Below, piece after piece: positions 1 through 64,000 of a DNA stretch of 64,000 nt. A program made the translations under genes and the position numbers. The notes beneath the pieces were generated by a model. The model saw only the letters and a program-made list of their open reading frames with translations, was not told where the DNA came from and did no database searches. How positions within the stretch are numbered: the stretch's first letter is position 1; every line of letters begins with the position of its first letter. Source of the DNA: Limnobaculum xujianqingii (GTDB taxonomy: Bacteria; Pseudomonadota; Gammaproteobacteria; Enterobacterales; Enterobacteriaceae); assembly GCF_013394855.1 (NCBI RefSeq), contig NZ_JABMLK010000002.1, forward strand, positions 930,001 to 994,000. The letters are read 5' to 3'.

Positions 1-136
1 GTCGGAAAATCGCTAATGCGGTTCCCCAGGCGATACCAAAAACGATCGCGCTGATAGCTATTTTCAGCGTAACCCACATGCCCTCCAGCAGATAAGGCAT
101 GCTTGGAATAATAGTACTCCAGTCAAATTCAAGCAT
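1..136 (-). CDS. gltK: Glutamate/aspartate ABC transporter permease GltK (partial, N-terminus only)
   Basis: Only the first 45 codons lie in the window; the gene continues past base 1. The visible protein starts [20 protein letters not shown] and runs into a first membrane segment, closely matching the N-terminus of GltK, the second permease of the acidic amino acid importer GltIJKL. It begins directly after gltJ: the gltJ stop TAA overlaps an ATG at 137-139, followed by a second in-frame ATG at 134-136. I chose 136 because the family begins M-x-E-F-D-W. Either start implies translational coupling to gltJ. The GGAGG just before the gltJ stop serves as ribosome binding site. Confidence 0.9.
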
Positions 137-138
137 CA

Positions 139-876
139 TTATCCTCCAAAGGTGCCAGGCAGACGGGTTTTCTTCTCAACCAGCTTCATCAGTCGCATAA
201 CTACGATGTTAATCAATACGTAAGCGACGGTGACAGCAAGGAAGGATTCGTAAGCGTAGCCGGAGTACTCCAACAGCTTGTTTGCCTGCGCAGAAAGTTC
301 AATCAGACCAATGGTTGATGCCACAGCGGAGTTTTTCACCATGTTAAGCATTTCAGAGGTCAACGGTGGAATAATAATGCGGTAAGCGTTAGGTAACAGC
401 ACGTGGCGATATGCCTGAGGCAGGGTTAGCCCTAATGCCAGCGCAGCGCCTCTTTGTCCACGAGGAAGTGACTGAATAGCAGTTCTGACTTGTTCACACA
501 CACGGGCACCAGTAAAGAAGCCCAGACAGCAGACAGAGACCACAAAGAATTGGATATTTGGATCCAGATCGCCTTTAAACCAATCACCAATAGATGCCGG
601 TAATAACTCAGGCACCAACAGATACCAGATAAAAAATTGTACAATTAATGGAACGTTACGAAATAGTGCAACGTACAGGGTTCCCATACCGGAAAGTACA
701 CGGTTAGGAACAGTGCGTAAAATACCAAACAGCGATCCCAGAATAAACGCCAGAATCCATGAGCATATGGACAGTGCTACCGTGACCTGAAAACCAGCCC
801 ACAGCCAATCCAGATAGGTAGTATTTCCAAACGGGGCTTGTTCTAAGAATATTCCCCAATTCCAGTTTCCAAACAT
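139..876 (-). CDS. gltJ: Glutamate/aspartate ABC transporter permease GltJ
   Basis: This is an inner-membrane permease of the GltIJKL importer, which moves glutamate and aspartate from the periplasm with ATP hydrolysed by GltL (outside the window). The 245-residue length matches E. coli GltJ (246). The protein has a HisM-type layout: an N-terminal amphipathic stretch, hydrophobic segments from about residue 25, and the permease EAA loop region around [17 protein letters not shown] (roughly 138-154), which contacts the ATPase. It lies 97 bp downstream of gltI, and a strong stem-loop in that gap probably separates high binding-protein from lower permease expression. The next gene, gltK, overlaps its stop codon. 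Confidence 0.95.
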
Positions 877-909
877 AACTTAGCCCTTATTATTTCTTTT
901 TATCGGCAT

Positions 910-937
910 CCCTTTACGCCGAATTGAGCGTAAAGGG
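910..937 (-). terminator. gltI-gltJ intercistronic stem-loop (attenuator or mRNA stabiliser)
   Basis: A perfect 10-bp inverted repeat: CCCTTTACGC at 910-919 and GCGTAAAGGG at 928-937, with an 8-nt loop. No T-run follows on the minus strand, so it is more likely a partial terminator or a 3-prime stabiliser of gltI mRNA than a full terminator. This arrangement is common between binding-protein and permease genes. The role is inferred; the hairpin is directly visible. Confidence 0.6.
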
Positions 938-973
938 AGCCAACCTAGAGCCGATAACTGCGATGTAACTCTG

Positions 974-1870
974 TTAGTTCAGGGCTTTATCGTTCGGTGC
1001 TTTAAACAGTTTCTTCATATCTTCTGACAGTTCGAAGTTCATGTTCAGATTCTTCGGTGGAATAGGCTGTTTGAACCATTTGTCATAGGATTTTTCTGCT
1101 GCGCCAGAGGTTTGCGCTTGAGCAATAGTTTCGTCCATCAGCTTTTTAAACTGAGCGTCGCCTTTGCGCAGCATACAACCGTAGGCTTCAAATGATTGTG
1201 GTTTGGCAACAATTTCCCACTGATCCGGTTTCTTAGATTTTGCTCTTTCACCGGCCAGTAATGCGTCATCCATCATGAAGGCAACTGCACGACCGCTTTC
1301 CACAGTACGGAATGCATCACCATGGTCTTTAGCACTGATGATTTTCATGTTTAATTTGTCGGAATCGTTCAGCTTGTTCAGGATAGTTTCTGAAGTGGTA
1401 CCTGAGGTTACCGCAACATTTTTATCTTTCAGATCGGCAAACTCTTTAATGCCAGAATCTTTTTTGGTCAGAAGACGAGTACCGACGACAAACAGAGTGT
1501 TAGAGAAATCAACTTGCTTTTGACGCTCTACGTTATTGGTGGTTGAACCACACTCGAAATCAAAAGTACCGTTCTGCAACAATGGAATACGGTTTTGAGA
1601 GGTAATAGGAATTAATTTGACCTGAAGGTTTGGTAAGTCCAGTTTCTTTTTAACCGCATCAACAATCAGGTTGGAGTAATCTTGTGAATAACCGACAACA
1701 TTCTGCTGATTATCATAGTAAGAGAAAGGAACAGAAGATTCCCGGTGACCAACGGTGATGACTCCCGTGTCTTTAATCTTCTTCAGTGTACCGTCCAAAT
1801 CCTCTGCGTGGAGCGCCGTACTTGTCAGACCCATTAAAACTAGCGGTAGTGCTAACTTGCGTAATTGCAT
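974..1870 (-). CDS. gltI: Glutamate/aspartate periplasmic binding protein GltI
   Basis: This is the solute receptor of the GltIJKL ABC importer; it binds L-glutamate and L-aspartate in the periplasm and delivers them to GltJK. The protein (298 residues) has a Sec signal peptide with a basic N-region, a hydrophobic core and a likely cleavage after LHA at residue 22. The mature part opens with the SBP_bac_3 fold (GVITVGHRESSVPFSYYD), and a later Cys pair fits the family disulfide. ATG is preceded by GAAGGAGTAAGTC, a good ribosome site. It is the first gene of the operon. The upstream region carries an NtrC-like palindrome and a sigma-54 type promoter, suggesting nitrogen control. Confidence 0.95.
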   Translation of the reverse strand: MQLRKLALPLVLMGLTSTALHAEDLDGTLKKIKDTGVITVGHRESSVPFSYYDNQQNVVGYSQDYSNLIVDAVKKKLDLPNLQVKLIPITSQNRIPLLQNGTFDFECGSTTNNVERQKQVDFSNTLFVVGTRLLTKKDSGIKEFADLKDKNVAVTSGTTSETILNKLNDSDKLNMKIISAKDHGDAFRTVESGRAVAFMMDDALLAGERAKSKKPDQWEIVAKPQSFEAYGCMLRKGDAQFKKLMDETIAQAQTSGAAEKSYDKWFKQPIPPKNLNMNFELSEDMKKLFKAPNDKALN

Positions 1871-2066
1871 GACTTACTCCTTCATTGTTATCAGTATGAT
1901 GTTGTAACCGTTTTTTGTTGCCCATCAGTCAGTCTGAAGACTGCCAATGATGTAATTAAAATGTAGTTTAATGCTGTGTTTGTGTAAAACAATTAACACC
2001 TTGTTTACCAGTAATTTGCACCATTAGTGAGCGAATTCACAGATATGCTTGCTTTTAGTGCAAATT

Positions 2067-2083
2067 TGCACCTTATTGGTGCA
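2067..2083. promoter_or_regulatory. Candidate NtrC binding site upstream of gltI
   Basis: TGCACCTTATTGGTGCA is a 17-bp palindrome with perfect TGCACC/GGTGCA arms, matching the known NtrC (GlnG) consensus TGCACC-N5-GGTGCA. A half-matching copy, TGCACC followed by AGTGAGCG, lies at 2017-2033. It sits about 200 bp upstream of gltI. That NtrC acts here is inference from the match. Confidence 0.6.
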
Positions 2084-2149
2084 TTCCATCCTTAACAACC
2101 AGAAATTTCAGGATTATTTTCACCTTTTATCTGGCCTCAATAGATATGT

Positions 2150-2167
2150 AGCAAGGTACGTGCCAAG
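2150..2167 (-). promoter_or_regulatory. Candidate sigma-54 promoter reading toward gltI
   Basis: On the minus strand the bases read CTTGGCACGTACCTTGCT. This contains TGGCACG-N4-TTGCT with exactly ten bases between the -24 GG and -12 GC, a full match to the sigma-54 consensus. A start near 2139 would give gltI an untranslated leader of about 270 nt. The NtrC-like palindrome then lies downstream of the start, which is unusual though enhancer binding proteins can act from there. A sigma-70-like TTTACA-N17-TACATT also occurs nearer the gene, in the 1960-2000 stretch. Confidence 0.5.
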
Positions 2168-2275
2168 TCTGAGATATGTTAATTTTTTGTATAACAGAGG
2201 TGGGATTGATAAAAATGACCAGAAACGGATTGATTACAGAGACAAATATCAAAACGGAGCTGGTCAATATTTGAT

Positions 2276-2309
2276 CTGATATATGATGTACTGAGATATC
2301 ATATATCAG
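2276..2309. promoter_or_regulatory. Perfect 12-bp inverted repeat upstream of the sugar-acid transporter gene (candidate operator)
   Basis: CTGATATATGAT (2276-2287) is repeated inverted as ATCATATATCAG (2298-2309), with a 10-nt centre. It is 73 bp upstream of the MFS transporter start. A related TATATGAT word recurs near 5038 in front of the GntR-family gene of the same cassette. A shared operator for that regulator is a reasonable inference, not shown. The rest of 1871-2382 shows only the sites listed and no convincing gene. Confidence 0.45.
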
Positions 2310-2382
2310 CTCAAGCAAGGGGAGGTTTTTTCAATTAGTTTGGTATCTCATTTCCTGACAATAAGAAAGAGGATAGTGAGAT

Positions 2383-3696
2383 ATGGAGAGACAAACTGAT
2401 ATTCAGATCGGCAGGGATACATTAAAAACCATAGGAAGGCATATTATTCCTTTTGCCTTTATTCTTTATTTTTTCAACTATATGGACCGAGTTAATATCG
2501 GTTTCGCCGCTTTACAAATGAATGTCGATTTGGGGATTTCCAGCGTTCAGTTTGGACAACTTGCATCGGTATTTTTTATTTCTTATCTGGTGTGTCAGAT
2601 ACCCAGCAATATGATGATTCAGAAGTTAGGAGCCAGAAGATGGATTGGCTTTATTCTGATTGCATGGGGCGGGGTAACAACACTGCTGTTTTTTGCCCAA
2701 AGTTTCGAACACCTGCTGGCGGCACGTTTGCTGTTAGGGGTATTCGAAGCCGGTTTCTTCCCCGGGATGATTTACTATCTTGCCTGTTGGTTTCCAGCCA
2801 AAGAGCGTGCACGTGTCACTGCGCTATTTATGATGGCAATCGCGGTTTCGTCTGTGGTGGCTGCACCCATGTCCGGATGGATTATCCAGCATGCCAATTT
2901 CTTTGATCATGCCGGTTGGCGTTGGTTATTTGCCATTGAAGGAATACCGACTGTTCTGCTTGGGGTTCTGACCTTTTATGTACTTTATGATCGCCCTCAG
3001 GATGCCCCTTGGTTAACTGACAAACAAAAATCATGGCTGGTTGCTGAGTTAAACACGGAAACTCAGGGACAACCTGCGGGCAATTCAATGACGTTTTGGC
3101 AAATTGTTCGTAATCCGATTTTATGGCGTCTGTCGTTTGTTTATATGTTTGTTCAGGCTGCTTCTCAGGCCAGTAATTACTGGTTGCCGGGGCAGGTAAA
3201 GGGATTTACCTCCGGCCTGACGGATACTCATGTTGGTTTGATTATGGCGGTACCTTTCCTGTGTGCCATGTTTGCTATGCCTTTATGGGGAGCGCATTCA
3301 GATAAGCAAGGTGAACGAAAATTCCATGCGGCACTTCCTATGCTACTGGCTGGCGCGGCGTTTTTAGTTATCGCTACCGCTGATTCTATGTCGATTCGTA
3401 TGTTCGGTATGGTGTTGTTTGGTGTCGGTATCCTCAGTTATTACGGTCCTTTCTGGGCTATCCCTTCCATGTTGTTATCACCAGCCGGTTTAGCTATCAG
3501 CATTGCGGTTATTAACTCTTGCTCCAGCCTGGGAGGATTCTTCGCCAATTTAGGATTGGGGTATGTGGCTAAATCCTATGGTTCTTATGGTGTCTTTGTG
3601 GTGGAAGCAATCCTGTGTGTTATTTCCAGCGTGTTGCTCATCACCATGCGAATTCCTCGGGTGAAAGCCAAAGAGGCTAAAGCCGTAACGGCATAA
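2383..3696 (+). CDS. MFS transporter, anion:cation symporter family (probable sugar-acid uptake)
   Basis: A 437-residue major facilitator with about 12 membrane segments. It has the hallmark FNYMDRVNIGFAALQMNVDL motif near residues 27-46 that marks the anion:cation symporter (ACS) group, which includes the D-galactonate, glucarate and rhamnonate carriers DgoT, GudP and RhmT. A long hydrophilic loop around 185-230 joins the two six-helix halves. The start ATG at 2383 follows AGAAAGAGGATAGTGAGAT, a plausible ribosome site. The gene is 44 bp upstream of an enolase-superfamily dehydratase on the same strand, so the pair probably imports and dehydrates one aldonate. The exact substrate cannot be read from the sequence. 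Confidence 0.85.
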   Translation: MERQTDIQIGRDTLKTIGRHIIPFAFILYFFNYMDRVNIGFAALQMNVDLGISSVQFGQLASVFFISYLVCQIPSNMMIQKLGARRWIGFILIAWGGVTTLLFFAQSFEHLLAARLLLGVFEAGFFPGMIYYLACWFPAKERARVTALFMMAIAVSSVVAAPMSGWIIQHANFFDHAGWRWLFAIEGIPTVLLGVLTFYVLYDRPQDAPWLTDKQKSWLVAELNTETQGQPAGNSMTFWQIVRNPILWRLSFVYMFVQAASQASNYWLPGQVKGFTSGLTDTHVGLIMAVPFLCAMFAMPLWGAHSDKQGERKFHAALPMLLAGAAFLVIATADSMSIRMFGMVLFGVGILSYYGPFWAIPSMLLSPAGLAISIAVINSCSSLGGFFANLGLGYVAKSYGSYGVFVVEAILCVISSVLLITMRIPRVKAKEAKAVTA

Positions 3697-3740
3697 ATTC
3701 CCCTGTAACCCATTATTTATATGACAGGACGGAGAGTTGT

Positions 3741-4946
3741 ATGAAAATTACCAGCGTTGAAATTTTTGATTGTGAGGTTAATCGCCGGGATCCGAGAATG
3801 GCGCGTTTTAATCCGGTAATGGTACGTATCAACACCGATGCCGGTATTAGCGGTATCGGGGAAGTAGGTTTAGCTTATGGTGCAGGGGCTAAAGCCGGTG
3901 TCGGTATTTTGCGTGATTTGGCACCGAGAATAGTAGGCAAAGATCCCATGAAGTCAGAGGCTATTTGGGAGAATTTGTTTAGAGCTACATTCTGGGGAAT
4001 GGGCGGCGGTAACGTCTTCTATGCCGGTATGAGCGCCATTGATATTGCATTATGGGATATCAAAGGCAAAGTACTGAATGCGCCGATCTATCAGTTGCTG
4101 GGAGGCAAGACCAATGAGAAATTGCGCGCCTATGCCAGCCAATTGCAGTTTGGCTGGAGTGATACTTTCCAGATGTTAACCACGCCGGAACAGTATGCCG
4201 ATGCGGCCCGTAAAGCTATTGCAGAAGGGTATACCGCGATTAAAGTCGATCCATTACAGGTCGATCGTAATGGGGGGCCACCGTTAGATTGGGAGATTAA
4301 CCAGAACTATTTTGGTCTGTTGCTTACCGATCAGCTGCGTATGGGGGAAGAGCGTATTGCTGCTATGCGGGAAGCCGTTGGACCCGATGTGGATATCATC
4401 GTGGAAATCCATTCTCTGTTGGGAACCAACTCTGCCATTCAATTTGCCCGAGCTATTGAGAAATACAATATCTTCTTTTATGAAGAGCCGGTTCATCCAC
4501 TTAATAGCGATAATATGGCGCTGGTTGCTCGTAGTATCAATATTCCTGTGGCCACGGGAGAGCGTTCATATACCCGTTGGGGATATCGGGAATTATTTGA
4601 GAAACAGAGCGTAGCCGTAGTACAGCCTGATTTGTGCCTGTGTGGAGGCATTACCGAAGGTAAGAAGATTTGTGATTATGCCAACATTTATGATGCAACG
4701 GTTCAAATTCACGTTTGTGGCGGGCCTGTATCGATGGCGGCATCATTGCATATGGAAGCGGCTATCCCTAACTTCATTATTCATGAGCACCATACCCATG
4801 GTTTGAAAGCCTGTATTCGTGAGCTTTGTACCAACGACTATCAACCGGTTAATGGCTATTACTCTATTCCCGATCTACCCGGGTTAGGGCAGGAGCTTAA
4901 TGAGAATATTGTGAAGGATTATCTGGCCTATACCATTACGGCTTAG
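3741..4946 (+). CDS. Mandelate racemase/enolase-superfamily sugar-acid dehydratase (DgoD-like)
   Basis: A 401-residue protein of the mandelate racemase/muconate lactonizing family, most like D-galactonate and mannonate dehydratases, which remove water from an aldonate to give a 2-keto-3-deoxy sugar acid. The N-terminal capping domain ends near residue 115 (ALWDIKGKVLNAPIYQLLGG). The barrel carries metal ligands Glu222 (VEIHS), Glu248 (FYEEP) and Glu274 (ATGER). His224, two residues after the first ligand, and His324 (VQIHVCGGP) fit the acid and base positions of the DgoD group. The start follows GGACGGAGAGTTGT. Its operon partner is the MFS carrier upstream. The substrate remains uncertain. 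Confidence 0.82.
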   Translation: MKITSVEIFDCEVNRRDPRMARFNPVMVRINTDAGISGIGEVGLAYGAGAKAGVGILRDLAPRIVGKDPMKSEAIWENLFRATFWGMGGGNVFYAGMSAIDIALWDIKGKVLNAPIYQLLGGKTNEKLRAYASQLQFGWSDTFQMLTTPEQYADAARKAIAEGYTAIKVDPLQVDRNGGPPLDWEINQNYFGLLLTDQLRMGEERIAAMREAVGPDVDIIVEIHSLLGTNSAIQFARAIEKYNIFFYEEPVHPLNSDNMALVARSINIPVATGERSYTRWGYRELFEKQSVAVVQPDLCLCGGITEGKKICDYANIYDATVQIHVCGGPVSMAASLHMEAAIPNFIIHEHHTHGLKACIRELCTNDYQPVNGYYSIPDLPGLGQELNENIVKDYLAYTITA

Positions 4947-4963
4947 TTGCTTGTTTATCATCT

Positions 4964-4990
4964 GCCCCGCCCGGATTCTGTGGGTGGGGC
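4964..4990 (+). terminator. GC-rich stem-loop after the dehydratase gene
   Basis: GCCCCGCCC (4964-4972) pairs with GGGTGGGGC (4982-4990) through one G-T wobble; only scattered T follows. It is a likely weak terminator between the catabolic pair and the regulator gene. Confidence 0.5.
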
Positions 4991-5165
4991 GCTTATTCTG
5001 AAAGTATGATGCCATCGCTATATTTTCTTATCGCATAGTATATGATTCGCCTGATTGACAGATAAGAAGATAGTTTCGTTACAGGTCTTGGCGATCCAAC
5101 CAGTCGGACGGCTTCAAGGCTGAAACATAGCAATCATTGACAAGATAGCTACAGCGAGGTCGACT

Positions 5166-5828
5166 ATGCATTTAGAGATCCCAAAAACGTTAACCGAAAT
5201 AGCTGCGGATAAAATTCGTCAGATGATCATCTCCGGCGAGTTTGAGTTTGGGCAACAGGTGACGGAAAGCCAACTTTCAGAACTGTTTGGATTAAGCAAA
5301 ACTCCTGTCCGCGAAGCATTATTACGCCTTTGCTCTGAACATTTAATTGAGATTCGTCCACGCTGTGGCACTTTTATCTGTCGTTTGACTGCGGAAGAAA
5401 TTGATAATATTAGCGAATTAAGAATTGCCCTGGAGACTTGTGCGATTCAAAGTGCGTTAAATAAGAACCGCGAAAAGTTGCTTACCGAACTACAACAAAA
5501 TATTCAATGTTGTGAACCTTTTTTACTAAAACCCGATCGTGAAGCTTATCTGGCTTTAGATACCGCTTTTCACCGCTCATTGCTTAAGTTTGCCAATAAT
5601 CCCTATTTAATGGATATGCATCGCAACACCACCACCAAGGTATTAGCCATGCGTAACCGGCTCACATTCTCTCAGGAATATATAACCCGATCGATTCAGG
5701 AACATAAGGAAATTGTTGAGGGATTGAGCAGTAATGATTCAGAGCAGGCATGTAGGGTACTTAAACAGCATATCAACAGCGGTTTTACCGTACGGGCTAA
5801 ACGATTATTGAGTGATGTTGCAGAATAG
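5166..5828 (+). CDS. GntR-family regulator, FCD (FadR-C-terminal) subgroup
   Basis: A 220-residue transcription factor. The N-terminal winged helix (about residues 5-70) includes the GntR signature SELFGLSKTPVREALLRL and the wing RPRCGTF. The C-terminal helical FCD domain has metal/ligand histidines and Asp in DTAFHRSLL, EHKEIVEG and QHINSG, as in regulators that bind sugar acids or their products. It lies just downstream of the transporter and dehydratase genes on the same strand and is probably their local repressor. The perfect palindrome at 2276-2309 and TATATGAT near 5038 are candidate targets. The effector is unknown. Confidence 0.85.
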   Translation: MHLEIPKTLTEIAADKIRQMIISGEFEFGQQVTESQLSELFGLSKTPVREALLRLCSEHLIEIRPRCGTFICRLTAEEIDNISELRIALETCAIQSALNKNREKLLTELQQNIQCCEPFLLKPDREAYLALDTAFHRSLLKFANNPYLMDMHRNTTTKVLAMRNRLTFSQEYITRSIQEHKEIVEGLSSNDSEQACRVLKQHINSGFTVRAKRLLSDVAE

Positions 5829-5861
5829 CGGGCTACAGAAATAACGAACCTGTAGCCCGCT
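5827..5861. terminator. Bidirectional stem-loop between the GntR gene and lnt
   Basis: A perfect 12-bp stem, AGCGGGCTACAG (5827-5838) with CTGTAGCCCGCT (5850-5861), and an 11-nt loop. It sits between two convergent genes and overlaps the GntR stop codon. No T-run is seen on either strand, so termination is inferred from position and stability. Confidence 0.55.
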
Positions 5862-5869
5862 GAGGCATT

Positions 5870-7399
5870 CTACTTTGAACGGCGGGACAACAGCCAGGAA
5901 CCACCAGCCAGCAGTAAAGTTATTAACCATACTGGTAATGATCCCCAACGGGCATAAGGTGTCATACCCGTTGTTGGTGCGACCTTCACTTCCAGTACCT
6001 GACGTTTAAATTGTGGAATCTGGTCAATCACATCACCGCTGGCATTAATTGCCGCAGTCACGCCATTGTTAGTACCACGCAGCATTGGACGACCCAATTC
6101 TAATGCTCTCATGCGCGCCATCTGGAAGTGCTGTAATGGGCCAATAGAGTCGCCAAACCAGGCATCGTTGGAAATGGTTAACAGGAAGTCGGTATCCGGT
6201 GTGAAGTTATCTCTTACTTGCTGACCAATGATCACTTCATAGCAAATAACGCTGGTGATTTTATATCCGGCGACATCAATCGGGGCTTGCAGATAATTAC
6301 CTTCGCTGATTGATGACATCGGTAAATCAAAGAAAGCGGCCAGCGGGCGAAGAATTGACTCAAAAGGTACATATTCGCCGAAGATAACCAAATGGTGCTT
6401 ATTGTATCGGTTAGTACCGCCGTACTGATAAGGCTGCTGGTTGCCCAATACAATCAGGGTATTGTAGTAATCAGAACGCTGTGGCGTGGTTCGATAATCG
6501 ATAATACCGGTGATTAGCGTTGAGTTATTTTCACGGAAAGTCCTATCCAACGTGGATAAGAATGAAGCCTGTCTGGTTTCTATATCCGGAATTGCCGCTT
6601 CAGGCCAAATAATAATTCGTGATTTGCCAATATAAGGTCTGGACTCATTTACATAAGCTTCCAGAGTAGGCAGCAGATGGTTAGGGTTCCATTTTAATGA
6701 CTGGGCAATATTTCCCTGCACTAAAGCGATATCAACGGCACGTTCCGGCTGTTCGGTAAACCATTGCACCTGCTTGAGAGGCCAGGGTAGCAAAATGCAG
6801 AGGATGGCGATAATGGCGGGCAAAATCCGCCGCTGACAAATAGCCAATACCAGCAGGCCGCTGGTAGCAACCATCAACATATTGATAGCATCAACACCCA
6901 GCAGTGGTGCAATGCCTTTCAGCGGTCCATCGACCTGACTGTAGCCAAATTGTACCCAGGGAAATCCGGTAAAAACCCAACCGCGTAAAAATTCGGTAAC
7001 CTGCCAGAGAGCAGGGGCCGCCAAAGCCAGACGCCAGACGGTAGTTTTTGGCCAGAAACGTGCCAGTAACCAACCAAATAGCATCGGATAAAGGGACAGA
7101 TAGGCTGCCAGCAGTAATACCAACCCGATACTGATTGGCATCGGCAGACCACCAAACTGGTCAATGCTGACGTAAACCCAGTGAATGCCGGACAGGAACA
7201 GACCCAATCCCCAATAAAAACCAACCGACATGGCCTGCCTGGGCGTACGGTTTAGCGTCAGGGCTAATAAGCCACATAGCGAAATCAGCGCCACAGGCCA
7301 CAGGTCGAAAGGGGAAAGTGAAAGGGTGCCACAGGCACCTAAAATTAACGCCAGCGGTAATCTAATCCGCTGGCGGTCAAAAATATGGGCTACAGCCAT
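5870..7399 (-). CDS. lnt: Apolipoprotein N-acyltransferase Lnt
   Basis: This enzyme adds the third acyl chain to the N-terminal cysteine of outer-membrane lipoproteins, the last step of lipoprotein maturation, at the periplasmic face of the inner membrane. The protein has 509 residues (E. coli 512). About seven hydrophobic segments precede and follow a nitrilase-like domain, and the catalytic triad can be placed at Glu267 (IIWPEAAI), Lys334 (RYNKHHL) and Cys386 (VICYEVI). It is the last gene of the minus-strand ybeZ-ybeY-corC-lnt operon, 7 bp after corC. The Pal lipoprotein at the other end of this window is a likely substrate. Confidence 0.97.
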
Positions 7400-7406
7400 G
7401 TGATAT

Positions 7407-8285
7407 TTAATCTTCTAACTGTGGTTGTGGTGATTCATTAGGAATCGTGACGTGTACCTGAATAATGCGCCGGCTATCAGCCATAGCGACTTTAAACTGG
7501 TAACCCTCAATAGAGATGATCTCTCCCCGTGATGGCAGATGACCAAAGGCTTGCATCACCAGACCACCGATAGTATCGACCTCTTCATCACTGAAGTTGG
7601 TAGAGAAAACCTCATTAAACTCTTCTATCGGCGTTAAGGCTCTGACGGTGAAAGTATGCTTGCTCAGTTGGCGCACATCCCGGTCTTCCACATCATCATA
7701 TTCATCCTCGATTTCACCAACAATCAACTCAAGAATATCTTCGATGGTAACCAGGCCAGAAACGCCGCCGAATTCATCAATCACAATCGCCATATGGTAG
7801 CGTTGTGAACGAAACTCTTTCAGCATGCGGTCAACACGCTTACTTTCTGGCACCACTACCGCCGGGCGAAGAACCTGATCGATAGTAAAAGGCTGAGAAT
7901 CTTTACTCATAAATGGCAATAAATCTTTTGCCATTAAAATGCCTTCAATATGGTCTTTGTCTTCGCTGATCACCGGGAAGCGGGAGTGGGCTGATTCGAT
8001 AATCACCTCCAGACACTCTTCCAACGGTTGATTACGTTTTAAGGTAATCATCTGGGAACGTGGGATCATAATATCGCGAACGCGTTGTTCAGCGATATCC
8101 ATGACACCTTCCAGCATATCGCGGGTATCAGGATCGATAAGATCGTTTTGTTCTGAATCGCGGATAAGTTCGACTAAGTCGCCGCGGTTTTTAGGCTCGC
8201 TATGAAAAAACTGGCCAAGAATCAGTGAAAAGAAGCCCTTTTTGGGTCCAGGGCTATCGTTACTTTGTGAATGATCGTCGCTCAT
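7407..8285 (-). CDS. corC: CorC/HlyC-family CBS-domain protein (YbeX)
   Basis: A 292-residue cytosolic protein with two CBS domains (about 70-190; [12 protein letters not shown] and later [13 protein letters not shown]) followed by the CorC_HlyC domain (about 205-285, ending in the EGYQFKV segment). E. coli YbeX/CorC has been linked to magnesium and cobalt efflux and more recently to ribosome metabolism; which applies here is not shown by sequence. It sits between ybeY and lnt in the conserved operon, with short gaps suggesting one transcript. The start ATG at 8285 lies 18 bp after the ybeY stop. Confidence 0.93.
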
Positions 8286-8303
8286 GCATTCTTTATTAGT
8301 TAG

Positions 8304-8777
8304 TTAGACTGCGTCTTTTTCTGAGGCATAAGGGTCAGGATAACCTAACTCTTGCATAATCTCAGTCTCTAAAGACTCCATTTCTTCTGCATCATCATCA
8401 ATGATGTGATCATACCCTAACAGATGGAGGCTACCATGGACAACCATATGAGCCCAATGTGCGAGTAAAATCTTATTTTGTTCACTTGCTTCCTTTTCGA
8501 CTACCTGGCGGCAAATGATCAAATCCCCCAACAGCGGCATTTCCATGCCGGGTGGAGCCTCAAAAGGAAATGATAGCACATTGGTCGGCTTATCCATGCC
8601 TCTGTAAGTATGATTCAGCTGGTGGCTCTCTTCAATATCCACCAGACGGACGGTGACTTCGGCTTCTAACTGAAAAGGAAGCACCGCTGCATCCAGCCAG
8701 CGTTGAATCTCTTGCTCATCAGGTAGCCCCTGAGAGTTCTCACAGGCTACCTGCAAATCTAAAATTACATGATCCAT
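8304..8777 (-). CDS. ybeY: Endoribonuclease/rRNA maturation factor YbeY
   Basis: YbeY is a metal-dependent RNase needed for 16S rRNA 3-prime processing and ribosome quality control. The zinc motif [11 protein letters not shown] is intact. I chose the ATG at 8777 over an in-frame TTG at 8789 because AAGG lies five bases before it. It also places the three histidines at 114, 118 and 124, the same numbers as in E. coli, and gives 157 residues. The upstream ybeZ stop is only 12 bp away. The TRAM-free, single-domain layout is normal for the family. Confidence 0.95.
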
Positions 8778-8789
8778 ATCTGCCTTCAA

Positions 8790-9845
8790 TTATTGCGCAC
8801 CAGACTCAGAAGTTTGCTGATATTCGCGTTTACGCTGCTCTGCCAGTGCGTCTTTACGTTTTTGGTCTTCTGCTTCCCATTCTTCATAGGCGATAACGAT
8901 ACGGGCAACCACCGGGTGTCTGACCACGTCTTCGCTATGAAAGAAATTAAAGCTGATTTCATCAACGTTGGATAATACCTCAATCGCATGACGCAATCCG
9001 GATTTTTGATTACGCGGCAGGTCGATTTGCGTTACGTCACCGGTGATCACTGCTTTAGAGTTAAAACCGATGCGGGTCAGGAACATCTTCATTTGCTCAA
9101 TGGAGGTGTTCTGGCTTTCATCCAGAATAATAAACGCATCGTTCAGCGTACGACCACGCATATAAGCCAGAGGAGCAACTTCAATAACGTTACGCTCCAT
9201 CAGCTTTTCGACCCGTTCAAAACCTAACATTTCAAACAGTGCGTCATATAATGGTCGCAGATAAGGGTCAACTTTCTGACTTAAGTCACCGGGCAGAAAT
9301 CCCAGTTTTTCTCCCGCTTCAACCGCAGGGCGGGTGAGTAATATTCTGCGAATTTCCTGACGTTCCAGCGCATCAACTGCGACAGCAACTGCCAGATAGG
9401 TTTTACCGGTACCGGCAGGGCCAACACCAAAGGTAATGTCGTGATCGAGAATATTAGCAATGTACTGAGCCTGATTTGGCGTACGTGGTTTAATCATTCC
9501 CCGTTTGGTTTTGATGATCACCGCTTTGCCGTACTCAGGTACCGAATCGGCAATTTGTTCTAAAACGCCGGATTCTTTAATGGCTAAGTGTATTTGGTCG
9601 GGTTCAATATCAGCAATGAGCCCACGCACCGGTGCGGTATCCACATAAAGCGTGAGAAGAATATCTTTAGCAACTTCAACACAGGCGGCTTTTCCAACCA
9701 GAGTGAATCTATTATCGCGACGGTTGATTTCAATACCAAGGCGTCGTTCCAACTGTTTGATATTGTCATCAAATGGACCACATAAGCTTTTCAGGCGCTC
9801 ATTGTCTGCGGGTTCCAGTGAAACTTCCAGAGTATCAATCTTCAA
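8790..9845 (-). CDS. ybeZ: PhoH-like ATPase YbeZ
   Basis: A PhoH-family P-loop ATPase of 351 residues that in E. coli partners with YbeY in RNA metabolism. The N-terminal third is a KH-like region containing RRLGIEINRRDN. Walker A is GVGPAGTGKTYLA starting at Gly140, and Walker B is FIILDESQN with Asp242-Glu243. The C-terminus is charged and rich in Lys, Arg and Gln. It is the first of the clearly conserved operon genes ybeZ-ybeY-corC-lnt. Immediately upstream, 9846-10013 is AT-rich with no gene and probably holds the promoter. Confidence 0.95.
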   Translation of the reverse strand: MKIDTLEVSLEPADNERLKSLCGPFDDNIKQLERRLGIEINRRDNRFTLVGKAACVEVAKDILLTLYVDTAPVRGLIADIEPDQIHLAIKESGVLEQIADSVPEYGKAVIIKTKRGMIKPRTPNQAQYIANILDHDITFGVGPAGTGKTYLAVAVAVDALERQEIRRILLTRPAVEAGEKLGFLPGDLSQKVDPYLRPLYDALFEMLGFERVEKLMERNVIEVAPLAYMRGRTLNDAFIILDESQNTSIEQMKMFLTRIGFNSKAVITGDVTQIDLPRNQKSGLRHAIEVLSNVDEISFNFFHSEDVVRHPVVARIVIAYEEWEAEDQKRKDALAEQRKREYQQTSESGAQ

Positions 9846-10013
9846 GTAGTACCTCTTAATCTCGCGATGTGATTAATGAATAAGAACAGTTTTTGTACAG
9901 CTCTATTTATCTTTAATTATAGATAACTTACATCATTATTCATGTGGGATCTCAAATTCGCAACTATTGAGATAAATTCGATGAAATCACGTTTATCGGG
10001 GGAGTGAAGCAAC

Positions 10014-10205
10014 TTAATGACCGCCGCCGGTAGCCGCTATGCATTGATAGAGAAACCAGCCAACTGAGCAGGCGGCGGCGGCAGCCAGAATAAACAGAAT
10101 GACCAGCACAGGGGATGAACGTTTATTTATGTAGAACAGAAGAACACCCAGAATCAGGATTAGAATACACAGTAAGCCGATGGTTGGTAGAATGATCATG
10201 CCCAT
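10014..10205 (-). CDS. Small two-helix membrane protein (hypothetical)
   Basis: I do not recognise this 63-residue protein. It has two hydrophobic segments (about 3-25 and 32-56) joined by a short NKRSS turn, and ends in an unusual GGGH tail after a Cys-containing helix. The ATG is preceded by AGGGA about ten bases upstream. It lies on the same strand in the gap between miaB and ybeZ, a position where E. coli has no gene. The hydrophobic pattern and ribosome site argue for a real gene, but without homologues the call is tentative. Confidence 0.5.
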   Translation of the reverse strand: MGMIILPTIGLLCILILILGVLLFYINKRSSPVLVILFILAAAAACSVGWFLYQCIAATGGGH

Positions 10206-10324
10206 TTTTTACTTTCCCTGTGTCTGATTAATACTAATCGCAATGAAGATAGCGTTTGTTTTTCATAGCATCATGGTAATCAGGTTTACTGTTTACCATG
10301 ATGCTTTCATATGAAAAATTGACT

Positions 10325-11752
10325 TTATTGAGGCTGGTAAACACCTACACCTAAATCATCTTCTTTACGGGTACGAACGATCATCTCTTGCGGTGAAGCC
10401 TGAACCCGCAAGTTCATCTGATCTTCCGTTCTTACCAGCTTGCCGCGCAGGGAGTTGGTATAAACATCGACAATTTCAACGTCAACGAATTTACCAATCA
10501 TATCCGGAGTACCTTCGAAGTTAACCACGCGGTTATTTTCGGTGCGGCCAGACAGTTCCATAACGCTTTTACGCGATGTGCCTTCCACTAAAATACGCTG
10601 AATGCTGCCTTGCATACGTCGGCTATACTGCATGGCCTGCTGGTTGATTCTCTCTTGTAAAATATACAGACGCTGTTTTTTCTCTTCTTCTGGTACATCA
10701 TCTACCATGTCGGCAGCTGGTGTTCCCGGACGAGCAGAGAAGATAAAGCTATAGCTCATATCAAAATCAACATCGGCAATCAGCTTCATGGTCTGTTCAA
10801 AGTCTTGCAGGGTTTCCCCCGGGAAGCCAATGATAAAGTCAGAGCTGATTTGCAGGTCCGGACGTGCCGCACGCAGCTTGCGAATAATGGCTTTATATTC
10901 CAGTGCGGTATGTGTTCTGCCCATCATATTTAACACGCGGTCAGAACCGCTTTGTACCGGCAGATGCAAGAAACTGACTAATTCAGGCGTGTCTTTATAG
11001 ACTTCAATGATATCGTCAGTGAATTCAATCGGATGGCTGGTAGTAAAGCGAATACGGTCAATGCCATCAATGCTGGCGACTAAACGTAACAGGTCTGCAA
11101 ACGAGCAGATGCCACCATCAAAAGCAGGTCCACGGTAAGCATTAACGTTTTGCCCCAGCAGGTTTACTTCCCGCACGCCTTGTGCCGCAAGCTGTGCAAT
11201 TTCAAATAATACGTCATCGCTTGGACGACTCACTTCTTCACCACGGGTATAAGGCACCACACAGTAAGTACAATATTTATTGCAGCCTTCCATAATGGAG
11301 ACAAAAGCGGTAGGGCCTTCGGCTTTAGGTTCCGGTAAACGGTCGAACTTCTCGATTTCCGGGAAGCTGATATCAACCACCGGACTACGCGTGCCGCTGG
11401 CTTTATTGATCATCTCTGGCAGGCGGTGCAGGGTTTGTGGCCCAAAGATGACATCGACAAACGGTGCGCGTTGACGAATGTGATCCCCTTCCTGAGATGC
11501 CACGCATCCACCTACGCCAATAATAATATCGGGTCTGGTATCTTTAAATGACTTCCAGCGACCAAGCTGATGGAATACCTTTTCCTGCGCTTTTTCACGA
11601 ATTGAGCAGGTATTCAGCAATAGAACATCCGCCTCTTCAGCATCTTCAGTCAGCTGATAGCCATGGGTACTTCCCAGTAAATCGGCCATTTTAGATGAAT
11701 CGTACTCGTTCATCTGACAGCCCCAGGTTTTTATATACAGTTTCTTGGTCAT
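10325..11752 (-). CDS. miaB: tRNA-2-methylthio-N6-dimethylallyladenosine synthase MiaB
   Basis: A radical SAM methylthiotransferase that converts i6A37 to ms2i6A37 in tRNAs reading UNN codons. The 475-residue protein shows the N-terminal UPF0004 domain with cluster cysteines Cys12, Cys49 and Cys83. The radical SAM motif follows (CNKYCTYC; Cys157, Cys161, Cys164), then a C-terminal TRAM domain from about 380. It is transcribed leftward toward ybeZ. Upstream it is divergent from ubiF with 158 bp between, the same arrangement as in E. coli. Confidence 0.97.
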
Positions 11753-11910
11753 AGATTCGCTACTCAGTACAGGTTAAAACCCTATGCAGGGCGCGTATTG
11801 TAATGGTTTGTTGTTCCCGTGACCAGCTTAAGCATCGCTTCAACGCTGAAGGAATTGTAAAAATCCGGTACACTCTGTGACAGTAAGGATTAGCGCGGTG
11901 TGATAACAAG

Positions 11911-13101
11911 ATGAAAAAAACGATAAAACAGTATGATGCGATTGTTGTCGGCGGTGGAATGGTTGGCGCAGCGGTTGCCCTTGGATTAGTACAGGCAGGC
12001 TGGTCGGTCGCGGTGATAGAACATGATAGTCCGGTAGCTTTTTCCTCAAATAGTGAGCCTGATGTGCGAGTTTCTGCCATTGGTTGTACTTCGGTTAATC
12101 TGCTAAAGCGATTGGGTGCATGGGATAATATTGCGTCAATGCGAATTACACCTTATCGCAAGCTGGAAACCTGGGAATGGAATGAGTCTAAAGTGGTATT
12201 TGATGCCGCCTCGTTATCGTTGCCTGAATTGGGGTACATGGTAGAGAACCGACTTATTCAACTGGGTTTATGGCAACAGTTTGAACATTGGCCGTCATTA
12301 GCATTGCATTGTCCGGCACGTTTAGTGTCGATTATGCCATCAGAGTCTGACGCTAAATTAAAGCTGGTAACATTGGATAATGGTGAATGCCTGAGTGCGC
12401 CATTGATCATCGGTGCGGATGGTGCAGATTCTGCGGTAAGAAAGTTTGCCGGTATCGGATTAACTGGCTGGCAGTATCGTCAGTCCTGTATGTTGATAAC
12501 CGTTGAGACTCAACAACCTCCGCAAGATGCGACCTGGCAGCAATTTTATCCTTCAGGCCCTCGTGCGTTTTTACCGCTATTTGGCCAATATGCTTCGCTG
12601 GTGTGGTATGACTCACCGTCCCGCATTCGCCAGTTACAGTCTCTTTCTCTGCCTGAATTAGAAAAAGAAGTGCTGCGTGAATTTCCGGAACGTTTGGGGG
12701 CGGTAAAAGTAAAAGCCGCAGGTTCATTTCCGTTAATTCGCCGCCATGCTCAACGTTATTATCAATCTGGCATGGTGCTGGTGGGGGATTCAGCACACAC
12801 CATTAATCCTCTGGCTGGTCAGGGAGTTAATTTAGGCTATCGTGATGTGGATTGCTTATTACAGGTGTTACTGGAGGCTCGTAAGCAAGGGGAGGAGTAC
12901 GGTTCTGATAAGGTTTTAAGCCGTTATCAGCGCAGGCGCTATCCGGATAACTTACTGATGCAGTCCGGAATGGATTTATTTTATAAAGCGTTTAGCAATC
13001 AGCTGCCACCGCTGCGTCTGATGCGTAATCTGGCGTTAATGGCGGCGGAACGCTCTGGCAAACTCAAGCAATGGGCATTGAAATATGCATTGGGGCTGTA
13101 A
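11911..13101 (+). CDS. ubiF: Ubiquinone biosynthesis flavin monooxygenase UbiF
   Basis: A FAD-dependent hydroxylase of the UbiH/COQ6 family that performs the C6 hydroxylation of demethoxyubiquinol. The protein (396 residues; E. coli about 391) has the N-terminal dinucleotide motif VVGGGMVGAAVALG (about 13-26) and the RVSAIG stretch. The FAD-binding GDSAHTINPLAGQGVNLGYRD follows near 290. I assign UbiF rather than UbiH from synteny: it is divergent from miaB and followed by the Met/Leu/Gln tRNA cluster, exactly as in E. coli. It ends before a strong bidirectional terminator. Confidence 0.92.
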   Translation: MKKTIKQYDAIVVGGGMVGAAVALGLVQAGWSVAVIEHDSPVAFSSNSEPDVRVSAIGCTSVNLLKRLGAWDNIASMRITPYRKLETWEWNESKVVFDAASLSLPELGYMVENRLIQLGLWQQFEHWPSLALHCPARLVSIMPSESDAKLKLVTLDNGECLSAPLIIGADGADSAVRKFAGIGLTGWQYRQSCMLITVETQQPPQDATWQQFYPSGPRAFLPLFGQYASLVWYDSPSRIRQLQSLSLPELEKEVLREFPERLGAVKVKAAGSFPLIRRHAQRYYQSGMVLVGDSAHTINPLAGQGVNLGYRDVDCLLQVLLEARKQGEEYGSDKVLSRYQRRRYPDNLLMQSGMDLFYKAFSNQLPPLRLMRNLALMAAERSGKLKQWALKYALGL

Positions 13102-13133
13102 TTAGTGGCAAAGTTATGCCGAACGTGAACGAC

Positions 13134-13173
13134 AGATATAAAAAAACTCGCTAATGCGAGTTTTTTTATATCT
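13134..13173. terminator. Bidirectional Rho-independent terminator between ubiF and the tRNA operon
   Basis: A perfect 18-bp stem, AGATATAAAAAAACTCGC (13134-13151) with its complement at 13156-13173, and loop TAAT. A run of seven T in one arm and the matching A-run give U-tracts on both strands. It ends ubiF on the plus strand and the tRNA transcript on the minus strand. Confidence 0.9.
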
Positions 13174-13197
13174 GGATAACCATACCCGATAAGAGAA

Positions 13198-13272
13198 TGG
13201 CTGGGGTACCAGGATTCGAACCTGGGGATGACGGGATCAAAACCCGTTGCCTTACCGCTTGGCGATACCCCA
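13198..13272 (-). tRNA. tRNA-Gln (UUG)
   Basis: Reads TGGGGTATCGCCAAGCGG from its 5-prime end, with a complete cloverleaf and encoded CCA. Anticodon stem ACGGG/CCCGT encloses loop TTTTGAT, giving anticodon TTG. It is the last gene of the promoter-proximal unit 1 (Met-Leu-Gln), directly before the terminator. Confidence 0.97.
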
Positions 13273-13298
13273 CCAGTTATATTGTCGCTGAAGGAAAA

Positions 13299-13383
13299 TG
13301 GTGCGGAAGGCGAGACTTGAACTCGCACACCTTGCGGCGCCAGAACCTAAATCTGGTGCGTCTACCAATTTCGCCACTTCCGC
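13299..13383 (-). tRNA. tRNA-Leu (UAG)
   Basis: An 85-nt class II tRNA starting GCGGAAGTGGCGAAATTGG, with encoded CCA. Stem CCAGA/TCTGG encloses TTTAGGT, giving anticodon TAG, as in E. coli leuW. It differs from the second copy (13909-13993) at one D-loop base (GTAGACGC here versus GTAGGCGC). Confidence 0.97.
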
Positions 13384-13387
13384 AAAA

Positions 13388-13464
13388 TGGTGGCTACGAC
13401 GGGATTTGAACCTGTGACCCCATCATTATGAGTGATGTGCTCTAACCAGCTGAGCTACGTAGCC
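13388..13464 (-). tRNA. tRNA-Met (CAU, elongator type)
   Basis: A 77-nt tRNA starting GGCTACGTAGCTCAGCTGG, with encoded CCA. Stem CATCA/TGATG encloses CTCATAA, giving anticodon CAT. The first pair G1-C72 is matched, and its synteny with metT/metU marks it as the elongator. It is the first gene of unit 1, four bases ahead of the Leu gene. Confidence 0.96.
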
Positions 13465-13504
13465 AAATACTTTTTGCTTAACCTTCAACGGCGTTAAGGA
13501 GCGC

Positions 13505-13533
13505 ATTATGCGGATATGTGTCGTTTTCGTCAA
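13505..13533 (-). promoter_or_regulatory. Stable-RNA promoter for tRNA unit 1
   Basis: On the minus strand TTGACG-N17-CATAAT is followed by a GC-rich discriminator beginning GCGC, typical of stringently controlled tRNA promoters. It lies about 40 bp upstream of the Met gene at 13388-13464 and has a twin at 14115-14143. Confidence 0.8.
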
Positions 13534-13688
13534 GGTTTTGATCTGCTCATCAGGTCGAAAACAGGCAGATTTAAGGATTAAACTATTTGATTGATGAATT
13601 TTTAAACAATAAGTGAAGATAGGGTCAAATTAAAATAGGGATCAAAACAATGGGAGAAAGATAAAGCTGCTAAAAGGAGGGAAGGAAA

Positions 13689-13763
13689 TGGCTGGGGTAC
13701 CAGGATTCGAACCTGGGGATGACGGGATCAAAACCCGTTGCCTTACCGCTTGGCGATACCCCA
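13689..13763 (-). tRNA. tRNA-Gln (UUG), second copy
   Basis: Same sequence as the Gln genes at 13198-13272 and 13809-13883, anticodon TTG, encoded CCA. It is the extra Gln at the end of unit 2 (Met-Leu-Gln-Gln). No clear terminator follows it before the unit 1 promoter. Confidence 0.97.
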
Positions 13764-13808
13764 ATAGGAGATAATTTCCAAAATAACTTACAAATATAAA
13801 CAGAAAAA

Positions 13809-13883
13809 TGGCTGGGGTACCAGGATTCGAACCTGGGGATGACGGGATCAAAACCCGTTGCCTTACCGCTTGGCGATACCCCA
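13809..13883 (-). tRNA. tRNA-Gln (UUG), third copy
   Basis: Same sequence as the other two Gln genes, anticodon TTG, encoded CCA. It is 45 bp ahead of the Gln copy at 13689-13763 in the same transcript. Confidence 0.97.
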
Positions 13884-13908
13884 CCCGAGCATTGTCATTG
13901 AAGGAAAA

Positions 13909-13993
13909 TGGTGCGGAAGGCGAGACTTGAACTCGCACACCTTGCGGCGCCAGAACCTAAATCTGGTGCGCCTACCAATTTCGCCACTTCCGC
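13909..13993 (-). tRNA. tRNA-Leu (UAG), second copy
   Basis: An 85-nt class II tRNA with anticodon TAG and encoded CCA; one D-loop base differs from the copy at 13299-13383. It is four bases downstream of the Met gene of unit 2. Confidence 0.97.
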
Positions 13994-13997
13994 AAAA

Positions 13998-14074
13998 TGG
14001 TGGCTACGACGGGATTTGAACCTGTGACCCCATCATTATGAGTGATGTGCTCTAACCAGCTGAGCTACGTAGCC
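13998..14074 (-). tRNA. tRNA-Met (CAU), second copy
   Basis: Same sequence as the Met gene at 13388-13464, anticodon CAT. It is the first gene of the upstream tRNA unit. The 31 bases upstream of both Met genes are also identical, showing that the duplicated segment includes the leader. Confidence 0.96.
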
Positions 14075-14114
14075 AAATACTTTTTGCTTAACCTTCAACG
14101 GCGTTGCGGGGCGC

Positions 14115-14143
14115 ATTATGCGTATCTGAGCCACGATCGTCAA
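14115..14143 (-). promoter_or_regulatory. Stable-RNA promoter for tRNA unit 2
   Basis: TTGACG-N17-CATAAT on the minus strand with discriminator GCGCCCC. It heads the Met-Leu-Gln-Gln unit and matches the element at 13505-13533 in both hexamers and spacing. Confidence 0.8.
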
Positions 14144-14320
14144 CTAGTTTTTTCTCATAACGCACTCAGTTTTGTCTGATTGTTTGGCTAATAACCGATA
14201 TGTCGATAAAAGCGACAAAAAAAGCACCTGTTTGATGAAAGAACGGTTAAAAATGTTTTTTATTTGAGACTGCTGACGAGGTCTCATTTGCTCAATTTCG
14301 TGTTTAAATATAGTCCATTG

Positions 14321-14474
14321 TCGGGAGGGGCTCCCGTGGGGGTCGACTTGGCGTGAGCCAACGAAGTGCCCCTAGGGAGACCAGGCCCGACACGCACTGA
14401 AGCCAAGTACAGATTGTCGTCCGGTCGAGCACAACGTCAATATAAGTATTTTAGATTTTACGACCGGAATATTT
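14321..14474 (+). repeat. Dispersed structured intergenic element, copy A
   Basis: One of three copies of an unrecognised roughly 155-base element, the others being 43366-43524 (minus) and 45709-45864 (plus). The core at 14338-14374 contains GGTCGACTTGGCG, loop GTGA, GCCAACGAAG and TGCCCCTA, which forms a TTGGC/GCCAA hairpin with a GNRA loop. A second stem pairs CCGGTCG (14421-14427) with CGACCGG (14461-14467). No open reading frame spans it. The rest of 14144-14599 has no gene; a TTTGAGACTGCTGAC word at 14263-14277 recurs near copy B. Confidence 0.75.
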
Positions 14475-14537
14475 ACTGAAGCTAATTTATCTGGTTTGTA
14501 AGCAGGCAGGGTTAAAAATATTATTTATTTCCATAGC

Positions 14538-14565
14538 AAAACGGACCGAAGTGGCCCGTTTTTTT
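14538..14565. terminator. Terminator downstream of asnB (also active-looking on the plus strand)
   Basis: AACGG at 14540-14544 pairs with CCGTT at 14556-14560, continued by CC/GG across one mismatch, with a 5-nt loop. Seven T follow on the plus strand and four on the minus strand. It probably ends asnB, and could also end any plus-strand transcript from the repeat just upstream. Confidence 0.65.
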
Positions 14566-14599
14566 AACCATAGATTAGCGAGTAGTTTTATACAACCAA

Positions 14600-16267
14600 T
14601 TAGCTTTTATACGCGGATTGGTGAACTCCTACCGCACGACCAGATGGGTCATCCAGTTTTTTGAAGGATTCATCCCATTCAATGGCTTTAGCTGAAGAGC
14701 AAGCCACTGAAGGGCCACCTGGAACGCATTCTGCAGCGCTAGGCAGTGGAAATAGCTCTTCGAAGATTTCACGGTACAAATAGGCCTCTTTAGAGGTTGG
14801 CGTATTATACGGGAAGCGGAAGCTGGCATTCTGCAATTGCTGGTCGCTGATTTGTTCGGCAGCAGTGGCCTTCAGGCTGTCGATCCAGCTATAGCCAACG
14901 CCGTCAGAGAACTGTTCTTTCTGACGCCACGCCACGCTGGCAGGAATATAAGACTCAAAGTTCTTACGAATAACGTATTTTTCCATCTTGCTGTTACCGC
15001 ACATTTTATCTTTTGGATTAATACGCATAGCAATATCGAGAAACTTTTTATCCAGGAAAGGTACCCGAGCTTCTACACCCCAAGCCGCCATAGCTTTATT
15101 GGCGCGGGCGCAATCATACATATGCAAAGCCAGAAGTTTTCTCACGGTTTCTTCATGGAATTCTTTTTCATTTGGCGCTTTATGGAAATAGAGATATCCA
15201 CCAAATACTTCATCAGCACCTTCGCCGGATAGCACCATTTTGATCCCCATCGCCTTAATTTTGCGTGCCATCAAATACATTGGAGTTGATGCGCGAATAG
15301 TGGTCACATCATAGGTTTCGATGTGATAAATCACATCGCGAATGGCATTCATTCCTTCCTGTACGGTGAAGTGAATTTCATGGTGAACTGTACCCAAATG
15401 ACGCGCTACCTCTTGTGCAGCAGCCAGATCGGGAGAACCTTCCAGACCAACGGCAAAAGAATGAAGCTGAGGCCACCAGGCTTCGCTACGCTCATCATCT
15501 TCGATACGGCGAGCGGCATATTTTTTGGTAATTGCAGAAATAACTGAAGAGTCTAAACCACCGGACAGCAACACACCATAAGGTACGTCGGACATCAGAT
15601 GGCTTTTTACTGACTCTTCCAGCGCATTGCGCAGTTCATATTCATCGGTGGCATTATCTTTGACGTTATCAAATTCCATCCAGTCACGCTGATAATAGCG
15701 GTGGATTTTATGGTCGCTACTGGACAGATAGCTACCGGCAGGAAATTCTTTAATCGTCTTACAAACGGGCACCAGAGCTTTCATTTCTGATGCGACATAG
15801 AAGTTTCCATGCTCATCATGACCGGTATACATCGGGATAATACCAATATGGTCACGACCTAGCAGATAACTGTTATTGGTGCTGTCATACAGAATAAAGG
15901 CAAACATTCCCTGAAGGTCGTCGAGGAAATCGATACCTTTTTCCTGATACAAAGCCAGAATAACTTCACAGTCTGACTCGGTCTGGAATTCATATTTATC
16001 TTTTAGCTGACGACGCAGTTCCTGATGATTATAAATTTCACCGTTAACTGCCAGTACATGGGTATGTGCTGCGTTATACAGAGGCTGTGCGCCATTATTG
16101 ACGTCGACAATGGATAAACGTTCGTGAGCGAGTATTGCCGTGTCAGATGCGTAAACGCCAGACCAGTCAGGGCCACGATGCCGCATCAGGCGAGACATCT
16201 CTAATGCTTTTTTACGCAGCTCAATTGGATCGGACTTAATATCGAGTACACCAAATATTGAACACAT
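14600..16267 (-). CDS. asnB: Asparagine synthetase B (glutamine-hydrolysing)
   Basis: This enzyme makes asparagine from aspartate using glutamine amide nitrogen and ATP. The 555-residue protein begins Met-Cys-Ser, so Cys2 is the glutaminase nucleophile after Met removal. The N-terminal Ntn domain runs to about 190 (RLSIVD, VNGEIYNH, ESDCEV). The synthetase domain carries the PP-loop SGGLDSS at 235-241. Length and sequence match E. coli AsnB (554). It is transcribed leftward, and its upstream region shows an NtrC-like site and a sigma-54 type element, fitting nitrogen control. The nagD gene that lies between asnB and nagC in E. coli is absent. Confidence 0.97.
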   Translation of the reverse strand: MCSIFGVLDIKSDPIELRKKALEMSRLMRHRGPDWSGVYASDTAILAHERLSIVDVNNGAQPLYNAAHTHVLAVNGEIYNHQELRRQLKDKYEFQTESDCEVILALYQEKGIDFLDDLQGMFAFILYDSTNNSYLLGRDHIGIIPMYTGHDEHGNFYVASEMKALVPVCKTIKEFPAGSYLSSSDHKIHRYYQRDWMEFDNVKDNATDEYELRNALEESVKSHLMSDVPYGVLLSGGLDSSVISAITKKYAARRIEDDERSEAWWPQLHSFAVGLEGSPDLAAAQEVARHLGTVHHEIHFTVQEGMNAIRDVIYHIETYDVTTIRASTPMYLMARKIKAMGIKMVLSGEGADEVFGGYLYFHKAPNEKEFHEETVRKLLALHMYDCARANKAMAAWGVEARVPFLDKKFLDIAMRINPKDKMCGNSKMEKYVIRKNFESYIPASVAWRQKEQFSDGVGYSWIDSLKATAAEQISDQQLQNASFRFPYNTPTSKEAYLYREIFEELFPLPSAAECVPGGPSVACSSAKAIEWDESFKKLDDPSGRAVGVHQSAYKS

Positions 16268-16325
16268 TGTTATCTCTCTTATTCCGTTGTCATTGAAGTT
16301 ACTTAAATTCGATCATATTTACTTA

Positions 16326-16342
16326 AGCAAGAATTAAGCCAG
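16326..16342 (-). promoter_or_regulatory. Candidate sigma-54 promoter of asnB
   Basis: The minus strand reads CTGGCTTAATTCTTGCT, that is TGGC and TTGCT with the required ten bases between GG and GC. It lies about 60 bp upstream of asnB. The NtrC-like site at 16413-16429 is centred about 105 bp upstream of the implied start, the usual enhancer distance. The -24 element deviates from consensus (TGGCTT versus TGGCAC). Confidence 0.45.
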
Positions 16343-16412
16343 ATTTTTGGTCAGGTGGCAGAGCAAATACCGCCTTAATTCAGGGCGATACTTTTTAGCA
16401 TAGCAGCAGTTT

Positions 16413-16429
16413 TGCACCAGGTTAGTGCG
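16413..16429. promoter_or_regulatory. Candidate NtrC site upstream of asnB
   Basis: TGCACCAGGTTAGTGCG matches TGCACC-N5-GGTGCA perfectly in the left arm and in four of six bases of the right. Its spacing to the sigma-54-like element at 16326-16342 is what supports it; the match alone would be weak. Confidence 0.4.
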
Positions 16430-16534
16430 AAGACAGGTTTATTTCAGTGCAATGCTTTTGAATAAAACATTACACTGATTTCAAGATGATGTGACAGACG
16501 TTAAGCAAAAAAACTTTTAGAACCGTAATCAATA

Positions 16535-17758
16535 TTAGTCGTTACTGTCACCCAGCAAATGCTGTAACAGGACACCATTAAGCATTGAGCGTTTTACCAA
16601 CGCAAAAGAGCCAATGGCAGACCGATGGTCCAATTGAGTTGTCACCAGAGGTAAGTTTTGTCGGAAGTTAATCAGAACCTGATTATCAATACAGCGCTGA
16701 ATTGAGGATAACAAAACTTTTTGTGCTTCTGTGATATCGCCGGAAATAACGACTTTCTGTGGATTAAACAGGTTAACGGCAATAGAGATCGCTTTACCCA
16801 ATTGATGACCCACATAATCAATCACATTAACGGCTAAATCATCGCCTTTATTGGCAGCTTTGCAAATAGCAGAAATGCTACAGTCATCCAGCGTTAACTT
16901 ACTGTTATAACCCTGACTGAGAAGATTACGTACCCGCTGTTCAATGGCAAAGTTCGAGGCTACGGTTTCCAGGCAACCGAAATTACCGCAATAACAGCGC
17001 TCACCCAATGGATCGATCTGGATATGACCGATTTCACCAACGTTACGATTTTTTCCCAGAAAGATTTGACCGTTGATAATAAAACCGGCGCCAGCACCAC
17101 GGTGGACGCGGATAAGCATTGAGTCTTCACAATCCTGAGTGGCACCAAAATAGTGTTCTGCCAGTGCCAGGCTGCGAATATCATGGCCAATAAAACAGCT
17201 GATATTAAACCGTTCGTGAACCACTTTACCCAGTTGCCAATCCGATACTGAAATGTGCGGCATGTATTTCACCACGCCATCTTCAGGGTCTACCAGACCA
17301 GGAAGGGAGATAGCAATTGCAATTAATTCACGGATTTTACTGCTGAAGGTGTCAATAAAATGGGCAATAGCCTGAAGGAGACCCTTTTCCAGTGCTTCCT
17401 GAGTACGTTCAGGTAAAGAGTAGGGCTCTTCTATCAGTGCTTTACCGCTGAGGTTATACAAAGTGATAGTGGCGTTATTACGCCCTAAACGCACAGCAAC
17501 AGTATGAAAGTTTTTGTTTTCAGTAACAATAGAGACCGCCCGACGTCCTCCGGTTGAAGCCTGCTGCTCAACTTCTTTAATCAGACCTCGATCCAGAAGT
17601 TGTCGGGTGATTTTGGTGATGCTGGCTGGGGCCAGTTGGCTAAGTTCAGCAATCTGAATACGCGATATGGGACCTTGCTGATCGATTAAGCGATAAACTA
17701 CCGCCCCATTTAACTGCTTTACCAGATCGATGTTACCAATTTGACCGCCTGTCGTCAT
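16535..17758 (-). CDS. nagC: N-acetylglucosamine repressor NagC
   Basis: A ROK-family transcription factor of 407 residues that represses nagBAC and nagE and is relieved by GlcNAc-6-phosphate made by NagE. The N-terminal winged helix (about 10-75, containing RIQIAELSQLAPASITKITRQLL split over recognition helices) is followed by an inactive-kinase ROK domain. Its zinc motif is visible at His245, Cys255, Cys257 and Cys262. It follows nagA at 31 bp in the nagBA-C operon. Operators lie between nagB and nagE at 19887-19907 and 19981-20000. Confidence 0.95.
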   Translation of the reverse strand: MTTGGQIGNIDLVKQLNGAVVYRLIDQQGPISRIQIAELSQLAPASITKITRQLLDRGLIKEVEQQASTGGRRAVSIVTENKNFHTVAVRLGRNNATITLYNLSGKALIEEPYSLPERTQEALEKGLLQAIAHFIDTFSSKIRELIAIAISLPGLVDPEDGVVKYMPHISVSDWQLGKVVHERFNISCFIGHDIRSLALAEHYFGATQDCEDSMLIRVHRGAGAGFIINGQIFLGKNRNVGEIGHIQIDPLGERCYCGNFGCLETVASNFAIEQRVRNLLSQGYNSKLTLDDCSISAICKAANKGDDLAVNVIDYVGHQLGKAISIAVNLFNPQKVVISGDITEAQKVLLSSIQRCIDNQVLINFRQNLPLVTTQLDHRSAIGSFALVKRSMLNGVLLQHLLGDSND

Positions 17759-17789
17759 CGTTACCTCTGTTACTATTGTTGAATCATGG

Positions 17790-18935
17790 TTATTGCTTTT
17801 TCAATAATCCATTGACCCATGTATGTGTGATTTTAAAATCATGAGTAAACGCGGTGAGATTGGCAACCTTACCGGTTTCAATGCTGCCTAAAGCGTTAGA
17901 GACACCCATTGCCCGAGCAGGGTAGAGTGATGCCATACGAAGCGCTTCATCAAGAGGTATACCAATAAATTGAACGCTGTTGGCTACGGCTTCAATCATG
18001 GTTAAAGCGGAGCCGCTTAGGGTTCCATTTTCATCTACGCACATTCCGTTGCGGTAATATACTGGTTTACCTGCGAAAATAAAATGATCAATATTGGCAC
18101 CGGCTGGTGCAGTAGCATCAGTCACCAGTACCAGTTTGTCACCTTTCAGACGCTTAGCATTACGAATACTCGCCCAGGCAACGTGGTGACCATCAGCAAT
18201 AACACCAGTATAGATTTCAGGCGTATCGAAGATAGCTCCCATCAAACCAGGTTCACGACCGGTTATATAAGGCATGGCATTATATAAATGTGTCGCAAAG
18301 CTGATGCCGGCAGCAAATCCGCTGCGAGCCTGCTCGTAATTGGCATTTGAATGGCCAGCAGAAACAACAATTCCTGCTTCAGTAAGCTGGCGAATAACCT
18401 GACTGTCAACCTGCTCTGGTGCCAGAGTAACCTTAGTAATGACATCTGCATTTGCACACAGATAATCAATCATTGCTGCATCAGGTTTACGGATGAAGTC
18501 AGGGTTATGTGTCCCTTTCTTCGCTACGTTGATATAAGGACCTTCCAGATGGAGACCCAAAGCCTGATGATCATATTTACCAAGATAACTACGCATTACT
18601 TCAATAGCATGCTTCATCATCTCATCACTGGAGGTGATAAGTGTCGGCAGGTAGCTGGTACAGCCTGACCTTTCGTTAGCCTGCTGCATGATTTCAAGAG
18701 TTTCAACAGAAACGGCTTCCATAGAGTCGTTAAACTGAACGCCTCCACAACCATTAAGTTGAACATCAATGAAACCCGGTGCCAGAATGGCACCTTGTAG
18801 ATCCTGAACTTCGATATCTGATGGCAACTCACTTTGCGGGCATACACGCTGGATCAATCCATTGGCAATAATAACCGCGTGATTATCCAGGATATCGTGG
18901 CCGGTATAGATCCGGCAGTGGGTTAAAGCATACAT
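17790..18935 (-). CDS. nagA: N-acetylglucosamine-6-phosphate deacetylase NagA
   Basis: NagA hydrolyses GlcNAc-6-phosphate to glucosamine-6-phosphate and acetate, the committed step of GlcNAc use and murein sugar recycling. I chose the ATG at 18935 over an in-frame GTG three bases upstream because the family starts MYAL. That start places the metal ligand Glu131 (LHLEGPY), then His195 (SAGHSN) and His216 (ATHLYNAMP), at their E. coli numbers. The catalytic Asp is in [10 protein letters not shown]. The amidohydrolase barrel is complete. It follows nagB by 22 bp and precedes nagC by 31 bp. Confidence 0.96.
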
Positions 18936-18957
18936 CACACACCCTCGCAGTAGTGGC

Positions 18958-19758
18958 TTAAAGAGCTTTAATATTTTCCGCCTCTAATTCACGGAAGTAT
19001 TTAACAGTTTTAATTTTTAGTTCCATAGTGGAAGGCTCATCACAAACCATAATGGCTTTTGGATGCAATTGCAGAGCAGAAACAGTCCATAAGTGATTCA
19101 CATAACCTTCAACGGCGGCCTGCAACGCCTGAGCTTTGTTCAGACCAGTCACCAGAATCATCACTTCTGCTGCATCCATCAAGGTACCAACACCAATGGT
19201 TAAGGCATATTTCGGTACTTTGTTCATATCGTTTTCAAAAAAACGCGAGTTAGCAATACGGGTCTCTTCCGTCAATGTTTTAATACGGGTACGAGATGAC
19301 AGGGAAGAAGCAGGTTCATTAAATGCAATGTGACCATCATTACCCACACCGCCCATAAATAAGTTTATCTGGCCGTATGACTTAATTTTATCTTCATAAC
19401 GCTTACATTCAGCCTGAACATCGCTGGCGTTACCATCCAATAAATTAATATTCTCAGGTTGAATATCGACATGGATAAAGAAGTTATTATGCATAAATGA
19501 ATAATAACTTTGTGGATGATGTTTCTCTAAGCCAATATACTCGTCCATATTAAATGTAACGACCTGTTTGAAGCTAACTTCCCCGGCCTTATAGAGTTCA
19601 ATCAGGCGAACATAGGTGTTCAGTGGCGTGCTTCCTGTTGGCAAACCTAATACAAAAGGGCGATCGGCGGTGGGTTTAAACGCATTAATGCGGTTTGCTA
19701 TATGGCGGGCGGACCATAACCCAACGTCTTTTGCACTTTCTAATGGAATAAGTCTCAT
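18958..19758 (-). CDS. nagB: Glucosamine-6-phosphate deaminase NagB
   Basis: NagB converts glucosamine-6-phosphate to fructose-6-phosphate plus ammonia, feeding glycolysis. The 266-residue protein is the same length as the E. coli allosteric hexamer. Active-site residues are at the E. coli positions: Asp72 (NMDEYIGL), and Asp141, His143 and Glu148 ([11 protein letters not shown]). It is the first gene of the nagBAC operon and is divergent from nagE across 376 bp that carry two NagC-like operators and a CRP-like site. Confidence 0.97.
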
Positions 19759-19886
19759 GTCAAAACCTCTTGGTTACATAACACTGGCTATACTCATACG
19801 TGAAGGATAACGTGACATATTGAAATTAATGACTATAACTATAACGCACGTTAATGCAACACGCCTCTGATACTCTGTGAAGCTGA

Positions 19887-19907
19887 TATTTTATATGATA
19901 AAATAAG
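19887..19907. promoter_or_regulatory. Candidate NagC operator, nagB-proximal
   Basis: ATATTTTATATGATAAAATAA is an AT-rich palindrome that on the other strand starts TTATTTTATC, fitting the TTATTT-N8-AAATAA pattern of NagC/Mlc sites. Its centre is about 94 bp from that of the operator at 19981-20000, matching the spacing known to allow a NagC repression loop in E. coli. Confidence 0.55.
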
Positions 19908-19950
19908 TTGCGGTGTATAGCTAGTATTGTCATCCCGATATTAATCTTTT

Positions 19951-19968
19951 TGGTGATAATTATCACAA
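19951..19968. promoter_or_regulatory. Candidate CRP site between nagB and nagE
   Basis: GGTGA-TAATTA-TCACA (19952-19967) departs from TGTGA-N6-TCACA by one base. It lies between the two NagC operators, as in E. coli, where CRP activates both divergent promoters. Confidence 0.65.
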
Positions 19969-19980
19969 ATCTGGAGGTTT

Positions 19981-20000
19981 TAATTTGCGATGCGAAATAT
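19981..20000. promoter_or_regulatory. Candidate NagC operator, nagE-proximal
   Basis: TAATTTGCGATGCGAAATAT is an imperfect palindrome (ATTTGCG/TGCGAAAT) with the C/G pair flanked by A/T arms expected of NagC sites. It is 135 bp upstream of the nagE start. A small hairpin, GTCCTTTCTTAAGGAC (20102-20117), lies in the leader. Confidence 0.6.
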
Positions 20001-20134
20001 ATTTTTTACACTATGAATTAGATTGTGCATGAGTTGTGTCTTGTCTATCGACGGTAGCAGAGTTGTACGGTAGGCGCCTTATTGTTGAGTATAAAAAATA
20101 AGTCCTTTCTTAAGGACATGCAGGGGGAAACAAG

Positions 20135-22081
20135 GTGAATATACTTGGATTTTTTCAACGACTAGGGCGATCGCTACAGCTACCGATCGCCGTATTACCC
20201 GTAGCGGCATTGATGTTGCGCTTCGGTCAACCCGATTTACTGAACCTGGCGTTTATGGCTCAGGCCGGTGCGGCAATCTTTGACAACCTGGCGCTGATTT
20301 TTGCTATCGGTGTGGCAGCAACCTGGTCTAAAGACAATGCGGGTTCTGCTGCATTAGCGGGTGCGGTTGGTTTCTTTATCTTAACTAAAGCAACGGTCAC
20401 CATCGAAGCCACCATTAATATGGGCGTGTTAGCCGGTATTATTTCTGGTCTGGTTGGTGGTGCTGTTTATAACCGCTGGTGTGATATTAAATTACCAGAC
20501 TTCCTGTCATTCTTCGGTGGTAAGCGTTTCGTTCCTATCGCAACAGGTTTCTTCTGTCTGATTCTGGCAGCTATCTTTGGTTATGTATGGCCTCCAATTC
20601 AGGCAGCAATCCATAGTGGTGGTCAGTGGATCGTTGAACAGGGCGCATTAGGTTCTGGTATCTTCGGTTTTGTTAACCGTCTGTTGATCCCAACAGGTCT
20701 GCATCAGGTTCTGAATACCATTGCATGGTTCCAGATTGGTGAATTCACTAACGCAGCAGGTCAAGTATTCCACGGCGATATCAACCGTTTCTATAATGGT
20801 GATGGCACTGCCGGGATGTTCATGTCAGGCTTCTTCCCAATCATGATGTTTGGTTTACCGGGTGCTGCATTGGCAATGTATTTTGCTGCAAAACCTGCGC
20901 GTCGTTCCGCGGTAGGTGGTCTGTTACTGTCAGTTGCGTTAACCGCATTCCTGACGGGTGTAACTGAACCACTTGAATTTATGTTCATGTTCCTGGCTCC
21001 GTTACTGTATTTAGTACACGCCATTTTGACTGGTATCAGCCTGTATGTTGCTACTGCTTTAGGTATCCACGCTGGCTTTACCTTCTCAGCAGGCGCAATC
21101 GACTATGCGTTAATGTTTAAACTACCTGCAGCCAGCAGCAACGTTTGGATGCTGTTAGTCATGGGTGTGGTAGCATTTGTTGTCTACTTCCTGCTGTTCT
21201 CTTTCATTATCCGCGCATTCAACCTGAAAACGCCGGGTCGTGAAGATGAAACTGAAGAAGAAGCAATGCCGGATAATAGCAATACCAGCGATGGTCTGGA
21301 TGCTTTAGCCAGCAGCTATATCGGTATTATCGGTGGTAGCGATAACCTGACCGGTATCGATGCATGTATTACCCGTTTACGTTTAACGGTAAAAGATTCT
21401 GGTATTGTTGATAGTGCCGCCGCTAAGCGTTTAGGTGCAGCGGGTGTTGTTAAGTTAAACAAACAAAGTATTCAAATTATCGTTGGTGCTAAAGCGGAAT
21501 CTATTGCTGACAGCATGCGTAAAGTGATTGCTTCAGGCGTTGCGCCAAAGTTTCAGACAGCAGCAACAGCAGCCCCTGTTCAGGCAGTAGCGAACAAACC
21601 CGCTGAAGTGAAAAAAGAAGCCTCAGTAAGCACACTGATTTCTCCAATCACTGGTGAGATCGTGGCACTGGAAGCAGTACCTGATGAAGCATTTGCCAGC
21701 AAAGCCGTTGGTGATGGTATTGCGGTTCGCCCAACCGGTAAAACTGTAGTTGCACCAGCAAATGGTACTCTGGTTAAGATTTTTGGTACTAACCATGCAT
21801 TCTGTCTGGAAACTGAAAACGGTGCTGAAGTAGTGGTTCATATCGGTATCGATACGGTTAAACTGGATGGCAAAGGCTTCACGCGTTTGGCCGAAGAAGG
21901 TGCAACGGTGAAAGCGGGCGATCCGGTACTGGAGTTAGACCTGGATTATCTGTCAGCTAATGCCGCTTCTATCATCAGCCCGGTAGTTGTCAGCAACATT
22001 GATGACTTCTCTGGTATCACTGATGTAGCGACTGGTACTGTGGTTGCAGGACAGACTAAGCTGTTTGATATCAAAGGATAA
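20135..22081 (+). CDS. nagE: N-acetylglucosamine-specific PTS enzyme IICBA, NagE
   Basis: This inner-membrane PTS permease takes up and phosphorylates N-acetylglucosamine to GlcNAc-6-phosphate. The 648 residues comprise an N-terminal IIC membrane domain (about 1-375) and a IIB domain with phosphocysteine Cys411 in GIDACITRLRL. A C-terminal IIA domain carries phosphohistidine His569 in VVVHIGIDTVKLDGKGF. Alanine/proline-rich linkers separate the domains. The start is a GTG preceded by CAGGGGG. It is divergent from nagBAC and under shared NagC/CRP sites; a classic terminator follows. Confidence 0.97.
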   Translation: MNILGFFQRLGRSLQLPIAVLPVAALMLRFGQPDLLNLAFMAQAGAAIFDNLALIFAIGVAATWSKDNAGSAALAGAVGFFILTKATVTIEATINMGVLAGIISGLVGGAVYNRWCDIKLPDFLSFFGGKRFVPIATGFFCLILAAIFGYVWPPIQAAIHSGGQWIVEQGALGSGIFGFVNRLLIPTGLHQVLNTIAWFQIGEFTNAAGQVFHGDINRFYNGDGTAGMFMSGFFPIMMFGLPGAALAMYFAAKPARRSAVGGLLLSVALTAFLTGVTEPLEFMFMFLAPLLYLVHAILTGISLYVATALGIHAGFTFSAGAIDYALMFKLPAASSNVWMLLVMGVVAFVVYFLLFSFIIRAFNLKTPGREDETEEEAMPDNSNTSDGLDALASSYIGIIGGSDNLTGIDACITRLRLTVKDSGIVDSAAAKRLGAAGVVKLNKQSIQIIVGAKAESIADSMRKVIASGVAPKFQTAATAAPVQAVANKPAEVKKEASVSTLISPITGEIVALEAVPDEAFASKAVGDGIAVRPTGKTVVAPANGTLVKIFGTNHAFCLETENGAEVVVHIGIDTVKLDGKGFTRLAEEGATVKAGDPVLELDLDYLSANAASIISPVVVSNIDDFSGITDVATGTVVAGQTKLFDIKG

Positions 22082-22117
22082 GATTAGATTCTTGTCTGTA
22101 GATAGTTAAATCTTAAG

Positions 22118-22150
22118 CGGGAAGGTGAATAACCTTCCCGTTTTTTATTT
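22118..22150 (+). terminator. Rho-independent terminator of nagE
   Basis: Stem CGGGAAGGT (22118-22126) with ACCTTCCCG (22132-22140), loop GAATA, then TTTTTTATTT. Confidence 0.9.
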
Positions 22151-22329
22151 GTATTGATTTTAATGTAAAATAATCCGCATTAATGCGGCATATAACCTCT
22201 TTAATTCAGCACCCTCTGTTCTGACGTCGGATTCATGCAACTAACAGTTGTGTCCTGCGTGCGGTTGTTAGAAGATAACAGGTTATACGTTGTGAACGCT
22301 TTTGCATTTTTGCATAGAGGAAAAAGTAA

Positions 22330-23997
22330 ATGAGTGAGGCTGAAGTTCGCCCGACTAACTTTATTCGTCATATTATTGATGAAGATTTAGCATCAGGTAA
22401 ACACACTACCGTAGTGACCCGTTTTCCACCTGAGCCAAACGGATATCTGCATATCGGTCACGCGAAGTCTATCTGCCTGAATTTCGGGATTGCACAGGAC
22501 TACAAGGGTCTGTGCAACTTGCGTTTTGATGATACTAACCCGGTTAAAGAAGACATCGAGTATGTAGAATCAATTAAGCACGATGTTGAGTGGTTAGGTT
22601 TTCACTGGGATGGCGCGGTACGTTACTCATCTGATTACTTCGATCAACTGCATCAATACGCTGTTGAACTTATTAGTAAGGGGCTGGCTTATGTGGATGA
22701 GCTGTCTCCTGAAGAGATGCGCGAATATCGCGGTACTCTCACTCAGCCAGGAAAAAATAGTCCTTATCGCGATCGTAGCATTGAAGAAAACCTGGTTTTG
22801 TTTGAAAAGATGAAAAACAGTGAGTTTGCAGAAGGTAAGGCTTGTCTGCGTGCCAAAATCAATATGGCTTCCTCATTTATCGTAATGCGCGATCCGGTGT
22901 TATACCGTATTAAGTTTGCCGATCACCATCAGACTGGTGATAAGTGGTGCATCTACCCGATGTATGACTTTACCCACTGTATTTCCGATGCGCTGGAAGG
23001 GATAACCCATTCTCTGTGTACACTGGAATTCCAGGACAATCGCCGTCTGTACGACTGGGTTTTAGATAATATCACCATTCCATGTCATCCACGCCAGTAT
23101 GAGTTCTCTCGTCTGAATTTAGAGTACGCGATTATGTCTAAGCGTAAGTTAAATTTACTGGTGACAGAGAAAGTTGTGGAAGGTTGGGACGACCCGCGTA
23201 TGCCGACTATTTCTGGTCTGCGTCGCCGTGGATATAGCGCCGCTTCTATTCGTGAGTTTTGTCGCCGTATCGGTGTGACCAAGCAAGACAATAACGTGGA
23301 AATGGTAGCGTTAGAAACCTGTATTCGTGAAGATCTGAACGAAAATGCCCCAAGAGCGATGGCGGTTATCGATCCGGTTAAAGTGGTGATTGAGAATCTT
23401 CCACAAGGCCATGAAGAGATGCTGACGGTAGGCGCACACCCGAATAAACCAGAAATGGGAACCCGTGCCGTACCATTTAGCAGCGAGATCTATATTGACC
23501 GTGCTGATTTCCGTGAAGAAGCTAACAAACAGTATAAGCGCCTGGTGTTAGGTAAAGAAGTTCGCCTGCGCAATGCTTATGTTATTAAAGCTGAACGGGT
23601 AGAAAAAGACGACCAGGGCAATATCACGACTATTTATTGCCAGTATGATAGTGAAACGCTGGGTAAGGATCCGGCTGACGGGCGCAAAGTAAAAGGCGTT
23701 ATTCATTGGGTATCTGCATCTCATGCATTACCGGCAGAATTTCGGTTATATGAATGCCTGTTTAACGTGCCTAACCCGGGAGCTGCTGAGGATTTCTTAT
23801 CAACCATTAATCCTGAATCACTGAAAGTAGTGCACGGTTTTGTCGAACCAAGTCTGGCGCAGGCTAAACCTGAGTTCGCTTATCAGTTTGAGCGTGAAGG
23901 CTACTTTTGTGCAGACAGCCGCCACTCATCACCAGAGCATTTAGTGTTTAACCGGACCGTCGGTCTGCGTGATACCTGGGCTGCTCAGGTAAGCTAA
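22330..23997 (+). CDS. glnS: Glutaminyl-tRNA synthetase
   Basis: A class I aminoacyl-tRNA synthetase that charges tRNA-Gln; three such tRNA genes lie 8-9 kb upstream. The protein has 555 residues (E. coli 554-555). HIGH is at 41-44 ([12 protein letters not shown]) and the KMSKS-equivalent IMSKR at 268-272, both at the E. coli positions. The C-terminal anticodon-binding beta-barrels extend from about 340. It stands alone between nagE and a small DUF2007 gene, with its own terminator. The 248 bp upstream presumably hold the promoter; no clear operator was seen. Confidence 0.98.
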
Positions 23998-24028
23998 TTT
24001 TTAGCCTTGATTAAAAACGGTTAATATC

Positions 24029-24062
24029 AAAAAGCCTGTCAGAGAAATTTGACAGGCTTTTT
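24029..24062 (+). terminator. Rho-independent terminator of glnS
   Basis: AAAAAGCCTGTCA (24029-24041) pairs perfectly with TGACAGGCTTTTT (24050-24062), ending in a T-run. Confidence 0.9.
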
Positions 24063-24097
24063 AAACTCCAAATGGATATGTTTTATACGGAGATATT

Positions 24098-24514
24098 ATG
24101 GGACAACTGGTTGTGGTTGCTCGCTACTCTTATCCCCTTGAAGCCCAAATAGCAAAAAGCAATCTGGAGTCAGCGGGAATTAGTGCTTATATAGCCGATG
24201 TACATACCATCAATACCAACTGGCTTTACTCTAATGCTTTAGGCGGCGTGAGGCTGATGGTTGACAGAGATAACGTGCAGGAAGCTGAAAAGATACTTGG
24301 TCAGGACTTTTCTCAGGCGGTGATTGAAGAGGCCGGGGAAGATGAAGCAGAGCGTTCACAGTGGTGCTGTGCTTATTGCGGTAGCAATAATGTAGTTCCT
24401 TTTACTAAAGGTAAGAGGCCGGCATTTGTGGTATTTATTTTGTTAGGATTTCCGTTGTTTAAGTATCAACACGGAATAAAGTGTAATGACTGTGGGGCAT
24501 TTAGCCAAAAATAA
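24098..24514 (+). CDS. DUF2007-domain protein with C-terminal zinc ribbon
   Basis: A 138-residue protein of unknown function. Residues 1-75 match the DUF2007 pattern (VVVARYSYPLEAQIAKSNLESAGI, GGVRLMVDRDNVQEAEKIL), thought to be a small ligand-binding or signalling module. Two CxxC knuckles (CAYCGSNN near 90 and CNDCGAF near 130) form a likely zinc ribbon, split by a single hydrophobic segment (PAFVVFILLGFPLF). It occupies the place of chiPQ in E. coli, between glnS and fur. It has a good ATG after GGAGATATT and converges on fur. Confidence 0.8.
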   Translation: MGQLVVVARYSYPLEAQIAKSNLESAGISAYIADVHTINTNWLYSNALGGVRLMVDRDNVQEAEKILGQDFSQAVIEEAGEDEAERSQWCCAYCGSNNVVPFTKGKRPAFVVFILLGFPLFKYQHGIKCNDCGAFSQK

Positions 24515-24515
24515 A

Positions 24516-24538
24516 GCCAGCAATGATTAGTTGCTGGC
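24516..24538. terminator. Stem-loop between convergent DUF2007 gene and fur
   Basis: GCCAGCAA (24516-24523) and TTGCTGGC (24531-24538) pair perfectly around a 7-nt loop. There is little T-run, but the location between two convergent stops suggests shared termination. Confidence 0.5.
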
Positions 24539-24567
24539 ATATTCAAACCTTAAGCTATGATAGTCGC

Positions 24568-25014
24568 TTATTTAGGGTCGTGTAGCGTTTCATCTTTACG
24601 GCAATCGCCAGAGCTACATTTTCCATACAGGTACAAGCTATGGTTGGTTAACTTAATATTGTATCTTTCTGAAATTTCACGCTGACGTTGTTCAATAAAC
24701 TCATCGCTAAATTCAATTACGCGTCCACAATCCAAACAGATTAAGTGGTCGTGATGATGTTTTTGCGTCAATTCAAATACTGATTTACCGCCTTCAAAAC
24801 TATGGCGGGTTACAATACCTGCGTCATCAAATTGGTTTAGCACGCGATATACGGTAGCCAGTCCAATTTCTTCGCCCATATCAATCAGTCTTTTATATAA
24901 ATCTTCCGCGCTAACGTGATGGTTATCAGGCTCCTGAAGTATTTCCAGAATTTTAAGCCGTGGGAGCGTAACTTTCAGTCCAGCCTTCTTCAGTGCGATA
25001 TTATTATCAGTCAT
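24568..25014 (-). CDS. fur: Ferric uptake regulator Fur
   Basis: An iron-responsive repressor of iron uptake genes. The 148 residues (identical length to E. coli) comprise a winged-helix domain (about 1-83, HHVSAEDLYKRLIDMGEEIGLATVYRVLNQFDDAGI) and a dimerisation domain with the metal-binding run HHHDHLICLDCG. CSSGDCRKDE follows near the C-terminus. Unlike E. coli, where fldA-uof-fur are adjacent, fur here is preceded by yjiA. It must therefore be driven from the 180-bp gap upstream, where a Fur-box-like sequence suggests autoregulation. Confidence 0.97.
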   Translation of the reverse strand: MTDNNIALKKAGLKVTLPRLKILEILQEPDNHHVSAEDLYKRLIDMGEEIGLATVYRVLNQFDDAGIVTRHSFEGGKSVFELTQKHHHDHLICLDCGRVIEFSDEFIEQRQREISERYNIKLTNHSLYLYGKCSSGDCRKDETLHDPK

Positions 25015-25053
25015 GCAGATGTGTTCCTAAATTCGGGGCGCCATGAATCGCTA

Positions 25054-25072
25054 GCGAATGATTAACATAATT
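25054..25072 (-). promoter_or_regulatory. Candidate Fur box upstream of fur
   Basis: The minus strand reads AATTATGTTAATCATTCGC, agreeing with 14 of 19 bases of the Fur box GATAATGATAATCATTATC. It overlaps a TATAAT-like stretch 40-60 bp upstream of fur, so negative autoregulation is plausible. Confidence 0.4.
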
Positions 25073-25194
25073 ATAATATACCATTATAGAGCCAGACATA
25101 TGAAATGAAAACCTTAGGGAGTCAGTTCAAATTCGATAGAATCGATAGGCAGAATCATAATTCTGGCGATATTCAACCGTTATCCGATATGTTA

Positions 25195-26244
25195 TTAGTT
25201 AACGGCATTTGAAACAGCCGTGGCTAAAAATTCATTTCTTAATGTCTCAACCGGTAAATTACGCCCAATAATAACTAATAGCGTCTTACGGGATTCTTCC
25301 GCAGTCCATTCGGTTCCATAATCGAAACCAACAACTTTATGAACACCTTGTACAATCAGGCGACGAGGTTCACCCTCGATTGCCAGAATACCTTTATAGC
25401 GTAGCATGTCATTGCCATATTTTTCGATGGCAGTTTCCATAAATGCGCCAATCAGCTTGATATCAACCTCTCCGGTTTCAAAAACTTGGGAAGTAATATC
25501 ATCATTCCATGAACGGGCAAGGGGTTTGGATGTTTGATTTAAAGGGCGGAAGTTTGTTGGCGCCTGAGAAGGTGCAGTGGAAGCAACAAAAGTTCCATTA
25601 AGATCAAAAGAGTCATCCATATTAAATGCCTGAATGCCAATCCATGCAGCTTTCTCCAGCTTGCCGTGCCGGGCCTCACACACCAGAGCCTTGGCGTTAA
25701 TGTTACGTAAACGCTCTAACAACAGTGTTTTTGCATCGCTATCGATGCGATCTAATTTGGTTAAAATAAGTCTGTCAGCAAAACCAACTTGAGAAACCGC
25801 AACCCGATGTTCAGTGAGCTGTTTCTGAGCATGTTCACTGTCGACTAAAGTAATAATGGCGTCTAACTGCAAACGCTCACGTAAAATATCATCAACAAAG
25901 AAAGTTTGTATCACTGGAGCCGGGTCGGCTAATCCAGTGGTTTCTAGCAGCAACCGATCAAAATTAAGCTGACCCGCATCCCGCTGCTCCAAAAGGTTCT
26001 TTAAGGCTTCAGTCAGTTCTCCGCGAACGCTACAACACACGCAGCCATTGGTTAATTCAATAACCTCAATACCGCTGTGCTGTCCCAATAGTCCACCATC
26101 TACGCCAACAGCGCCAAATTCATTTTCAATGATAGCGATCCGTTCACCGGGATAGTTTTCTAACAAATGGTTAATCAGAGTAGTTTTGCCTGAGCCGAGA
26201 AAGCCGGTTAATACTGTCACCGGTAACTGAAGTGGGGTGGTCAT
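25195..26244 (-). CDS. yjiA: G3E-family GTPase YjiA (COG0523 metal-homeostasis group)
   Basis: A 349-residue P-loop GTPase of the CobW/YjiA class, associated with metal handling. Walker A GFLGSGKTT (14-22), the metal-binding CxCC motif (Cys68, Cys70, Cys71 in NGCVCCSVRGEL) and the guanine motif TKLD near 160 are visible. A CobW C-terminal domain lies from about 235. It ends the minus-strand trio with the YbdD/YjiX and CstA/BtsT genes, the same trio as E. coli btsT-yjiX-yjiA. In E. coli that trio sits elsewhere on the chromosome, not between fldA and fur. Confidence 0.92.
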   Translation of the reverse strand: MTTPLQLPVTVLTGFLGSGKTTLINHLLENYPGERIAIIENEFGAVGVDGGLLGQHSGIEVIELTNGCVCCSVRGELTEALKNLLEQRDAGQLNFDRLLLETTGLADPAPVIQTFFVDDILRERLQLDAIITLVDSEHAQKQLTEHRVAVSQVGFADRLILTKLDRIDSDAKTLLLERLRNINAKALVCEARHGKLEKAAWIGIQAFNMDDSFDLNGTFVASTAPSQAPTNFRPLNQTSKPLARSWNDDITSQVFETGEVDIKLIGAFMETAIEKYGNDMLRYKGILAIEGEPRRLIVQGVHKVVGFDYGTEWTAEESRKTLLVIIGRNLPVETLRNEFLATAVSNAVN

Positions 26245-26323
26245 AACATGTTGCCTTTTTTACTTTAACCATACGCATTATTGCGTTGGTAAAATATCTG
26301 GTGTGTCACAAAAAAATTAATGC

Positions 26324-26518
26324 CTAGCAGCAAGAGCCATTACCGCTGCCGTAGCGAGCCTGCTGACGCTCACGAAAGAATTCTTCATAAGTCATCGCTT
26401 CCTGATCCGGATGAGTGATGCGCATATGCTGAACATAGTTATCATAGTCAGGGACGCCAACCATCAAACGAGCCGCCTGACCAAGATAGCGACCGACTTT
26501 TGCTAAATCTTCAAACAT
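26324..26518 (-). CDS. YbdD/YjiX family small protein
   Basis: A 64-residue protein of the DUF466 (YbdD/YjiX) family, which invariably follows the CstA or BtsT transporter. It shows the family core [22 protein letters not shown] and [13 protein letters not shown] and ends in a CC pair. The role is unknown; association with the transporter is inferred from conserved pairing. It is 93 bp downstream of the transporter and 79 bp upstream of yjiA on the same strand. Confidence 0.9.
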
Positions 26519-26611
26519 AAGTGACTTCCCTTAATCAGGATGGCAGTAACAAGCGATTCAATAACCCGATACTGCCATCTTTTTACTATTAATGTCTATC
26601 TAACAACAGGA

Positions 26612-28678
26612 TTACTTAACCGTTGCCGATGCAGGCATAGGCTCATAAGGAACCTCGTTCGCTGTTGGTGCCGGATTAGAACGTGCTTTAAACGCAGTAC
26701 GTAAACCAAACACCACCACACTGATCATGACTAACATAAACAGTATAGTCAGACCTGCGTCCAGCTGGTTGTTAAATATCAGTGCGCTCATTTGATCCAG
26801 AGACTTAGCCGGAGCCAAAATCTGTCCCTGATCCAGTGAGGCTTGGTACTTCTTAGCCAGAGCCAGGAAGCCAACGCGTGGGTTATCATCAAACACTTTT
26901 TGCCAGCCGGCAGTCAGAGTACAAACCAGCAGGAAGATGGTTGGTACAACAGCAACCCAGGCGTATCTTTCGCGCTTCATTTTGAACAGCACAACCGCAC
27001 ACAGGGTAAGTGCAATGGCTGCCAGCATTTGGTTAGCAATACCAAACAGAGGCCATAGGGTATTGATACCACCCAATGGGTCAACCACGCCTTGGTACAG
27101 GAAGTAACCCCATGCAGCCACACATAAGCCCGTTGCTGTGATGTTGGCAACAAAAGAGTCGGTACGCTTCATGGATGGAACAAAAGTGCCCATTAAGTCT
27201 TGCAGCATAAAACGACCAGCACGGGTACCGGCGTCAACCGCAGTCAGAATGAACAGTGCTTCAAACAGGATGGCAAAGTGATACCAGAAAGCCATCATGG
27301 TTGGGCCAGTCAACTGACTCAGAATGTGTGCCATACCTACCGCCAGAGTAGGGGCACCACCTGCACGCGATACGATAGTGGTTTCACCAACGTCTTTTGC
27401 GTATTGAACCAGAACTTCCGGTGTTACGGTAAAGCCCCATGAGCTGACAACACTGGCTGCTGATTCAACAGTTGGCCCAAGAATAGCCAGAGGGCTGTTC
27501 ATCGCGAAGTACACGCCCGGGTCGATAACCGATGCAGCGATTAATGCCATGATGGCAACGAATGATTCCATTAACATGCCGCCGTAACCGATAAAGCGAG
27601 CGTGGGTTTCATTCTCCAGCATCTTAGGCGTAGTACCGGAAGAGATCAGCGCGTGGAAACCAGAAATCGCACCACAGGCAATGGTAATAAACAGGAACGG
27701 GAACAGATCGCCAGCCCAAACCGGACCAGTACCATCAATAAACTGAGTAGTTGCTGGCATTTCCAGGCTAGGGGCTATGATGACAATACCGATAGCCAGA
27801 CCAACAATGGTACCAATTTTCAGGAAGGTCGACAGGTAGTCACGTGGAGCCAGCAATAACCATACCGGAAGAACAGAGGCGATACCGCCATAAATGATCA
27901 GAGCCCAGGTAAGTTGTACACCATCCAGAGTGAAGATAGGTGCCAGAGTTTCACTCTTAGCCACTTCTCCGCCATAGATAATCGCCAGCATCAGTAAAAT
28001 GAAACCAATAACTGAGATTTCACCGATTTTTCCCGGACGGATATAGCGAGTATAAACTCCCATAAACAGCGCAATAGGAATGGTTACGCCAACCGTGAAG
28101 GCACCCCATGGGCTGTTAATCAGTGCTTTAACTACGATTAATGCCAACACCGCCAGGATGATGATCATAATCATAAAGGCACCAAACAGGGCAATAATAC
28201 CCGGTACAGTACCTAACTCACCTTTCACCAGATCGCCTAAAGAGCGGCCATCACGGCGAGTAGAAACAAACAGAACCATAAAGTCCTGAACGGCACCGGC
28301 GAGAACCACCCCCGCCAGAATCCAGATCATACCCGGCAGGTAACCCATTTGTGCAGCCAGTACCGGGCCAACTAAGGGACCTGCACCAGCGATAGCAGCG
28401 AAGTGGTGACCATAAAGCACATATTTGTTAGTAGGAACATAATCCAGACCATCATTATGACGATAGGCTGGCGTCATTCGGGTTGAATCAAGCTGAAGAA
28501 CTTTATTTGCTATAAACTTGCTGTAATAACGATAGGCAATCAAATATACCGATACGGCAACGACAACGATCCAAAGCGCATTAACTTTTTCACCATTGTT
28601 TAAAGCAATGATAGCGAGCCCACAGGCGCCAAGAATAGCGACAGCGAACCATATAATATAGGACGCCATGCTGCGCAT
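26612..28678 (-). CDS. cstA: CstA/BtsT-family carbon starvation transporter (pyruvate/peptide)
   Basis: A 688-residue inner-membrane protein with about 16-18 hydrophobic segments. It matches CstA and BtsT, which take up pyruvate (CstA also linked to peptides) when carbon is scarce. Family blocks include YVPTNKYVLYGHHFAAIAGAGP (split over 80-101), VQDFMVLFVSTRRDGRSLG and ISSGTTPKML. The C-terminal tail PTANEVPYEPMP resembles CstA, while the gene neighbourhood (yjiX, yjiA) is that of BtsT, so the symbol is approximate. The 592 bp upstream carry TGTGA-type half-sites suggesting CRP control. Ribosome site GAGGAACG precedes the ATG. Confidence 0.88.
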   Translation of the reverse strand: MRSMASYIIWFAVAILGACGLAIIALNNGEKVNALWIVVVAVSVYLIAYRYYSKFIANKVLQLDSTRMTPAYRHNDGLDYVPTNKYVLYGHHFAAIAGAGPLVGPVLAAQMGYLPGMIWILAGVVLAGAVQDFMVLFVSTRRDGRSLGDLVKGELGTVPGIIALFGAFMIMIIILAVLALIVVKALINSPWGAFTVGVTIPIALFMGVYTRYIRPGKIGEISVIGFILLMLAIIYGGEVAKSETLAPIFTLDGVQLTWALIIYGGIASVLPVWLLLAPRDYLSTFLKIGTIVGLAIGIVIIAPSLEMPATTQFIDGTGPVWAGDLFPFLFITIACGAISGFHALISSGTTPKMLENETHARFIGYGGMLMESFVAIMALIAASVIDPGVYFAMNSPLAILGPTVESAASVVSSWGFTVTPEVLVQYAKDVGETTIVSRAGGAPTLAVGMAHILSQLTGPTMMAFWYHFAILFEALFILTAVDAGTRAGRFMLQDLMGTFVPSMKRTDSFVANITATGLCVAAWGYFLYQGVVDPLGGINTLWPLFGIANQMLAAIALTLCAVVLFKMKRERYAWVAVVPTIFLLVCTLTAGWQKVFDDNPRVGFLALAKKYQASLDQGQILAPAKSLDQMSALIFNNQLDAGLTILFMLVMISVVVFGLRTAFKARSNPAPTANEVPYEPMPASATVK

Positions 28679-29270
28679 AAGCGTTCCTCCTCATTTATTA
28701 GAAGATAAATTATTAAATAGGGAATTATTATCGGGCACCCTAAAACAGACATTTATATGATGAATCAATAAAGTCGATATGGGCATTGCGATTAGACAAT
28801 GCAGGGCTCTATTTTAAATAATATGTCGTATCAGTTTATCCCCTCTATTTATTATGGTTATGCGTCGTATATAACGTTAATTAGTTATATTCAGTATTTG
28901 CCGTATGAGCTATTTCTAATTTTATTAATAAGTTAGATGTATGTAATGGTGTGTAATATCTGTGTCATAAAATATTTTTTTGTATCTGATGACAACTAGC
29001 CTAATTATAGTAATGAGTTTGTGAATTTTTCCAATGAGTTTAACAAATTGACTTTGCACTCGATCACAGGTTGATGAAATTTTTATTTTAATATGTGATT
29101 TATATCCACATTAATTTTATGGGGACAATTTTATTAGATTATTAGGGAGTTAAAAGTATGGCGGGACATAATAACCACCAGTACAGTTCTGGTGGTTATT
29201 ATGTATTTGATTATTTAGTATTGTGTATTACTTATTTTATTAAGTAATACAAATTTGGTGGGATATAGAA
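28679..29270. other. AT-rich intergenic region between cstA and fldA
   Basis: 592 bp upstream of cstA and downstream of fldA. CRP-like halves occur (CTGTGATCGAGTGCAAAG on the minus strand near 29058, and TGTGATTTATATCCACA near 29095). A perfect 15-bp hairpin lies at 29167-29203. A 29-codon plus-strand frame at 29158-29247 has a good ribosome site but overlaps the hairpin; I do not call it. Nothing else is evident. Confidence 0.5.
29167..29203. terminator. Perfect 15-bp stem-loop downstream of fldA
   Basis: CATAATAACCACCAG (29167-29181) pairs with CTGGTGGTTATTATG (29189-29203), loop TACAGTT. There is no T-run on either side, so it may be a Rho-dependent stop, an mRNA 3-prime stabiliser, or an RNA element. 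Confidence 0.5.
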
Positions 29271-29786
29271 TTAAGCGAGATTCATTTCAGCAGAGATTTG
29301 TTTAACCCAGGCAGAAACACGCTCAGCGGTTAACTCTGGCTGGCGATCTTCATCGATAGCTAACCCAATAAAATGTTTATCATCCGCTAAGCCTTTAGAG
29401 GCTTCAAAATGATAACCTGCAGTTGGCCAGTTACCAACAATGGTTGCGCCATGAGGTTCAATAATATCGCGAACGGTACCCATTGCATCACAGAAATACT
29501 CTGCATAGTCTTCCTGATCGCCACAGCCGAAAATAGCGACAAGTTTACCTTCGAAATCGATCTCTTCCAGAGTAGGGAAGAAGTCATCCCAGTCACACTG
29601 GGCTTCGCCATAATACCAGGTTGGAATTCCCAGCAGCAGCGTATCAAAACGCTCAATATCTTCTTTACTGCTTTTCGCAATGTCGTGAATTTCTGCAACT
29701 TCTTTACCAAGCTGCTTTTGAATCATTTTGGCAATGTTTTCAGTATTGCCAGTGTCGCTACCAAAGAAAATACCTACGGTTGCCAT
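29271..29786 (-). CDS. fldA: Flavodoxin FldA
   Basis: A 171-residue (E. coli 176) FMN-binding electron carrier serving radical-SAM and other reductive enzymes, such as MiaB in this window. The phosphate-binding loop GSDTGNTEN (9-17), the 50s loop GIPTWYYGEAQCDWDDF and the 90s loop GCGDQEDYAEYFCDAMG are intact. It follows ybfE with 121 bp between. Its usual downstream partner fur is displaced by the cstA-ybdD-yjiA insertion. Confidence 0.97.
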   Translation of the reverse strand: MATVGIFFGSDTGNTENIAKMIQKQLGKEVAEIHDIAKSSKEDIERFDTLLLGIPTWYYGEAQCDWDDFFPTLEEIDFEGKLVAIFGCGDQEDYAEYFCDAMGTVRDIIEPHGATIVGNWPTAGYHFEASKGLADDKHFIGLAIDEDRQPELTAERVSAWVKQISAEMNLA

Positions 29787-29907
29787 AACGAGTTACACCT
29801 TTAATAAATATTAATACGTCGTATTCAATAATATACCATTGTTGATGCTGGTTGGCATCGTTAATCTGTGCTGCATGGCACAAGGGCCTGACAGTAGAAC
29901 ACTGATT

Positions 29908-30198
29908 TTATGACGGTCTGGTACGCTGCTTTTTATTCTCATTTAATAACAGGATTTCTATTAATTCACTGCGATTGATTCCCTGACGGTCAGCGAGCTG
30001 ATCCAGAACATCCACCGCATCCTGCGACAATTTCAATTCCACGCGCTTCAACCCACGAACCCTGTCACGTCGTAGCTGATTGCGTTTGTTGATGCGCAAT
30101 TGTTGATCGCGGGATAACATGCTGGTTTTAGGACGACCCGGACGGCGTTCATCAGCGAAAAGATCCAGCGTGGTACGATCTAATTGTTCTTTTGCCAT
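29908..30198 (-). CDS. ybfE: LexA-regulated protein YbfE (CopG-like)
   Basis: A 96-residue basic protein matching E. coli YbfE, beginning MAKEQLDRTTLDLFADERRPG and ending in a ribbon-helix-helix-like region (RVELKLSQDAVDVLDQLADRQGINRSELIEILL, about 50-85). It is probably a small DNA-binding protein. In E. coli it is under LexA control; I could not find a convincing LexA box here. It lies between ybfF and fldA as in E. coli. Confidence 0.9.
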   Translation of the reverse strand: MAKEQLDRTTLDLFADERRPGRPKTSMLSRDQQLRINKRNQLRRDRVRGLKRVELKLSQDAVDVLDQLADRQGINRSELIEILLLNENKKQRTRPS

Positions 30199-30384
30199 AA
30201 AATCAGAATACGAAACCAGATAAAAATAAGTTTAATCATTCAGTTTAGGTGACAGCGGTTGTTACAGCAAAACTCACATCCTGCAATGTCACGTAGCCGC
30301 GGATGATAACGCAGTAAAATCGGTCAGCCAATGGTTAAGCTTGCTAATTCAGCAAATAATTAACTTTCTAATCATCGGGTATCA

Positions 30385-31134
30385 TCACACCTGCAAAAAT
30401 TTACGCACAATTCGGATAACGTGTTGTGGCTTTTCTGCATGAACCCAGTGACTGCTCCCTGCTACAACATAGGCGCGGGCAGAAGGAAACTGACGTGCAA
30501 TCGCCTGACGATAGCTGTCCTGAATATAAGGAGAAAGCTCTCCCCGGATAAAAATCATTGGATGTTCCCAGGCAGGAACCTCATGCCAGCCAATAATTTC
30601 AGCATAACGTTGCTGTAATACGGGAACATTAAATCGCCATTCACCCTGATGAAACGATTTAAGTAAAAACTGAATCACTCCTTCGTGCAGGCCCTGACCC
30701 CGCATAATTTCTGCCGCTTCTGTTCGCTGCTTAACGCCTGATTGTGTGACGGCATTCAATGCAGCAAAAACATCATCATGGTGATTTTCCTGATAGGCGA
30801 CAGGGGCGATATCAATAACAACTAACTGAGAAATACGTTCTGGCGCGATTTCAGTTAGCTTCATTGCGACTTTTCCCCCCATGGAGTGACCGATCAGAAT
30901 AACTTGTTGCAGATTGAGTTCATTGAGTAAAGCCAGCACATCTTCAGCCATTGCCCGATAATTCATTTCATCGCTACGGGGCGATAGGCCATGATTACGC
31001 AGATCAATTTGTAGGGTTTGGTAATCTTGCTGAAGATCGCGCGCCAACACACCAAGATTATCCAGACTGCCAAACAGGCCGTGAATCAGCACAATAGTTT
31101 GACCATTTCCCTGAAGGCGATAGTTTAATTTCAT
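30385..31134 (-). CDS. ybfF: Alpha/beta-hydrolase esterase YbfF
   Basis: A 249-residue alpha/beta-fold esterase acting on short acyl and palmitoyl-CoA-like esters in E. coli. The nucleophile elbow GHSMGG has Ser84, the oxyanion segment IHGLFGSLDNLG is at 18-29, and the catalytic His lies in SSHWVHAEKP near the end. I chose the ATG at 31134, not the upstream in-frame ATG at 31200, because the homologue starts MKLN; the extra 22 residues have no counterpart. It is divergent from seqA across 96 bp. Confidence 0.9.
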   Translation of the reverse strand: MKLNYRLQGNGQTIVLIHGLFGSLDNLGVLARDLQQDYQTLQIDLRNHGLSPRSDEMNYRAMAEDVLALLNELNLQQVILIGHSMGGKVAMKLTEIAPERISQLVVIDIAPVAYQENHHDDVFAALNAVTQSGVKQRTEAAEIMRGQGLHEGVIQFLLKSFHQGEWRFNVPVLQQRYAEIIGWHEVPAWEHPMIFIRGELSPYIQDSYRQAIARQFPSARAYVVAGSSHWVHAEKPQHVIRIVRKFLQV

Positions 31135-31230
31135 AACAATGTCACATATTGGGTTGCTTTGCGTTAGAGTATCACGAGATGAACTTGTATAATTCCCCAT
31201 GAATAACTAGCAAAGAATTATAGGACAAAG

Positions 31231-31752
31231 ATGAAAACTATCGAAGTTGATGAAGAGCTTTATCGTTATATTGCCAGCCACACGTTGCATATTGGCGAAA
31301 GCGCTTCTGAAATTTTACGTCGGATGCTTAATTTATCTCCGACAGTGGCCGCTTCGAAACAGGAAGCAGAAGTAGTCATCCCGGTAGCGGTAACTACACA
31401 GGCCGATCGTATTCACGATGTTCAAGCATTACTTGATTCCGGAGAATTGATTTCTCAGAAAAAAGCCGTGGATCGTTTTTTACTGATATTGTCTACGCTA
31501 TACCGTGTTGATCGAGCCAGTTTTGCTGACGCGACAGAGTTATTGCATGGCCGCACCCGGGTCTATTTCTCTCATTCGCAGCAAACACTGTTAAAAAACG
31601 GCAAGCATACTAAGCCAAAAAGTATACCGGATACGCCATATTGGGTGATTACTAACACCAATACTGAACGTAAGCGCAGTATGGTTGAACAGATTATGTT
31701 ATCAATGCAGTTTTCGGCTGAGTTGACAGCCGCTATCTGCCTAACTATTTAA
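31231..31752 (+). CDS. seqA: Replication initiation negative modulator SeqA
   Basis: SeqA binds hemimethylated GATC sites, sequesters oriC and organises newly replicated DNA. The 173-residue protein has the N-terminal oligomerisation domain (MKTIEVDEELYRYIASHTLHI). A linker follows from about 45-75, then the DNA-binding domain (FLLILSTLYRVDRASF, GRTRVYFS, KPKSIPDTPYWVITNTNTERKRSM split across the fold). Length is slightly below E. coli (181) because of a shorter linker. It precedes pgm by 27 bp in the conserved seqA-pgm operon. Confidence 0.96.
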   Translation: MKTIEVDEELYRYIASHTLHIGESASEILRRMLNLSPTVAASKQEAEVVIPVAVTTQADRIHDVQALLDSGELISQKKAVDRFLLILSTLYRVDRASFADATELLHGRTRVYFSHSQQTLLKNGKHTKPKSIPDTPYWVITNTNTERKRSMVEQIMLSMQFSAELTAAICLTI

Positions 31753-31779
31753 TTTCTACTGAACTTCAGGGAGAGTGTG

Positions 31780-33423
31780 ATGGGTAACCATTCAAGAGCC
31801 GGGCAATTAGCCCGTCAAAGCGATCTGATTAATGTTCCGCAGCTGGTTTCTGAATATTATGTTTTACAGCCTGACAGTGATAATCCTGCACACTCGGTAA
31901 AGTTTGGTACTTCCGGACATCGTGGTAGCGCTTGCCGTCAGAGCTTTAATGAAGCGCATATTTTAGCCATTGCTCAGGCAATCGCGGAGAATCGTGCAGC
32001 TAATGGTATTACCGGACCGTGCTATGTTGGTAAAGATACCCACGGTTTATCTGAACCCGCTTTTGTTTCAGTACTGGAGGTATTAACTGCCAACGGTATT
32101 GATGTGATCGTACAAGAAAATAATGGTTTTACGCCAACTCCAGCTATTTCTCATGCCATTCTTTGTTATAACCGCACAGGAAAAGCACAGGCTGACGGTA
32201 TTGTTATTACGCCATCACATAACCCTCCTGAAGATGGTGGCATCAAATATAACCCACCGAATGGTGGCCCGGCAGATACAAATCTTACCCAATGGATTGA
32301 AAACCGGGCTAACGATTTGTTGAAAAATGGTTTGCAGGGTATTAAGCGTCAAACCCTGGTTGCTGCGAATAAAAGCGGTCATATTCATGCTCAGGATTTG
32401 ATTCAACCTTATGTTGAACAATTAGTACATGTTGTCGATATGCCAGCCATTCAGAATGCCGGACTGGCCATTGGTGTTGACCCTCTGGGTGGCGCTGGCA
32501 TTGAATATTGGCAGCGTATTGCTGATGTGTACAAACTGAATCTGAAGCTGGTTAATGACGCGGTAGATCCTTCTTTCCGTTTTATGCATCTTGATCACGA
32601 TGGTGTGATTAGAATGGATTGCTCATCAGAGTATGCAATGGCAGGGCTGCTGGCATTGCGGGATAAGTTTGATTTAGCTTTTGCTAACGACCCTGACTAC
32701 GACCGCCACGGTATTGTGACCCCTAAAGGATTAATGAATCCTAACCATTATCTGGCAGTCGCTATAAATTATCTGTATCAGCACCGTCCGCAATGGAGCA
32801 AAGATATGGGTGTTGGTAAAACACTGGTTTCCAGTGCGATGATCGACCGGGTTGTTGCCAGTATCGATCGTAAGTTGGTTGAAGTGCCTGTTGGTTTCAA
32901 GTGGTTTGTTGATGGATTATTCGACGGTACCTTGGGCTTTGGCGGTGAAGAGAGTGCTGGTGCTTCTTTCCTGCGTTTTGACGGTAAGCCATGGTCCACG
33001 GACAAAGATGGCATCATTATGTGCCTGTTAGCGGCTGAAATCACCGCAGTAACCGGTAAGAATCCACAGGACCATTACGAGCAATTGGCTCAGCGTTTTG
33101 GTGCACCAAGCTATAACCGCATTCAGGCTCCGGCAACTCATGCTCAGAAAGCTATTCTTTCCCGTTTGTCTCCGGAAATGGTTACTGCTGATACTCTGGC
33201 GGGTGACAAGATTACAGCTCGTCTGACAAAAGCACCGGGCAATGGCGCTTCAATTGGCGGACTGAAAATCATGACCGATAATGGCTGGTTTGCTGCTCGC
33301 CCTTCAGGAACTGAAGAAGCCTACAAAATTTATTGTGAAAGCTTCCTCGGCAAAGAGCATCGCGAGAAGATTGAGCGTGAAGCAGTAGACATTGTCAGTG
33401 CAGTTTTGGCGAAAGCCGAATAA
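31780..33423 (+). CDS. pgm: Phosphoglucomutase (alpha-D-glucose phosphate-specific)
   Basis: Pgm interconverts glucose-1-phosphate and glucose-6-phosphate, feeding glycogen, trehalose and surface polysaccharide precursors. The 547 residues match E. coli length (546). The phosphoserine loop [11 protein letters not shown] has Ser146, the metal loop is DPDYDRHG, and the sugar-binding loop is [11 protein letters not shown]. The ATG at 31780 is preferred to a GTG three bases earlier, as CAGGGAGAG lies at proper distance. It is the second gene of seqA-pgm, with a terminator 35 bp downstream. Confidence 0.97.
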
Positions 33424-33457
33424 TAATGATTTAGCCTGACAGGCTGATTGAGAAAGG

Positions 33458-33488
33458 GCGTGGTAAGTAATTACCACGCTTTTTATTT
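33458..33488 (+). terminator. Rho-independent terminator of pgm
   Basis: GCGTGGTAA (33458-33466) with TTACCACGC (33471-33479), loop GTAA, then TTTTTATTT. Confidence 0.9.
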
Positions 33489-33531
33489 GCCTGACAACCA
33501 GATAATACGAAAGGGATTAATATTGAAATGC

Positions 33532-33960
33532 CTACCCTAAAGCAACCAGCAGGGCACCCACAGATATCAGCCCAATACCGATACCGGTAAATAATGTGAC
33601 TTTTTCACCAAACAGGATCACCGCCAGAATAACGGCAAATACCACACTGAGTTTATCTATAGGAGCAACCTGAGAAACAGTACCATTCTTAATGGCCATA
33701 AAATAGAACAGCCATGACAGAGCCCCCGCTACGCCACTAAGAACAATAAAGAATAGTGCTTTGCGATCGGCCATAATTTCGCCAATCATCTCCAGTTTTC
33801 CCTGAACTACCACGACACCAACCAGAAATAGCGCCATAACGATGGAGCGAATGGCGGTTGCCGTATTGGCATCCAGATGTTGTAAACCGATTTTGCCAAA
33901 AATCGCTACCAGTGCAGCGGTGATGGCCGAGAGCAGTGCGTAGATTAGCCAGGTACTCAT
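33532..33960 (-). CDS. EamA-family (DMT) small membrane transporter
   Basis: A 142-residue inner-membrane protein made of a single EamA unit with about five hydrophobic helices. Signature pieces are WLIYALLSAITAALVAIFGKIGL at the start, LSWLFYFMAIKNGTVSQVAPIDKLSVVFAV in the middle and a C-terminal VGALLVALG. Such half-size drug/metabolite transporters act as dimers; the substrate is unknown. It faces pgm convergently and is not in the E. coli version of this locus. Confidence 0.85.
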   Translation of the reverse strand: MSTWLIYALLSAITAALVAIFGKIGLQHLDANTATAIRSIVMALFLVGVVVVQGKLEMIGEIMADRKALFFIVLSGVAGALSWLFYFMAIKNGTVSQVAPIDKLSVVFAVILAVILFGEKVTLFTGIGIGLISVGALLVALG

Positions 33961-34168
33961 TATTAATCCTTCAATATCATATGGAACATGCGCAGATAGT
34001 TAAGTGATATTACGACTAATTCTCAATAACACACAAGTTTCTGAATAATAAAACCAAGGTTGATTAGCATTATCTGAATGCATTACGCAATTTTGTTAGC
34101 TGTCGCTGGTGAAGCTGAAATTAGCTGATTATGTTACTCGTACAAGTAATTTATATCAGGAGATCGTT

Positions 34169-34336
34169 ATGGAAAAGCGGCAGGAAATAGATCAGCAAGA
34201 GCGGTTTATTCAACATCATTTTTATCAGAACTTACACCATTCAGCGCTACAGGCTGCCCTGAAAGGGATGGATGACATTAGTTCTTCCAGAGTCGTATTA
34301 CAGAAAAAATTGAGAGGGCGGATTAGTAAGCGATAA
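34169..34336 (+). CDS. Hypothetical 55-residue protein (first gene of a small pair)
   Basis: Not recognised. I place the start at ATG 34169, preceded by CAGGAG six bases upstream, rather than an upstream ATG at 34109 lacking such a site. The protein is charged, Gln- and His-rich at the front (QEIDQQERFIQHHFYQNLHH), and ends in a very basic helix (LQKKLRGRISKR). It is followed after 13 bp by another unrecognised gene with its own ribosome site. Size and arrangement resemble a toxin-antitoxin operon, but no motif proves this. Confidence 0.5.
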   Translation: MEKRQEIDQQERFIQHHFYQNLHHSALQAALKGMDDISSSRVVLQKKLRGRISKR

Positions 34337-34349
34337 CAGGAGCACCGCC

Positions 34350-34706
34350 ATGTCTCAAGGATACCAATTACATTTCACCCATCAATTTATTGATATGCTG
34401 ACCGAGGCCGTCAATCAATCCACTATTAGCGTTCACTGGATACAGAAGTCTGTATTACCTGATATTGCACGATATCCATGTCAGGGGCGTCTGTTTCTTA
34501 ATCGTGTGGCAACCAACAGCGATAATCAGCGGCTGAGATGGCAGCTGGCAAGGCGTTTTAATTGCAATGAGTTGAGAGAATGGAGTGAAAACGGCTGGTT
34601 GATTATCTATCTGAATAAATTACCACAGGTTTATTTTTTGGCATTAATTTCGTTATCAGCAACGGGGAGTAATAAGATGGAAGAGATCTGGCAGATAGCT
34701 AATTAA
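34350..34706 (+). CDS. Hypothetical 118-residue protein (second gene of a small pair)
   Basis: Not recognised. The start ATG at 34350 has CAGGAG at proper distance. The C-terminal half (RLRWQLARRFNCNELREWSENGW, then LIIYLNKLPQVYFLALISLS) alternates basic helix and beta-like segments, loosely reminiscent of RelE/ParE toxins. The catalytic residues of those families cannot be assigned. It is probably co-transcribed with the preceding 55-residue gene. It lies in the accessory stretch between pgm and ybfA, where E. coli carries unrelated genes. Confidence 0.55.
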   Translation: MSQGYQLHFTHQFIDMLTEAVNQSTISVHWIQKSVLPDIARYPCQGRLFLNRVATNSDNQRLRWQLARRFNCNELREWSENGWLIIYLNKLPQVYFLALISLSATGSNKMEEIWQIAN

Positions 34707-34830
34707 TATTTCATTTAACTGATCGGACCAGTTGAAAGTGTAGTTATTATGACGTAATATAAATCACAGTTAATCGGTGATTTTTCACCACGGGTCAATT
34801 GCTGTTACTAAATAAGGGGAGGGGCAAGTA

Positions 34831-35034
34831 ATGATGTATCAGAGGTATCCACTCTACCGTATTTTATTACGTCGCACTGGTGTCGTGTTGCTAACCATTA
34901 TCACACTGCCATTTATGACATTTAGTCGTGATAAGAGTCGTTATTATAGCTATTTGCATCGAGTGTGGAGTAAAACCAGCACCAAACCTGTTTGGTTGTC
35001 CCTGGCTGAAAAGGCACCTAAAGATTTTTATTAA
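34831..35034 (+). CDS. ybfA: YbfA family small protein
   Basis: A 67-residue protein matching E. coli YbfA, with the diagnostic C-terminal block YYSYLHRVWSKTSTKPVW and final KDFY. One hydrophobic segment (about 14-30, TGVVLLTIITLPFM) suggests an inner-membrane anchor. The function is unknown. In E. coli it adjoins kdpFABCDE, which is absent here; the nearest genes are the small pair upstream and the uhp-afu set downstream. Ribosome site AGGGGAGGGG precedes the ATG and a strong terminator follows. Confidence 0.85.
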   Translation: MMYQRYPLYRILLRRTGVVLLTIITLPFMTFSRDKSRYYSYLHRVWSKTSTKPVWLSLAEKAPKDFY

Positions 35035-35062
35035 CTAGATGTCGTGATTTCCTCATAATGAC

Positions 35063-35093
35063 AAAATGCCCTGATATTTTATCAGGGCATTTT
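35063..35093 (+). terminator. Rho-independent terminator of ybfA
   Basis: AAAATGCCCTGAT (35063-35075) pairs with ATCAGGGCATTTT (35081-35093) around a short loop, with a T-rich end. Confidence 0.9.
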
Positions 35094-35230
35094 TGTATCT
35101 GTCGTTTAACTATTTCGTGTTGTTACTAATCCGGTATTTTCCGGGTAAAACATACATTCATTGAGGCTGAGAAAACAAAATTTTCAGGTGGCCGGTGGAG
35201 ATAAAAGCCTAAATAAAACGCATTCAAATC

Positions 35231-35248
35231 GGGTGACTCGTTTCACCA
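35231..35248. promoter_or_regulatory. Candidate CRP site upstream of the uhp-afu genes
   Basis: GGTGA-CTCGTT-TCACC (35232-35247) is a symmetric variant of TGTGA-N6-TCACA, about 95 bp before the first gene. Catabolite control would suit a sugar-phosphate system; this is inference. The remaining 35094-35330 shows no gene. Confidence 0.45.
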
Positions 35249-35330
35249 TTGGATAAAGTGCGGTGACAACAATAAAATTATTCACCATCTTAACAGTTTT
35301 GATTTTCAGGGTTTGCTATCGTGGAGAATA

Positions 35331-35999
35331 ATGAACATTATCTCCCTATTTCACACAGACCATGCAGATATGATTAATATTGCTCTGATTGATGACCATA
35401 TTGTGGTGCGTTCCGGATTTGCACAACTGCTCTCACTGGAAGAGGACATTCGCATCGTCGGTGAATACAATTCCGCCGCACAGGCATGGCCTCATTTGTT
35501 GAAAGATGGGTGTGATATTGCCATTCTGGATATCTCAATGCCGGATGAAAGTGGTTTGAGTTTATTACGGCGTATTCGCCAGGCTCGTCCCGGTTTTCGC
35601 GCGATTTTTCTCAGTATTTATGATACCAACGCTTTCGTGAAAAATGCGGTAGATGCCGGGGCATCCGGCTATCTGACTAAACGCTGTGGGCCTGAAGAGC
35701 TGGTGAGAGCTATACGTGCTGTGCATGGTGGAGGCTTTTATCTTTGTGCTGACGCACTACAGGCATTACGCCAGACGGCTACCATTCCCAAAGAGCTGCA
35801 AATGTTAACGCCACGGGAAAAAGAAATTTTTGATCTGCTGATTGTTGGCTTAAGTGCGAAAGATATCGGGGAGAAATTATCGCTGAGCCATAAAACGGTC
35901 CACGTGCATCGGGCTAACGTGCTGGCAAAGCTGGAGTGCGACAGTATCATTGAGCTGGTTCATTTCGCCCTTGAACATCAGTTATTGGCAGAAAAGTAG
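35331..35999 (+). CDS. uhpA: UhpA-like LuxR-type response regulator
   Basis: A two-component regulator with a receiver domain (phospho-acceptor Asp in AILDISMPDESG) and a C-terminal LuxR/NarL helix-turn-helix (LTPREKEIFDLLIVGLSAKD, HKTVHVHRANVLAKL). It matches UhpA, the regulator of hexose-phosphate uptake. Two starts are possible: ATG 35331 has GTGGAGA just upstream. ATG 35370 (MINIALIDDH) has weak signals but places the Asp at residue 54, as in E. coli UhpA. I list 35331 on the ribosome site. The uhpB start abuts its stop codon. Confidence 0.88.
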   Translation: MNIISLFHTDHADMINIALIDDHIVVRSGFAQLLSLEEDIRIVGEYNSAAQAWPHLLKDGCDIAILDISMPDESGLSLLRRIRQARPGFRAIFLSIYDTNAFVKNAVDAGASGYLTKRCGPEELVRAIRAVHGGGFYLCADALQALRQTATIPKELQMLTPREKEIFDLLIVGLSAKDIGEKLSLSHKTVHVHRANVLAKLECDSIIELVHFALEHQLLAEK

Positions 36000-37553
36000 A
36001 TGGTATCGCGGCTGGAAGCGCTTCACTCTACCGGGTTAAACCTGTTCGTGATGCTTAGTTTCACGCTGGGTTGGGTTGCTCTGTGGGGGATAAGTTTTTA
36101 TCTGAATGCGGATGCTCAACTGGCGGTATTGATGTTCCCTCAGGCATGGACATTGACGCTGCTGATTTTGATCTCCAGACGATATTGTCCAGTGGTGATG
36201 TTGTCAGCCTGTCTGATTATCGGCTGGTTGCAGTACGAAAAATTGCTGGGTACCAATGTATTACTGGCTTCCCCCTGTTTGTCTCTGATTGTTGCGCTGA
36301 TTGCCCGTCGTTTCTGGCACTATTTTACCCTTTACTGGCAAAAACTACTTATGCTGCTGGCGGCAGTCATGGGTAGCACTATTTTGCATGCGGTGTGCCT
36401 GGTTCACTGGCTGGATGTTTCATTGTCTGAAATGCTACTGACTACTTTTACCGGTGGTGTATTGCTGACGCCGTTTATCTATTTGCTGTATGAATATCTG
36501 AAACAACAGAATTTACAAACCTTGCTACCCACAGAACATATTACGCCACCATTGCGTACTTCCTTACTGATTTGGTGTTCGCTGTTTTTTGCCATTGGTA
36601 TCAGCATTCAACTGATGTTAACGCCAGAAATTGAACGATTACTGCTGATCTTTATCTTTTTGCCTAACGTATTTATGGCCTATCGCTTTGGCTGGCAGGG
36701 TGGGGTTCTGGCTACTCTGTTAGGTAGTGTATTGTTAATTGCCACTCGCCATGCCAGCGGTTCTGAATACAATCCCATGGAGCTAAAGCTGTTTCTGTCT
36801 ATTCAGGCATTACTGAGTCTGGGACTAGGTATTGCCGTCAGCCGTCAGCAACAATTGGTAGAGCGCCTGGAACGTTATCGTAATCAGTTGGAACGAGAGT
36901 TGGATACCCGTCGGCAACTGACAGAACGGCTGGTGCATACGGAAGAACAAGTACGTAAAGACATCGCCCGGGAACTTCATGATGAGATCGGGCAAAACAT
37001 TACCGCGATTCAGATTCAGGCCGCTATCGTCAACAAAACGACGGATTCACCAGTTTCCCTGCAGTCAGTGCAAAAAATTACTCATCTGTCTCAACGTATT
37101 CATCAGGCGACCCGACAGCTCTTACATCAGCTTCGACCACCTGTACTGGATGAGATGTCATTGAAAGATGCGTTGACCCATTTGGCTCAGGAATTCTCCT
37201 TCGCCGAACGCGGTATTGAGTTTGAACTGAATTATCAGTTAAACGATCGGCAACTCAGTGACACAGTCGTGTTTACCTTCTATCGTCTGGTACAGGAACT
37301 GTTGAATAACATTAATAAACATGCACAGGCCAAAACCATTCAGGTATCGCTTCAACCGGGGGAGAATCAAATGATGACCCTGATAGTTAAAGATGATGGT
37401 ATTGGTATGCCTGAACAAACCGGCGGTGGCTTTGGTTTGCGCGGTATCGAAGAGCGAGTAAGGGCGTTGGGCGGTTACTGGTTGCTCTCTCGTCAGGAAG
37501 GAACTTGCATAACTGTTAACCTCCCCACAAATTCGATAATTAAAGACCTTTAA
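36000..37553 (+). CDS. uhpB: UhpB-like membrane sensor histidine kinase
   Basis: A 517-residue sensor kinase. About eight N-terminal membrane helices (MASE1-like, residues 10-285) are followed by a coiled linker and a HisKA_3 dimerisation domain with phospho-His327 in ARELHDEIGQN. A HATPase domain shows the N-box LLNNINKHAQA and G-boxes DDGIGMP and GGFGLRGI. In E. coli UhpB works with the receptor UhpC to sense external glucose-6-phosphate and phosphorylate UhpA. ATG directly follows the uhpA stop, implying translational coupling. Confidence 0.9.
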   Translation: MVSRLEALHSTGLNLFVMLSFTLGWVALWGISFYLNADAQLAVLMFPQAWTLTLLILISRRYCPVVMLSACLIIGWLQYEKLLGTNVLLASPCLSLIVALIARRFWHYFTLYWQKLLMLLAAVMGSTILHAVCLVHWLDVSLSEMLLTTFTGGVLLTPFIYLLYEYLKQQNLQTLLPTEHITPPLRTSLLIWCSLFFAIGISIQLMLTPEIERLLLIFIFLPNVFMAYRFGWQGGVLATLLGSVLLIATRHASGSEYNPMELKLFLSIQALLSLGLGIAVSRQQQLVERLERYRNQLERELDTRRQLTERLVHTEEQVRKDIARELHDEIGQNITAIQIQAAIVNKTTDSPVSLQSVQKITHLSQRIHQATRQLLHQLRPPVLDEMSLKDALTHLAQEFSFAERGIEFELNYQLNDRQLSDTVVFTFYRLVQELLNNINKHAQAKTIQVSLQPGENQMMTLIVKDDGIGMPEQTGGGFGLRGIEERVRALGGYWLLSRQEGTCITVNLPTNSIIKDL

Positions 37554-37649
37554 TTAGGAATTTTTCCTAGCTGTTTAAACCCTTGTCTCATTCATTTTCT
37601 ACTGCGTTTACCTACACTTCAAACTAATCAAGGGGCATCGAGGCTCACT

Positions 37650-38969
37650 ATGTCACTGACTGATGCACAGATAGAACAGCGTTACCGCTACTGGCGACCC
37701 CGGCTGATGATGTCGATGATTATTGGTTATGCTGCGTTTTATATGACGCGCAAAAGTGCCAACTTTGCTATGCCGGTGATGCAACTGGAGCTGGGTTTGA
37801 CCAAGGACGATATTGGTCTGATGGGAACTCTGTTTTATCTGGCCTACGGTATCTCCAAATTTGTTTGTGGCATGTTGAATGATAGCCGCAATATGCGCTG
37901 GTTTATGGGGGCAGGATTAGTCATAACCGGGATATTAAATATCCTGTTTGCCTTCAGTTATTCATTACCGGCACTGTTACTGATTTGGACGCTTAATGGT
38001 TTTTTTCAGGCCTGGGGATGGCCGCCCTGTGCGAAATTGTTGACCCGTTGGTACTCCCGTAAAGAACGGGGATTCTGGTGGGGGTGCTGGAATATGTCCA
38101 TCAATTTAGGTGGTGCAGCAGTACCGCTGCTTTGCGGTTGGTTAGCGATGGATTATGGCTGGCAGGCCGCTCTGTTAGTGCCGGGATGTATTGGTATTGT
38201 GCTGGGCCTTTGGCTCTGTCAGCAACTATATGAAAGCCCCCAACAGCAAGGGTTACCTTCCGTAGGGCAATGGTTTCATGACCCGCTGGAAATCCGACAG
38301 GAGCAGTCCAGCCCACCGGCACCGATTTTAGTGATTTTTCGGCGGGCTATATTGTTTAACCCGACTATCTGGTTACTGGGCGTTTCATACATATTGGTTT
38401 ATCTGGTACGGATTGCATTAAACGACTGGGGCAATATTTGGCTGGCAGAGAGCCATGGTATTGGATTACTGAATGCCAATATGACGCTCTCTCTGTTTGA
38501 ACTGGGAGGTCTTGCCGGAGCACTGTTTGCCGGATGGGGTTCGGACTTACTGTTTCGGGGTCAGAGAGCGCCAATGATCTTACTGTTCAGCATTGGCCTG
38601 TTTACCACCATGACTTGCCTGTGGTTGTCACCGATTCACCATTATGGGCTGCTGGCAATTGGCTTTTTCGGCGTAGGATTTTTTGTTTTTGGTCCACAAA
38701 TGTTAATTGGTCTGGCGGCGACGGAATACACCCATAAAGATGCTGCCGGAACCGTAACCGGCTTTTTAGGCATTTTTGCCTATGTGGGGGCAGCACTGGC
38801 CGGGTGGCCGCTGGCTCAGGTATTACATTTTTATAGCTGGTCAGGATTTTTCACCCTGTTGACGTTAGCCACGGCGTTAATAGGTATGTTACTGATGCCT
38901 TTGCTGATGCTGGGTGTGGCGAAGAATGATTTTAATGTTTCGGCATCTCGCACTACCGAAACACCTTAG
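37650..38969 (+). CDS. uhpC: UhpC-like MFS sugar-phosphate sensor/transporter
   Basis: A 439-residue organophosphate:phosphate antiporter-family protein with 12 membrane helices. The family signature GYAAFYMTRKSANFAMPVM lies near residues 26-44, and the UhpC/UhpT stretch GFFQAWGWPPCAKLLTRWYS near 117-136. In E. coli UhpC is the membrane receptor for glucose-6-phosphate that acts through UhpB rather than the main carrier UhpT. Placement directly after uhpAB supports the sensor role. No uhpT is present here; an ABC importer follows instead. Confidence 0.88.
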   Translation: MSLTDAQIEQRYRYWRPRLMMSMIIGYAAFYMTRKSANFAMPVMQLELGLTKDDIGLMGTLFYLAYGISKFVCGMLNDSRNMRWFMGAGLVITGILNILFAFSYSLPALLLIWTLNGFFQAWGWPPCAKLLTRWYSRKERGFWWGCWNMSINLGGAAVPLLCGWLAMDYGWQAALLVPGCIGIVLGLWLCQQLYESPQQQGLPSVGQWFHDPLEIRQEQSSPPAPILVIFRRAILFNPTIWLLGVSYILVYLVRIALNDWGNIWLAESHGIGLLNANMTLSLFELGGLAGALFAGWGSDLLFRGQRAPMILLFSIGLFTTMTCLWLSPIHHYGLLAIGFFGVGFFVFGPQMLIGLAATEYTHKDAAGTVTGFLGIFAYVGAALAGWPLAQVLHFYSWSGFFTLLTLATALIGMLLMPLLMLGVAKNDFNVSASRTTETP

Positions 38970-39032
38970 TAAACCAAAATGACAAGTTGTATGGCTATTT
39001 CGTCATCTGAAAACAACACAAGGATCTACATA

Positions 39033-40064
39033 ATGAAAAAAAGTACCCTGTCTGTTCTTATTGCAACTGGTCTGGCCGTAGCGACTCTGGCTACTGGCGC
39101 TATGGCTAAAGGTCGTCTGGTGATTTATTGCAGCGCCATGAACTCTATGTGTGAAGAAGAGGCCAAGGCGTTTGGCGAAAAATACGATGTCAAAACCTCT
39201 TTTATTCGTAATGGTTCCGGCAGTACGCTGGCAAAAATCGAAGCAGAAAAGAAAAACCCACAGGCAGACGTTTGGTATGGTGGTACGCTGGATCCTCATT
39301 CACAAGCGGGTGAAATGGATCTGTTACAGCCGTATAAGTCACCCAATCTGGCACAGCTGATGCCGCAATTTCAGGACCCGGCTACCCGTAAAGGCAACTA
39401 CTCCTCAGCAATTTACATTGGTATTCTCGGCTATGGCGTAAATACCGATCGCCTGAAAGAGAAAAACCTGCCGGAGCCGAAATGTTGGAGCGATCTGACC
39501 AATCCTGCTTATAAAGGCGAGATTCAAATTGCCGATCCGCAAAGCTCAGGTACCGCTTATACCGCACTGGCAACATTCACTCAGTTATGGGGTGAGGATA
39601 AAGCTTTTGACTACCTGAAACAGCTAAATACCAACATTTCACAGTACACCAAGTCTGGTATTGCTCCGGCTCGTAATGCTGCGCGCGGCGAAGCCACCAT
39701 TGGTATTGGTTTCCTCCATGACTATGCGCTGGAAATCGAGAAGGGTGCACCAATTAAGCTGGTAGCCCCTTGCGAAGGTACCGGCTATGAAATTGGTGGT
39801 GTCAGTATTCTTAAAAATGCCCGTAATCTGGAAAATGCCAAACTGTTCGTTGACTGGTCTCTGTCAAAAGAAGCTCAGGAACTGTCATGGAAAAAAGGAC
39901 AGTCTTACCAGATCCTGACCAACCTGACGGCGGACCCTGCTCCAAACTCACTGAAATTGAGCGAACTGAACCTCATCAAGTACGACATGGATAAGTATGG
40001 TGCTTCAGATATGCGTAAAACGCTGATCTCGAAGTGGCTGAATGAAGTGAAAATGGGGCAATAA
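39033..40064 (+). CDS. afuA: AfuA-like periplasmic binding protein (hexose phosphate)
   Basis: A 343-residue substrate-binding protein with a Sec signal peptide (MKKSTLSVLIATGLAVATLA, cleavage after AMA near residue 25). It resembles iron-type binding proteins but belongs to the AfuA group, shown in Actinobacillus and Citrobacter to bind glucose-6- and fructose-6-phosphate rather than iron. I set the start at ATG 39033, after AAGGATCTACATA, because an upstream in-frame ATG at 38979 adds a non-signal leader. It heads the afuABC importer after uhpC, where sensing and transport genes are joined. Confidence 0.85.
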   Translation: MKKSTLSVLIATGLAVATLATGAMAKGRLVIYCSAMNSMCEEEAKAFGEKYDVKTSFIRNGSGSTLAKIEAEKKNPQADVWYGGTLDPHSQAGEMDLLQPYKSPNLAQLMPQFQDPATRKGNYSSAIYIGILGYGVNTDRLKEKNLPEPKCWSDLTNPAYKGEIQIADPQSSGTAYTALATFTQLWGEDKAFDYLKQLNTNISQYTKSGIAPARNAARGEATIGIGFLHDYALEIEKGAPIKLVAPCEGTGYEIGGVSILKNARNLENAKLFVDWSLSKEAQELSWKKGQSYQILTNLTADPAPNSLKLSELNLIKYDMDKYGASDMRKTLISKWLNEVKMGQ

Positions 40065-40129
40065 ACCTCATCACGTCTCAATGGCTGTAGCAGTGGCTAC
40101 AGCCTTTTCACCGCTACTGAGGTCGCGTT

Positions 40130-42208
40130 ATGTCACAATCGCTAACTCTGCACGCTCGTCGTGTATGGGATCCCGTATTCTATTGGTTGCTGTTAATAGT
40201 CGCTTCTTTTGCACTATTTCCGGCTTACACTCTGGATTATGGCCTGTTTGAGTCAACATCCGACGAACTGTTGGTCAGCTATGCCTGGCACAGTGGCGGA
40301 GTTGGCTGGCTGTGGTTTTTACCACCATTGCTATTGTTTATTCGTCCAATTTCACCATTGTCTCAGGAACATCGCGGTCGTCATCTGTTTGATGCGGGTT
40401 ATGCACTGTTCTGCGTTCTGCTAACAATTGCGACTTCCTGGTGGACACAGCAAGGTTTAGGCTGGGCTACCGTGCCACTGTTTTTTGCACTGGGTGCCAT
40501 CATCACTTTAGCCTGTGTACGTATGGAATGGATGGGCGGGGATCGCTTTGTGATGGGCTCACTGGTAGCTATCGTAGCCCTGATTACCGTATTTATTCTG
40601 TTTCCGAGCATCGCCATTTTTGTTCCGATGTTCAAAGATGATAGTGGTGCTTTTGCGCCGTTAAACTTCATTCAATTACTGACTCAGTCCCATACGGTAG
40701 AAGTGATTATCAACTCTATCGGGCTGGCTGCCGCCGTTGGTGCGGGTTGTACCTTCTTTGGTTTGGTATGCGCAATTTATACTACGCGTATTGCTAAACG
40801 CTCTGCTTTTGTCAGTCGTATCTTCTCTATTTTGCCTATTGTTACCCCTCCATTTGTGGTCGGGCTGGGGGTTACCCTGATGATGGGCCGCTCCGGCTAT
40901 GTTACCAACTGGATGGTGACTTATATGGGGTTGGAAAATACTAACTGGTTGTATGGTTTTACAGGGATCTGGATTGCTCAGGTGCTGGCGTTTACCCCGA
41001 TGTCATTTATGATTCTGGATGGTGCCATAAAGACCATTCATCCATCGTTAGAAGAAGCGTCTTACACCCTGCGTGCTAATCGTTATCAAACCTTCTATCG
41101 GGTCTTTTTACCATTGCTGAAACCCGCACTGGCAAACTCGTTTCTGATCGTTATTGTGCAGTCACTGGCAGACTTTAGTAACCCATTAGTTCTGGGGGGT
41201 AACTTCGACGTACTGGCTACCCAGATCTACTTCTATATTACCGGGGCTCAGCTGGATTATCCGGCGGCCAGTACTCTTGGTGCTATCTTACTACTGTTCT
41301 CCCTGTTTGTTTTCTGCATCCAATACATGTGGATTGGTAAGCGTTCTTACGTCACCATTTCCGGTAAGTTCTCACGCGGTGATGTACAGCCGCTGCCGCC
41401 AACGCTGCAGTGGGGGATCTCTCTGACGTTATACCTGTGGATTGCCTTTAACGTTCTGCTGTACGGCAGCATCTTCTACGGCAGTTTCACCGTTAACTGG
41501 GGTGTGGACTATACGCTGACGCTGGAAAACTTCGTTAAGCTGTTTGGGCAAGGCTTTAGTGATGGAGCATGGCCTTCATTAATTGATACCCTGATTTTTG
41601 CCGGTATTGCCGCGCCGATTACCGCCTTCTTTGGTTTGCTGATCGCCTATATTGTGGTACGCCAGCAGTTCCACGGTAAGAAGACCATCGAGTTTATTAC
41701 CATGTTGTGTTTTGCCGTACCGGGAACCGTTGCGGGTGTTTCTTATATTCTGGCCTTTAACAGTGCGCCAGTTTATCTGACTGGAACGGCAGTGATTGTG
41801 GTTATCTCAATGGTGATGCGTAACGTTCCGGTTGGTATCCGCGCGGGTATTGCCGGGTTGGGACAGTTAGATAAATCACTGGATGAAGCATCTCTTAGCC
41901 TGAGGGCAGGATCGCTGCGGACCATTATCTATATTCTGTTGCCACTGTTGCGCCCGGCAATTCTGTCAGCACTGATATACAGCTTTGTGCGCGCCATGAC
42001 GACCGTTAGCGCCATTATTTTCCTGGTTACGCCGGATACCCGGGTAGCAACCTCCTACATTCTTAACCGTGTAGAGGATGGAGAGTATGGGATCGCAATT
42101 GCCTATGGTTCTATTTTGATTGTGGTTATGTTGGCTATCATTCTGATATTTGACTATCTGGTTGGTGAAGCTCGCATTGCACGTTCGAAAGCCAAGAACG
42201 CCGATTAA
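40130..42208 (+). CDS. afuB: AfuB-like ABC transporter permease (fused double domain)
   Basis: A 692-residue inner-membrane protein with two MetI-type permease halves, each bearing an EAA-type coupling loop ([23 protein letters not shown] near 306-328 and [23 protein letters not shown] near 585-607), joined by a basic loop. Extra N-terminal helices precede the first half. It is the membrane channel of the afuABC importer. Ribosome signal around TGAGGTCGCGTT precedes the ATG. The next gene, afuC, starts 22 bp after its stop. Confidence 0.9.
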
Positions 42209-42230
42209 TCACGGAATGGATACATTGAAT

Positions 42231-43289
42231 ATGACCAATCAACCGTCTAAAACAAACTTTGTAGAACTGAAGAACATCAATAAAAGCTTCGGTAAGAACA
42301 CCGTGATTGATGAACTGAACCTGTCAATTCCTCAGGGAAATCTGGTGACGCTGCTCGGGCCTTCCGGCTGTGGTAAAACCACCATTCTTCGTCTGGTGGC
42401 CGGGCTGGAAAAGCCAACTTCAGGGCAGATCTTTATCGATGGTGAAGATGTGACCGACAGAGCCATTCAACAGCGGGATATTTGTATGGTGTTCCAGTCC
42501 TATGCGCTGTTTCCTCACTTATCCCTGGGGGACAATATTGGCTATGGCCTGAAAATGCTGCGTTTACCCGCGGATGAAATTCGTCAGCGGGTTAAAGAAG
42601 CGCTGACCCTGGTGGATTTGGAAGGATTTGAAGATCGCTTTGTTGACCAGATATCGGGTGGTCAGCAGCAGCGAGTCGCCTTAGCCAGAGCGCTGATCCT
42701 GAAACCGAAAGTGCTGCTATTTGATGAACCGTTAAGTAACCTCGATGCTAACCTGCGTCGCAGTATGCGGGATAAGATTCGGGAACTTCAGCAACAGTTC
42801 AATATTACTTCTTTGTATGTAACTCACGACCAGAGCGAGGCCTTTGCTGTGTCGGATACTGTGCTGGTCATGAATAAAGGTAAGATCATGCAGCTTGGTG
42901 AGCCAAAACAGCTTTATCGCCAACCGGCTTCACGCTTTATGGCTAACTTTATGGGCGACGCTAATATCTTCCCGGCAATCCTGATGGCCGATGGTGTCGA
43001 TGTGTTTGGTTATGTAGTACCAAAACCAAAAGAGTTTGGGCAGGCCACGGGAAATTACACCGTAGGTGTCAGGCCGGAAGCTATTGCGCTGGTACGTGAA
43101 GGACAAGACAGCCAAAAGTGCCAGGTAGTGAGCGTTGCCTACATGGGACCTCAATATGAGGTTACGGTTAACTGGCACGGGCAAACATTATTGTTACAGG
43201 TAAACGCAACTCAACTTGAACCCTCTGCCGTGGACCATTACTATCTGCATATTCATCCTCACGGTATGTTTATCTTACCGGAGGAGTGA
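42231..43289 (+). CDS. afuC: AfuC-like ABC transporter ATP-binding protein
   Basis: A 352-residue ATPase energising the AfuB permease. Walker [10 protein letters not shown] (43-51), Q-loop VFQSYALFP, signature [10 protein letters not shown] (141-150), Walker B VLLFDEP (161-167) and the switch His in VTHDQSEA are all present. A C-terminal TOBE-like domain from about 275 has [10 protein letters not shown]. The start is uncertain: ATG 42231 fits homologues best, while ATG 42216 is also in frame. It ends the six-gene uhp-afu set before a 15-bp hairpin. Confidence 0.87.
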
Positions 43290-43300
43290 TTTTTCAATAC

Positions 43301-43334
43301 AAATTATTCAGGCCCCTAAGGGCCTGAATAATTT
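43301..43334. terminator. Strong stem-loop after afuC
   Basis: AAATTATTCAGGCCC (43301-43315) pairs perfectly with its complement (43320-43334), loop CTAA. The A/T-rich outer pairs give ATTT at the end. It is the probable terminator of the uhp-afu operon. Confidence 0.75.
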
Positions 43335-43365
43335 GAGACTGCTGACAAACCTAATAAATCAGCAC

Positions 43366-43524
43366 CTCCGAATATTCCGACCGTAAAAACAAAGTGCTTA
43401 TATCTGCCCCGATAACGGTCGGTAAATCGCCAGTACTTAGCTATGGAACGCGCCAGGCCTGGCCGGGTTAGGGGCGCTTCGTTGGCTTACGCCAAGTCGA
43501 CCCCAACACCCGTCCCTCCTGTCG
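43366..43524 (-). repeat. Dispersed structured intergenic element, copy B (inverted)
   Basis: Minus-strand copy of the element described at 14321-14474. The core at 43469-43505 reads, on the minus strand, GGGGTCGACTTGGCG, GTAA loop, GCCAACGAAG, CGCCCCTA. The second stem is CCGACCG (43422-43416) with CGGTCGG (43383-43377), different from copy A yet fully paired. The word ATTTGAGACTGCTGAC at 43331-43346 beside it also occurs beside copy A. Nothing else is seen in 43525-43662 except the ybgI leader. Confidence 0.75.
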
Positions 43525-43662
43525 ATTAACTATCTTAAGGTGAAAAATTTGAACTGCCAGACTGTGTCTGCGGATTAAAATGGTTAAAAAACAGATATAC
43601 TTTGGAAAATCATGCAGGGCTACTGTTGCCGGTAAATTTATTTTTGCTTTAAAGAGGTCATC

Positions 43663-44421
43663 ATGCTGAACAGAGAATTAGAACGGTTGCTGAACGATGA
43701 GTTGAAAGTCAGACAGTTCCGCGATTATGCCCCGAATGGATTGCAAGTAGAAGGGCGCGCTCAGGTTAAACGCATTGTGACTGGAGTGACTGCCTGTCAG
43801 GCATTATTGGATGCTGCTGTTGAGCTTAAAGCTGATACGGTATTAGTTCATCATGGTTATTTCTGGAAAAACGATGAACCCGTGATTACCGGTATGATGC
43901 ATAAACGTTTGAAGACGTTGTTGAATCACGATATTAACCTGTTTGGTTATCATCTTCCGCTGGATGGGCATCCAACACTGGGGAATAACGCACTGTTGGG
44001 TGACATATTAGGTTTTCATCACACCAGTTCGTTAGATCCTCTGAGCCCTGACTGTTTAATCTGGCAATCTACGCTGGATACTCCCTTGACCGGCAGTGCT
44101 TTGGCTGAACGAATTGCTCATCGTTTAGGTCGGGAACCGCTTCACTGTGGCGATAATGCACCGACTGAAATTCGTCGGGTAGCCTGGTGTACCGGCGGCG
44201 CTCAGGATTATATTAAACAGGCAGCTGAAAACGGGTTTGATGCCTTTATTACCGGAGAGGTTTCTGAACGTACTATCCATATTGCCAGAGAGATGGGTAT
44301 TCATTTCTATTCTGCCGGTCATCATGCAACAGAGCGTTATGGCATTAAAGCGCTTGGAGAGTGGTTGGCAGAACATCACCAGTTTGATGTGACCTTCATT
44401 GATATCGATAATCCGGTTTAA
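43663..44421 (+). CDS. ybgI: NIF3-family metal-binding protein YbgI
   Basis: A 252-residue (E. coli 247) NIF3-like protein, a toroidal hexamer with a dinuclear metal site. Annotated as a type 2 GTP cyclohydrolase I relative, its true function is unsettled. Visible metal-ligand motifs are VLVHHGYFW (about 64-72), FGYHLPLDGHP (about 94-104) and AGHHATERYG (near 222-231). ATG follows AAAGAGGTCATC. In E. coli ybgI leads ybgJKL (pxpBCA) to nei; those genes are absent here and nei follows directly after 70 bp. Confidence 0.93.
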   Translation: MLNRELERLLNDELKVRQFRDYAPNGLQVEGRAQVKRIVTGVTACQALLDAAVELKADTVLVHHGYFWKNDEPVITGMMHKRLKTLLNHDINLFGYHLPLDGHPTLGNNALLGDILGFHHTSSLDPLSPDCLIWQSTLDTPLTGSALAERIAHRLGREPLHCGDNAPTEIRRVAWCTGGAQDYIKQAAENGFDAFITGEVSERTIHIAREMGIHFYSAGHHATERYGIKALGEWLAEHHQFDVTFIDIDNPV

Positions 44422-44491
44422 TGCATATCGGTTATGACCTAACGATGCTCTGCACTATTTATGCAGGGCATCTTTGTTTTGAGGAGTGGAT

Positions 44492-45283
44492 ATGCCGGAA
44501 GGACCTGAAATTCGTCGGGCAGCAGACAAATTGGTGGATGCAGTGGAAGGTAAAGTACTGACCTCCGCCTGGTTTGCTTTTCCTGAACTGAAAGAATTTG
44601 AAGTACAGTTGCCAGGGCAAACGGTAACTTCAATCGAAACCAGAGGCAAAGCATTACTCACTCACTTTTCTTCAGGTTTGTGCATGTATAGCCATAATCA
44701 GCTGTATGGCATATGGAAAGTCGTGGAACCGGGCAAACGGCCTGAAACTAAACGTGACTTACGGGTAGCACTGGAAACGGCTGATAAAGCCATTTTGCTT
44801 TACAGCGCCTCGGATATTGAGCTGGGGCCGCTTGAAACTATTCTTCAGCATCCATTTTTACAGCGCATTGGTCCCGATGTACTGGATATGACGCTAACTG
44901 AAGCAAACATTCGTGCCCGACTGTTGGACAAAGCATTCCGTCGCAGACAACTGGGTGGCATGTTATTAGATCAGGCTTTTCTTGCCGGATTAGGTAACTA
45001 TCTGCGTGCAGAAATTCTATGGGCAGCGGAATTGCTCCCCCATCATAAACCAGAATTGCTAACCGAGTTGCAACTGGATAAGCTGGCGCACGCTTTGATT
45101 TCTATTCCACGGCTTTCTTATCAAACACGGGGTGAGGTGAATCCTGACCATCATCATGGTGCGTTGTTTGCGTTTCATGTGTTTGCCAGAGAAGGGAAGA
45201 CGTGTGAGAGATGCGGAGCGGTGATTCAAAAGACGGCGCTGTCGTCGCGGCCGTTTTATTATTGTGGTGGGTGTCAGGAGTAA
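44492..45283 (+). CDS. nei: Endonuclease VIII (DNA glycosylase/AP lyase) Nei
   Basis: Nei excises oxidised pyrimidines and nicks the abasic site. The start must be ATG 44492 (not the GTG at 44486) because the catalytic residue is Pro2, followed by Glu3 ([14 protein letters not shown]). That gives 263 residues, identical to E. coli. The helix-two-turn-helix region contains [16 protein letters not shown] (about 160-175), and a C-terminal zinc finger has CERC and CGGC pairs with the binding arginine between. It follows ybgI closely and precedes a 683-bp non-coding stretch. Confidence 0.96.
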
Positions 45284-45390
45284 TTGGGTTATACCCGAAG
45301 AGCTATTTATGTAGCCAGGTGTAACCATAGATGTGGTAGGTAGAACCGGATAGGGTATTGAGAAAGTTTCGTCCGCTAATGGTGTCGAGT

Positions 45391-45600
45391 TTGGCTTTAT
45401 TATCGTGCGGCGGCCGAGCAAGAGGCGTTAAGGCGAACGCCTCCTGCACCTCCGCGCCTTCGCACCCGAATCCAGGTCGCTACGCGACTTCCTTCCTCTT
45501 TCGTTCGGGCTTACGCACCGGCGCAGAGCCGCTCCCGGCGTCGCTGCGCCTCGACCAGCATCCTTGCTGGTCGTGCTACCCTCTCTCAGTCGTCAGCTGA
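45391..45600. other. GC-rich block of nested hairpins after nei
   Basis: About 200 bp clearly richer in G and C than its surroundings. Stems include GAGGCGTT/AACGCCTC (45422-45443), GGCGCAG/CTGCGCC (45520-45550) and CGACCAGCA/TGCTGGTCG (45552-45573, loop TCCT). An 80-codon frame at 45358-45600 overlaps it but has poor protein character, so I treat the block as non-coding. It could be a repeat, a structured RNA, or transferred DNA; I do not recognise it. Confidence 0.45.
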
Positions 45601-45649
45601 ATTCCAGTGCTCTTAAAGGTCCAAAGGAACAGGTCAAAAGATTGTTTAG

Positions 45650-45677
45650 TATTCAGGGTGTTGCCCTGAATATTTTT
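45650..45677 (+). terminator. Rho-independent terminator-like hairpin
   Basis: TATTCAGGG (45650-45658) with CCCTGAATA (45664-45672), loop TGTTG, followed by TTTTTG. Plus-strand orientation and distance (370 bp after nei) suggest it ends a nei read-through or a transcript of the GC-rich block. A TTTGTC triplet repeat follows. Confidence 0.65.
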
Positions 45678-45708
45678 GTCTTTGTCTTTGTCTTTTAGCC
45701 AAAGCCCA

Positions 45709-45864
45709 TCGGAGGGAGAGGCCGCCGTTGGGGTCGACTTGGCGTAAGCCAACGAAGTGCCCCTAGGGGGACTAGGCCCGACGCACTTTACAGCTAAGTA
45801 CAGATGGTTTCCCGGCCGAGCACAATGTAAATAAGAGCAGATTGCTATTACGGCCGGAATATCC
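45709..45864 (+). repeat. Dispersed structured intergenic element, copy C
   Basis: Plus-strand copy of the element at 14321-14474. Core 45730-45765 is almost identical to copy A, with the GNRA loop as GTAA. The second stem pairs CCGGCCG (45812-45818) with CGGCCGG (45851-45857), a third sequence variant still fully complementary. With copy B it brackets ybgI-nei in opposite orientation. Confidence 0.75.
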
Positions 45865-45908
45865 TCAGAACTAAATCTATATATTTCCCCAATCCCAATC
45901 CCAAACAA

Positions 45909-45935
45909 AAACCCCAGAGCATTACCCCGGGGTTT
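45909..45935 (-). terminator. Rho-independent terminator of gltA
   Basis: AAACCCC (45909-45915) pairs with GGGGTTT (45929-45935). On the minus strand the stem is followed by TTTTTGTTT, 32 bp after the gltA stop. Confidence 0.8.
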
Positions 45936-45966
45936 CCAATCTAACTAAAAGAACTTAAAACAATCT

Positions 45967-47268
45967 TTACGATTTATCCTGTCGCTTAGGAATCTGAGAG
46001 TGGAACTCTCTCTCAGTGTAACCATTATACAACTGACGTGGACGCGCAATACGGATGCCGTCGGTGTACATTTCATTCCAGTGGGCAATCCAACCGATAG
46101 TACGGGCGATAGCAAAGATCACCGTAAACATACTGGTTGGGATACCAATCGCTTTCAGAATAATACCGGAGTAGAAATCTACGTTTGGATAAAGTTTCTT
46201 CTCAATAAAGTACGGATCGTTCAGAGCGATATGCTCCAGCTCCATAGCGATATCTAACAGCTCATCACTAAGATTCAGCTCTTTCAGGACTTCATGGCAG
46301 CTCTCACGCATTACAGTAGCGCGTGGGTCGTGATTCTTATATACACGATGTCCGAAGCCCATCAAACGGAATGGATCGTCCTTATTTTTTGCTTTTTCAA
46401 TGTACTCAGGAATACGGTCAACGCTGCCGATTTCTTCTAACATTTTCAGACAGGCTTCGTTAGCACCACCGTGAGCAGGTCCCCACAAAGAAGCAATACC
46501 CGCAGCAATACAGGCAAATGGGTTGGCACCGGATGAACCAGCGGTTCTCACCGTTGAGGTTGATGCATTTTGCTCATGGTCCGCATGCAGAATCAAAATA
46601 CGATCCATTGCGCGTTCAATAACCGGATTCACTACATACTCTTCACACGGAGTCGCAAACATCATATGCAGGAAGTTACCGGCATAAGAAAGATCGTTAC
46701 GTGGATAAATAAATGGCTGACCGACAGAATACTTGTAACACATCGCCGCGACAGTTGGCATTTTGGATAACAAACGGAACGCCGTGATTTCACGGTGACG
46801 TTCATTATGCACATCCAAAGAGTCATGATAGAAGGCAGCCAGAGCACCGGTCACCCCACAAAGCACCGCCATTGGGTGCGAGTCACGGCGGAAACCCTGG
46901 AACAGACGGGTAATTTGCTCATGAATCATGGTGTGGCGCGTAACAATCTCTTTAAAAGTAGCAAACTGTTCTGGTGTTGGGGTTTCACCATACATCAGAA
47001 TGTAGCAAACCTCTAAATAAGTTGAGTTCTTTGCCAGCTGGGCAATAGGAAAACCACGGTGTAAAAGAACACCTTCATTACCATCAATAAAGGTGATTTG
47101 AGATTCACAGGACGCGGTGGATAGGTAACCCGGATCATAGGTAAACAGTCCTTTTGAACCCAATGTTCTTACGTCTAAAACGTCTTCGCCCAGGGTACCT
47201 GATAATATGGGTAGCTCAATACTTCTGCCATCATCAAAGACTAACGTTGCTTTTTTTTCTACAGCCAT
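45967..47268 (-). CDS. gltA: Citrate synthase (type II) GltA
   Basis: GltA condenses oxaloacetate and acetyl-CoA to citrate, the entry step of the TCA cycle. The 433-residue protein matches the hexameric, NADH-inhibited Gram-negative type. Catalytic regions include [16 protein letters not shown] (first His), [15 protein letters not shown] (second His) and PNVDFYSG (Asp). I chose ATG 47268, with GGAG seven bases upstream, over an in-frame ATG at 47280. In E. coli it is divergent from sdhCDAB-sucABCD; here sucA is the first divergent gene. Confidence 0.97.
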
Positions 47269-47497
47269 GATTGTCTCCATAATTAATTCAGGTTAAGGGA
47301 TTCTGGCAATTTGTTAGCGGTGAAACTGCCGATTGCCTTTCCTATAAACAACTTGCTAATACAGTTGCATAAATTTAGACCATCGTGAAGATTAATTTTA
47401 CTTTTTTTTTACAATTTAATGCTGCGTTAGCATTTATTTAACATATTAGATGATGTCTTTCACATAAACTTATTGTTTTTAATGGTTTTTTTATGAT

Positions 47498-47513
47498 TGT
47501 GATCGTTGTCACT
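47498..47513. promoter_or_regulatory. Candidate CRP site between gltA and sucA
   Basis: TGTGA-TCGTTG-TCACT agrees with TGTGA-N6-TCACA at nine of ten arm positions. It lies 230 bp upstream of gltA and 437 bp upstream of sucA, in the place where E. coli carries CRP and ArcA control of gltA and sdh. Confidence 0.55.
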
Positions 47514-47670
47514 ATTTAAGTAAATTGTTATCAATCTGTTTTTATTTGAATTGTATTTGTAAAATGAGGCTTCTATACTCATGGACACTTCCTGGGCGGG
47601 GTGTGCAACCTTTAGTCAGAAAAAGTGGGTTGTACCTCGTTAGTTGGATATCTGGCAAAGAGTGATTTTT

Positions 47671-47707
47671 TGAACATAACAATTGATATCACAAAGGGTT
47701 ATGTTCA
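47671..47707. repeat. Inverted repeat upstream of sucA
   Basis: TGAACATAAC (47671-47680) and GTTATGTTCA (47698-47707) form a perfect 10-bp inverted repeat with a 17-nt centre, 240 bp before sucA. It may be an operator or leader hairpin. The rest of 47269-47949 shows no gene and no recognisable sdh remnant. Confidence 0.4.
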
Positions 47708-47949
47708 GAGAGATAATCTGTTTTAATAGGGGAACGTGATTGTAATGAGGTGCTAAATTTCGTTGCAATACGTACCAATTGTAAGCAGCAACAATCGTTT
47801 TACCAGTGCTGGATAAAAGTGGATCAAACAACTCTCTTTTAACAGTTCATTAAAATAAGCTTGTTAGCTTTTAGTAACAACGCGTTAGAGAAGAGAGTAG
47901 CGGGTTCATGTCGCAACACATACTGAAGCATGAAGCTTAAGAGGTCATA

Positions 47950-50760
47950 ATGCAGAACGGCGCAATAAAGACTTGGTTAGACTCATCCTACCTTGCTGGT
48001 GCAAACCAGTCTTACATAGAGCAGCTCTACGAGGATTATCTGACGGATCCTGATTCTATCGATGAGAGCTGGAGAAAAATTTTCGATAAACTGCCTACTG
48101 ATGTATTAAGCCCGGATCAATTCCATTCAACCACACGTGATTATTTCCGTCGGTTAGCGAAAGATGCCAAACGTTACACCTCTAACGTTAGCGACCCGGA
48201 GAACGACGCTAAACAAGTTAAAGTACTACAGCTTATTAACGCCTTCCGCTTCCGCGGCCATCAGAATGCCAATCTTGACCCTATTAAATTACGCTATAAA
48301 GAGCCGGTGCTCGAGCTTGACCCTGCCTACCATAATTTAACTGAAGAAGATATGCAGGAAACCTTTAACGTTGGCTCTTTTGCCATCGGTAAAGAGACCA
48401 TGAAGCTCAGCGACCTTTATCAGGCTCTGAAACAAACCTATTGTGATTCTATTGGTGCAGAGTACATGCACATTACCAACACAGAAGAGAAACGCTGGAT
48501 CCAACAGCGTCTGGAATCTGTTGTAGGTCGTGGTACTTATAGTAAAGAAGAAAAGAAATGCTTCCTGCAGGAACTGACAGCAGCAGAAGGGCTGGAGCGC
48601 TATCTGGGTGCTAAATACCCTGGAGCCAAGCGTTTCTCGCTGGAAGGTGGTGATGCGCTGATTCCAATGCTGAAAGAGATGGTGCGTCACGCAGCCAGAA
48701 ATGATGCCAAAGAAGTGGTTCTGGGCATGGCTCACCGCGGTCGTCTTAACGTATTGATTAACCTGCTGGGTAAACGCCCGGGCGATCTGTTTGATGAGTT
48801 TGCCGGTATCCATAAAGAGCATCTTGGCGCTGGTGACGTTAAGTACCATCAGGGTTTCTCATCTGATTTCGAAACTGACGGCAACCGTGTCCACCTGACG
48901 CTGGCATTTAACCCATCGCATCTGGAAATCGTAAGTCCGGTAGTTATTGGCTCGGTTCGCGCCCGTCGCGATCGACTGAATGCCACTGGCAGCAGCAATC
49001 AGGTTTTACCTATTACTATCCACGGTGACGCGGCGGTGATTGGGCAGGGCATCGTTCAGGAAACGCTGAATATGTCTCAGGTTCGTGCCTATGAAGTAGG
49101 TGGAACCGTACGTATCGTGATTAACAACCAAATCGGCTTTACTACCTCATTCCCTCAGGATGTGCGTTCAACAGAATACTGTACCGACATCGCTAAAATG
49201 ATTCAGGCACCGATTTTCCACGTTAATGCTGACGATCCTGAAGCGGTGGCGTTTGTGACGCGTCTGGCACTGGATTACCGCAATACCTTTAAACGTGATG
49301 TGATGATCGATTTGCTGTGTTATCGCCGTCATGGTCATAACGAAGCGGATGAGCCAAGTGCAACCCAGCCAATGATGTACACCAAAATCAGAAAACAGCC
49401 TACGCCACGTAAGGTGTATGCCGATCGACTGATTGAAAATAATGTGGTTACCGCGGAAGAAGTCACCGAAATGGTGAACCTGTATCGTGATGCGTTGGAT
49501 CGCGGTGAGTGTGTGGTTGAAGAATGGCGTCCACTGAGCACCCATTCAATGACCTGGGCACCTTACCTGAATCACGAGTGGGATGAAGAGTATGCCAATA
49601 CCGTTGAGGTGAAACGTTTGCAGGATCTGGCTCGCCGTATTAGTCAGGTTCCTGAAAGTGTTGAACTTCACCCCCGGGTTGCCAAAATTTATGAAGATCG
49701 TGCTCTGATGGCTGAAGGTGAAAAGCCATTTGACTGGGGCGCTGCAGAAAATCTGGCTTATGCAACATTGGTTGATGAGAGCACACCGGTGCGTATTTCA
49801 GGTGAAGACTCTGGTCGTGGCACTTTCTTCCATCGCCATGCGGTAGTGCATAACCAAAAAGATGGTTCCTACTATATTCCTTTGGCCAACATCCATAACG
49901 GTCAGAGCGAATTTCAGGTATGGGACTCAGTACTGAGTGAGGCTGGTGTTCTGGCGTTCGAATATGGTTATGCCAGTGCAGACCCTCGCACGCTGACCAT
50001 TTGGGAAGCGCAGTTTGGTGATTTCGCCAACGGTGCTCAAGTAGTTATCGACCAGTTCATTAGCTCCGGAGAGCAGAAATGGGGCCGTATGTGTGGTCTG
50101 GTAATGTTACTGCCGCACGGTTATGAAGGTCAGGGTCCTGAGCACTCCTCTGCGCGTCTGGAACGTTACCTGCAACTCTGTGCCGAACAGAATATTCAGG
50201 TTTGTATACCGTCTACACCGGCTCAGGTTTATCACATGTTACGCCGTCAGGCACTGCGTGGTATGCGTCGTCCACTGGTGGTGATGTCACCGAAATCACT
50301 GCTGCGTCATCCATTAGCGATCTCTTCGCTGGATGAACTGGCAAATGGTTCGTTCCAACCGGCTATTGGTGAAATAGATAATCTGAATCCGAAACAGGTA
50401 AAACGCGTGGTAATGTGTTCCGGTAAGGTTTATTTCGACTTGCTGGAGCAGCGCCGGGCGAGTGGAAAAAGCGATGTGGCGATTATCCGTATCGAGCAGC
50501 TGTATCCATTCCCTCATCAGGCCATGCAAAATGCTTTACAGGATTACGCCCACGTCAAAGATTTTATCTGGTGTCAGGAAGAGCCTTTAAATCAGGGAGC
50601 CTGGTACTGTAGCCAGCATAATATTCGTGACGTGATCCCTGAAGGTGCAACGCTGAAGTATGCCGGACGCCCTGCATCCGCTTCTCCGGCAGTAGGTTAT
50701 ATGTCCGTGCACCAGGAACAGCAAAAGAAACTGGTTGAAGACGCGCTTAACGTAAAATGA
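47950..50760 (+). CDS. sucA: 2-oxoglutarate dehydrogenase E1 component SucA
   Basis: A thiamine-diphosphate-dependent decarboxylase, the first subunit of the 2-oxoglutarate dehydrogenase complex. It decarboxylates 2-oxoglutarate and passes the succinyl group to SucB lipoyl arms. The 936 residues (E. coli 933) start with an E2-binding N-terminus (SSYLAGANQSYIEQLYEDYL). Visible motifs are VVLGMAHRGRLNVL (about 256-269), a GDAAVIGQG thiamine-binding stretch near 360, and the transketolase-like pyrimidine domain from about 590. It is the first gene of sucABCD; without sdhB upstream it must use a promoter in the gltA-sucA gap. Confidence 0.97.
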   Translation: MQNGAIKTWLDSSYLAGANQSYIEQLYEDYLTDPDSIDESWRKIFDKLPTDVLSPDQFHSTTRDYFRRLAKDAKRYTSNVSDPENDAKQVKVLQLINAFRFRGHQNANLDPIKLRYKEPVLELDPAYHNLTEEDMQETFNVGSFAIGKETMKLSDLYQALKQTYCDSIGAEYMHITNTEEKRWIQQRLESVVGRGTYSKEEKKCFLQELTAAEGLERYLGAKYPGAKRFSLEGGDALIPMLKEMVRHAARNDAKEVVLGMAHRGRLNVLINLLGKRPGDLFDEFAGIHKEHLGAGDVKYHQGFSSDFETDGNRVHLTLAFNPSHLEIVSPVVIGSVRARRDRLNATGSSNQVLPITIHGDAAVIGQGIVQETLNMSQVRAYEVGGTVRIVINNQIGFTTSFPQDVRSTEYCTDIAKMIQAPIFHVNADDPEAVAFVTRLALDYRNTFKRDVMIDLLCYRRHGHNEADEPSATQPMMYTKIRKQPTPRKVYADRLIENNVVTAEEVTEMVNLYRDALDRGECVVEEWRPLSTHSMTWAPYLNHEWDEEYANTVEVKRLQDLARRISQVPESVELHPRVAKIYEDRALMAEGEKPFDWGAAENLAYATLVDESTPVRISGEDSGRGTFFHRHAVVHNQKDGSYYIPLANIHNGQSEFQVWDSVLSEAGVLAFEYGYASADPRTLTIWEAQFGDFANGAQVVIDQFISSGEQKWGRMCGLVMLLPHGYEGQGPEHSSARLERYLQLCAEQNIQVCIPSTPAQVYHMLRRQALRGMRRPLVVMSPKSLLRHPLAISSLDELANGSFQPAIGEIDNLNPKQVKRVVMCSGKVYFDLLEQRRASGKSDVAIIRIEQLYPFPHQAMQNALQDYAHVKDFIWCQEEPLNQGAWYCSQHNIRDVIPEGATLKYAGRPASASPAVGYMSVHQEQQKKLVEDALNVK

Positions 50761-50773
50761 ATAAGGATAAAAA

Positions 50774-52000
50774 ATGAGTAACATAGACATTCTCGTTCCA
50801 GACCTTCCTGAATCCGTTGCGGATGCTACTGTTGCGACGTGGCACAAAAAACCAGGCGACAGCGTTGAGCGTGATGAAGTACTGGTTGAGATTGAAACAG
50901 ATAAAGTGGTACTGGAAGTTCCTGCTCTGGAATCCGGTGTGCTTGATGCCATCGTAGAAGAAGAGGGTGCAACCGTAACCTCTCGCCAGCTGCTGGGACG
51001 TTTACGTCCGGGCGATATTACTGGTCAACAAGTTACCGGTACGCCTCAAGTGACAGAAACGACACCGGCTCAACGCCAGACTGCCAGTCTGGAAGAGGGT
51101 AGTAACGATGCCCTGAGCCCGGCAGTTCGCCGTCTGATTGCTGAACATGGTTTGGATGCTAACACCATTAAAGGTTCGGGTGTTGGTGGTCGTATCAGCC
51201 GTGAAGACGTTACTCAGCACATTGCTCAACAGAAAACCGGTGCAGCTAAACCTGCAGCCAGTGCAGAAGCTAAAAAAGCTGACAGCAGTGCTTTATCGCA
51301 TCGTAGCGAAAAACGCGTACCAATGACTCGCTTACGTAAGCGTATCGCAGAACGTCTGCTGGAAGCGAAAAACAATACCGCGATGTTGACTACTTTCAAC
51401 GAAGTGAACATGAAACCGATCATGGATCTGCGTAAGCAGTACGGTGATGATTTTGAAAAACGTCACGGCGTACGTTTAGGTTTTATGTCCTTCTATCTGA
51501 AAGCGGTAGTTGAAGCACTGAAGCGTTTCCCTGAAGTTAACGCCTCTATTGACGGTGAAGATGTGGTGTATCACAACTACTTCGACGTCAGTATTGCGGT
51601 ATCAACACCGCGTGGTCTGGTAACTCCGGTACTGCGTGATGTTGATTCGCTCAGCATGGCTGATATTGAGAAAAGTATTAAGGATCTCGCGGTTAAAGGC
51701 CGTGATGGTAAGTTGACCGTAGAAGACTTAACCGGAGGTAATTTCACTATTACTAACGGCGGCGTTTTTGGGTCATTAATGTCTACACCAATTATTAACC
51801 CACCTCAGAGTGCTATTTTAGGTATGCACGCTATCAAAGATCGCCCAATGGCGGTTAATGGTCAGGTTGTGATTTTACCCATGATGTATTTAGCGCTCTC
51901 TTATGATCACCGTCTGATTGATGGTCGTGAGTCGGTGAGTTTCCTGGTGGCAATCAAAGATATGCTGGAAGATCCTACTCGTTTACTGTTAGACGTTTAG
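50774..52000 (+). CDS. sucB: Dihydrolipoyllysine succinyltransferase (E2) SucB
   Basis: The core subunit of the 2-oxoglutarate dehydrogenase complex; it transfers succinyl from the lipoyl arm to CoA. The 408 residues comprise a single lipoyl domain with Lys44 ([10 protein letters not shown]), a flexible Ala/Pro/Thr-rich linker and a peripheral subunit-binding domain ([20 protein letters not shown]). The catalytic domain has His379 and Asp383 in DHRLIDGRE. It follows sucA by 13 bp. The E3 partner Lpd is not in this window, as usual. Confidence 0.97.
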
Positions 52001-52034
52001 GTCTTATACCGGTTTAAGCGTTAAGTCGACACAT

Positions 52035-52061
52035 ATGTAGCCACGGGATTTGTGGCTACAT
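52035..52061 (+). terminator. sucB-sucC intercistronic stem-loop
   Basis: ATGTAGCCAC (52035-52044) pairs with GTGGCTACAT (52052-52061), loop GGGATTT, with no T-run. It lies in a 222-bp gap between sucB and sucC and probably modulates read-through or mRNA stability. Confidence 0.55.
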
Positions 52062-52222
52062 AGCTACATTAAGTTAAGGACGATAGGTACCTATTCTCTG
52101 AAGTGTAATGAGAGTACATATCAGAATGAGTGTGTTTTCGAACTGAGTATTCGCTCAGCAAGCGGTATCTTTAGTGTCGAGAGGCGCAGTTCTTTAATCC
52201 CTACAATAATGGATAGAACATC

Positions 52223-53395
52223 ATGAACCTACATGAGTATCAGGCAAAACAGCTTTTTGCTCGGTATCGCTTACCGGTACCAACAGGCTATGCCTGTAGT
52301 ACGGCACAGGAAACGGTCGAAGCAGCAGAAAAGATCGGTCAGGGTCCTTGGGTAGTTAAGTGTCAGGTACATACCGGTGGTCGCGGTAAATCCGGTGGTG
52401 TAAAGCTGGCTAAAACGAAAGAAGAAGTTCGTGAATTTGCCGATCGTTGGTTAGGCCAGCGTCTGGCAACTTATCAGACTGATGCAGCAGGCTTACCGGT
52501 GAACCAGATTCTGGTTGAAACGGCTACTGATATCGATCGCGAGCTTTATTTAGGTGCGGTTATTGATCGCAGCTCTCGTCGCGTAGTTTTCATGGCTTCA
52601 ACGGAAGGTGGCGTTGAAATCGAGAAAGTTGCGGAAGAGACACCACATCTGATTCACAAAATGGTTTTAGATCCATTAACTGGCCCGATGCCTTATCAGG
52701 GCAGAGAGCTGGCGTTTAAACTGGGTTTAACCGGTAAACAGGTTAATCAATTTACTAATATCTTTGTTGGTTTAGGCAATCTGTTCCTGCAATGCGATCT
52801 GTCTCTGGTGGAGATTAACCCACTGGTGGTTACCGGTTCCGGCGAGCTAATCTGTCTGGATGGCAAACTGGATGTGGATAGCAATGCGCTATATCGCCAG
52901 CAAGAACTGCGTGATATGCGCGATCCAAGCCAGGAAGATGAGCGTGAAGCGCATGCAGCGGAGTGGGAGTTAAACTACGTTGCTCTGGACGGTAATATTG
53001 GTTGTATGGTCAATGGTGCTGGTCTGGCGATGGGTACCATGGATATCGTTAAGCTTCACGGTGGCGAACCGGCTAACTTCCTTGATGTGGGCGGTGGCGC
53101 AACCAAAGAACGCGTTAGCGAAGCATTTAAGATCATTTTGTCAGACGAAAAAGTAAAAGCGGTATTCGTTAATATCTTTGGCGGCATTGTTCGTTGTGAC
53201 CTGATTGCTGACGGTATTATCAGCGCTGTTGAAGACGTTGGTGTTAACGTACCGGTAGTTGTTCGTCTGGAAGGTAATAACGCTGAACTGGGTGTTAAAA
53301 AACTCAGTGCCAGTGGCCTGAATATTATTGGTGCAGCCAGCCTGACCGATGCGGCTCAGCGTGTGGTCAGTGTAGCAGCCGGGGAGGTTCGATAA
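52223..53395 (+). CDS. sucC: Succinyl-CoA synthetase beta subunit SucC
   Basis: With SucD it makes ATP or GTP from succinyl-CoA, the substrate-level phosphorylation step of the TCA cycle. The 390-residue protein (E. coli 388) has an N-terminal ATP-grasp domain ([15 protein letters not shown], then [18 protein letters not shown] near 43-60). A C-terminal ligase-CoA domain contains [18 protein letters not shown] and [12 protein letters not shown]. Its stop overlaps the sucD start (TAATG), implying coupling. Confidence 0.97.
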
Positions 53396-54300
53396 TGTCC
53401 ATTCTGATAGATAAAGATACTAAAGTCATTTGTCAGGGTTTTACCGGCAGTCAGGGTACATTCCATTCTGAACAGGCACTGGAATATGGTACTAAGTTGG
53501 TTGGCGGCGTGACCCCGGGTAAGGGCGGCACCACGCATTTAGGGTTACCGGTATTTAATACCGTTCGCGAAGCAGTTGAAGCCACAGGCGCTACTGCATC
53601 AGTAATCTATGTACCGGCACCATTCTGTAAAGACTCTATCCTTGAAGCCGCTGAAGCAGGTATTAAGCTAATCATCTGTATTACCGAAGGTATTCCGGTG
53701 CTGGATATGCTGACGGTAAAAGTAAAAGTCGATCAGTTAGGCGTGCGTATGATTGGCCCTAACTGTCCGGGTGTGATTACACCGGGAGCCTGTAAGATTG
53801 GTATTATGCCAGGCCATATTCATAAACCAGGTAATGTGGGTATCGTATCCCGTTCAGGTACATTGACCTATGAAGCGGTGAAGCAAACTACTGATGCCGG
53901 ATTTGGTCAGTCAAGCTGCGTAGGCATTGGTGGCGATCCAATTCCAGGCTCTAACTTTATTGATATCCTGAAGCTGTTTGAACAAGATCCACAAACTGAA
54001 GCCATTGTAATGATTGGTGAGATTGGTGGTTCTGCCGAAGAAGAAGCGGCTCATTACATTAAGCACCATGTTACCAAACCGGTCATTGGCTATATTGCCG
54101 GCGTCACGGCTCCTAAAGGTAAACGCATGGGGCATGCGGGTGCCATTATCGCTGGTGGTAAAGGTACTGCTGATGAGAAGTTTGCTGCACTGGAAGCGGC
54201 AGGCGTACGTACTGTACGTAGTCTGGCGGACATCGGTGAAGCAGTCAAAGCTTCGCTGGGAGCTCATGCAGCAAAAAAGATCTCCGCTGAAGTGAATTGA
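53395..54300 (+). CDS. sucD: Succinyl-CoA synthetase alpha subunit SucD
   Basis: The CoA-binding, phosphohistidine subunit of succinyl-CoA synthetase. The 301 residues include the CoA-binding Rossmann segment ([19 protein letters not shown]), [12 protein letters not shown] and the phospho-site His247 in [18 protein letters not shown]. coli SucD has 289 residues; here a C-terminal tail ([16 protein letters not shown]) adds about 12 residues of unknown effect. ATG overlaps the sucC stop; a classic terminator follows 29 bp downstream. Confidence 0.97.
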
Positions 54301-54328
54301 TAATAAAAATCACTTCATGACCGTTTGT

Positions 54329-54358
54329 AAAAAAGCCGCTTATGCGGCTTTTTTATTG
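54329..54358 (+). terminator. Rho-independent terminator of sucABCD
   Basis: AAAAAAGCCGC (54329-54339) pairs with GCGGCTTTTTT (54344-54354), loop TTAT, ending in a T-run. The following 54359-54578 is very AT-rich with no gene. Confidence 0.92.
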
Positions 54359-54578
54359 TCTCTGATTTACTATTTTTGGGGTACCCATGTTAGTTTTACT
54401 ATAAAAATCAATAAGGATTACTCAAATTATATTATTTATTATAATAATCTTTTGAAGTTATATAATTGTTTATAATAATATTTGTATGTAAGTGTTCATA
54501 ATTTGAGACGTAAAGCTCATTTTTTGTAGGCGACATATTAGGTTGCAACTTTTATCAGAGTCCATGATAAGGATTGTT

Positions 54579-55657
54579 ATGAGTAAGTTATTAAAGCAGA
54601 AGTTGGCCGCTCTTTTTATTACCGCTTATCGGCTAACTGGCTTTCGGGTTAAAAAATATCAACAACCTTCAGATATCTCTGATCTAAAGAATATTGCTAT
54701 TTTTTCAACTACAGCATTAGGGGATTTTCTTCTCAATACGCCAGCAATTGCAGCTATTCGAAAAAGATATCCTGACGCCAATATCACAATGGTTGTTCAC
54801 CAACGAAATGCTTTACTGGTTGAAGGCAGTGATATGTTCAGAGATGTCCTCTATTGGGATGGTAAACTGAATGGGTTACTGAAATTAGTTAAAGCATTAA
54901 GACTCCGTCATCTTGATGCGGTGTTTCTACTGCACTCCAGAGCGCCTTATGACATTGTGTCAGCAACGCTGGCAAATTCAGAAATTATTGTTAAAGACGT
55001 TTATTACAACGATTATTTAGGACGACCAACCTTTTATCTCAATTCTTTTTTATCAGTGCCAGGCCATAAACGGTTTAATGATGTGCATCTTATCCATAAA
55101 AAAGCGGAGTTACTGGAGAGTATTGGAATCAGCTTTCCTTCAGTAGAAATGATGATCCCCGTTGAATATATTCCTGAGAAAAAAATAGAAAAACTGTCGG
55201 AATTCATCCAGGTGCCTCTTCAGCAGAGCGATGCTGGCCGATTGAGTCATTTGCTATTGTTGCCACACAAATTCTGAATAAGTTTCCTGATATTGATATC
55301 GAACTTCTCGGTGGGGCGGGGGAGATTGAACGCAATAATCAGCTAATACAACTATTACTTCCCTTTAGTGAACGAGTAATAAATTCAGCCGGAAAAACAA
55401 ATTTGAAGCAACTGGTTGAAAAGATAGCTTCTCTTCAATGCCTGATTGTTGGTGATACGGGTCCTTTACACATAGCTATTGCGGTTAAGACGCCAACTGT
55501 TGTTATGTTTCGGGGTATGAAACATGCTGCGGGTACCAGGCCATTGCAGGATTTAGCTTTGCATAAGGTATTGATTGCTGAAGAGGGGGCAGATTTATCA
55601 TCAATTAAGCCAGATGATATTCTGAAAGAAGTTTATGAAATAATATCATCTGAATAG
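54579..55657 (+). pseudogene. Glycosyltransferase family 9 (heptosyltransferase-like) pseudogene, frameshifted
   Basis: The first part (54579-55277) encodes a family 9 N-terminal domain: NIAIFSTTALGDFLLNTPAI, then AIRKRYPDANITMVVHQRNA. The C-terminal domain (QCLIVGDTGPLHIAIAVKTPTVVMF, 55430-55510) is in another frame. Reading from about 55216 in the shifted frame gives a sensible ASSAERCWPIESFAIVATQ, placing the lesion at the GGTGCC near 55211-55216, probably loss of one or four bases. ATG 54579 has AAGGA six bases upstream. The intact protein would add sugar to lipopolysaccharide or another glycan. The locus holds the mng genes in E. coli, so this is an acquired, decaying gene. Confidence 0.82.
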
Positions 55658-55980
55658 TTTTTTATTTCACTATTACAGGATGTAAAATCACGATATCCAT
55701 TTTACTGCTGCTATCTTGCTATTACAGGGTAGGATTACAGCAGTTTCCTCGCATTCTACTATTCTTTTTCTATTGGTATTTTAATTTCTATCCAATAGGG
55801 TCGCTTATTAATTTGAACATCAATTTTTAATGAAAAGCATTAAATGTTGCTTTAATGTTTAAGATTGTGTTTTTATGTTAATTTATTGTAGTGAATTAAT
55901 CTTTTTATTTAGTATAAATCGCCAAAATAGTAATTAAATGGAATTGAAAAATATTAAATCTATGGTGTAATTAGCGAAAA

Positions 55981-55994
55981 TTGTTCTACATCAA
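55981..55994. promoter_or_regulatory. Candidate FNR site in the cydA upstream region
   Basis: TTGTT-CTAC-ATCAA departs from TTGAT-N4-ATCAA at one base. It lies 342 bp before cydA, in a 678-bp AT-rich gap (55658-56335) that otherwise shows no gene. FNR and ArcA control cydAB in E. coli from a similarly long upstream region. Confidence 0.5.
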
Positions 55995-56335
55995 TTTTTA
56001 TGCATGTGTGTTACATACCGATTTTGATTTGAGTTCACAATTCTGATTTTATTGTGAAATACCTATTTATTGTAAGGGATTAGAAGCGTAGTATTTAACG
56101 TGTGTTATTGGGTTGTATAAGTTAATAGGTGTTTATGTTCAACAGGGCACAGCGTGGATGGATAGTTAAACGCTGTATGACTATTAGAATAGTTGATGAA
56201 ACAAATATTGCTTACAGATTGATGTAAATTGATTTTTTAAGGCATTCACCTCTGGTGAGTAATGGGTGTAAGACAACAGGTACAGCAGCAGTTTGGGTTG
56301 TTATTGTTTGTCTTCCTGAGGAGCAAGGAGTCAAG

Positions 56336-57907
56336 ATGTTTGATATCGTCGAACTATCACGATTACAGTTTGCCCTGACGGCAATGTACCACTTCCTGTT
56401 TGTCCCACTGACGCTAGGTATGGCGTTTTTGTTGGCAGTCATGGAATCGGTATATGTGCTGACAGGTAAGCAAATATATAAAGATATGACCAGATTCTGG
56501 GGCAAGTTATTCGGTATTAACTTTGCTCTGGGTGTGGCCACGGGTTTAACCATGGAGTTCCAGTTTGGTACAAACTGGTCTTACTATTCTCATTATGTAG
56601 GGGATATCTTCGGTGCGCCTCTGGCGATTGAAGGTCTGATGGCGTTCTTCCTGGAATCAACGTTAGTCGGTTTGTTCTTCTTCGGTTGGGATCGTTTAAG
56701 TAAGGTTCAACATTTAGCAGTAACCTGGTTTGTTGCTTTAGGTTCTAACCTTTCTGCACTGTGGATTCTTGTGGCAAACGGCTGGATGCAGAATCCAGTT
56801 GCATCAGAATTTAACTTTGAAACCATGCGTATGGAAATGCTTAGCTTCTCGGAGCTGGTATTAAACCCTGTTGCGCAGGTTAAATTCGTTCATACCGTCT
56901 CTGCTGGTTATGTAACCGGTTCGATGTTTATTCTTGGCATTAGCGCATTCTACTTACTGAAAAAACGCGACCTGCCATTTGCCAAGCGTTCATTTGCTAT
57001 CGCTGCCTGTTTTGGCCTGGCTTCAACCCTGTCAGTTATCCTGTTAGGAGATGAATCTGGTTATGAGTTAGGTGATGTACAGCGCGTGAAGCTGGCTGCT
57101 ATTGAAGCTGAATGGGAAACACAGCCTGCTCCGGCAGCATTCAACATCATTAGCCTTCCGGATCAAAAAGAGATGAAGAACCACTATGCTCTCGAAATCC
57201 CCTATGCTTTAGGGATTATCGCGACGCGTTCTTTAGATCAACAAATCACCGGTCTGAAAGATCTGATGACAGAAAACGAGTTACGTATTCGTAACGGCGT
57301 TACTGCTTATCAAATGCTGGAAAAAATGCGTGCAGGGGATAAAGACCCGGCAGTACGTGCAGCCTTTGACCAGACTAAAAAAGATTTGGGATACGGTATC
57401 CTGCTGCAAACGCAAGCTAAAGATATCAACAACGCAACAGAGGCTGAAATTAAAGCCGCTGCTGCCAGCACTATTCCAGAAGTGGCTCCGCTTTACTTCT
57501 CATTCCGTATCATGGTTGCCTGTGGATTCCTGATGCTGCTGATTATCGGCATCGCGGTATACCAGGTTGCACGTAACCGCATCGGTGAGAAACCATGGTT
57601 GCTTCGTTTAGCACTGTACGGTATTCCATTACCGTGGATTGCTTGTGAAGCCGGCTGGTTCGTTGCTGAGTATGGTCGTCAACCATGGGCGATTGCTGAT
57701 GTTCTGCCAATTGCGGCGGCAACATCACACCTGACTACGGGTGACTTGTGGTTCTCAATCATCCTGATTTGCGGACTGTACACACTGTTCCTCATTGCGG
57801 AAATGTACTTAATGTTTAAATATGCGCGTCTGGGCCCAAGTAGCCTGAAAACAGGACGTTACCATTTTGAACAAAGCAGTGCCGCATTAGCGCAAGAAAC
57901 ACGGTAA
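56336..57907 (+). CDS. cydA: Cytochrome bd-I ubiquinol oxidase subunit I, CydA
   Basis: The quinol-oxidising subunit of the high-affinity terminal oxidase used at low oxygen. The start is ATG 56336 with a strong AAGGAG five bases upstream; it gives 523 residues (E. coli 522). Haem ligand His19 (TAMYHFLF) sits at the E. coli position. The Q-loop motif [12 protein letters not shown] (near 250-262) and the conserved GRQPW motif near 445 are present. About nine membrane helices are visible. It is the first gene of cydAB-cydX-ybgE. Confidence 0.97.
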
Positions 57908-57921
57908 ACAGGAGTCCAGAC

Positions 57922-59061
57922 ATGTTAGATTACGATACATTACGATTTATCTGGTGGCTGTTGGTTGGCGTGTTACTGGTAGGTTTCGCCATTACCGATG
58001 GTTTTGATATGGGCGTCGGTATCCTTGTTCCTATTATCGGTAAGACCAATACTGAACGTCGTATTATGATTAACAGTATTGCTCCTCACTGGGATGGTAA
58101 CCAGGTATGGCTGATCACCGCTGGTGGTGCGCTGTTTGCTGCATGGCCACAAGCTTACGCTGCTGCGTTCTCCGGTTTCTATATTGCGATGATTCTGGTT
58201 CTGGCGGCGTTATTCTTCCGTCCGGTTGGTTTCGACTATCGCGGTAAAGTTGAAGATCAACGTTGGCGTAACCTGTGGGATGGCGGCATCTTCTTTGGTA
58301 GCTTCGTCCCGGCACTGGTGTTCGGTGTGGCCTTTGGTAACCTGTTACAGGGCGTACCATTCAACATCGACAGCATGTCCCGTTTAACTTACACCGGTAA
58401 TTTCTTCCAACTGCTGAATCCGTTTGCACTGGTTGCTGGCGTGGTTAGCCTGATGATGTTAGTGACTCAGGGTGCTGCATGGTTACAGATGAAGACTACT
58501 GCAGAGCTGCGTTTACGCGCTTGTGCCGCAACGCAAATTGGTGCTTTAGTGGTACTGATTGCTTTTGCAGCAGCAGGTGCCTGGGTGGTTTATGGTATCG
58601 ATGGTTATGTAGTAACCTCGGCACTGGATTATACCGCTCCTTCTGATCCACTGAACAAGCAAGTTGCCGTTCAGGCGGGTGCATGGCTGATTAACTATAA
58701 CAACTATCCAATTCTGTGGGCTGTGCCTGCGTTAGGTGTGGTGTTACCGTTACTGACCATCATCAGCTCTCGTTGTAACAGCAGTGGTATGGCATTCCTG
58801 TTCTCATCATTGACCATTGCTTGTGTTATCTTTACGGCGGGGATCACCATGTTCCCATTCATCATGCCGTCAAATATTAACCCAAGCGTTAGTCTGACTA
58901 TGTGGGATGCGACTTCAAGTCACCTGACTCTGACAGTAATGACCTTTGTTGCGCTGATTTTTGTTCCAATCGTGTTGATTTATACGATTTGGAGTTACGT
59001 GAAAATGTTCGGTCGTCTCGATAAGAAACATATCGAAGACAACCACGCTTCACTGTATTGA
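57922..59061 (+). CDS. cydB: Cytochrome bd-I ubiquinol oxidase subunit II, CydB
   Basis: The second large subunit of the bd oxidase, 379 residues as in E. coli, with eight or nine membrane helices. Conserved pieces are WWLLVGVLLVGFAITDGFDMGVG near the N-terminus, WDGNQVWLITAGGALFAAWP (about 54-73) and the C-terminal FVPIVLIYTIWSYVKMFGRL. It follows cydA by 14 bp with CAGGAG upstream and is followed after 22 bp by cydX. Confidence 0.97.
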   Translation: MLDYDTLRFIWWLLVGVLLVGFAITDGFDMGVGILVPIIGKTNTERRIMINSIAPHWDGNQVWLITAGGALFAAWPQAYAAAFSGFYIAMILVLAALFFRPVGFDYRGKVEDQRWRNLWDGGIFFGSFVPALVFGVAFGNLLQGVPFNIDSMSRLTYTGNFFQLLNPFALVAGVVSLMMLVTQGAAWLQMKTTAELRLRACAATQIGALVVLIAFAAAGAWVVYGIDGYVVTSALDYTAPSDPLNKQVAVQAGAWLINYNNYPILWAVPALGVVLPLLTIISSRCNSSGMAFLFSSLTIACVIFTAGITMFPFIMPSNINPSVSLTMWDATSSHLTLTVMTFVALIFVPIVLIYTIWSYVKMFGRLDKKHIEDNHASLY

Positions 59062-59083
59062 TATCAACATAAGGAGCAAAACA

Positions 59084-59185
59084 ATGTGGTATTTTGCCTG
59101 GAGTCTCGGTACGTTGCTTGCCTGTGCATGTGGTATCATCGGTGCAGTATGGTATGAAACTAACAACGGAAACAAAGACGAATAA
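59084..59185 (+). CDS. cydX: Cytochrome bd-I small subunit CydX
   Basis: A 33-residue single-helix protein starting MWYFAWSLGTLLACACGIIG, the diagnostic CydX N-terminus, needed for assembly and stability of the bd oxidase. It has an AAGGAGC ribosome site eight bases before ATG 59084. It lies between cydB and ybgE, its conserved place. The tail after residue 25 (NNGNKDE) is shorter than in E. coli (37 residues total). Confidence 0.95.
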   Translation: MWYFAWSLGTLLACACGIIGAVWYETNNGNKDE

Positions 59186-59188
59186 ATA

Positions 59189-59482
59189 ATGGGTACTGTG
59201 TTTAATAAACTGTACGCTATTATGGACAAGGGCCCGTTTCGGGCCCTTTCTTTAATCTTAGCGTTTTCACTGGCTTTTTGTGTTTTCTGGGATCCTGCCC
59301 GGTTTGCAGCGAAGACCAGTTCTATTGAGATATGGCAAAGTTTTCTGATCATGTGGGCCATATGCACCGGGATTATCCACGGGGTAGGGTTCCGCCCCCG
59401 GAGAATTCGCTGGAAAGCTGTTTTCACACCGCTTCCTGCAATTGCGATCTTGATCGCAGGTTTGGCTTACTTTTTGTCATAA
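59189..59482 (+). CDS. ybgE: Cyd operon protein YbgE
   Basis: A 97-residue inner-membrane protein of the YbgE family, with three hydrophobic segments (about 18-34, 47-63 and 77-95), co-transcribed with cydABX. Family features are DKGPFRALSLILAFSLAFCVFWDP and the GIIHGVGFRPRR turn. Its precise role with the bd oxidase is unknown. The start ATG is three bases after the cydX stop. Confidence 0.9.
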   Translation: MGTVFNKLYAIMDKGPFRALSLILAFSLAFCVFWDPARFAAKTSSIEIWQSFLIMWAICTGIIHGVGFRPRRIRWKAVFTPLPAIAILIAGLAYFLS

Positions 59483-59625
59483 GCTCATTTCCACATAGCA
59501 AAAATAATGGTCAGTTTTTCTAACTGAGAATTATTTTGCTCTCATCAGCAGCTTCCCATTCCCAAGAGGTTTGCTCTTGCGTATAGTATCAGTCGGTTAG
59601 TTATAGAGTCAGACTGGATATATTT

Positions 59626-60030
59626 GTGAGTAACTTGCTGTTCAAATGGCCCGTTCGGGTCTATTTTGAAGACACTGACGCAGGCGGTGTAGTTTATCAC
59701 GCCCGTTATGTGGCCTTTTATGAAAGAGCGCGCACTGAGATGCTGCGCCAATACAATTATAATCAGCAACAATTGCTGAGTGAGCATGTCGCTTTCGCTG
59801 TTCGTCGTATGGCCGTTGAGTATATTTTTCCTGCTCGTCTTGATGACATGCTGGAGATTGAAACTGAAGTCGTGGCTATTGGCGGCGCATCCCTTACGTT
59901 TGCACAACGCATCTTTGACCAACATGGTAAATTATTAAGCCAGGCAGATGTGTTAGTAGCATGTGTTGATTCACACTTGATGAAGCCAATGAAGCTTCCC
60001 AGGTCTATTGTCGCGGAGTTAAAGAAGTGA
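59626..60030 (+). CDS. ybgC: Acyl-CoA thioesterase YbgC (Tol-Pal operon)
   Basis: A 134-residue hotdog-fold thioesterase; the catalytic motif [22 protein letters not shown] (Asp at about residue 18) is intact. In E. coli it binds acyl carrier protein and acts near phospholipid synthesis. The start is GTG 59626, chosen because the length equals E. coli YbgC (134) and homology begins at once. Its stop overlaps the tolQ GTG start, so it heads the ybgC-tolQRA operon. Confidence 0.93.
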
Positions 60031-60710
60031 CTGACATGAATATCATGAGCCTGTTCCTTGAGGCTAGTTTACTCGTAAAATTTGTAATGCTGATCCTGGT
60101 TGGATTTTCAATTGCATCCTGGGCCATTATTATCCAACGCACCCGTATTTTAAGTACGGCGAGACGCGAAGCGGAAGCTTTTGAGGATAAATTCTGGTCT
60201 GGTATTGATTTGTCTCGTTTGTATCAGGAAAGCAACACCCGTCGCGATGAGTTGGGTGGTTCTGAACAAATTTTCTATTCTGGTTTTAAAGAATTTGCTC
60301 GCCTGCACCGCGCTAACAATCACGCGCCGGAAGCAGCTATTGAAGGGGCAACCAGAGCAATGCGCCTTTCTCTGAATCGTGAGCTTGAAAATCTGGAAAA
60401 CCATATTCCATTTCTTGGTGTGGTAGGGTCTATCAGCCCATATATCGGTCTGTTTGGTACCGTATGGGGCATTATGCACTCTTTTATCGCACTGGGCGCA
60501 GTAAAGCAGGCTACCCTGCAGATGGTTGCTCCGGGTATTGCCGAAGCATTGATCGCGACTGCGATTGGTTTGTTTGCCGCAATCCCTGCCGTAATGGCAC
60601 ATAACCGCCTTAGCTTACGTGTATTTAAGCTCGAGCAGAATTATGACAACTTTATGGAAGAGTTCACCACAATTCTCCATCGTCAGGCATTCTCTACAGA
60701 GACTAAATAA
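60027..60710 (+). CDS. tolQ: Tol-Pal system proton channel subunit TolQ
   Basis: An inner-membrane MotA/ExbB-type protein of 227 residues that forms the proton channel with TolR, energising outer-membrane constriction at division. It has three membrane helices (about 14-36, 135-157 and 168-192). The conserved [17 protein letters not shown] and [20 protein letters not shown] are present. The start GTG 60027 overlaps the end of ybgC. Confidence 0.97.
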
Positions 60711-60724
60711 GTAAGGGGGCTAGC

Positions 60725-61159
60725 GTGGCGTATAAACGTACATCTCGGCGCAGTAGCACGGGTAAAACGGCGGAAATAAACATTGTTCCGCTGCTAGACG
60801 TATTGTTAGTGCTGTTGTTGATTTTTATGGCAACCGCACCAATTATTACCCAAAGTGTAGAGGTCGATTTACCAGATGCATCCGACTCTAAAGCAGTCTC
60901 TACGGATAATAAACCGCCTGTTATTGTCGAAGTATCTGGAGTGGGGCAATATGCATTAGTGGTTGATAAAGAACGTATTGAGCAAATCCCTGAACAACAG
61001 GTGATCGCGGAAGCACAGGCACGGTTAAAGGAAGATCCAAAAACAGTATTTTTAATCGGTGGCGCTAAAGAAGTTCCCTATGATGAAGTTATTAAAGCGT
61101 TAAATATGCTTCATCGTGCAGGTGTAACCTCTGTTGGGTTGATGACTCAACCGATATAA
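60725..61159 (+). CDS. tolR: Tol-Pal system protein TolR
   Basis: The ExbD/MotB-like partner of TolQ, 144 residues. It has one membrane helix (about 20-41) bearing the proton-carrying Asp25 in VPLLDVLLVLLLIF, and a periplasmic dimerisation domain ending VTSVGLMTQP. The start is GTG 60725 with AAGGGGG just upstream, 14 bp after the tolQ stop. Confidence 0.96.
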   Translation: MAYKRTSRRSSTGKTAEINIVPLLDVLLVLLLIFMATAPIITQSVEVDLPDASDSKAVSTDNKPPVIVEVSGVGQYALVVDKERIEQIPEQQVIAEAQARLKEDPKTVFLIGGAKEVPYDEVIKALNMLHRAGVTSVGLMTQPI

Positions 61160-61222
61160 TGGTGAGTCTGGCTTAGTTAAGCTAGCGGTCTTGTCAGTTC
61201 ATTTGTTTTTTGGAAGCAGCGA

Positions 61223-62275
61223 GTGGTAAAGGCAACAGAGCACGAAGATAAATTAAACCGTTCCGTAATGGTTTCGATAATTTTGCATATCCTGGTGATT
61301 GGCTTATTGGCGATCGGCGCGTTTATGCAAAAAGATATCCTGACCGGCGGGGGCGGTGGTGGCTCAGTTATTGACGCTGTGATGGTCGATCCTAATGCGA
61401 TGGCGCAACAGTACGAACGCCAGCAGCAACAAAAATCAGATGCCAAGCGGGCAGAGAAGCTCAGACAGCAGGAAGTTGATCGTCAGGCTGAAGAGCAACG
61501 TCAACAGCAGGCCGCAGAGCAGCAACGCCTGAAGCAGTTGGAAAAAGATCGTCTGGCTGCTCAGGAAGCAGCAAAGAAGCAGGCAGATCAACAGCAACAG
61601 GCTGAGCAGGCAGCGAAAAAAGCTCAGGAAGTACAGAAGCAAGCCGAGGCTCAGGCAGCTCAAGCTAAAGCAGAAGCAGAAGCTCAGCAAAAAGCTACGG
61701 CTGCCGCCGCAGAAGCAAGAAAGAAAGCGGAAGCTGATGCGAAAAAAGCCGCGGATGACGCTAAAAAACAGACAGAGGCATTAGCCAAACAGAAAGCAGC
61801 CGAAGATGCCAAACAAAAAGCTGCTGATGAAGCTAAGCAAAAAGCCGCTGATGATGCGAAAAAAGCGGCCGATGCTAAAAAGGCCGCAGCGGACGCTAAA
61901 AAAGCTGCCGCAGAGGTTGATGATATCTTTGGTGGACTGGCTTCCGATAAAAATGCACCATCAGCCAATGGCGCTTCCGGGGGGGGGACTAAAGCAGGAG
62001 CCACCGGTCCGGAAGTTGATGCCTATATGTCGCAGATTCAATCTGCGATCATGCGAAATTTTTATGATGCGCAACTGTACAGAGGCAAAACCTGTACGCT
62101 GCGAATCAAGTTAGCACCAGATGGAACCTTGTTTAGTGTTCAGGCAGAAGGTGGGGATCCGGCGCTTTGTCAGGTTGCATTAGTTGCAGCAAGGCAAGCG
62201 AAAATACCGAAACCACCATCAACTGCTGTGTATGAAAAGTTTAAAAACGCACCAATCGATTTTAAACCACAGTAA
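61223..62275 (+). CDS. tolA: Tol-Pal system trans-periplasmic protein TolA
   Basis: TolA spans the periplasm from TolQR to TolB/Pal and is the entry route of some colicins and phages. The 350 residues comprise an N-terminal anchor with the TolQ-contacting Ser18 and His22 (SIILHILVIG). A long Lys/Ala/Gln/Glu helical rod (about 70-235) and a globular C-terminal domain with CTLRIKLAPDGTLFSV follow. The rod is shorter than in E. coli TolA (421 residues). The start is GTG 61223. Confidence 0.95.
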   Translation: MVKATEHEDKLNRSVMVSIILHILVIGLLAIGAFMQKDILTGGGGGGSVIDAVMVDPNAMAQQYERQQQQKSDAKRAEKLRQQEVDRQAEEQRQQQAAEQQRLKQLEKDRLAAQEAAKKQADQQQQAEQAAKKAQEVQKQAEAQAAQAKAEAEAQQKATAAAAEARKKAEADAKKAADDAKKQTEALAKQKAAEDAKQKAADEAKQKAADDAKKAADAKKAAADAKKAAAEVDDIFGGLASDKNAPSANGASGGGTKAGATGPEVDAYMSQIQSAIMRNFYDAQLYRGKTCTLRIKLAPDGTLFSVQAEGGDPALCQVALVAARQAKIPKPPSTAVYEKFKNAPIDFKPQ

Positions 62276-62416
62276 CTGGAAGATAGATAAAGAGAAATTA
62301 CGTTTTAGACTTGATTTCTGATTGGTTATAGCCAATATTTGAACGGTTTAAACGTTGTCACTTTGTTACAAACGAGCAATTTATCAAGGTCGTCAGACCG
62401 GGATAAGGGAGAGAAC

Positions 62417-63709
62417 ATGAAGCATGCATTTCGACTAGCCATGGGTTTGCTGATTTTGTGGGCATCTGTGCTACACGCTGAAGTCAGAATTGTTATTACT
62501 CAAGGCGTGGATTCAGCCAGACCAATTGGTGTGGTTCCATTTAAGTGGACTGGTACTGGCGCAGCGCCAGAAAATATCGCTGATATTATTGCTTCTGATT
62601 TAAGAAACAGCGGCAAATTTAATCCATTGGCGGCTGAACGTAACCCTCAATCACCCACCACCGTTTCTGAAGTAACTCCGGCAGCATGGTCTGCTTTAGG
62701 TATCGATGCGGTAGTGGTTGGACAAATTCAGCCAAGTGCTGATGGCGGTTATCTGGTCTCTTATCAATTGGTTGATACTTCAACGGCCAGCCCAACGGTT
62801 TTATCGCAAAACCAATATAAGATCACTAAACAATGGTTACGCTTTGCGGCTCATACTGCCAGCGATGAAACCTTTGAAAAATTAACCGGTATTAAAGGCG
62901 CATTCCGTACTCGTATTGCTTATGTAGTGCGTAAAGCGGGTGGTCAATTCCCTCATGAGCTGCGTGTGTCAGACTACGATGGTTTTAACCAATCCGTTGT
63001 TCACCGTTCACCAGAGCCGCTGATGTCTCCGGCCTGGTCTCCGGACGGTAGCAAAATTGCTTATGTAACTTTCGAAAGTGGTCGTTCTGAATTAGTGGTT
63101 CAGACATTATCCAACGGTGCAATTAAGCGCGTTGCTGCTTTCCCTCGTCACAACGGTGCTCCGGCATTCTCACCTGATGGTTCTAAACTGGCTTTTGCAT
63201 TATCAAAAGATGGCAGTTTGAACTTATATGTGATGAACTTAGCTTCAGGCCAAATTACTCAGGTGACTCGCAGTCGTAGTAACGACACTGAGCCATCCTG
63301 GTATCCGGATAACCAAACTCTGGCGTACACTTCTGACCAGGGTGGACGTCCACAAATTTATAAAGTGAATATTAACGGCGGTGCGCCGGTTCGCGTTTCC
63401 TGGGAAGGTGCTCAAAATCAAGACACGGATGTATCACCAGACGGTAAGTTTATGACTATGGTGAGCTCCGCGAATGGTCAACAGCACATCGCTAAATTAG
63501 ATCTGGACACAGGAGCGGTGCAAGTATTGACCGAAACCTTCCTGGATGAAACGCCGAGTATCGCACCTAACGGAACCATGATTATCTATAGTGCCACTGA
63601 AGGGCCGGGTAGCGTGTTACGTTTAGTTTCGACCGATGGGCGTTTTAAAGCGCGTCTTCCGGCAACTGAAGGTCAGGTTAAATTCCCTGCCTGGTCGCCG
63701 TATCTGTGA
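62417..63709 (+). CDS. tolB: Tol-Pal periplasmic beta-propeller protein TolB
   Basis: A 430-residue periplasmic protein that links TolA to Pal. The ATG at 62417, after AGGGAGAGAAC, gives a clean signal peptide ([21 protein letters not shown], cut near residue 21); an upstream in-frame ATG at 62339 would bury it. The N-terminal D1 domain is followed by a six-bladed propeller with repeated [28 protein letters not shown] blade motifs. It is 52 bp ahead of pal. Confidence 0.97.
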
Positions 63710-63761
63710 TGCATGTTGTTAAAAATGTATGGCAATCTTATTTATTAAAGGATCGAGAAAA

Positions 63762-64000
63762 ATGCAACTGAATAAAGTGCTGAAGGGACTGATGTTTGCG
63801 TTACCTGTTATGGCTCTGGCTGCATGTAGCAGCAGTGGTTCTGACACTGATGGTAGCCAGTCAGGTATGGGTGCTAATGGCGGTTACGGTATGGGTGGCA
63901 ACAGTTCATCTCTGGATGAGCAAGCGCGTCTGACTCTGCAACAACTGCAAAGCAACAACATCGTTTACTTCGATTATGACAGCTACGATGTGCGTTCTGA
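63762..64000 (+). CDS. pal: Peptidoglycan-associated lipoprotein Pal (partial)
   Basis: Only the first 79 complete codons are in the window. The lipobox LAAC places the lipidated Cys at residue 22, after which a Ser/Gly-rich linker leads to the start of the OmpA-like domain ([13 protein letters not shown]). Pal tethers the outer membrane to peptidoglycan and is a substrate of Lnt, encoded at 5870-7399. Ribosome site AAAGGATCGAG precedes the ATG. Confidence 0.95.

Follow-up and report, generated by a model that had tools for sequence, protein, structure and literature searches.

ERIC and REP/BIME sequences resemble the element described here in being dispersed, palindromic, and intergenic, but they are different from the Limnobaculum element in their ends and core. 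The YPAL/RU-2 repeats of Yersinia are about 168 bp long and occur in many intergenic copies. De Gregorio reportedly found in 2006 that transcripts with YPAL in their 3' UTR accumulate to a higher level, and to our knowledge, no transposase has been identified for YPAL-like repeats. In the excerpted text of PMC2229807, the target duplications of YPAL are described as variable (3 to 26 bp) and as spanning a dyad symmetry or lying beside it. A further system to be compared is IS1272, a member of the IS1182 family that targets stem-loops and for which one branch of the model given in the excerpt of PMC5678879 duplicates the stem-loop; IS1272 is reported to replace the stem-loop without duplication.

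We analyzed a 64,000-nt stretch of the Limnobaculum xujianqingii genome (the window, to which all coordinates refer unless stated otherwise), for which an initial annotation had described a structured intergenic element in copies at 14321 to 14474 (plus strand), 43366 to 43524 (minus strand), and 45709 to 45864 (plus strand). Places and strands were all correct, and the 15-base core GGGGTCGACTTGGCG was found three times in the window, each time exactly, with up to two mismatches allowed, compared to 0.06 occurrences expected in shuffles. The two stems that had been drawn were recovered as well, namely, a first hairpin TTGGC/GCCAA with the loops GTGA, GTAA, and GTAA in copies 1, 2, and 3, respectively, and a second stem that does change on both sides between the copies (CCGGTCG/CGACCGG, CCGACCG/CGGTCGG, and CCGGCCG/CGGCCGG). 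Two outer helices, P1 and P2, the latter being the most variable, and the ends of the element were absent from that description.

Copy 1 is a full element with both terminal inverted repeats (TIRs) and extends from 14266 to 14509 on the plus strand, with GAGACTGCTGACGAG at 14266 to 14280 and GGTTTGTAAGCAGGCAG at 14493 to 14509. It is framed by a target-site duplication, GGTTAAAAATGTTTTTTATTT on the left (14245 to 14265) and GGTTAAAAATATTATTTATTT on the right (14510 to 14530). This 21-bp flank repeat is not a hairpin, and its score of 32 exceeds the 99th percentile of the cross-paired control, which is 19. The folded core of copy 1 (14319 to 14392, plus strand; z = -4.55) consists of P1 (14319-14325/14386-14392), P2 (14328-14335/14375-14382), and P3 (14339-14352/14357-14372, with the loop GTGA at 14353 to 14356), and the second stem, P4, spans 14421 to 14467 (14421-14427/14461-14467). 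A Gln-Leu-Met tRNA cluster, partly duplicated in tandem, occupies positions 13198 to 14074 of the window and comprises seven tRNA genes (three Gln, two Leu, and two Met).

Copy 2, also a full element (43336 to 43569, minus strand), was inserted at the foot of a bidirectional intrinsic terminator, which we recognized from its sequence at 43301 to 43335. At the orthologous sites of two sister species (genomes G003 and G001), BLAST revealed a gap of 235 query bases (43335 to 43569) versus 3 in the subject; both of these empty sites harbor a similar hairpin, and the terminator runs straight through. In G002, only one flank of this site aligned, and no target duplication was seen around copy 2. Its folded core lies at 43451 to 43524 on the minus strand (z = -2.39), with P1 at 43518-43524/43451-43457, P2 at 43508-43515/43461-43468, P3 at 43491-43504/43471-43486, and P4 at 43377 to 43422 (43416-43422/43377-43383).

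Copy 3 (45706 to 45864, plus strand) is a standard 159-nt core without recognizable TIRs that scores 168.5 bits with our covariance model R1. Its folded core (45710 to 45783, plus strand) has a z score of only -1.30 and is made up of P1 (45710-45716/45777-45783, with a tandem G-A), P2 (45719-45726/45766-45773, with two mismatches), and P3 (45730-45743/45748-45763, with the loop GTAA at 45744 to 45747), followed by P4 at 45812 to 45857 (45812-45818/45851-45857). Taken alone, copy 3 does not stand out in its folding, as 18 of 200 shuffles did equally well, and the full elements of copies 1 and 2 reach folding z scores of about -2. Single-sequence folding is modest overall; the structural case rests on comparison and not on folding energy.

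The description as a three-copy element holds within the window but not genome-wide. When up to three mismatches were allowed, a 25-base core pattern matched the 4.76-Mb host genome at 120 places, 60 on each strand, versus 0 for the reversed pattern, and model R1, built from 54 copies, gave at least 150 matches, all with E values of at most 1.5e-12. The loci L001 to L057 contained 58 pattern places, 53 of which were kept after dropping L039, L043, L049, L046, and L056. Alignment A2 (55 rows) holds the kept places and the three window copies without L033, and alignment A3 (54 rows) leaves out L012 as well. Of 169 cmsearch matches (112 + 57), we discarded seven of 20.7 to 25.3 bits; the 162 that remained each occupy a different place, and 122 of these score at least 127 bits.

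The element is also carried by Limnobaculum allomyrinae, Pragia fontium, and Leminorella grimontii, and each of the four genomes of the genus contains at least 49 to 50 matches. Seven of the 60 genomes searched, the host included, gave matches, namely, the four of the genus and three of the same family (G018, G024, and G034), and two further genera carry the element (G072; G066 with G483). An order-wide search with model R2 yielded matches in at least 4 of 394 genomes (the host, G066, G483, and, weakly, G026 at an E value of 5e-5), which is a lower bound as 11 candidates per genome were scored; the carriers G001 to G003, G018, G024, G034, and G072 are absent from these matches, being either not drawn or missed. 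The copies belong to a dispersed mobile-element family in Limnobaculum and its close relatives. Copy number, pattern controls, and covariation controls rule out a chance or decayed repeat. A phage or plasmid origin was likewise rejected, with no phage match and a single plasmid match of 40 bases (E = 0.2), and three exact-core matches outside the enterobacteria (Billgrantia, Halomonas, and a Burkholderiales metagenome-assembled genome) had no flanking structure by eye and were put down to chance. A literature search returned no paper combining Limnobaculum with repeat and intergenic, and among the matches listed, none describes the element, as judged by the title or the opening of the abstract.

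Copies with full ends begin with (C)AGAYTGMTGACAAAGTC and finish with its near inverse, GGTTTGTCAGCAGTCTGA. Using a pattern that allowed up to six substitutions, we found a left end in 61, a right end in 48, and both ends in 34 of the 162 host matches; copy 3 and most of the 162 are without two recognizable ends. A locus-specific duplication that scores beyond the 99th percentile of the cross-paired control surrounds 16 of the 34 both-ended copies (about 0.3 expected), the other 18 have none above this level, and a flank-repeat score of at least 24 was reached by 11 of the 34 copies versus 0 of 1,122 cross-pairings. As in YPAL, the duplications vary in length (here up to about 33 bp), and the duplicated flank often comprises an entire terminator hairpin (L104, 33 bp; L110, 31 bp; and, as exact repeats, L124, 26 bp, and L174, 21 bp). 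In distant relatives, the same hairpin was seen by eye on both sides of several copies (L076, L083, L071, L078, L084, and L062). The element moves: its full-ended copies mark it as transposed, MITE-like DNA and not a plain intergenic RNA element. Since 22 of the 23 host TIR matches with up to two mismatches adjoin an element copy when compared by eye, we saw no sign in the host of an autonomous partner having such ends.

The initial annotation had not recognized the family, and indeed, none was found in Rfam: at gathering thresholds, the window contains only tRNAs, and the best score in the region of copy 3 was 20.4 bits, compared to a gathering score of 42. Its statement that the element is neither ERIC nor of the E. 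coli REP type is in agreement with our finding of no blastn match at an E value of 1e-3 or lower to 20,395 E. coli records, with the low-complexity filter on. The kind of element, however, is partly known, since the ends resemble those of YPAL/RU-2 and of an IS1182 insertion sequence. Compared to the RU-2 ends TTCAGACTGCTGACAAAC...ACTTTGTCAATAACCTCA, as given in the excerpt of PMC2759123, the distant relatives L083 and L076 match at 16/18 and 16/18 and at 15/18 and 15/18 positions, respectively. Among host copies, which had been preselected by the end pattern, the left end matches RU-2 at up to 16/18 positions (median, 12; 61 copies) and the right end weakly, at up to 14/18 (median, 11; 48 copies), the background having a median of 9 and a maximum of 12. 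Unlike YPAL/RU-2, the full element of the window measures 234 to 244 bp, contains P1 to P4, and lives in different hosts. When the RU-2 interior was compared to the core of L076, 445 and 323 of 500 shuffles were as good, and the corresponding numbers for window copies 3 and 1 were 436, 399, 412, and 274 of 500. By its interior, the element is not a member of the YPAL/RU-2 family, but it works like one. The Yersinia repeats Kristensenii39 and Aldovae3 could be relatives, going by their description in the excerpt of PMC2847712.

With one mismatch allowed, the end pattern CAGACTGMTGACAAA was present in 65 of 119 genomes of the family and at 10 or more places in 11 of them, compared to at most two places per genome for the reversed control. 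At 10 of 20 end-pattern loci that were fetched, a duplicated terminator was seen by eye around the elements, most of which have other interiors. The TIR MITEs that were seen in other enterobacteria (L194, L195, L201, L202, L203, L209, and L211) have the same kind of TIRs and, by eye, a terminator hairpin on both sides, but unlike the Limnobaculum element, they are about 140 bp long and do not match the core model. The shortest TIR form seen, L198 (G140), is a near-perfect 52-base palindrome of two element ends only. Another TIR element at a duplicated terminator, L208 (G110), has an interior that by eye resembles E. coli RU-3 as presented in the excerpt of PMC2759123, a case of nested repeats.

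In another genus, a 1.49-kb element (L193) was found in which both such TIRs enclose IS1182-type transposase open reading frames in two frames. These match NF033551 (E = 7e-24, 84.5 bits; E = 1e-60, 205.7 bits) as fragments below the whole-protein cutoff of 270, and the hairpins flanking L193 differ from each other. Relatives of the L193 transposase occur in 4 of 119 genomes of the family. The IS1182 relative L216 starts with an exact TIR end, immediately after a terminator hairpin; the one end of L215 is degenerate, and none was seen in L214. The IS1182 family, as represented by L193, and the Limnobaculum element are thus alike in their TIRs and in the terminator hairpins beside the insertion, but the latter encodes no transposase. 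Because no IS1182 transposase was matched in any of the four genomes of the genus, it is only by analogy that we infer such an enzyme to be the mobilizer of the Limnobaculum element. The likeness extends to IS1272, which, according to the excerpt of PMC5678879, also targets stem-loops; however, IS1272 is reported to replace the stem-loop without duplication, whereas the Limnobaculum element often duplicates the terminator hairpin.

Turning to the interior, P1 has arms of the CGTCGGG type, which often contain a tandem G-A mismatch, and P2 consists of eight hypervariable base pairs. We counted 31 P2 haplotypes in 122 host copies, several of them differing at most positions, and 24 of the 31, accounting for 114 copies, pair completely or with a single mismatch. 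P3 follows the layout GGGG-TCG-NN-stem-loop-stem-CGR-AGYG-CCCC, with the class ACTTGGC[GNNA]GCCAA in 96 of the 162 host matches, near variants included, and the class TAGCAGC[TTYA]GCTGC in 27; 39 matches, which are long, short, or altered forms, fall outside the P3 pattern. In other genera, P3 reads AGCGGC[GNRA]GCCGC, and CTTG loops are found in G072. P4 is of the form CCGRYCG/CGRYCGG, its loop measuring about 30 nt. Among the copies with an ungapped class-I P3 (98 of the 122), the loop is GNRA in 86 and GNNA in 97. The joining regions between the helices show conserved sequence, and three unpaired residues (A51, G52, and G54) do not vary across the 31 cross-genus rows.

In long forms (about 230 nt), P3 is followed by a multi-hairpin insertion, and short forms of about 100 to 105 nt are without P2 and P3, P1 being capped directly. 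The multi-hairpin module of L139 is absent at the orthologous element in G001 (L139 versus L042; gap of 73 versus 2); with one species having it and another lacking it in the same element, the module may itself be mobile. One full-length (160-nt) unit and three 105-nt units of the element lie in tandem at positions 1317 to 1863 of L159, and Pragia L046 is another tandem form of the element.

Covariation, seen in the initial annotation among three copies, was also present among further copies and was strong in P1, P2, and P4 and, across genera, in P3. In 55 copies, 177 cells were changed on both sides versus 53 in shuffles, and the covariation score was 0.243, compared to 0.095 for shuffles and at most 0.066 for slid versions. 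For 31 cross-genus cores, the score was 0.413, compared to 0.147 for shuffles and at most 0.116 for slid versions. In the first search, P3 had been fixed by the search pattern itself; across genera, four pairs of its upper helix change on both sides, and 98.8% of cells are paired. On a tree of the 122 host copies built from unpaired columns only, we counted 210 coincident compensated changes versus 1 to 29 in slid controls, many of the 210 being clustered in P2 and not all independent.

Wobbles and mismatches are strand-asymmetric. The cross-genus pairing cells contain 55 G-U versus 10 A-C and 67 purine-purine versus 8 pyrimidine-pyrimidine combinations, and the 122 host copies contain 47 G-U versus 20 A-C and 272 purine-purine versus 6 pyrimidine-pyrimidine combinations. 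Since a cruciform needs both strands, this asymmetry disfavors it, and we infer a fold of one strand, either as RNA or as single-stranded DNA. The original claim had been selection on a folded RNA or cruciform as opposed to a decayed repeat; a compensating fold that is not due to chance is upheld, the cruciform is disfavored, and selection at the level of RNA is unproven.

According to a crude reading-frame call, 143 of the 162 matches are intergenic, 80 between convergent, 60 between tandem, and 3 between divergent genes, and the tandem contexts comprise 24 sense and 36 antisense copies. Pairing was 0.986 in antisense (n = 27) versus 0.977 in sense (n = 22) copies (P = 0.11). With no sense bias and sense copies that are not better paired, selection on the sense strand of host 3' UTRs is not supported. 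In ten orthologous comparisons, 13.1% of paired, 16.9% of unpaired, and 11.9% of flanking positions differed. The P3 class was exchanged in two of these comparisons (L121 versus L081; one L021 copy versus L068), and the P1 dinucleotide GA was replaced by TC in five. It therefore looks as if stems pass between copies through conversion or template switching at hairpins; as whole stems are exchanged at orthologous sites, this process contributes to the covariation. Together with the similar divergence of paired positions and flanks, stem exchange indicates that the fold is not under strong selection at each site. Equal pairing of sense and antisense copies and the swapping of stems in place both point to the element itself, and not the individual host genes, as the probable target of selection. 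Some selection on a single folded strand is nevertheless suggested by the strand bias and by the joining bases that never vary, and the simplest setting for it would be lineages of spreading copies.

With its copy number, ends, duplicated targets, and empty site observed directly, along with an IS1182-type element with like ends in another genus, we think it reasonably probable that the element is a YPAL-like, terminator-targeting MITE that is moved by an IS1182-type enzyme supplied in trans and whose interior, modular and folded, is new and acts as RNA. A nonautonomous MITE of the YPAL kind would have expanded in Limnobaculum and its close relatives, and an IS1182-family transposase would recognize its CAGAYTGMTGACAAA-type ends in trans. 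Insertion would take place at the palindrome of an intrinsic terminator, the hairpin often being duplicated, and each affected gene would keep a terminator. The interior would fold as a single strand into P1-P2-P3 plus P4; transcribed within the 3' end of a gene, it would fold alone, sparing the neighboring terminator hairpins interference, and the RNA fold may shield the end of the transcript from exonucleases. Selection would maintain the fold in the copies that go on spreading and not for every insertion. Because the copies lie at gene ends, we favor RNA over DNA as the form in which the element most likely acts, a single-stranded DNA role of the fold being less probable.

It is conceivable, if doubtful, that the covariation is largely mutational, quasi-palindrome template switching and gene conversion copying one arm onto the other with no selection on the fold. 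Such copying would fit both the stems changed in place between orthologs (P3 classes and P1 GA to TC) and the many divergent P2 haplotypes; yet it is strand-neutral, whereas wobble and mismatch types are strongly strand-biased, and it is at odds with the G-N-N-A loops of 97 of 98 class-I copies and with the three invariant unpaired residues. That the folded strand is DNA, its single-strand hairpins being needed for excision, replication, or integration with transcription irrelevant, we regard as unlikely. The fold is kept equally in sense and antisense copies with no sense bias, and GNNA and CTTG-type loops are stable in DNA too, but IS1182 enzymes are DDE transposases that act on double-stranded ends. 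Although IS1272 is modeled as structure-dependent in the excerpt of PMC5678879, several Limnobaculum copies are short forms without P2 and P3, some of them in a tandem array, and MITEs with the same ends at the loci fetched from G068 and G091 do without this core. A dispersed small-RNA gene or a regulatory RNA family with a function in trans would account for the conserved joining regions and the modular domains (multi-hairpin insertion and P2-P3 deletion), but this is very improbable: we saw no convincing promoter of the element's own by eye, the matches lie 3' of genes in either orientation, and high copy number and target duplications fit a mobile element.

Rather speculatively, the interior of the proposed MITE might be the cargo of a terminator-targeting transposon and represent a class of modular structured RNA that is new: a transcribed tertiary domain with GNRA-type loops as caps, recognized by a protein or by the transcription or translation machinery, that would either tame transcription running across the insertion or aid its own spread. 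A second, larger structured repeat beside copy 3, similar in style, would then be a sister class. The element provides more than 150 natural variants of one fold within a single genome, and it links YPAL-like repeats to a testable transposase family and to a target rule, namely, terminator hairpins that are often duplicated on insertion. Since stems have been swapped between orthologous copies that are at hand for comparison, it is also a test case for telling apart, within strong apparent RNA covariation, the share of selection and that of hairpin or gene-conversion effects.

The second repeat family lies directly 5' of copy 3, at 45355 to 45642 of the window, with the minus strand as the structured strand, and the four genomes of the genus contain 48, 54, 34, and 46 matches to it. 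It has no Rfam match. In 29 copies, its consensus fold comprises 69 pairs, with 134 both-side-changed cells in 19 pairs and 40 of 1,969 cells broken, and the other strand folds less well (-140 versus -163). By eye, this repeat has GTTTCGTCCGC and CGGCCGAG in common with the G072 elements L196 and L197.
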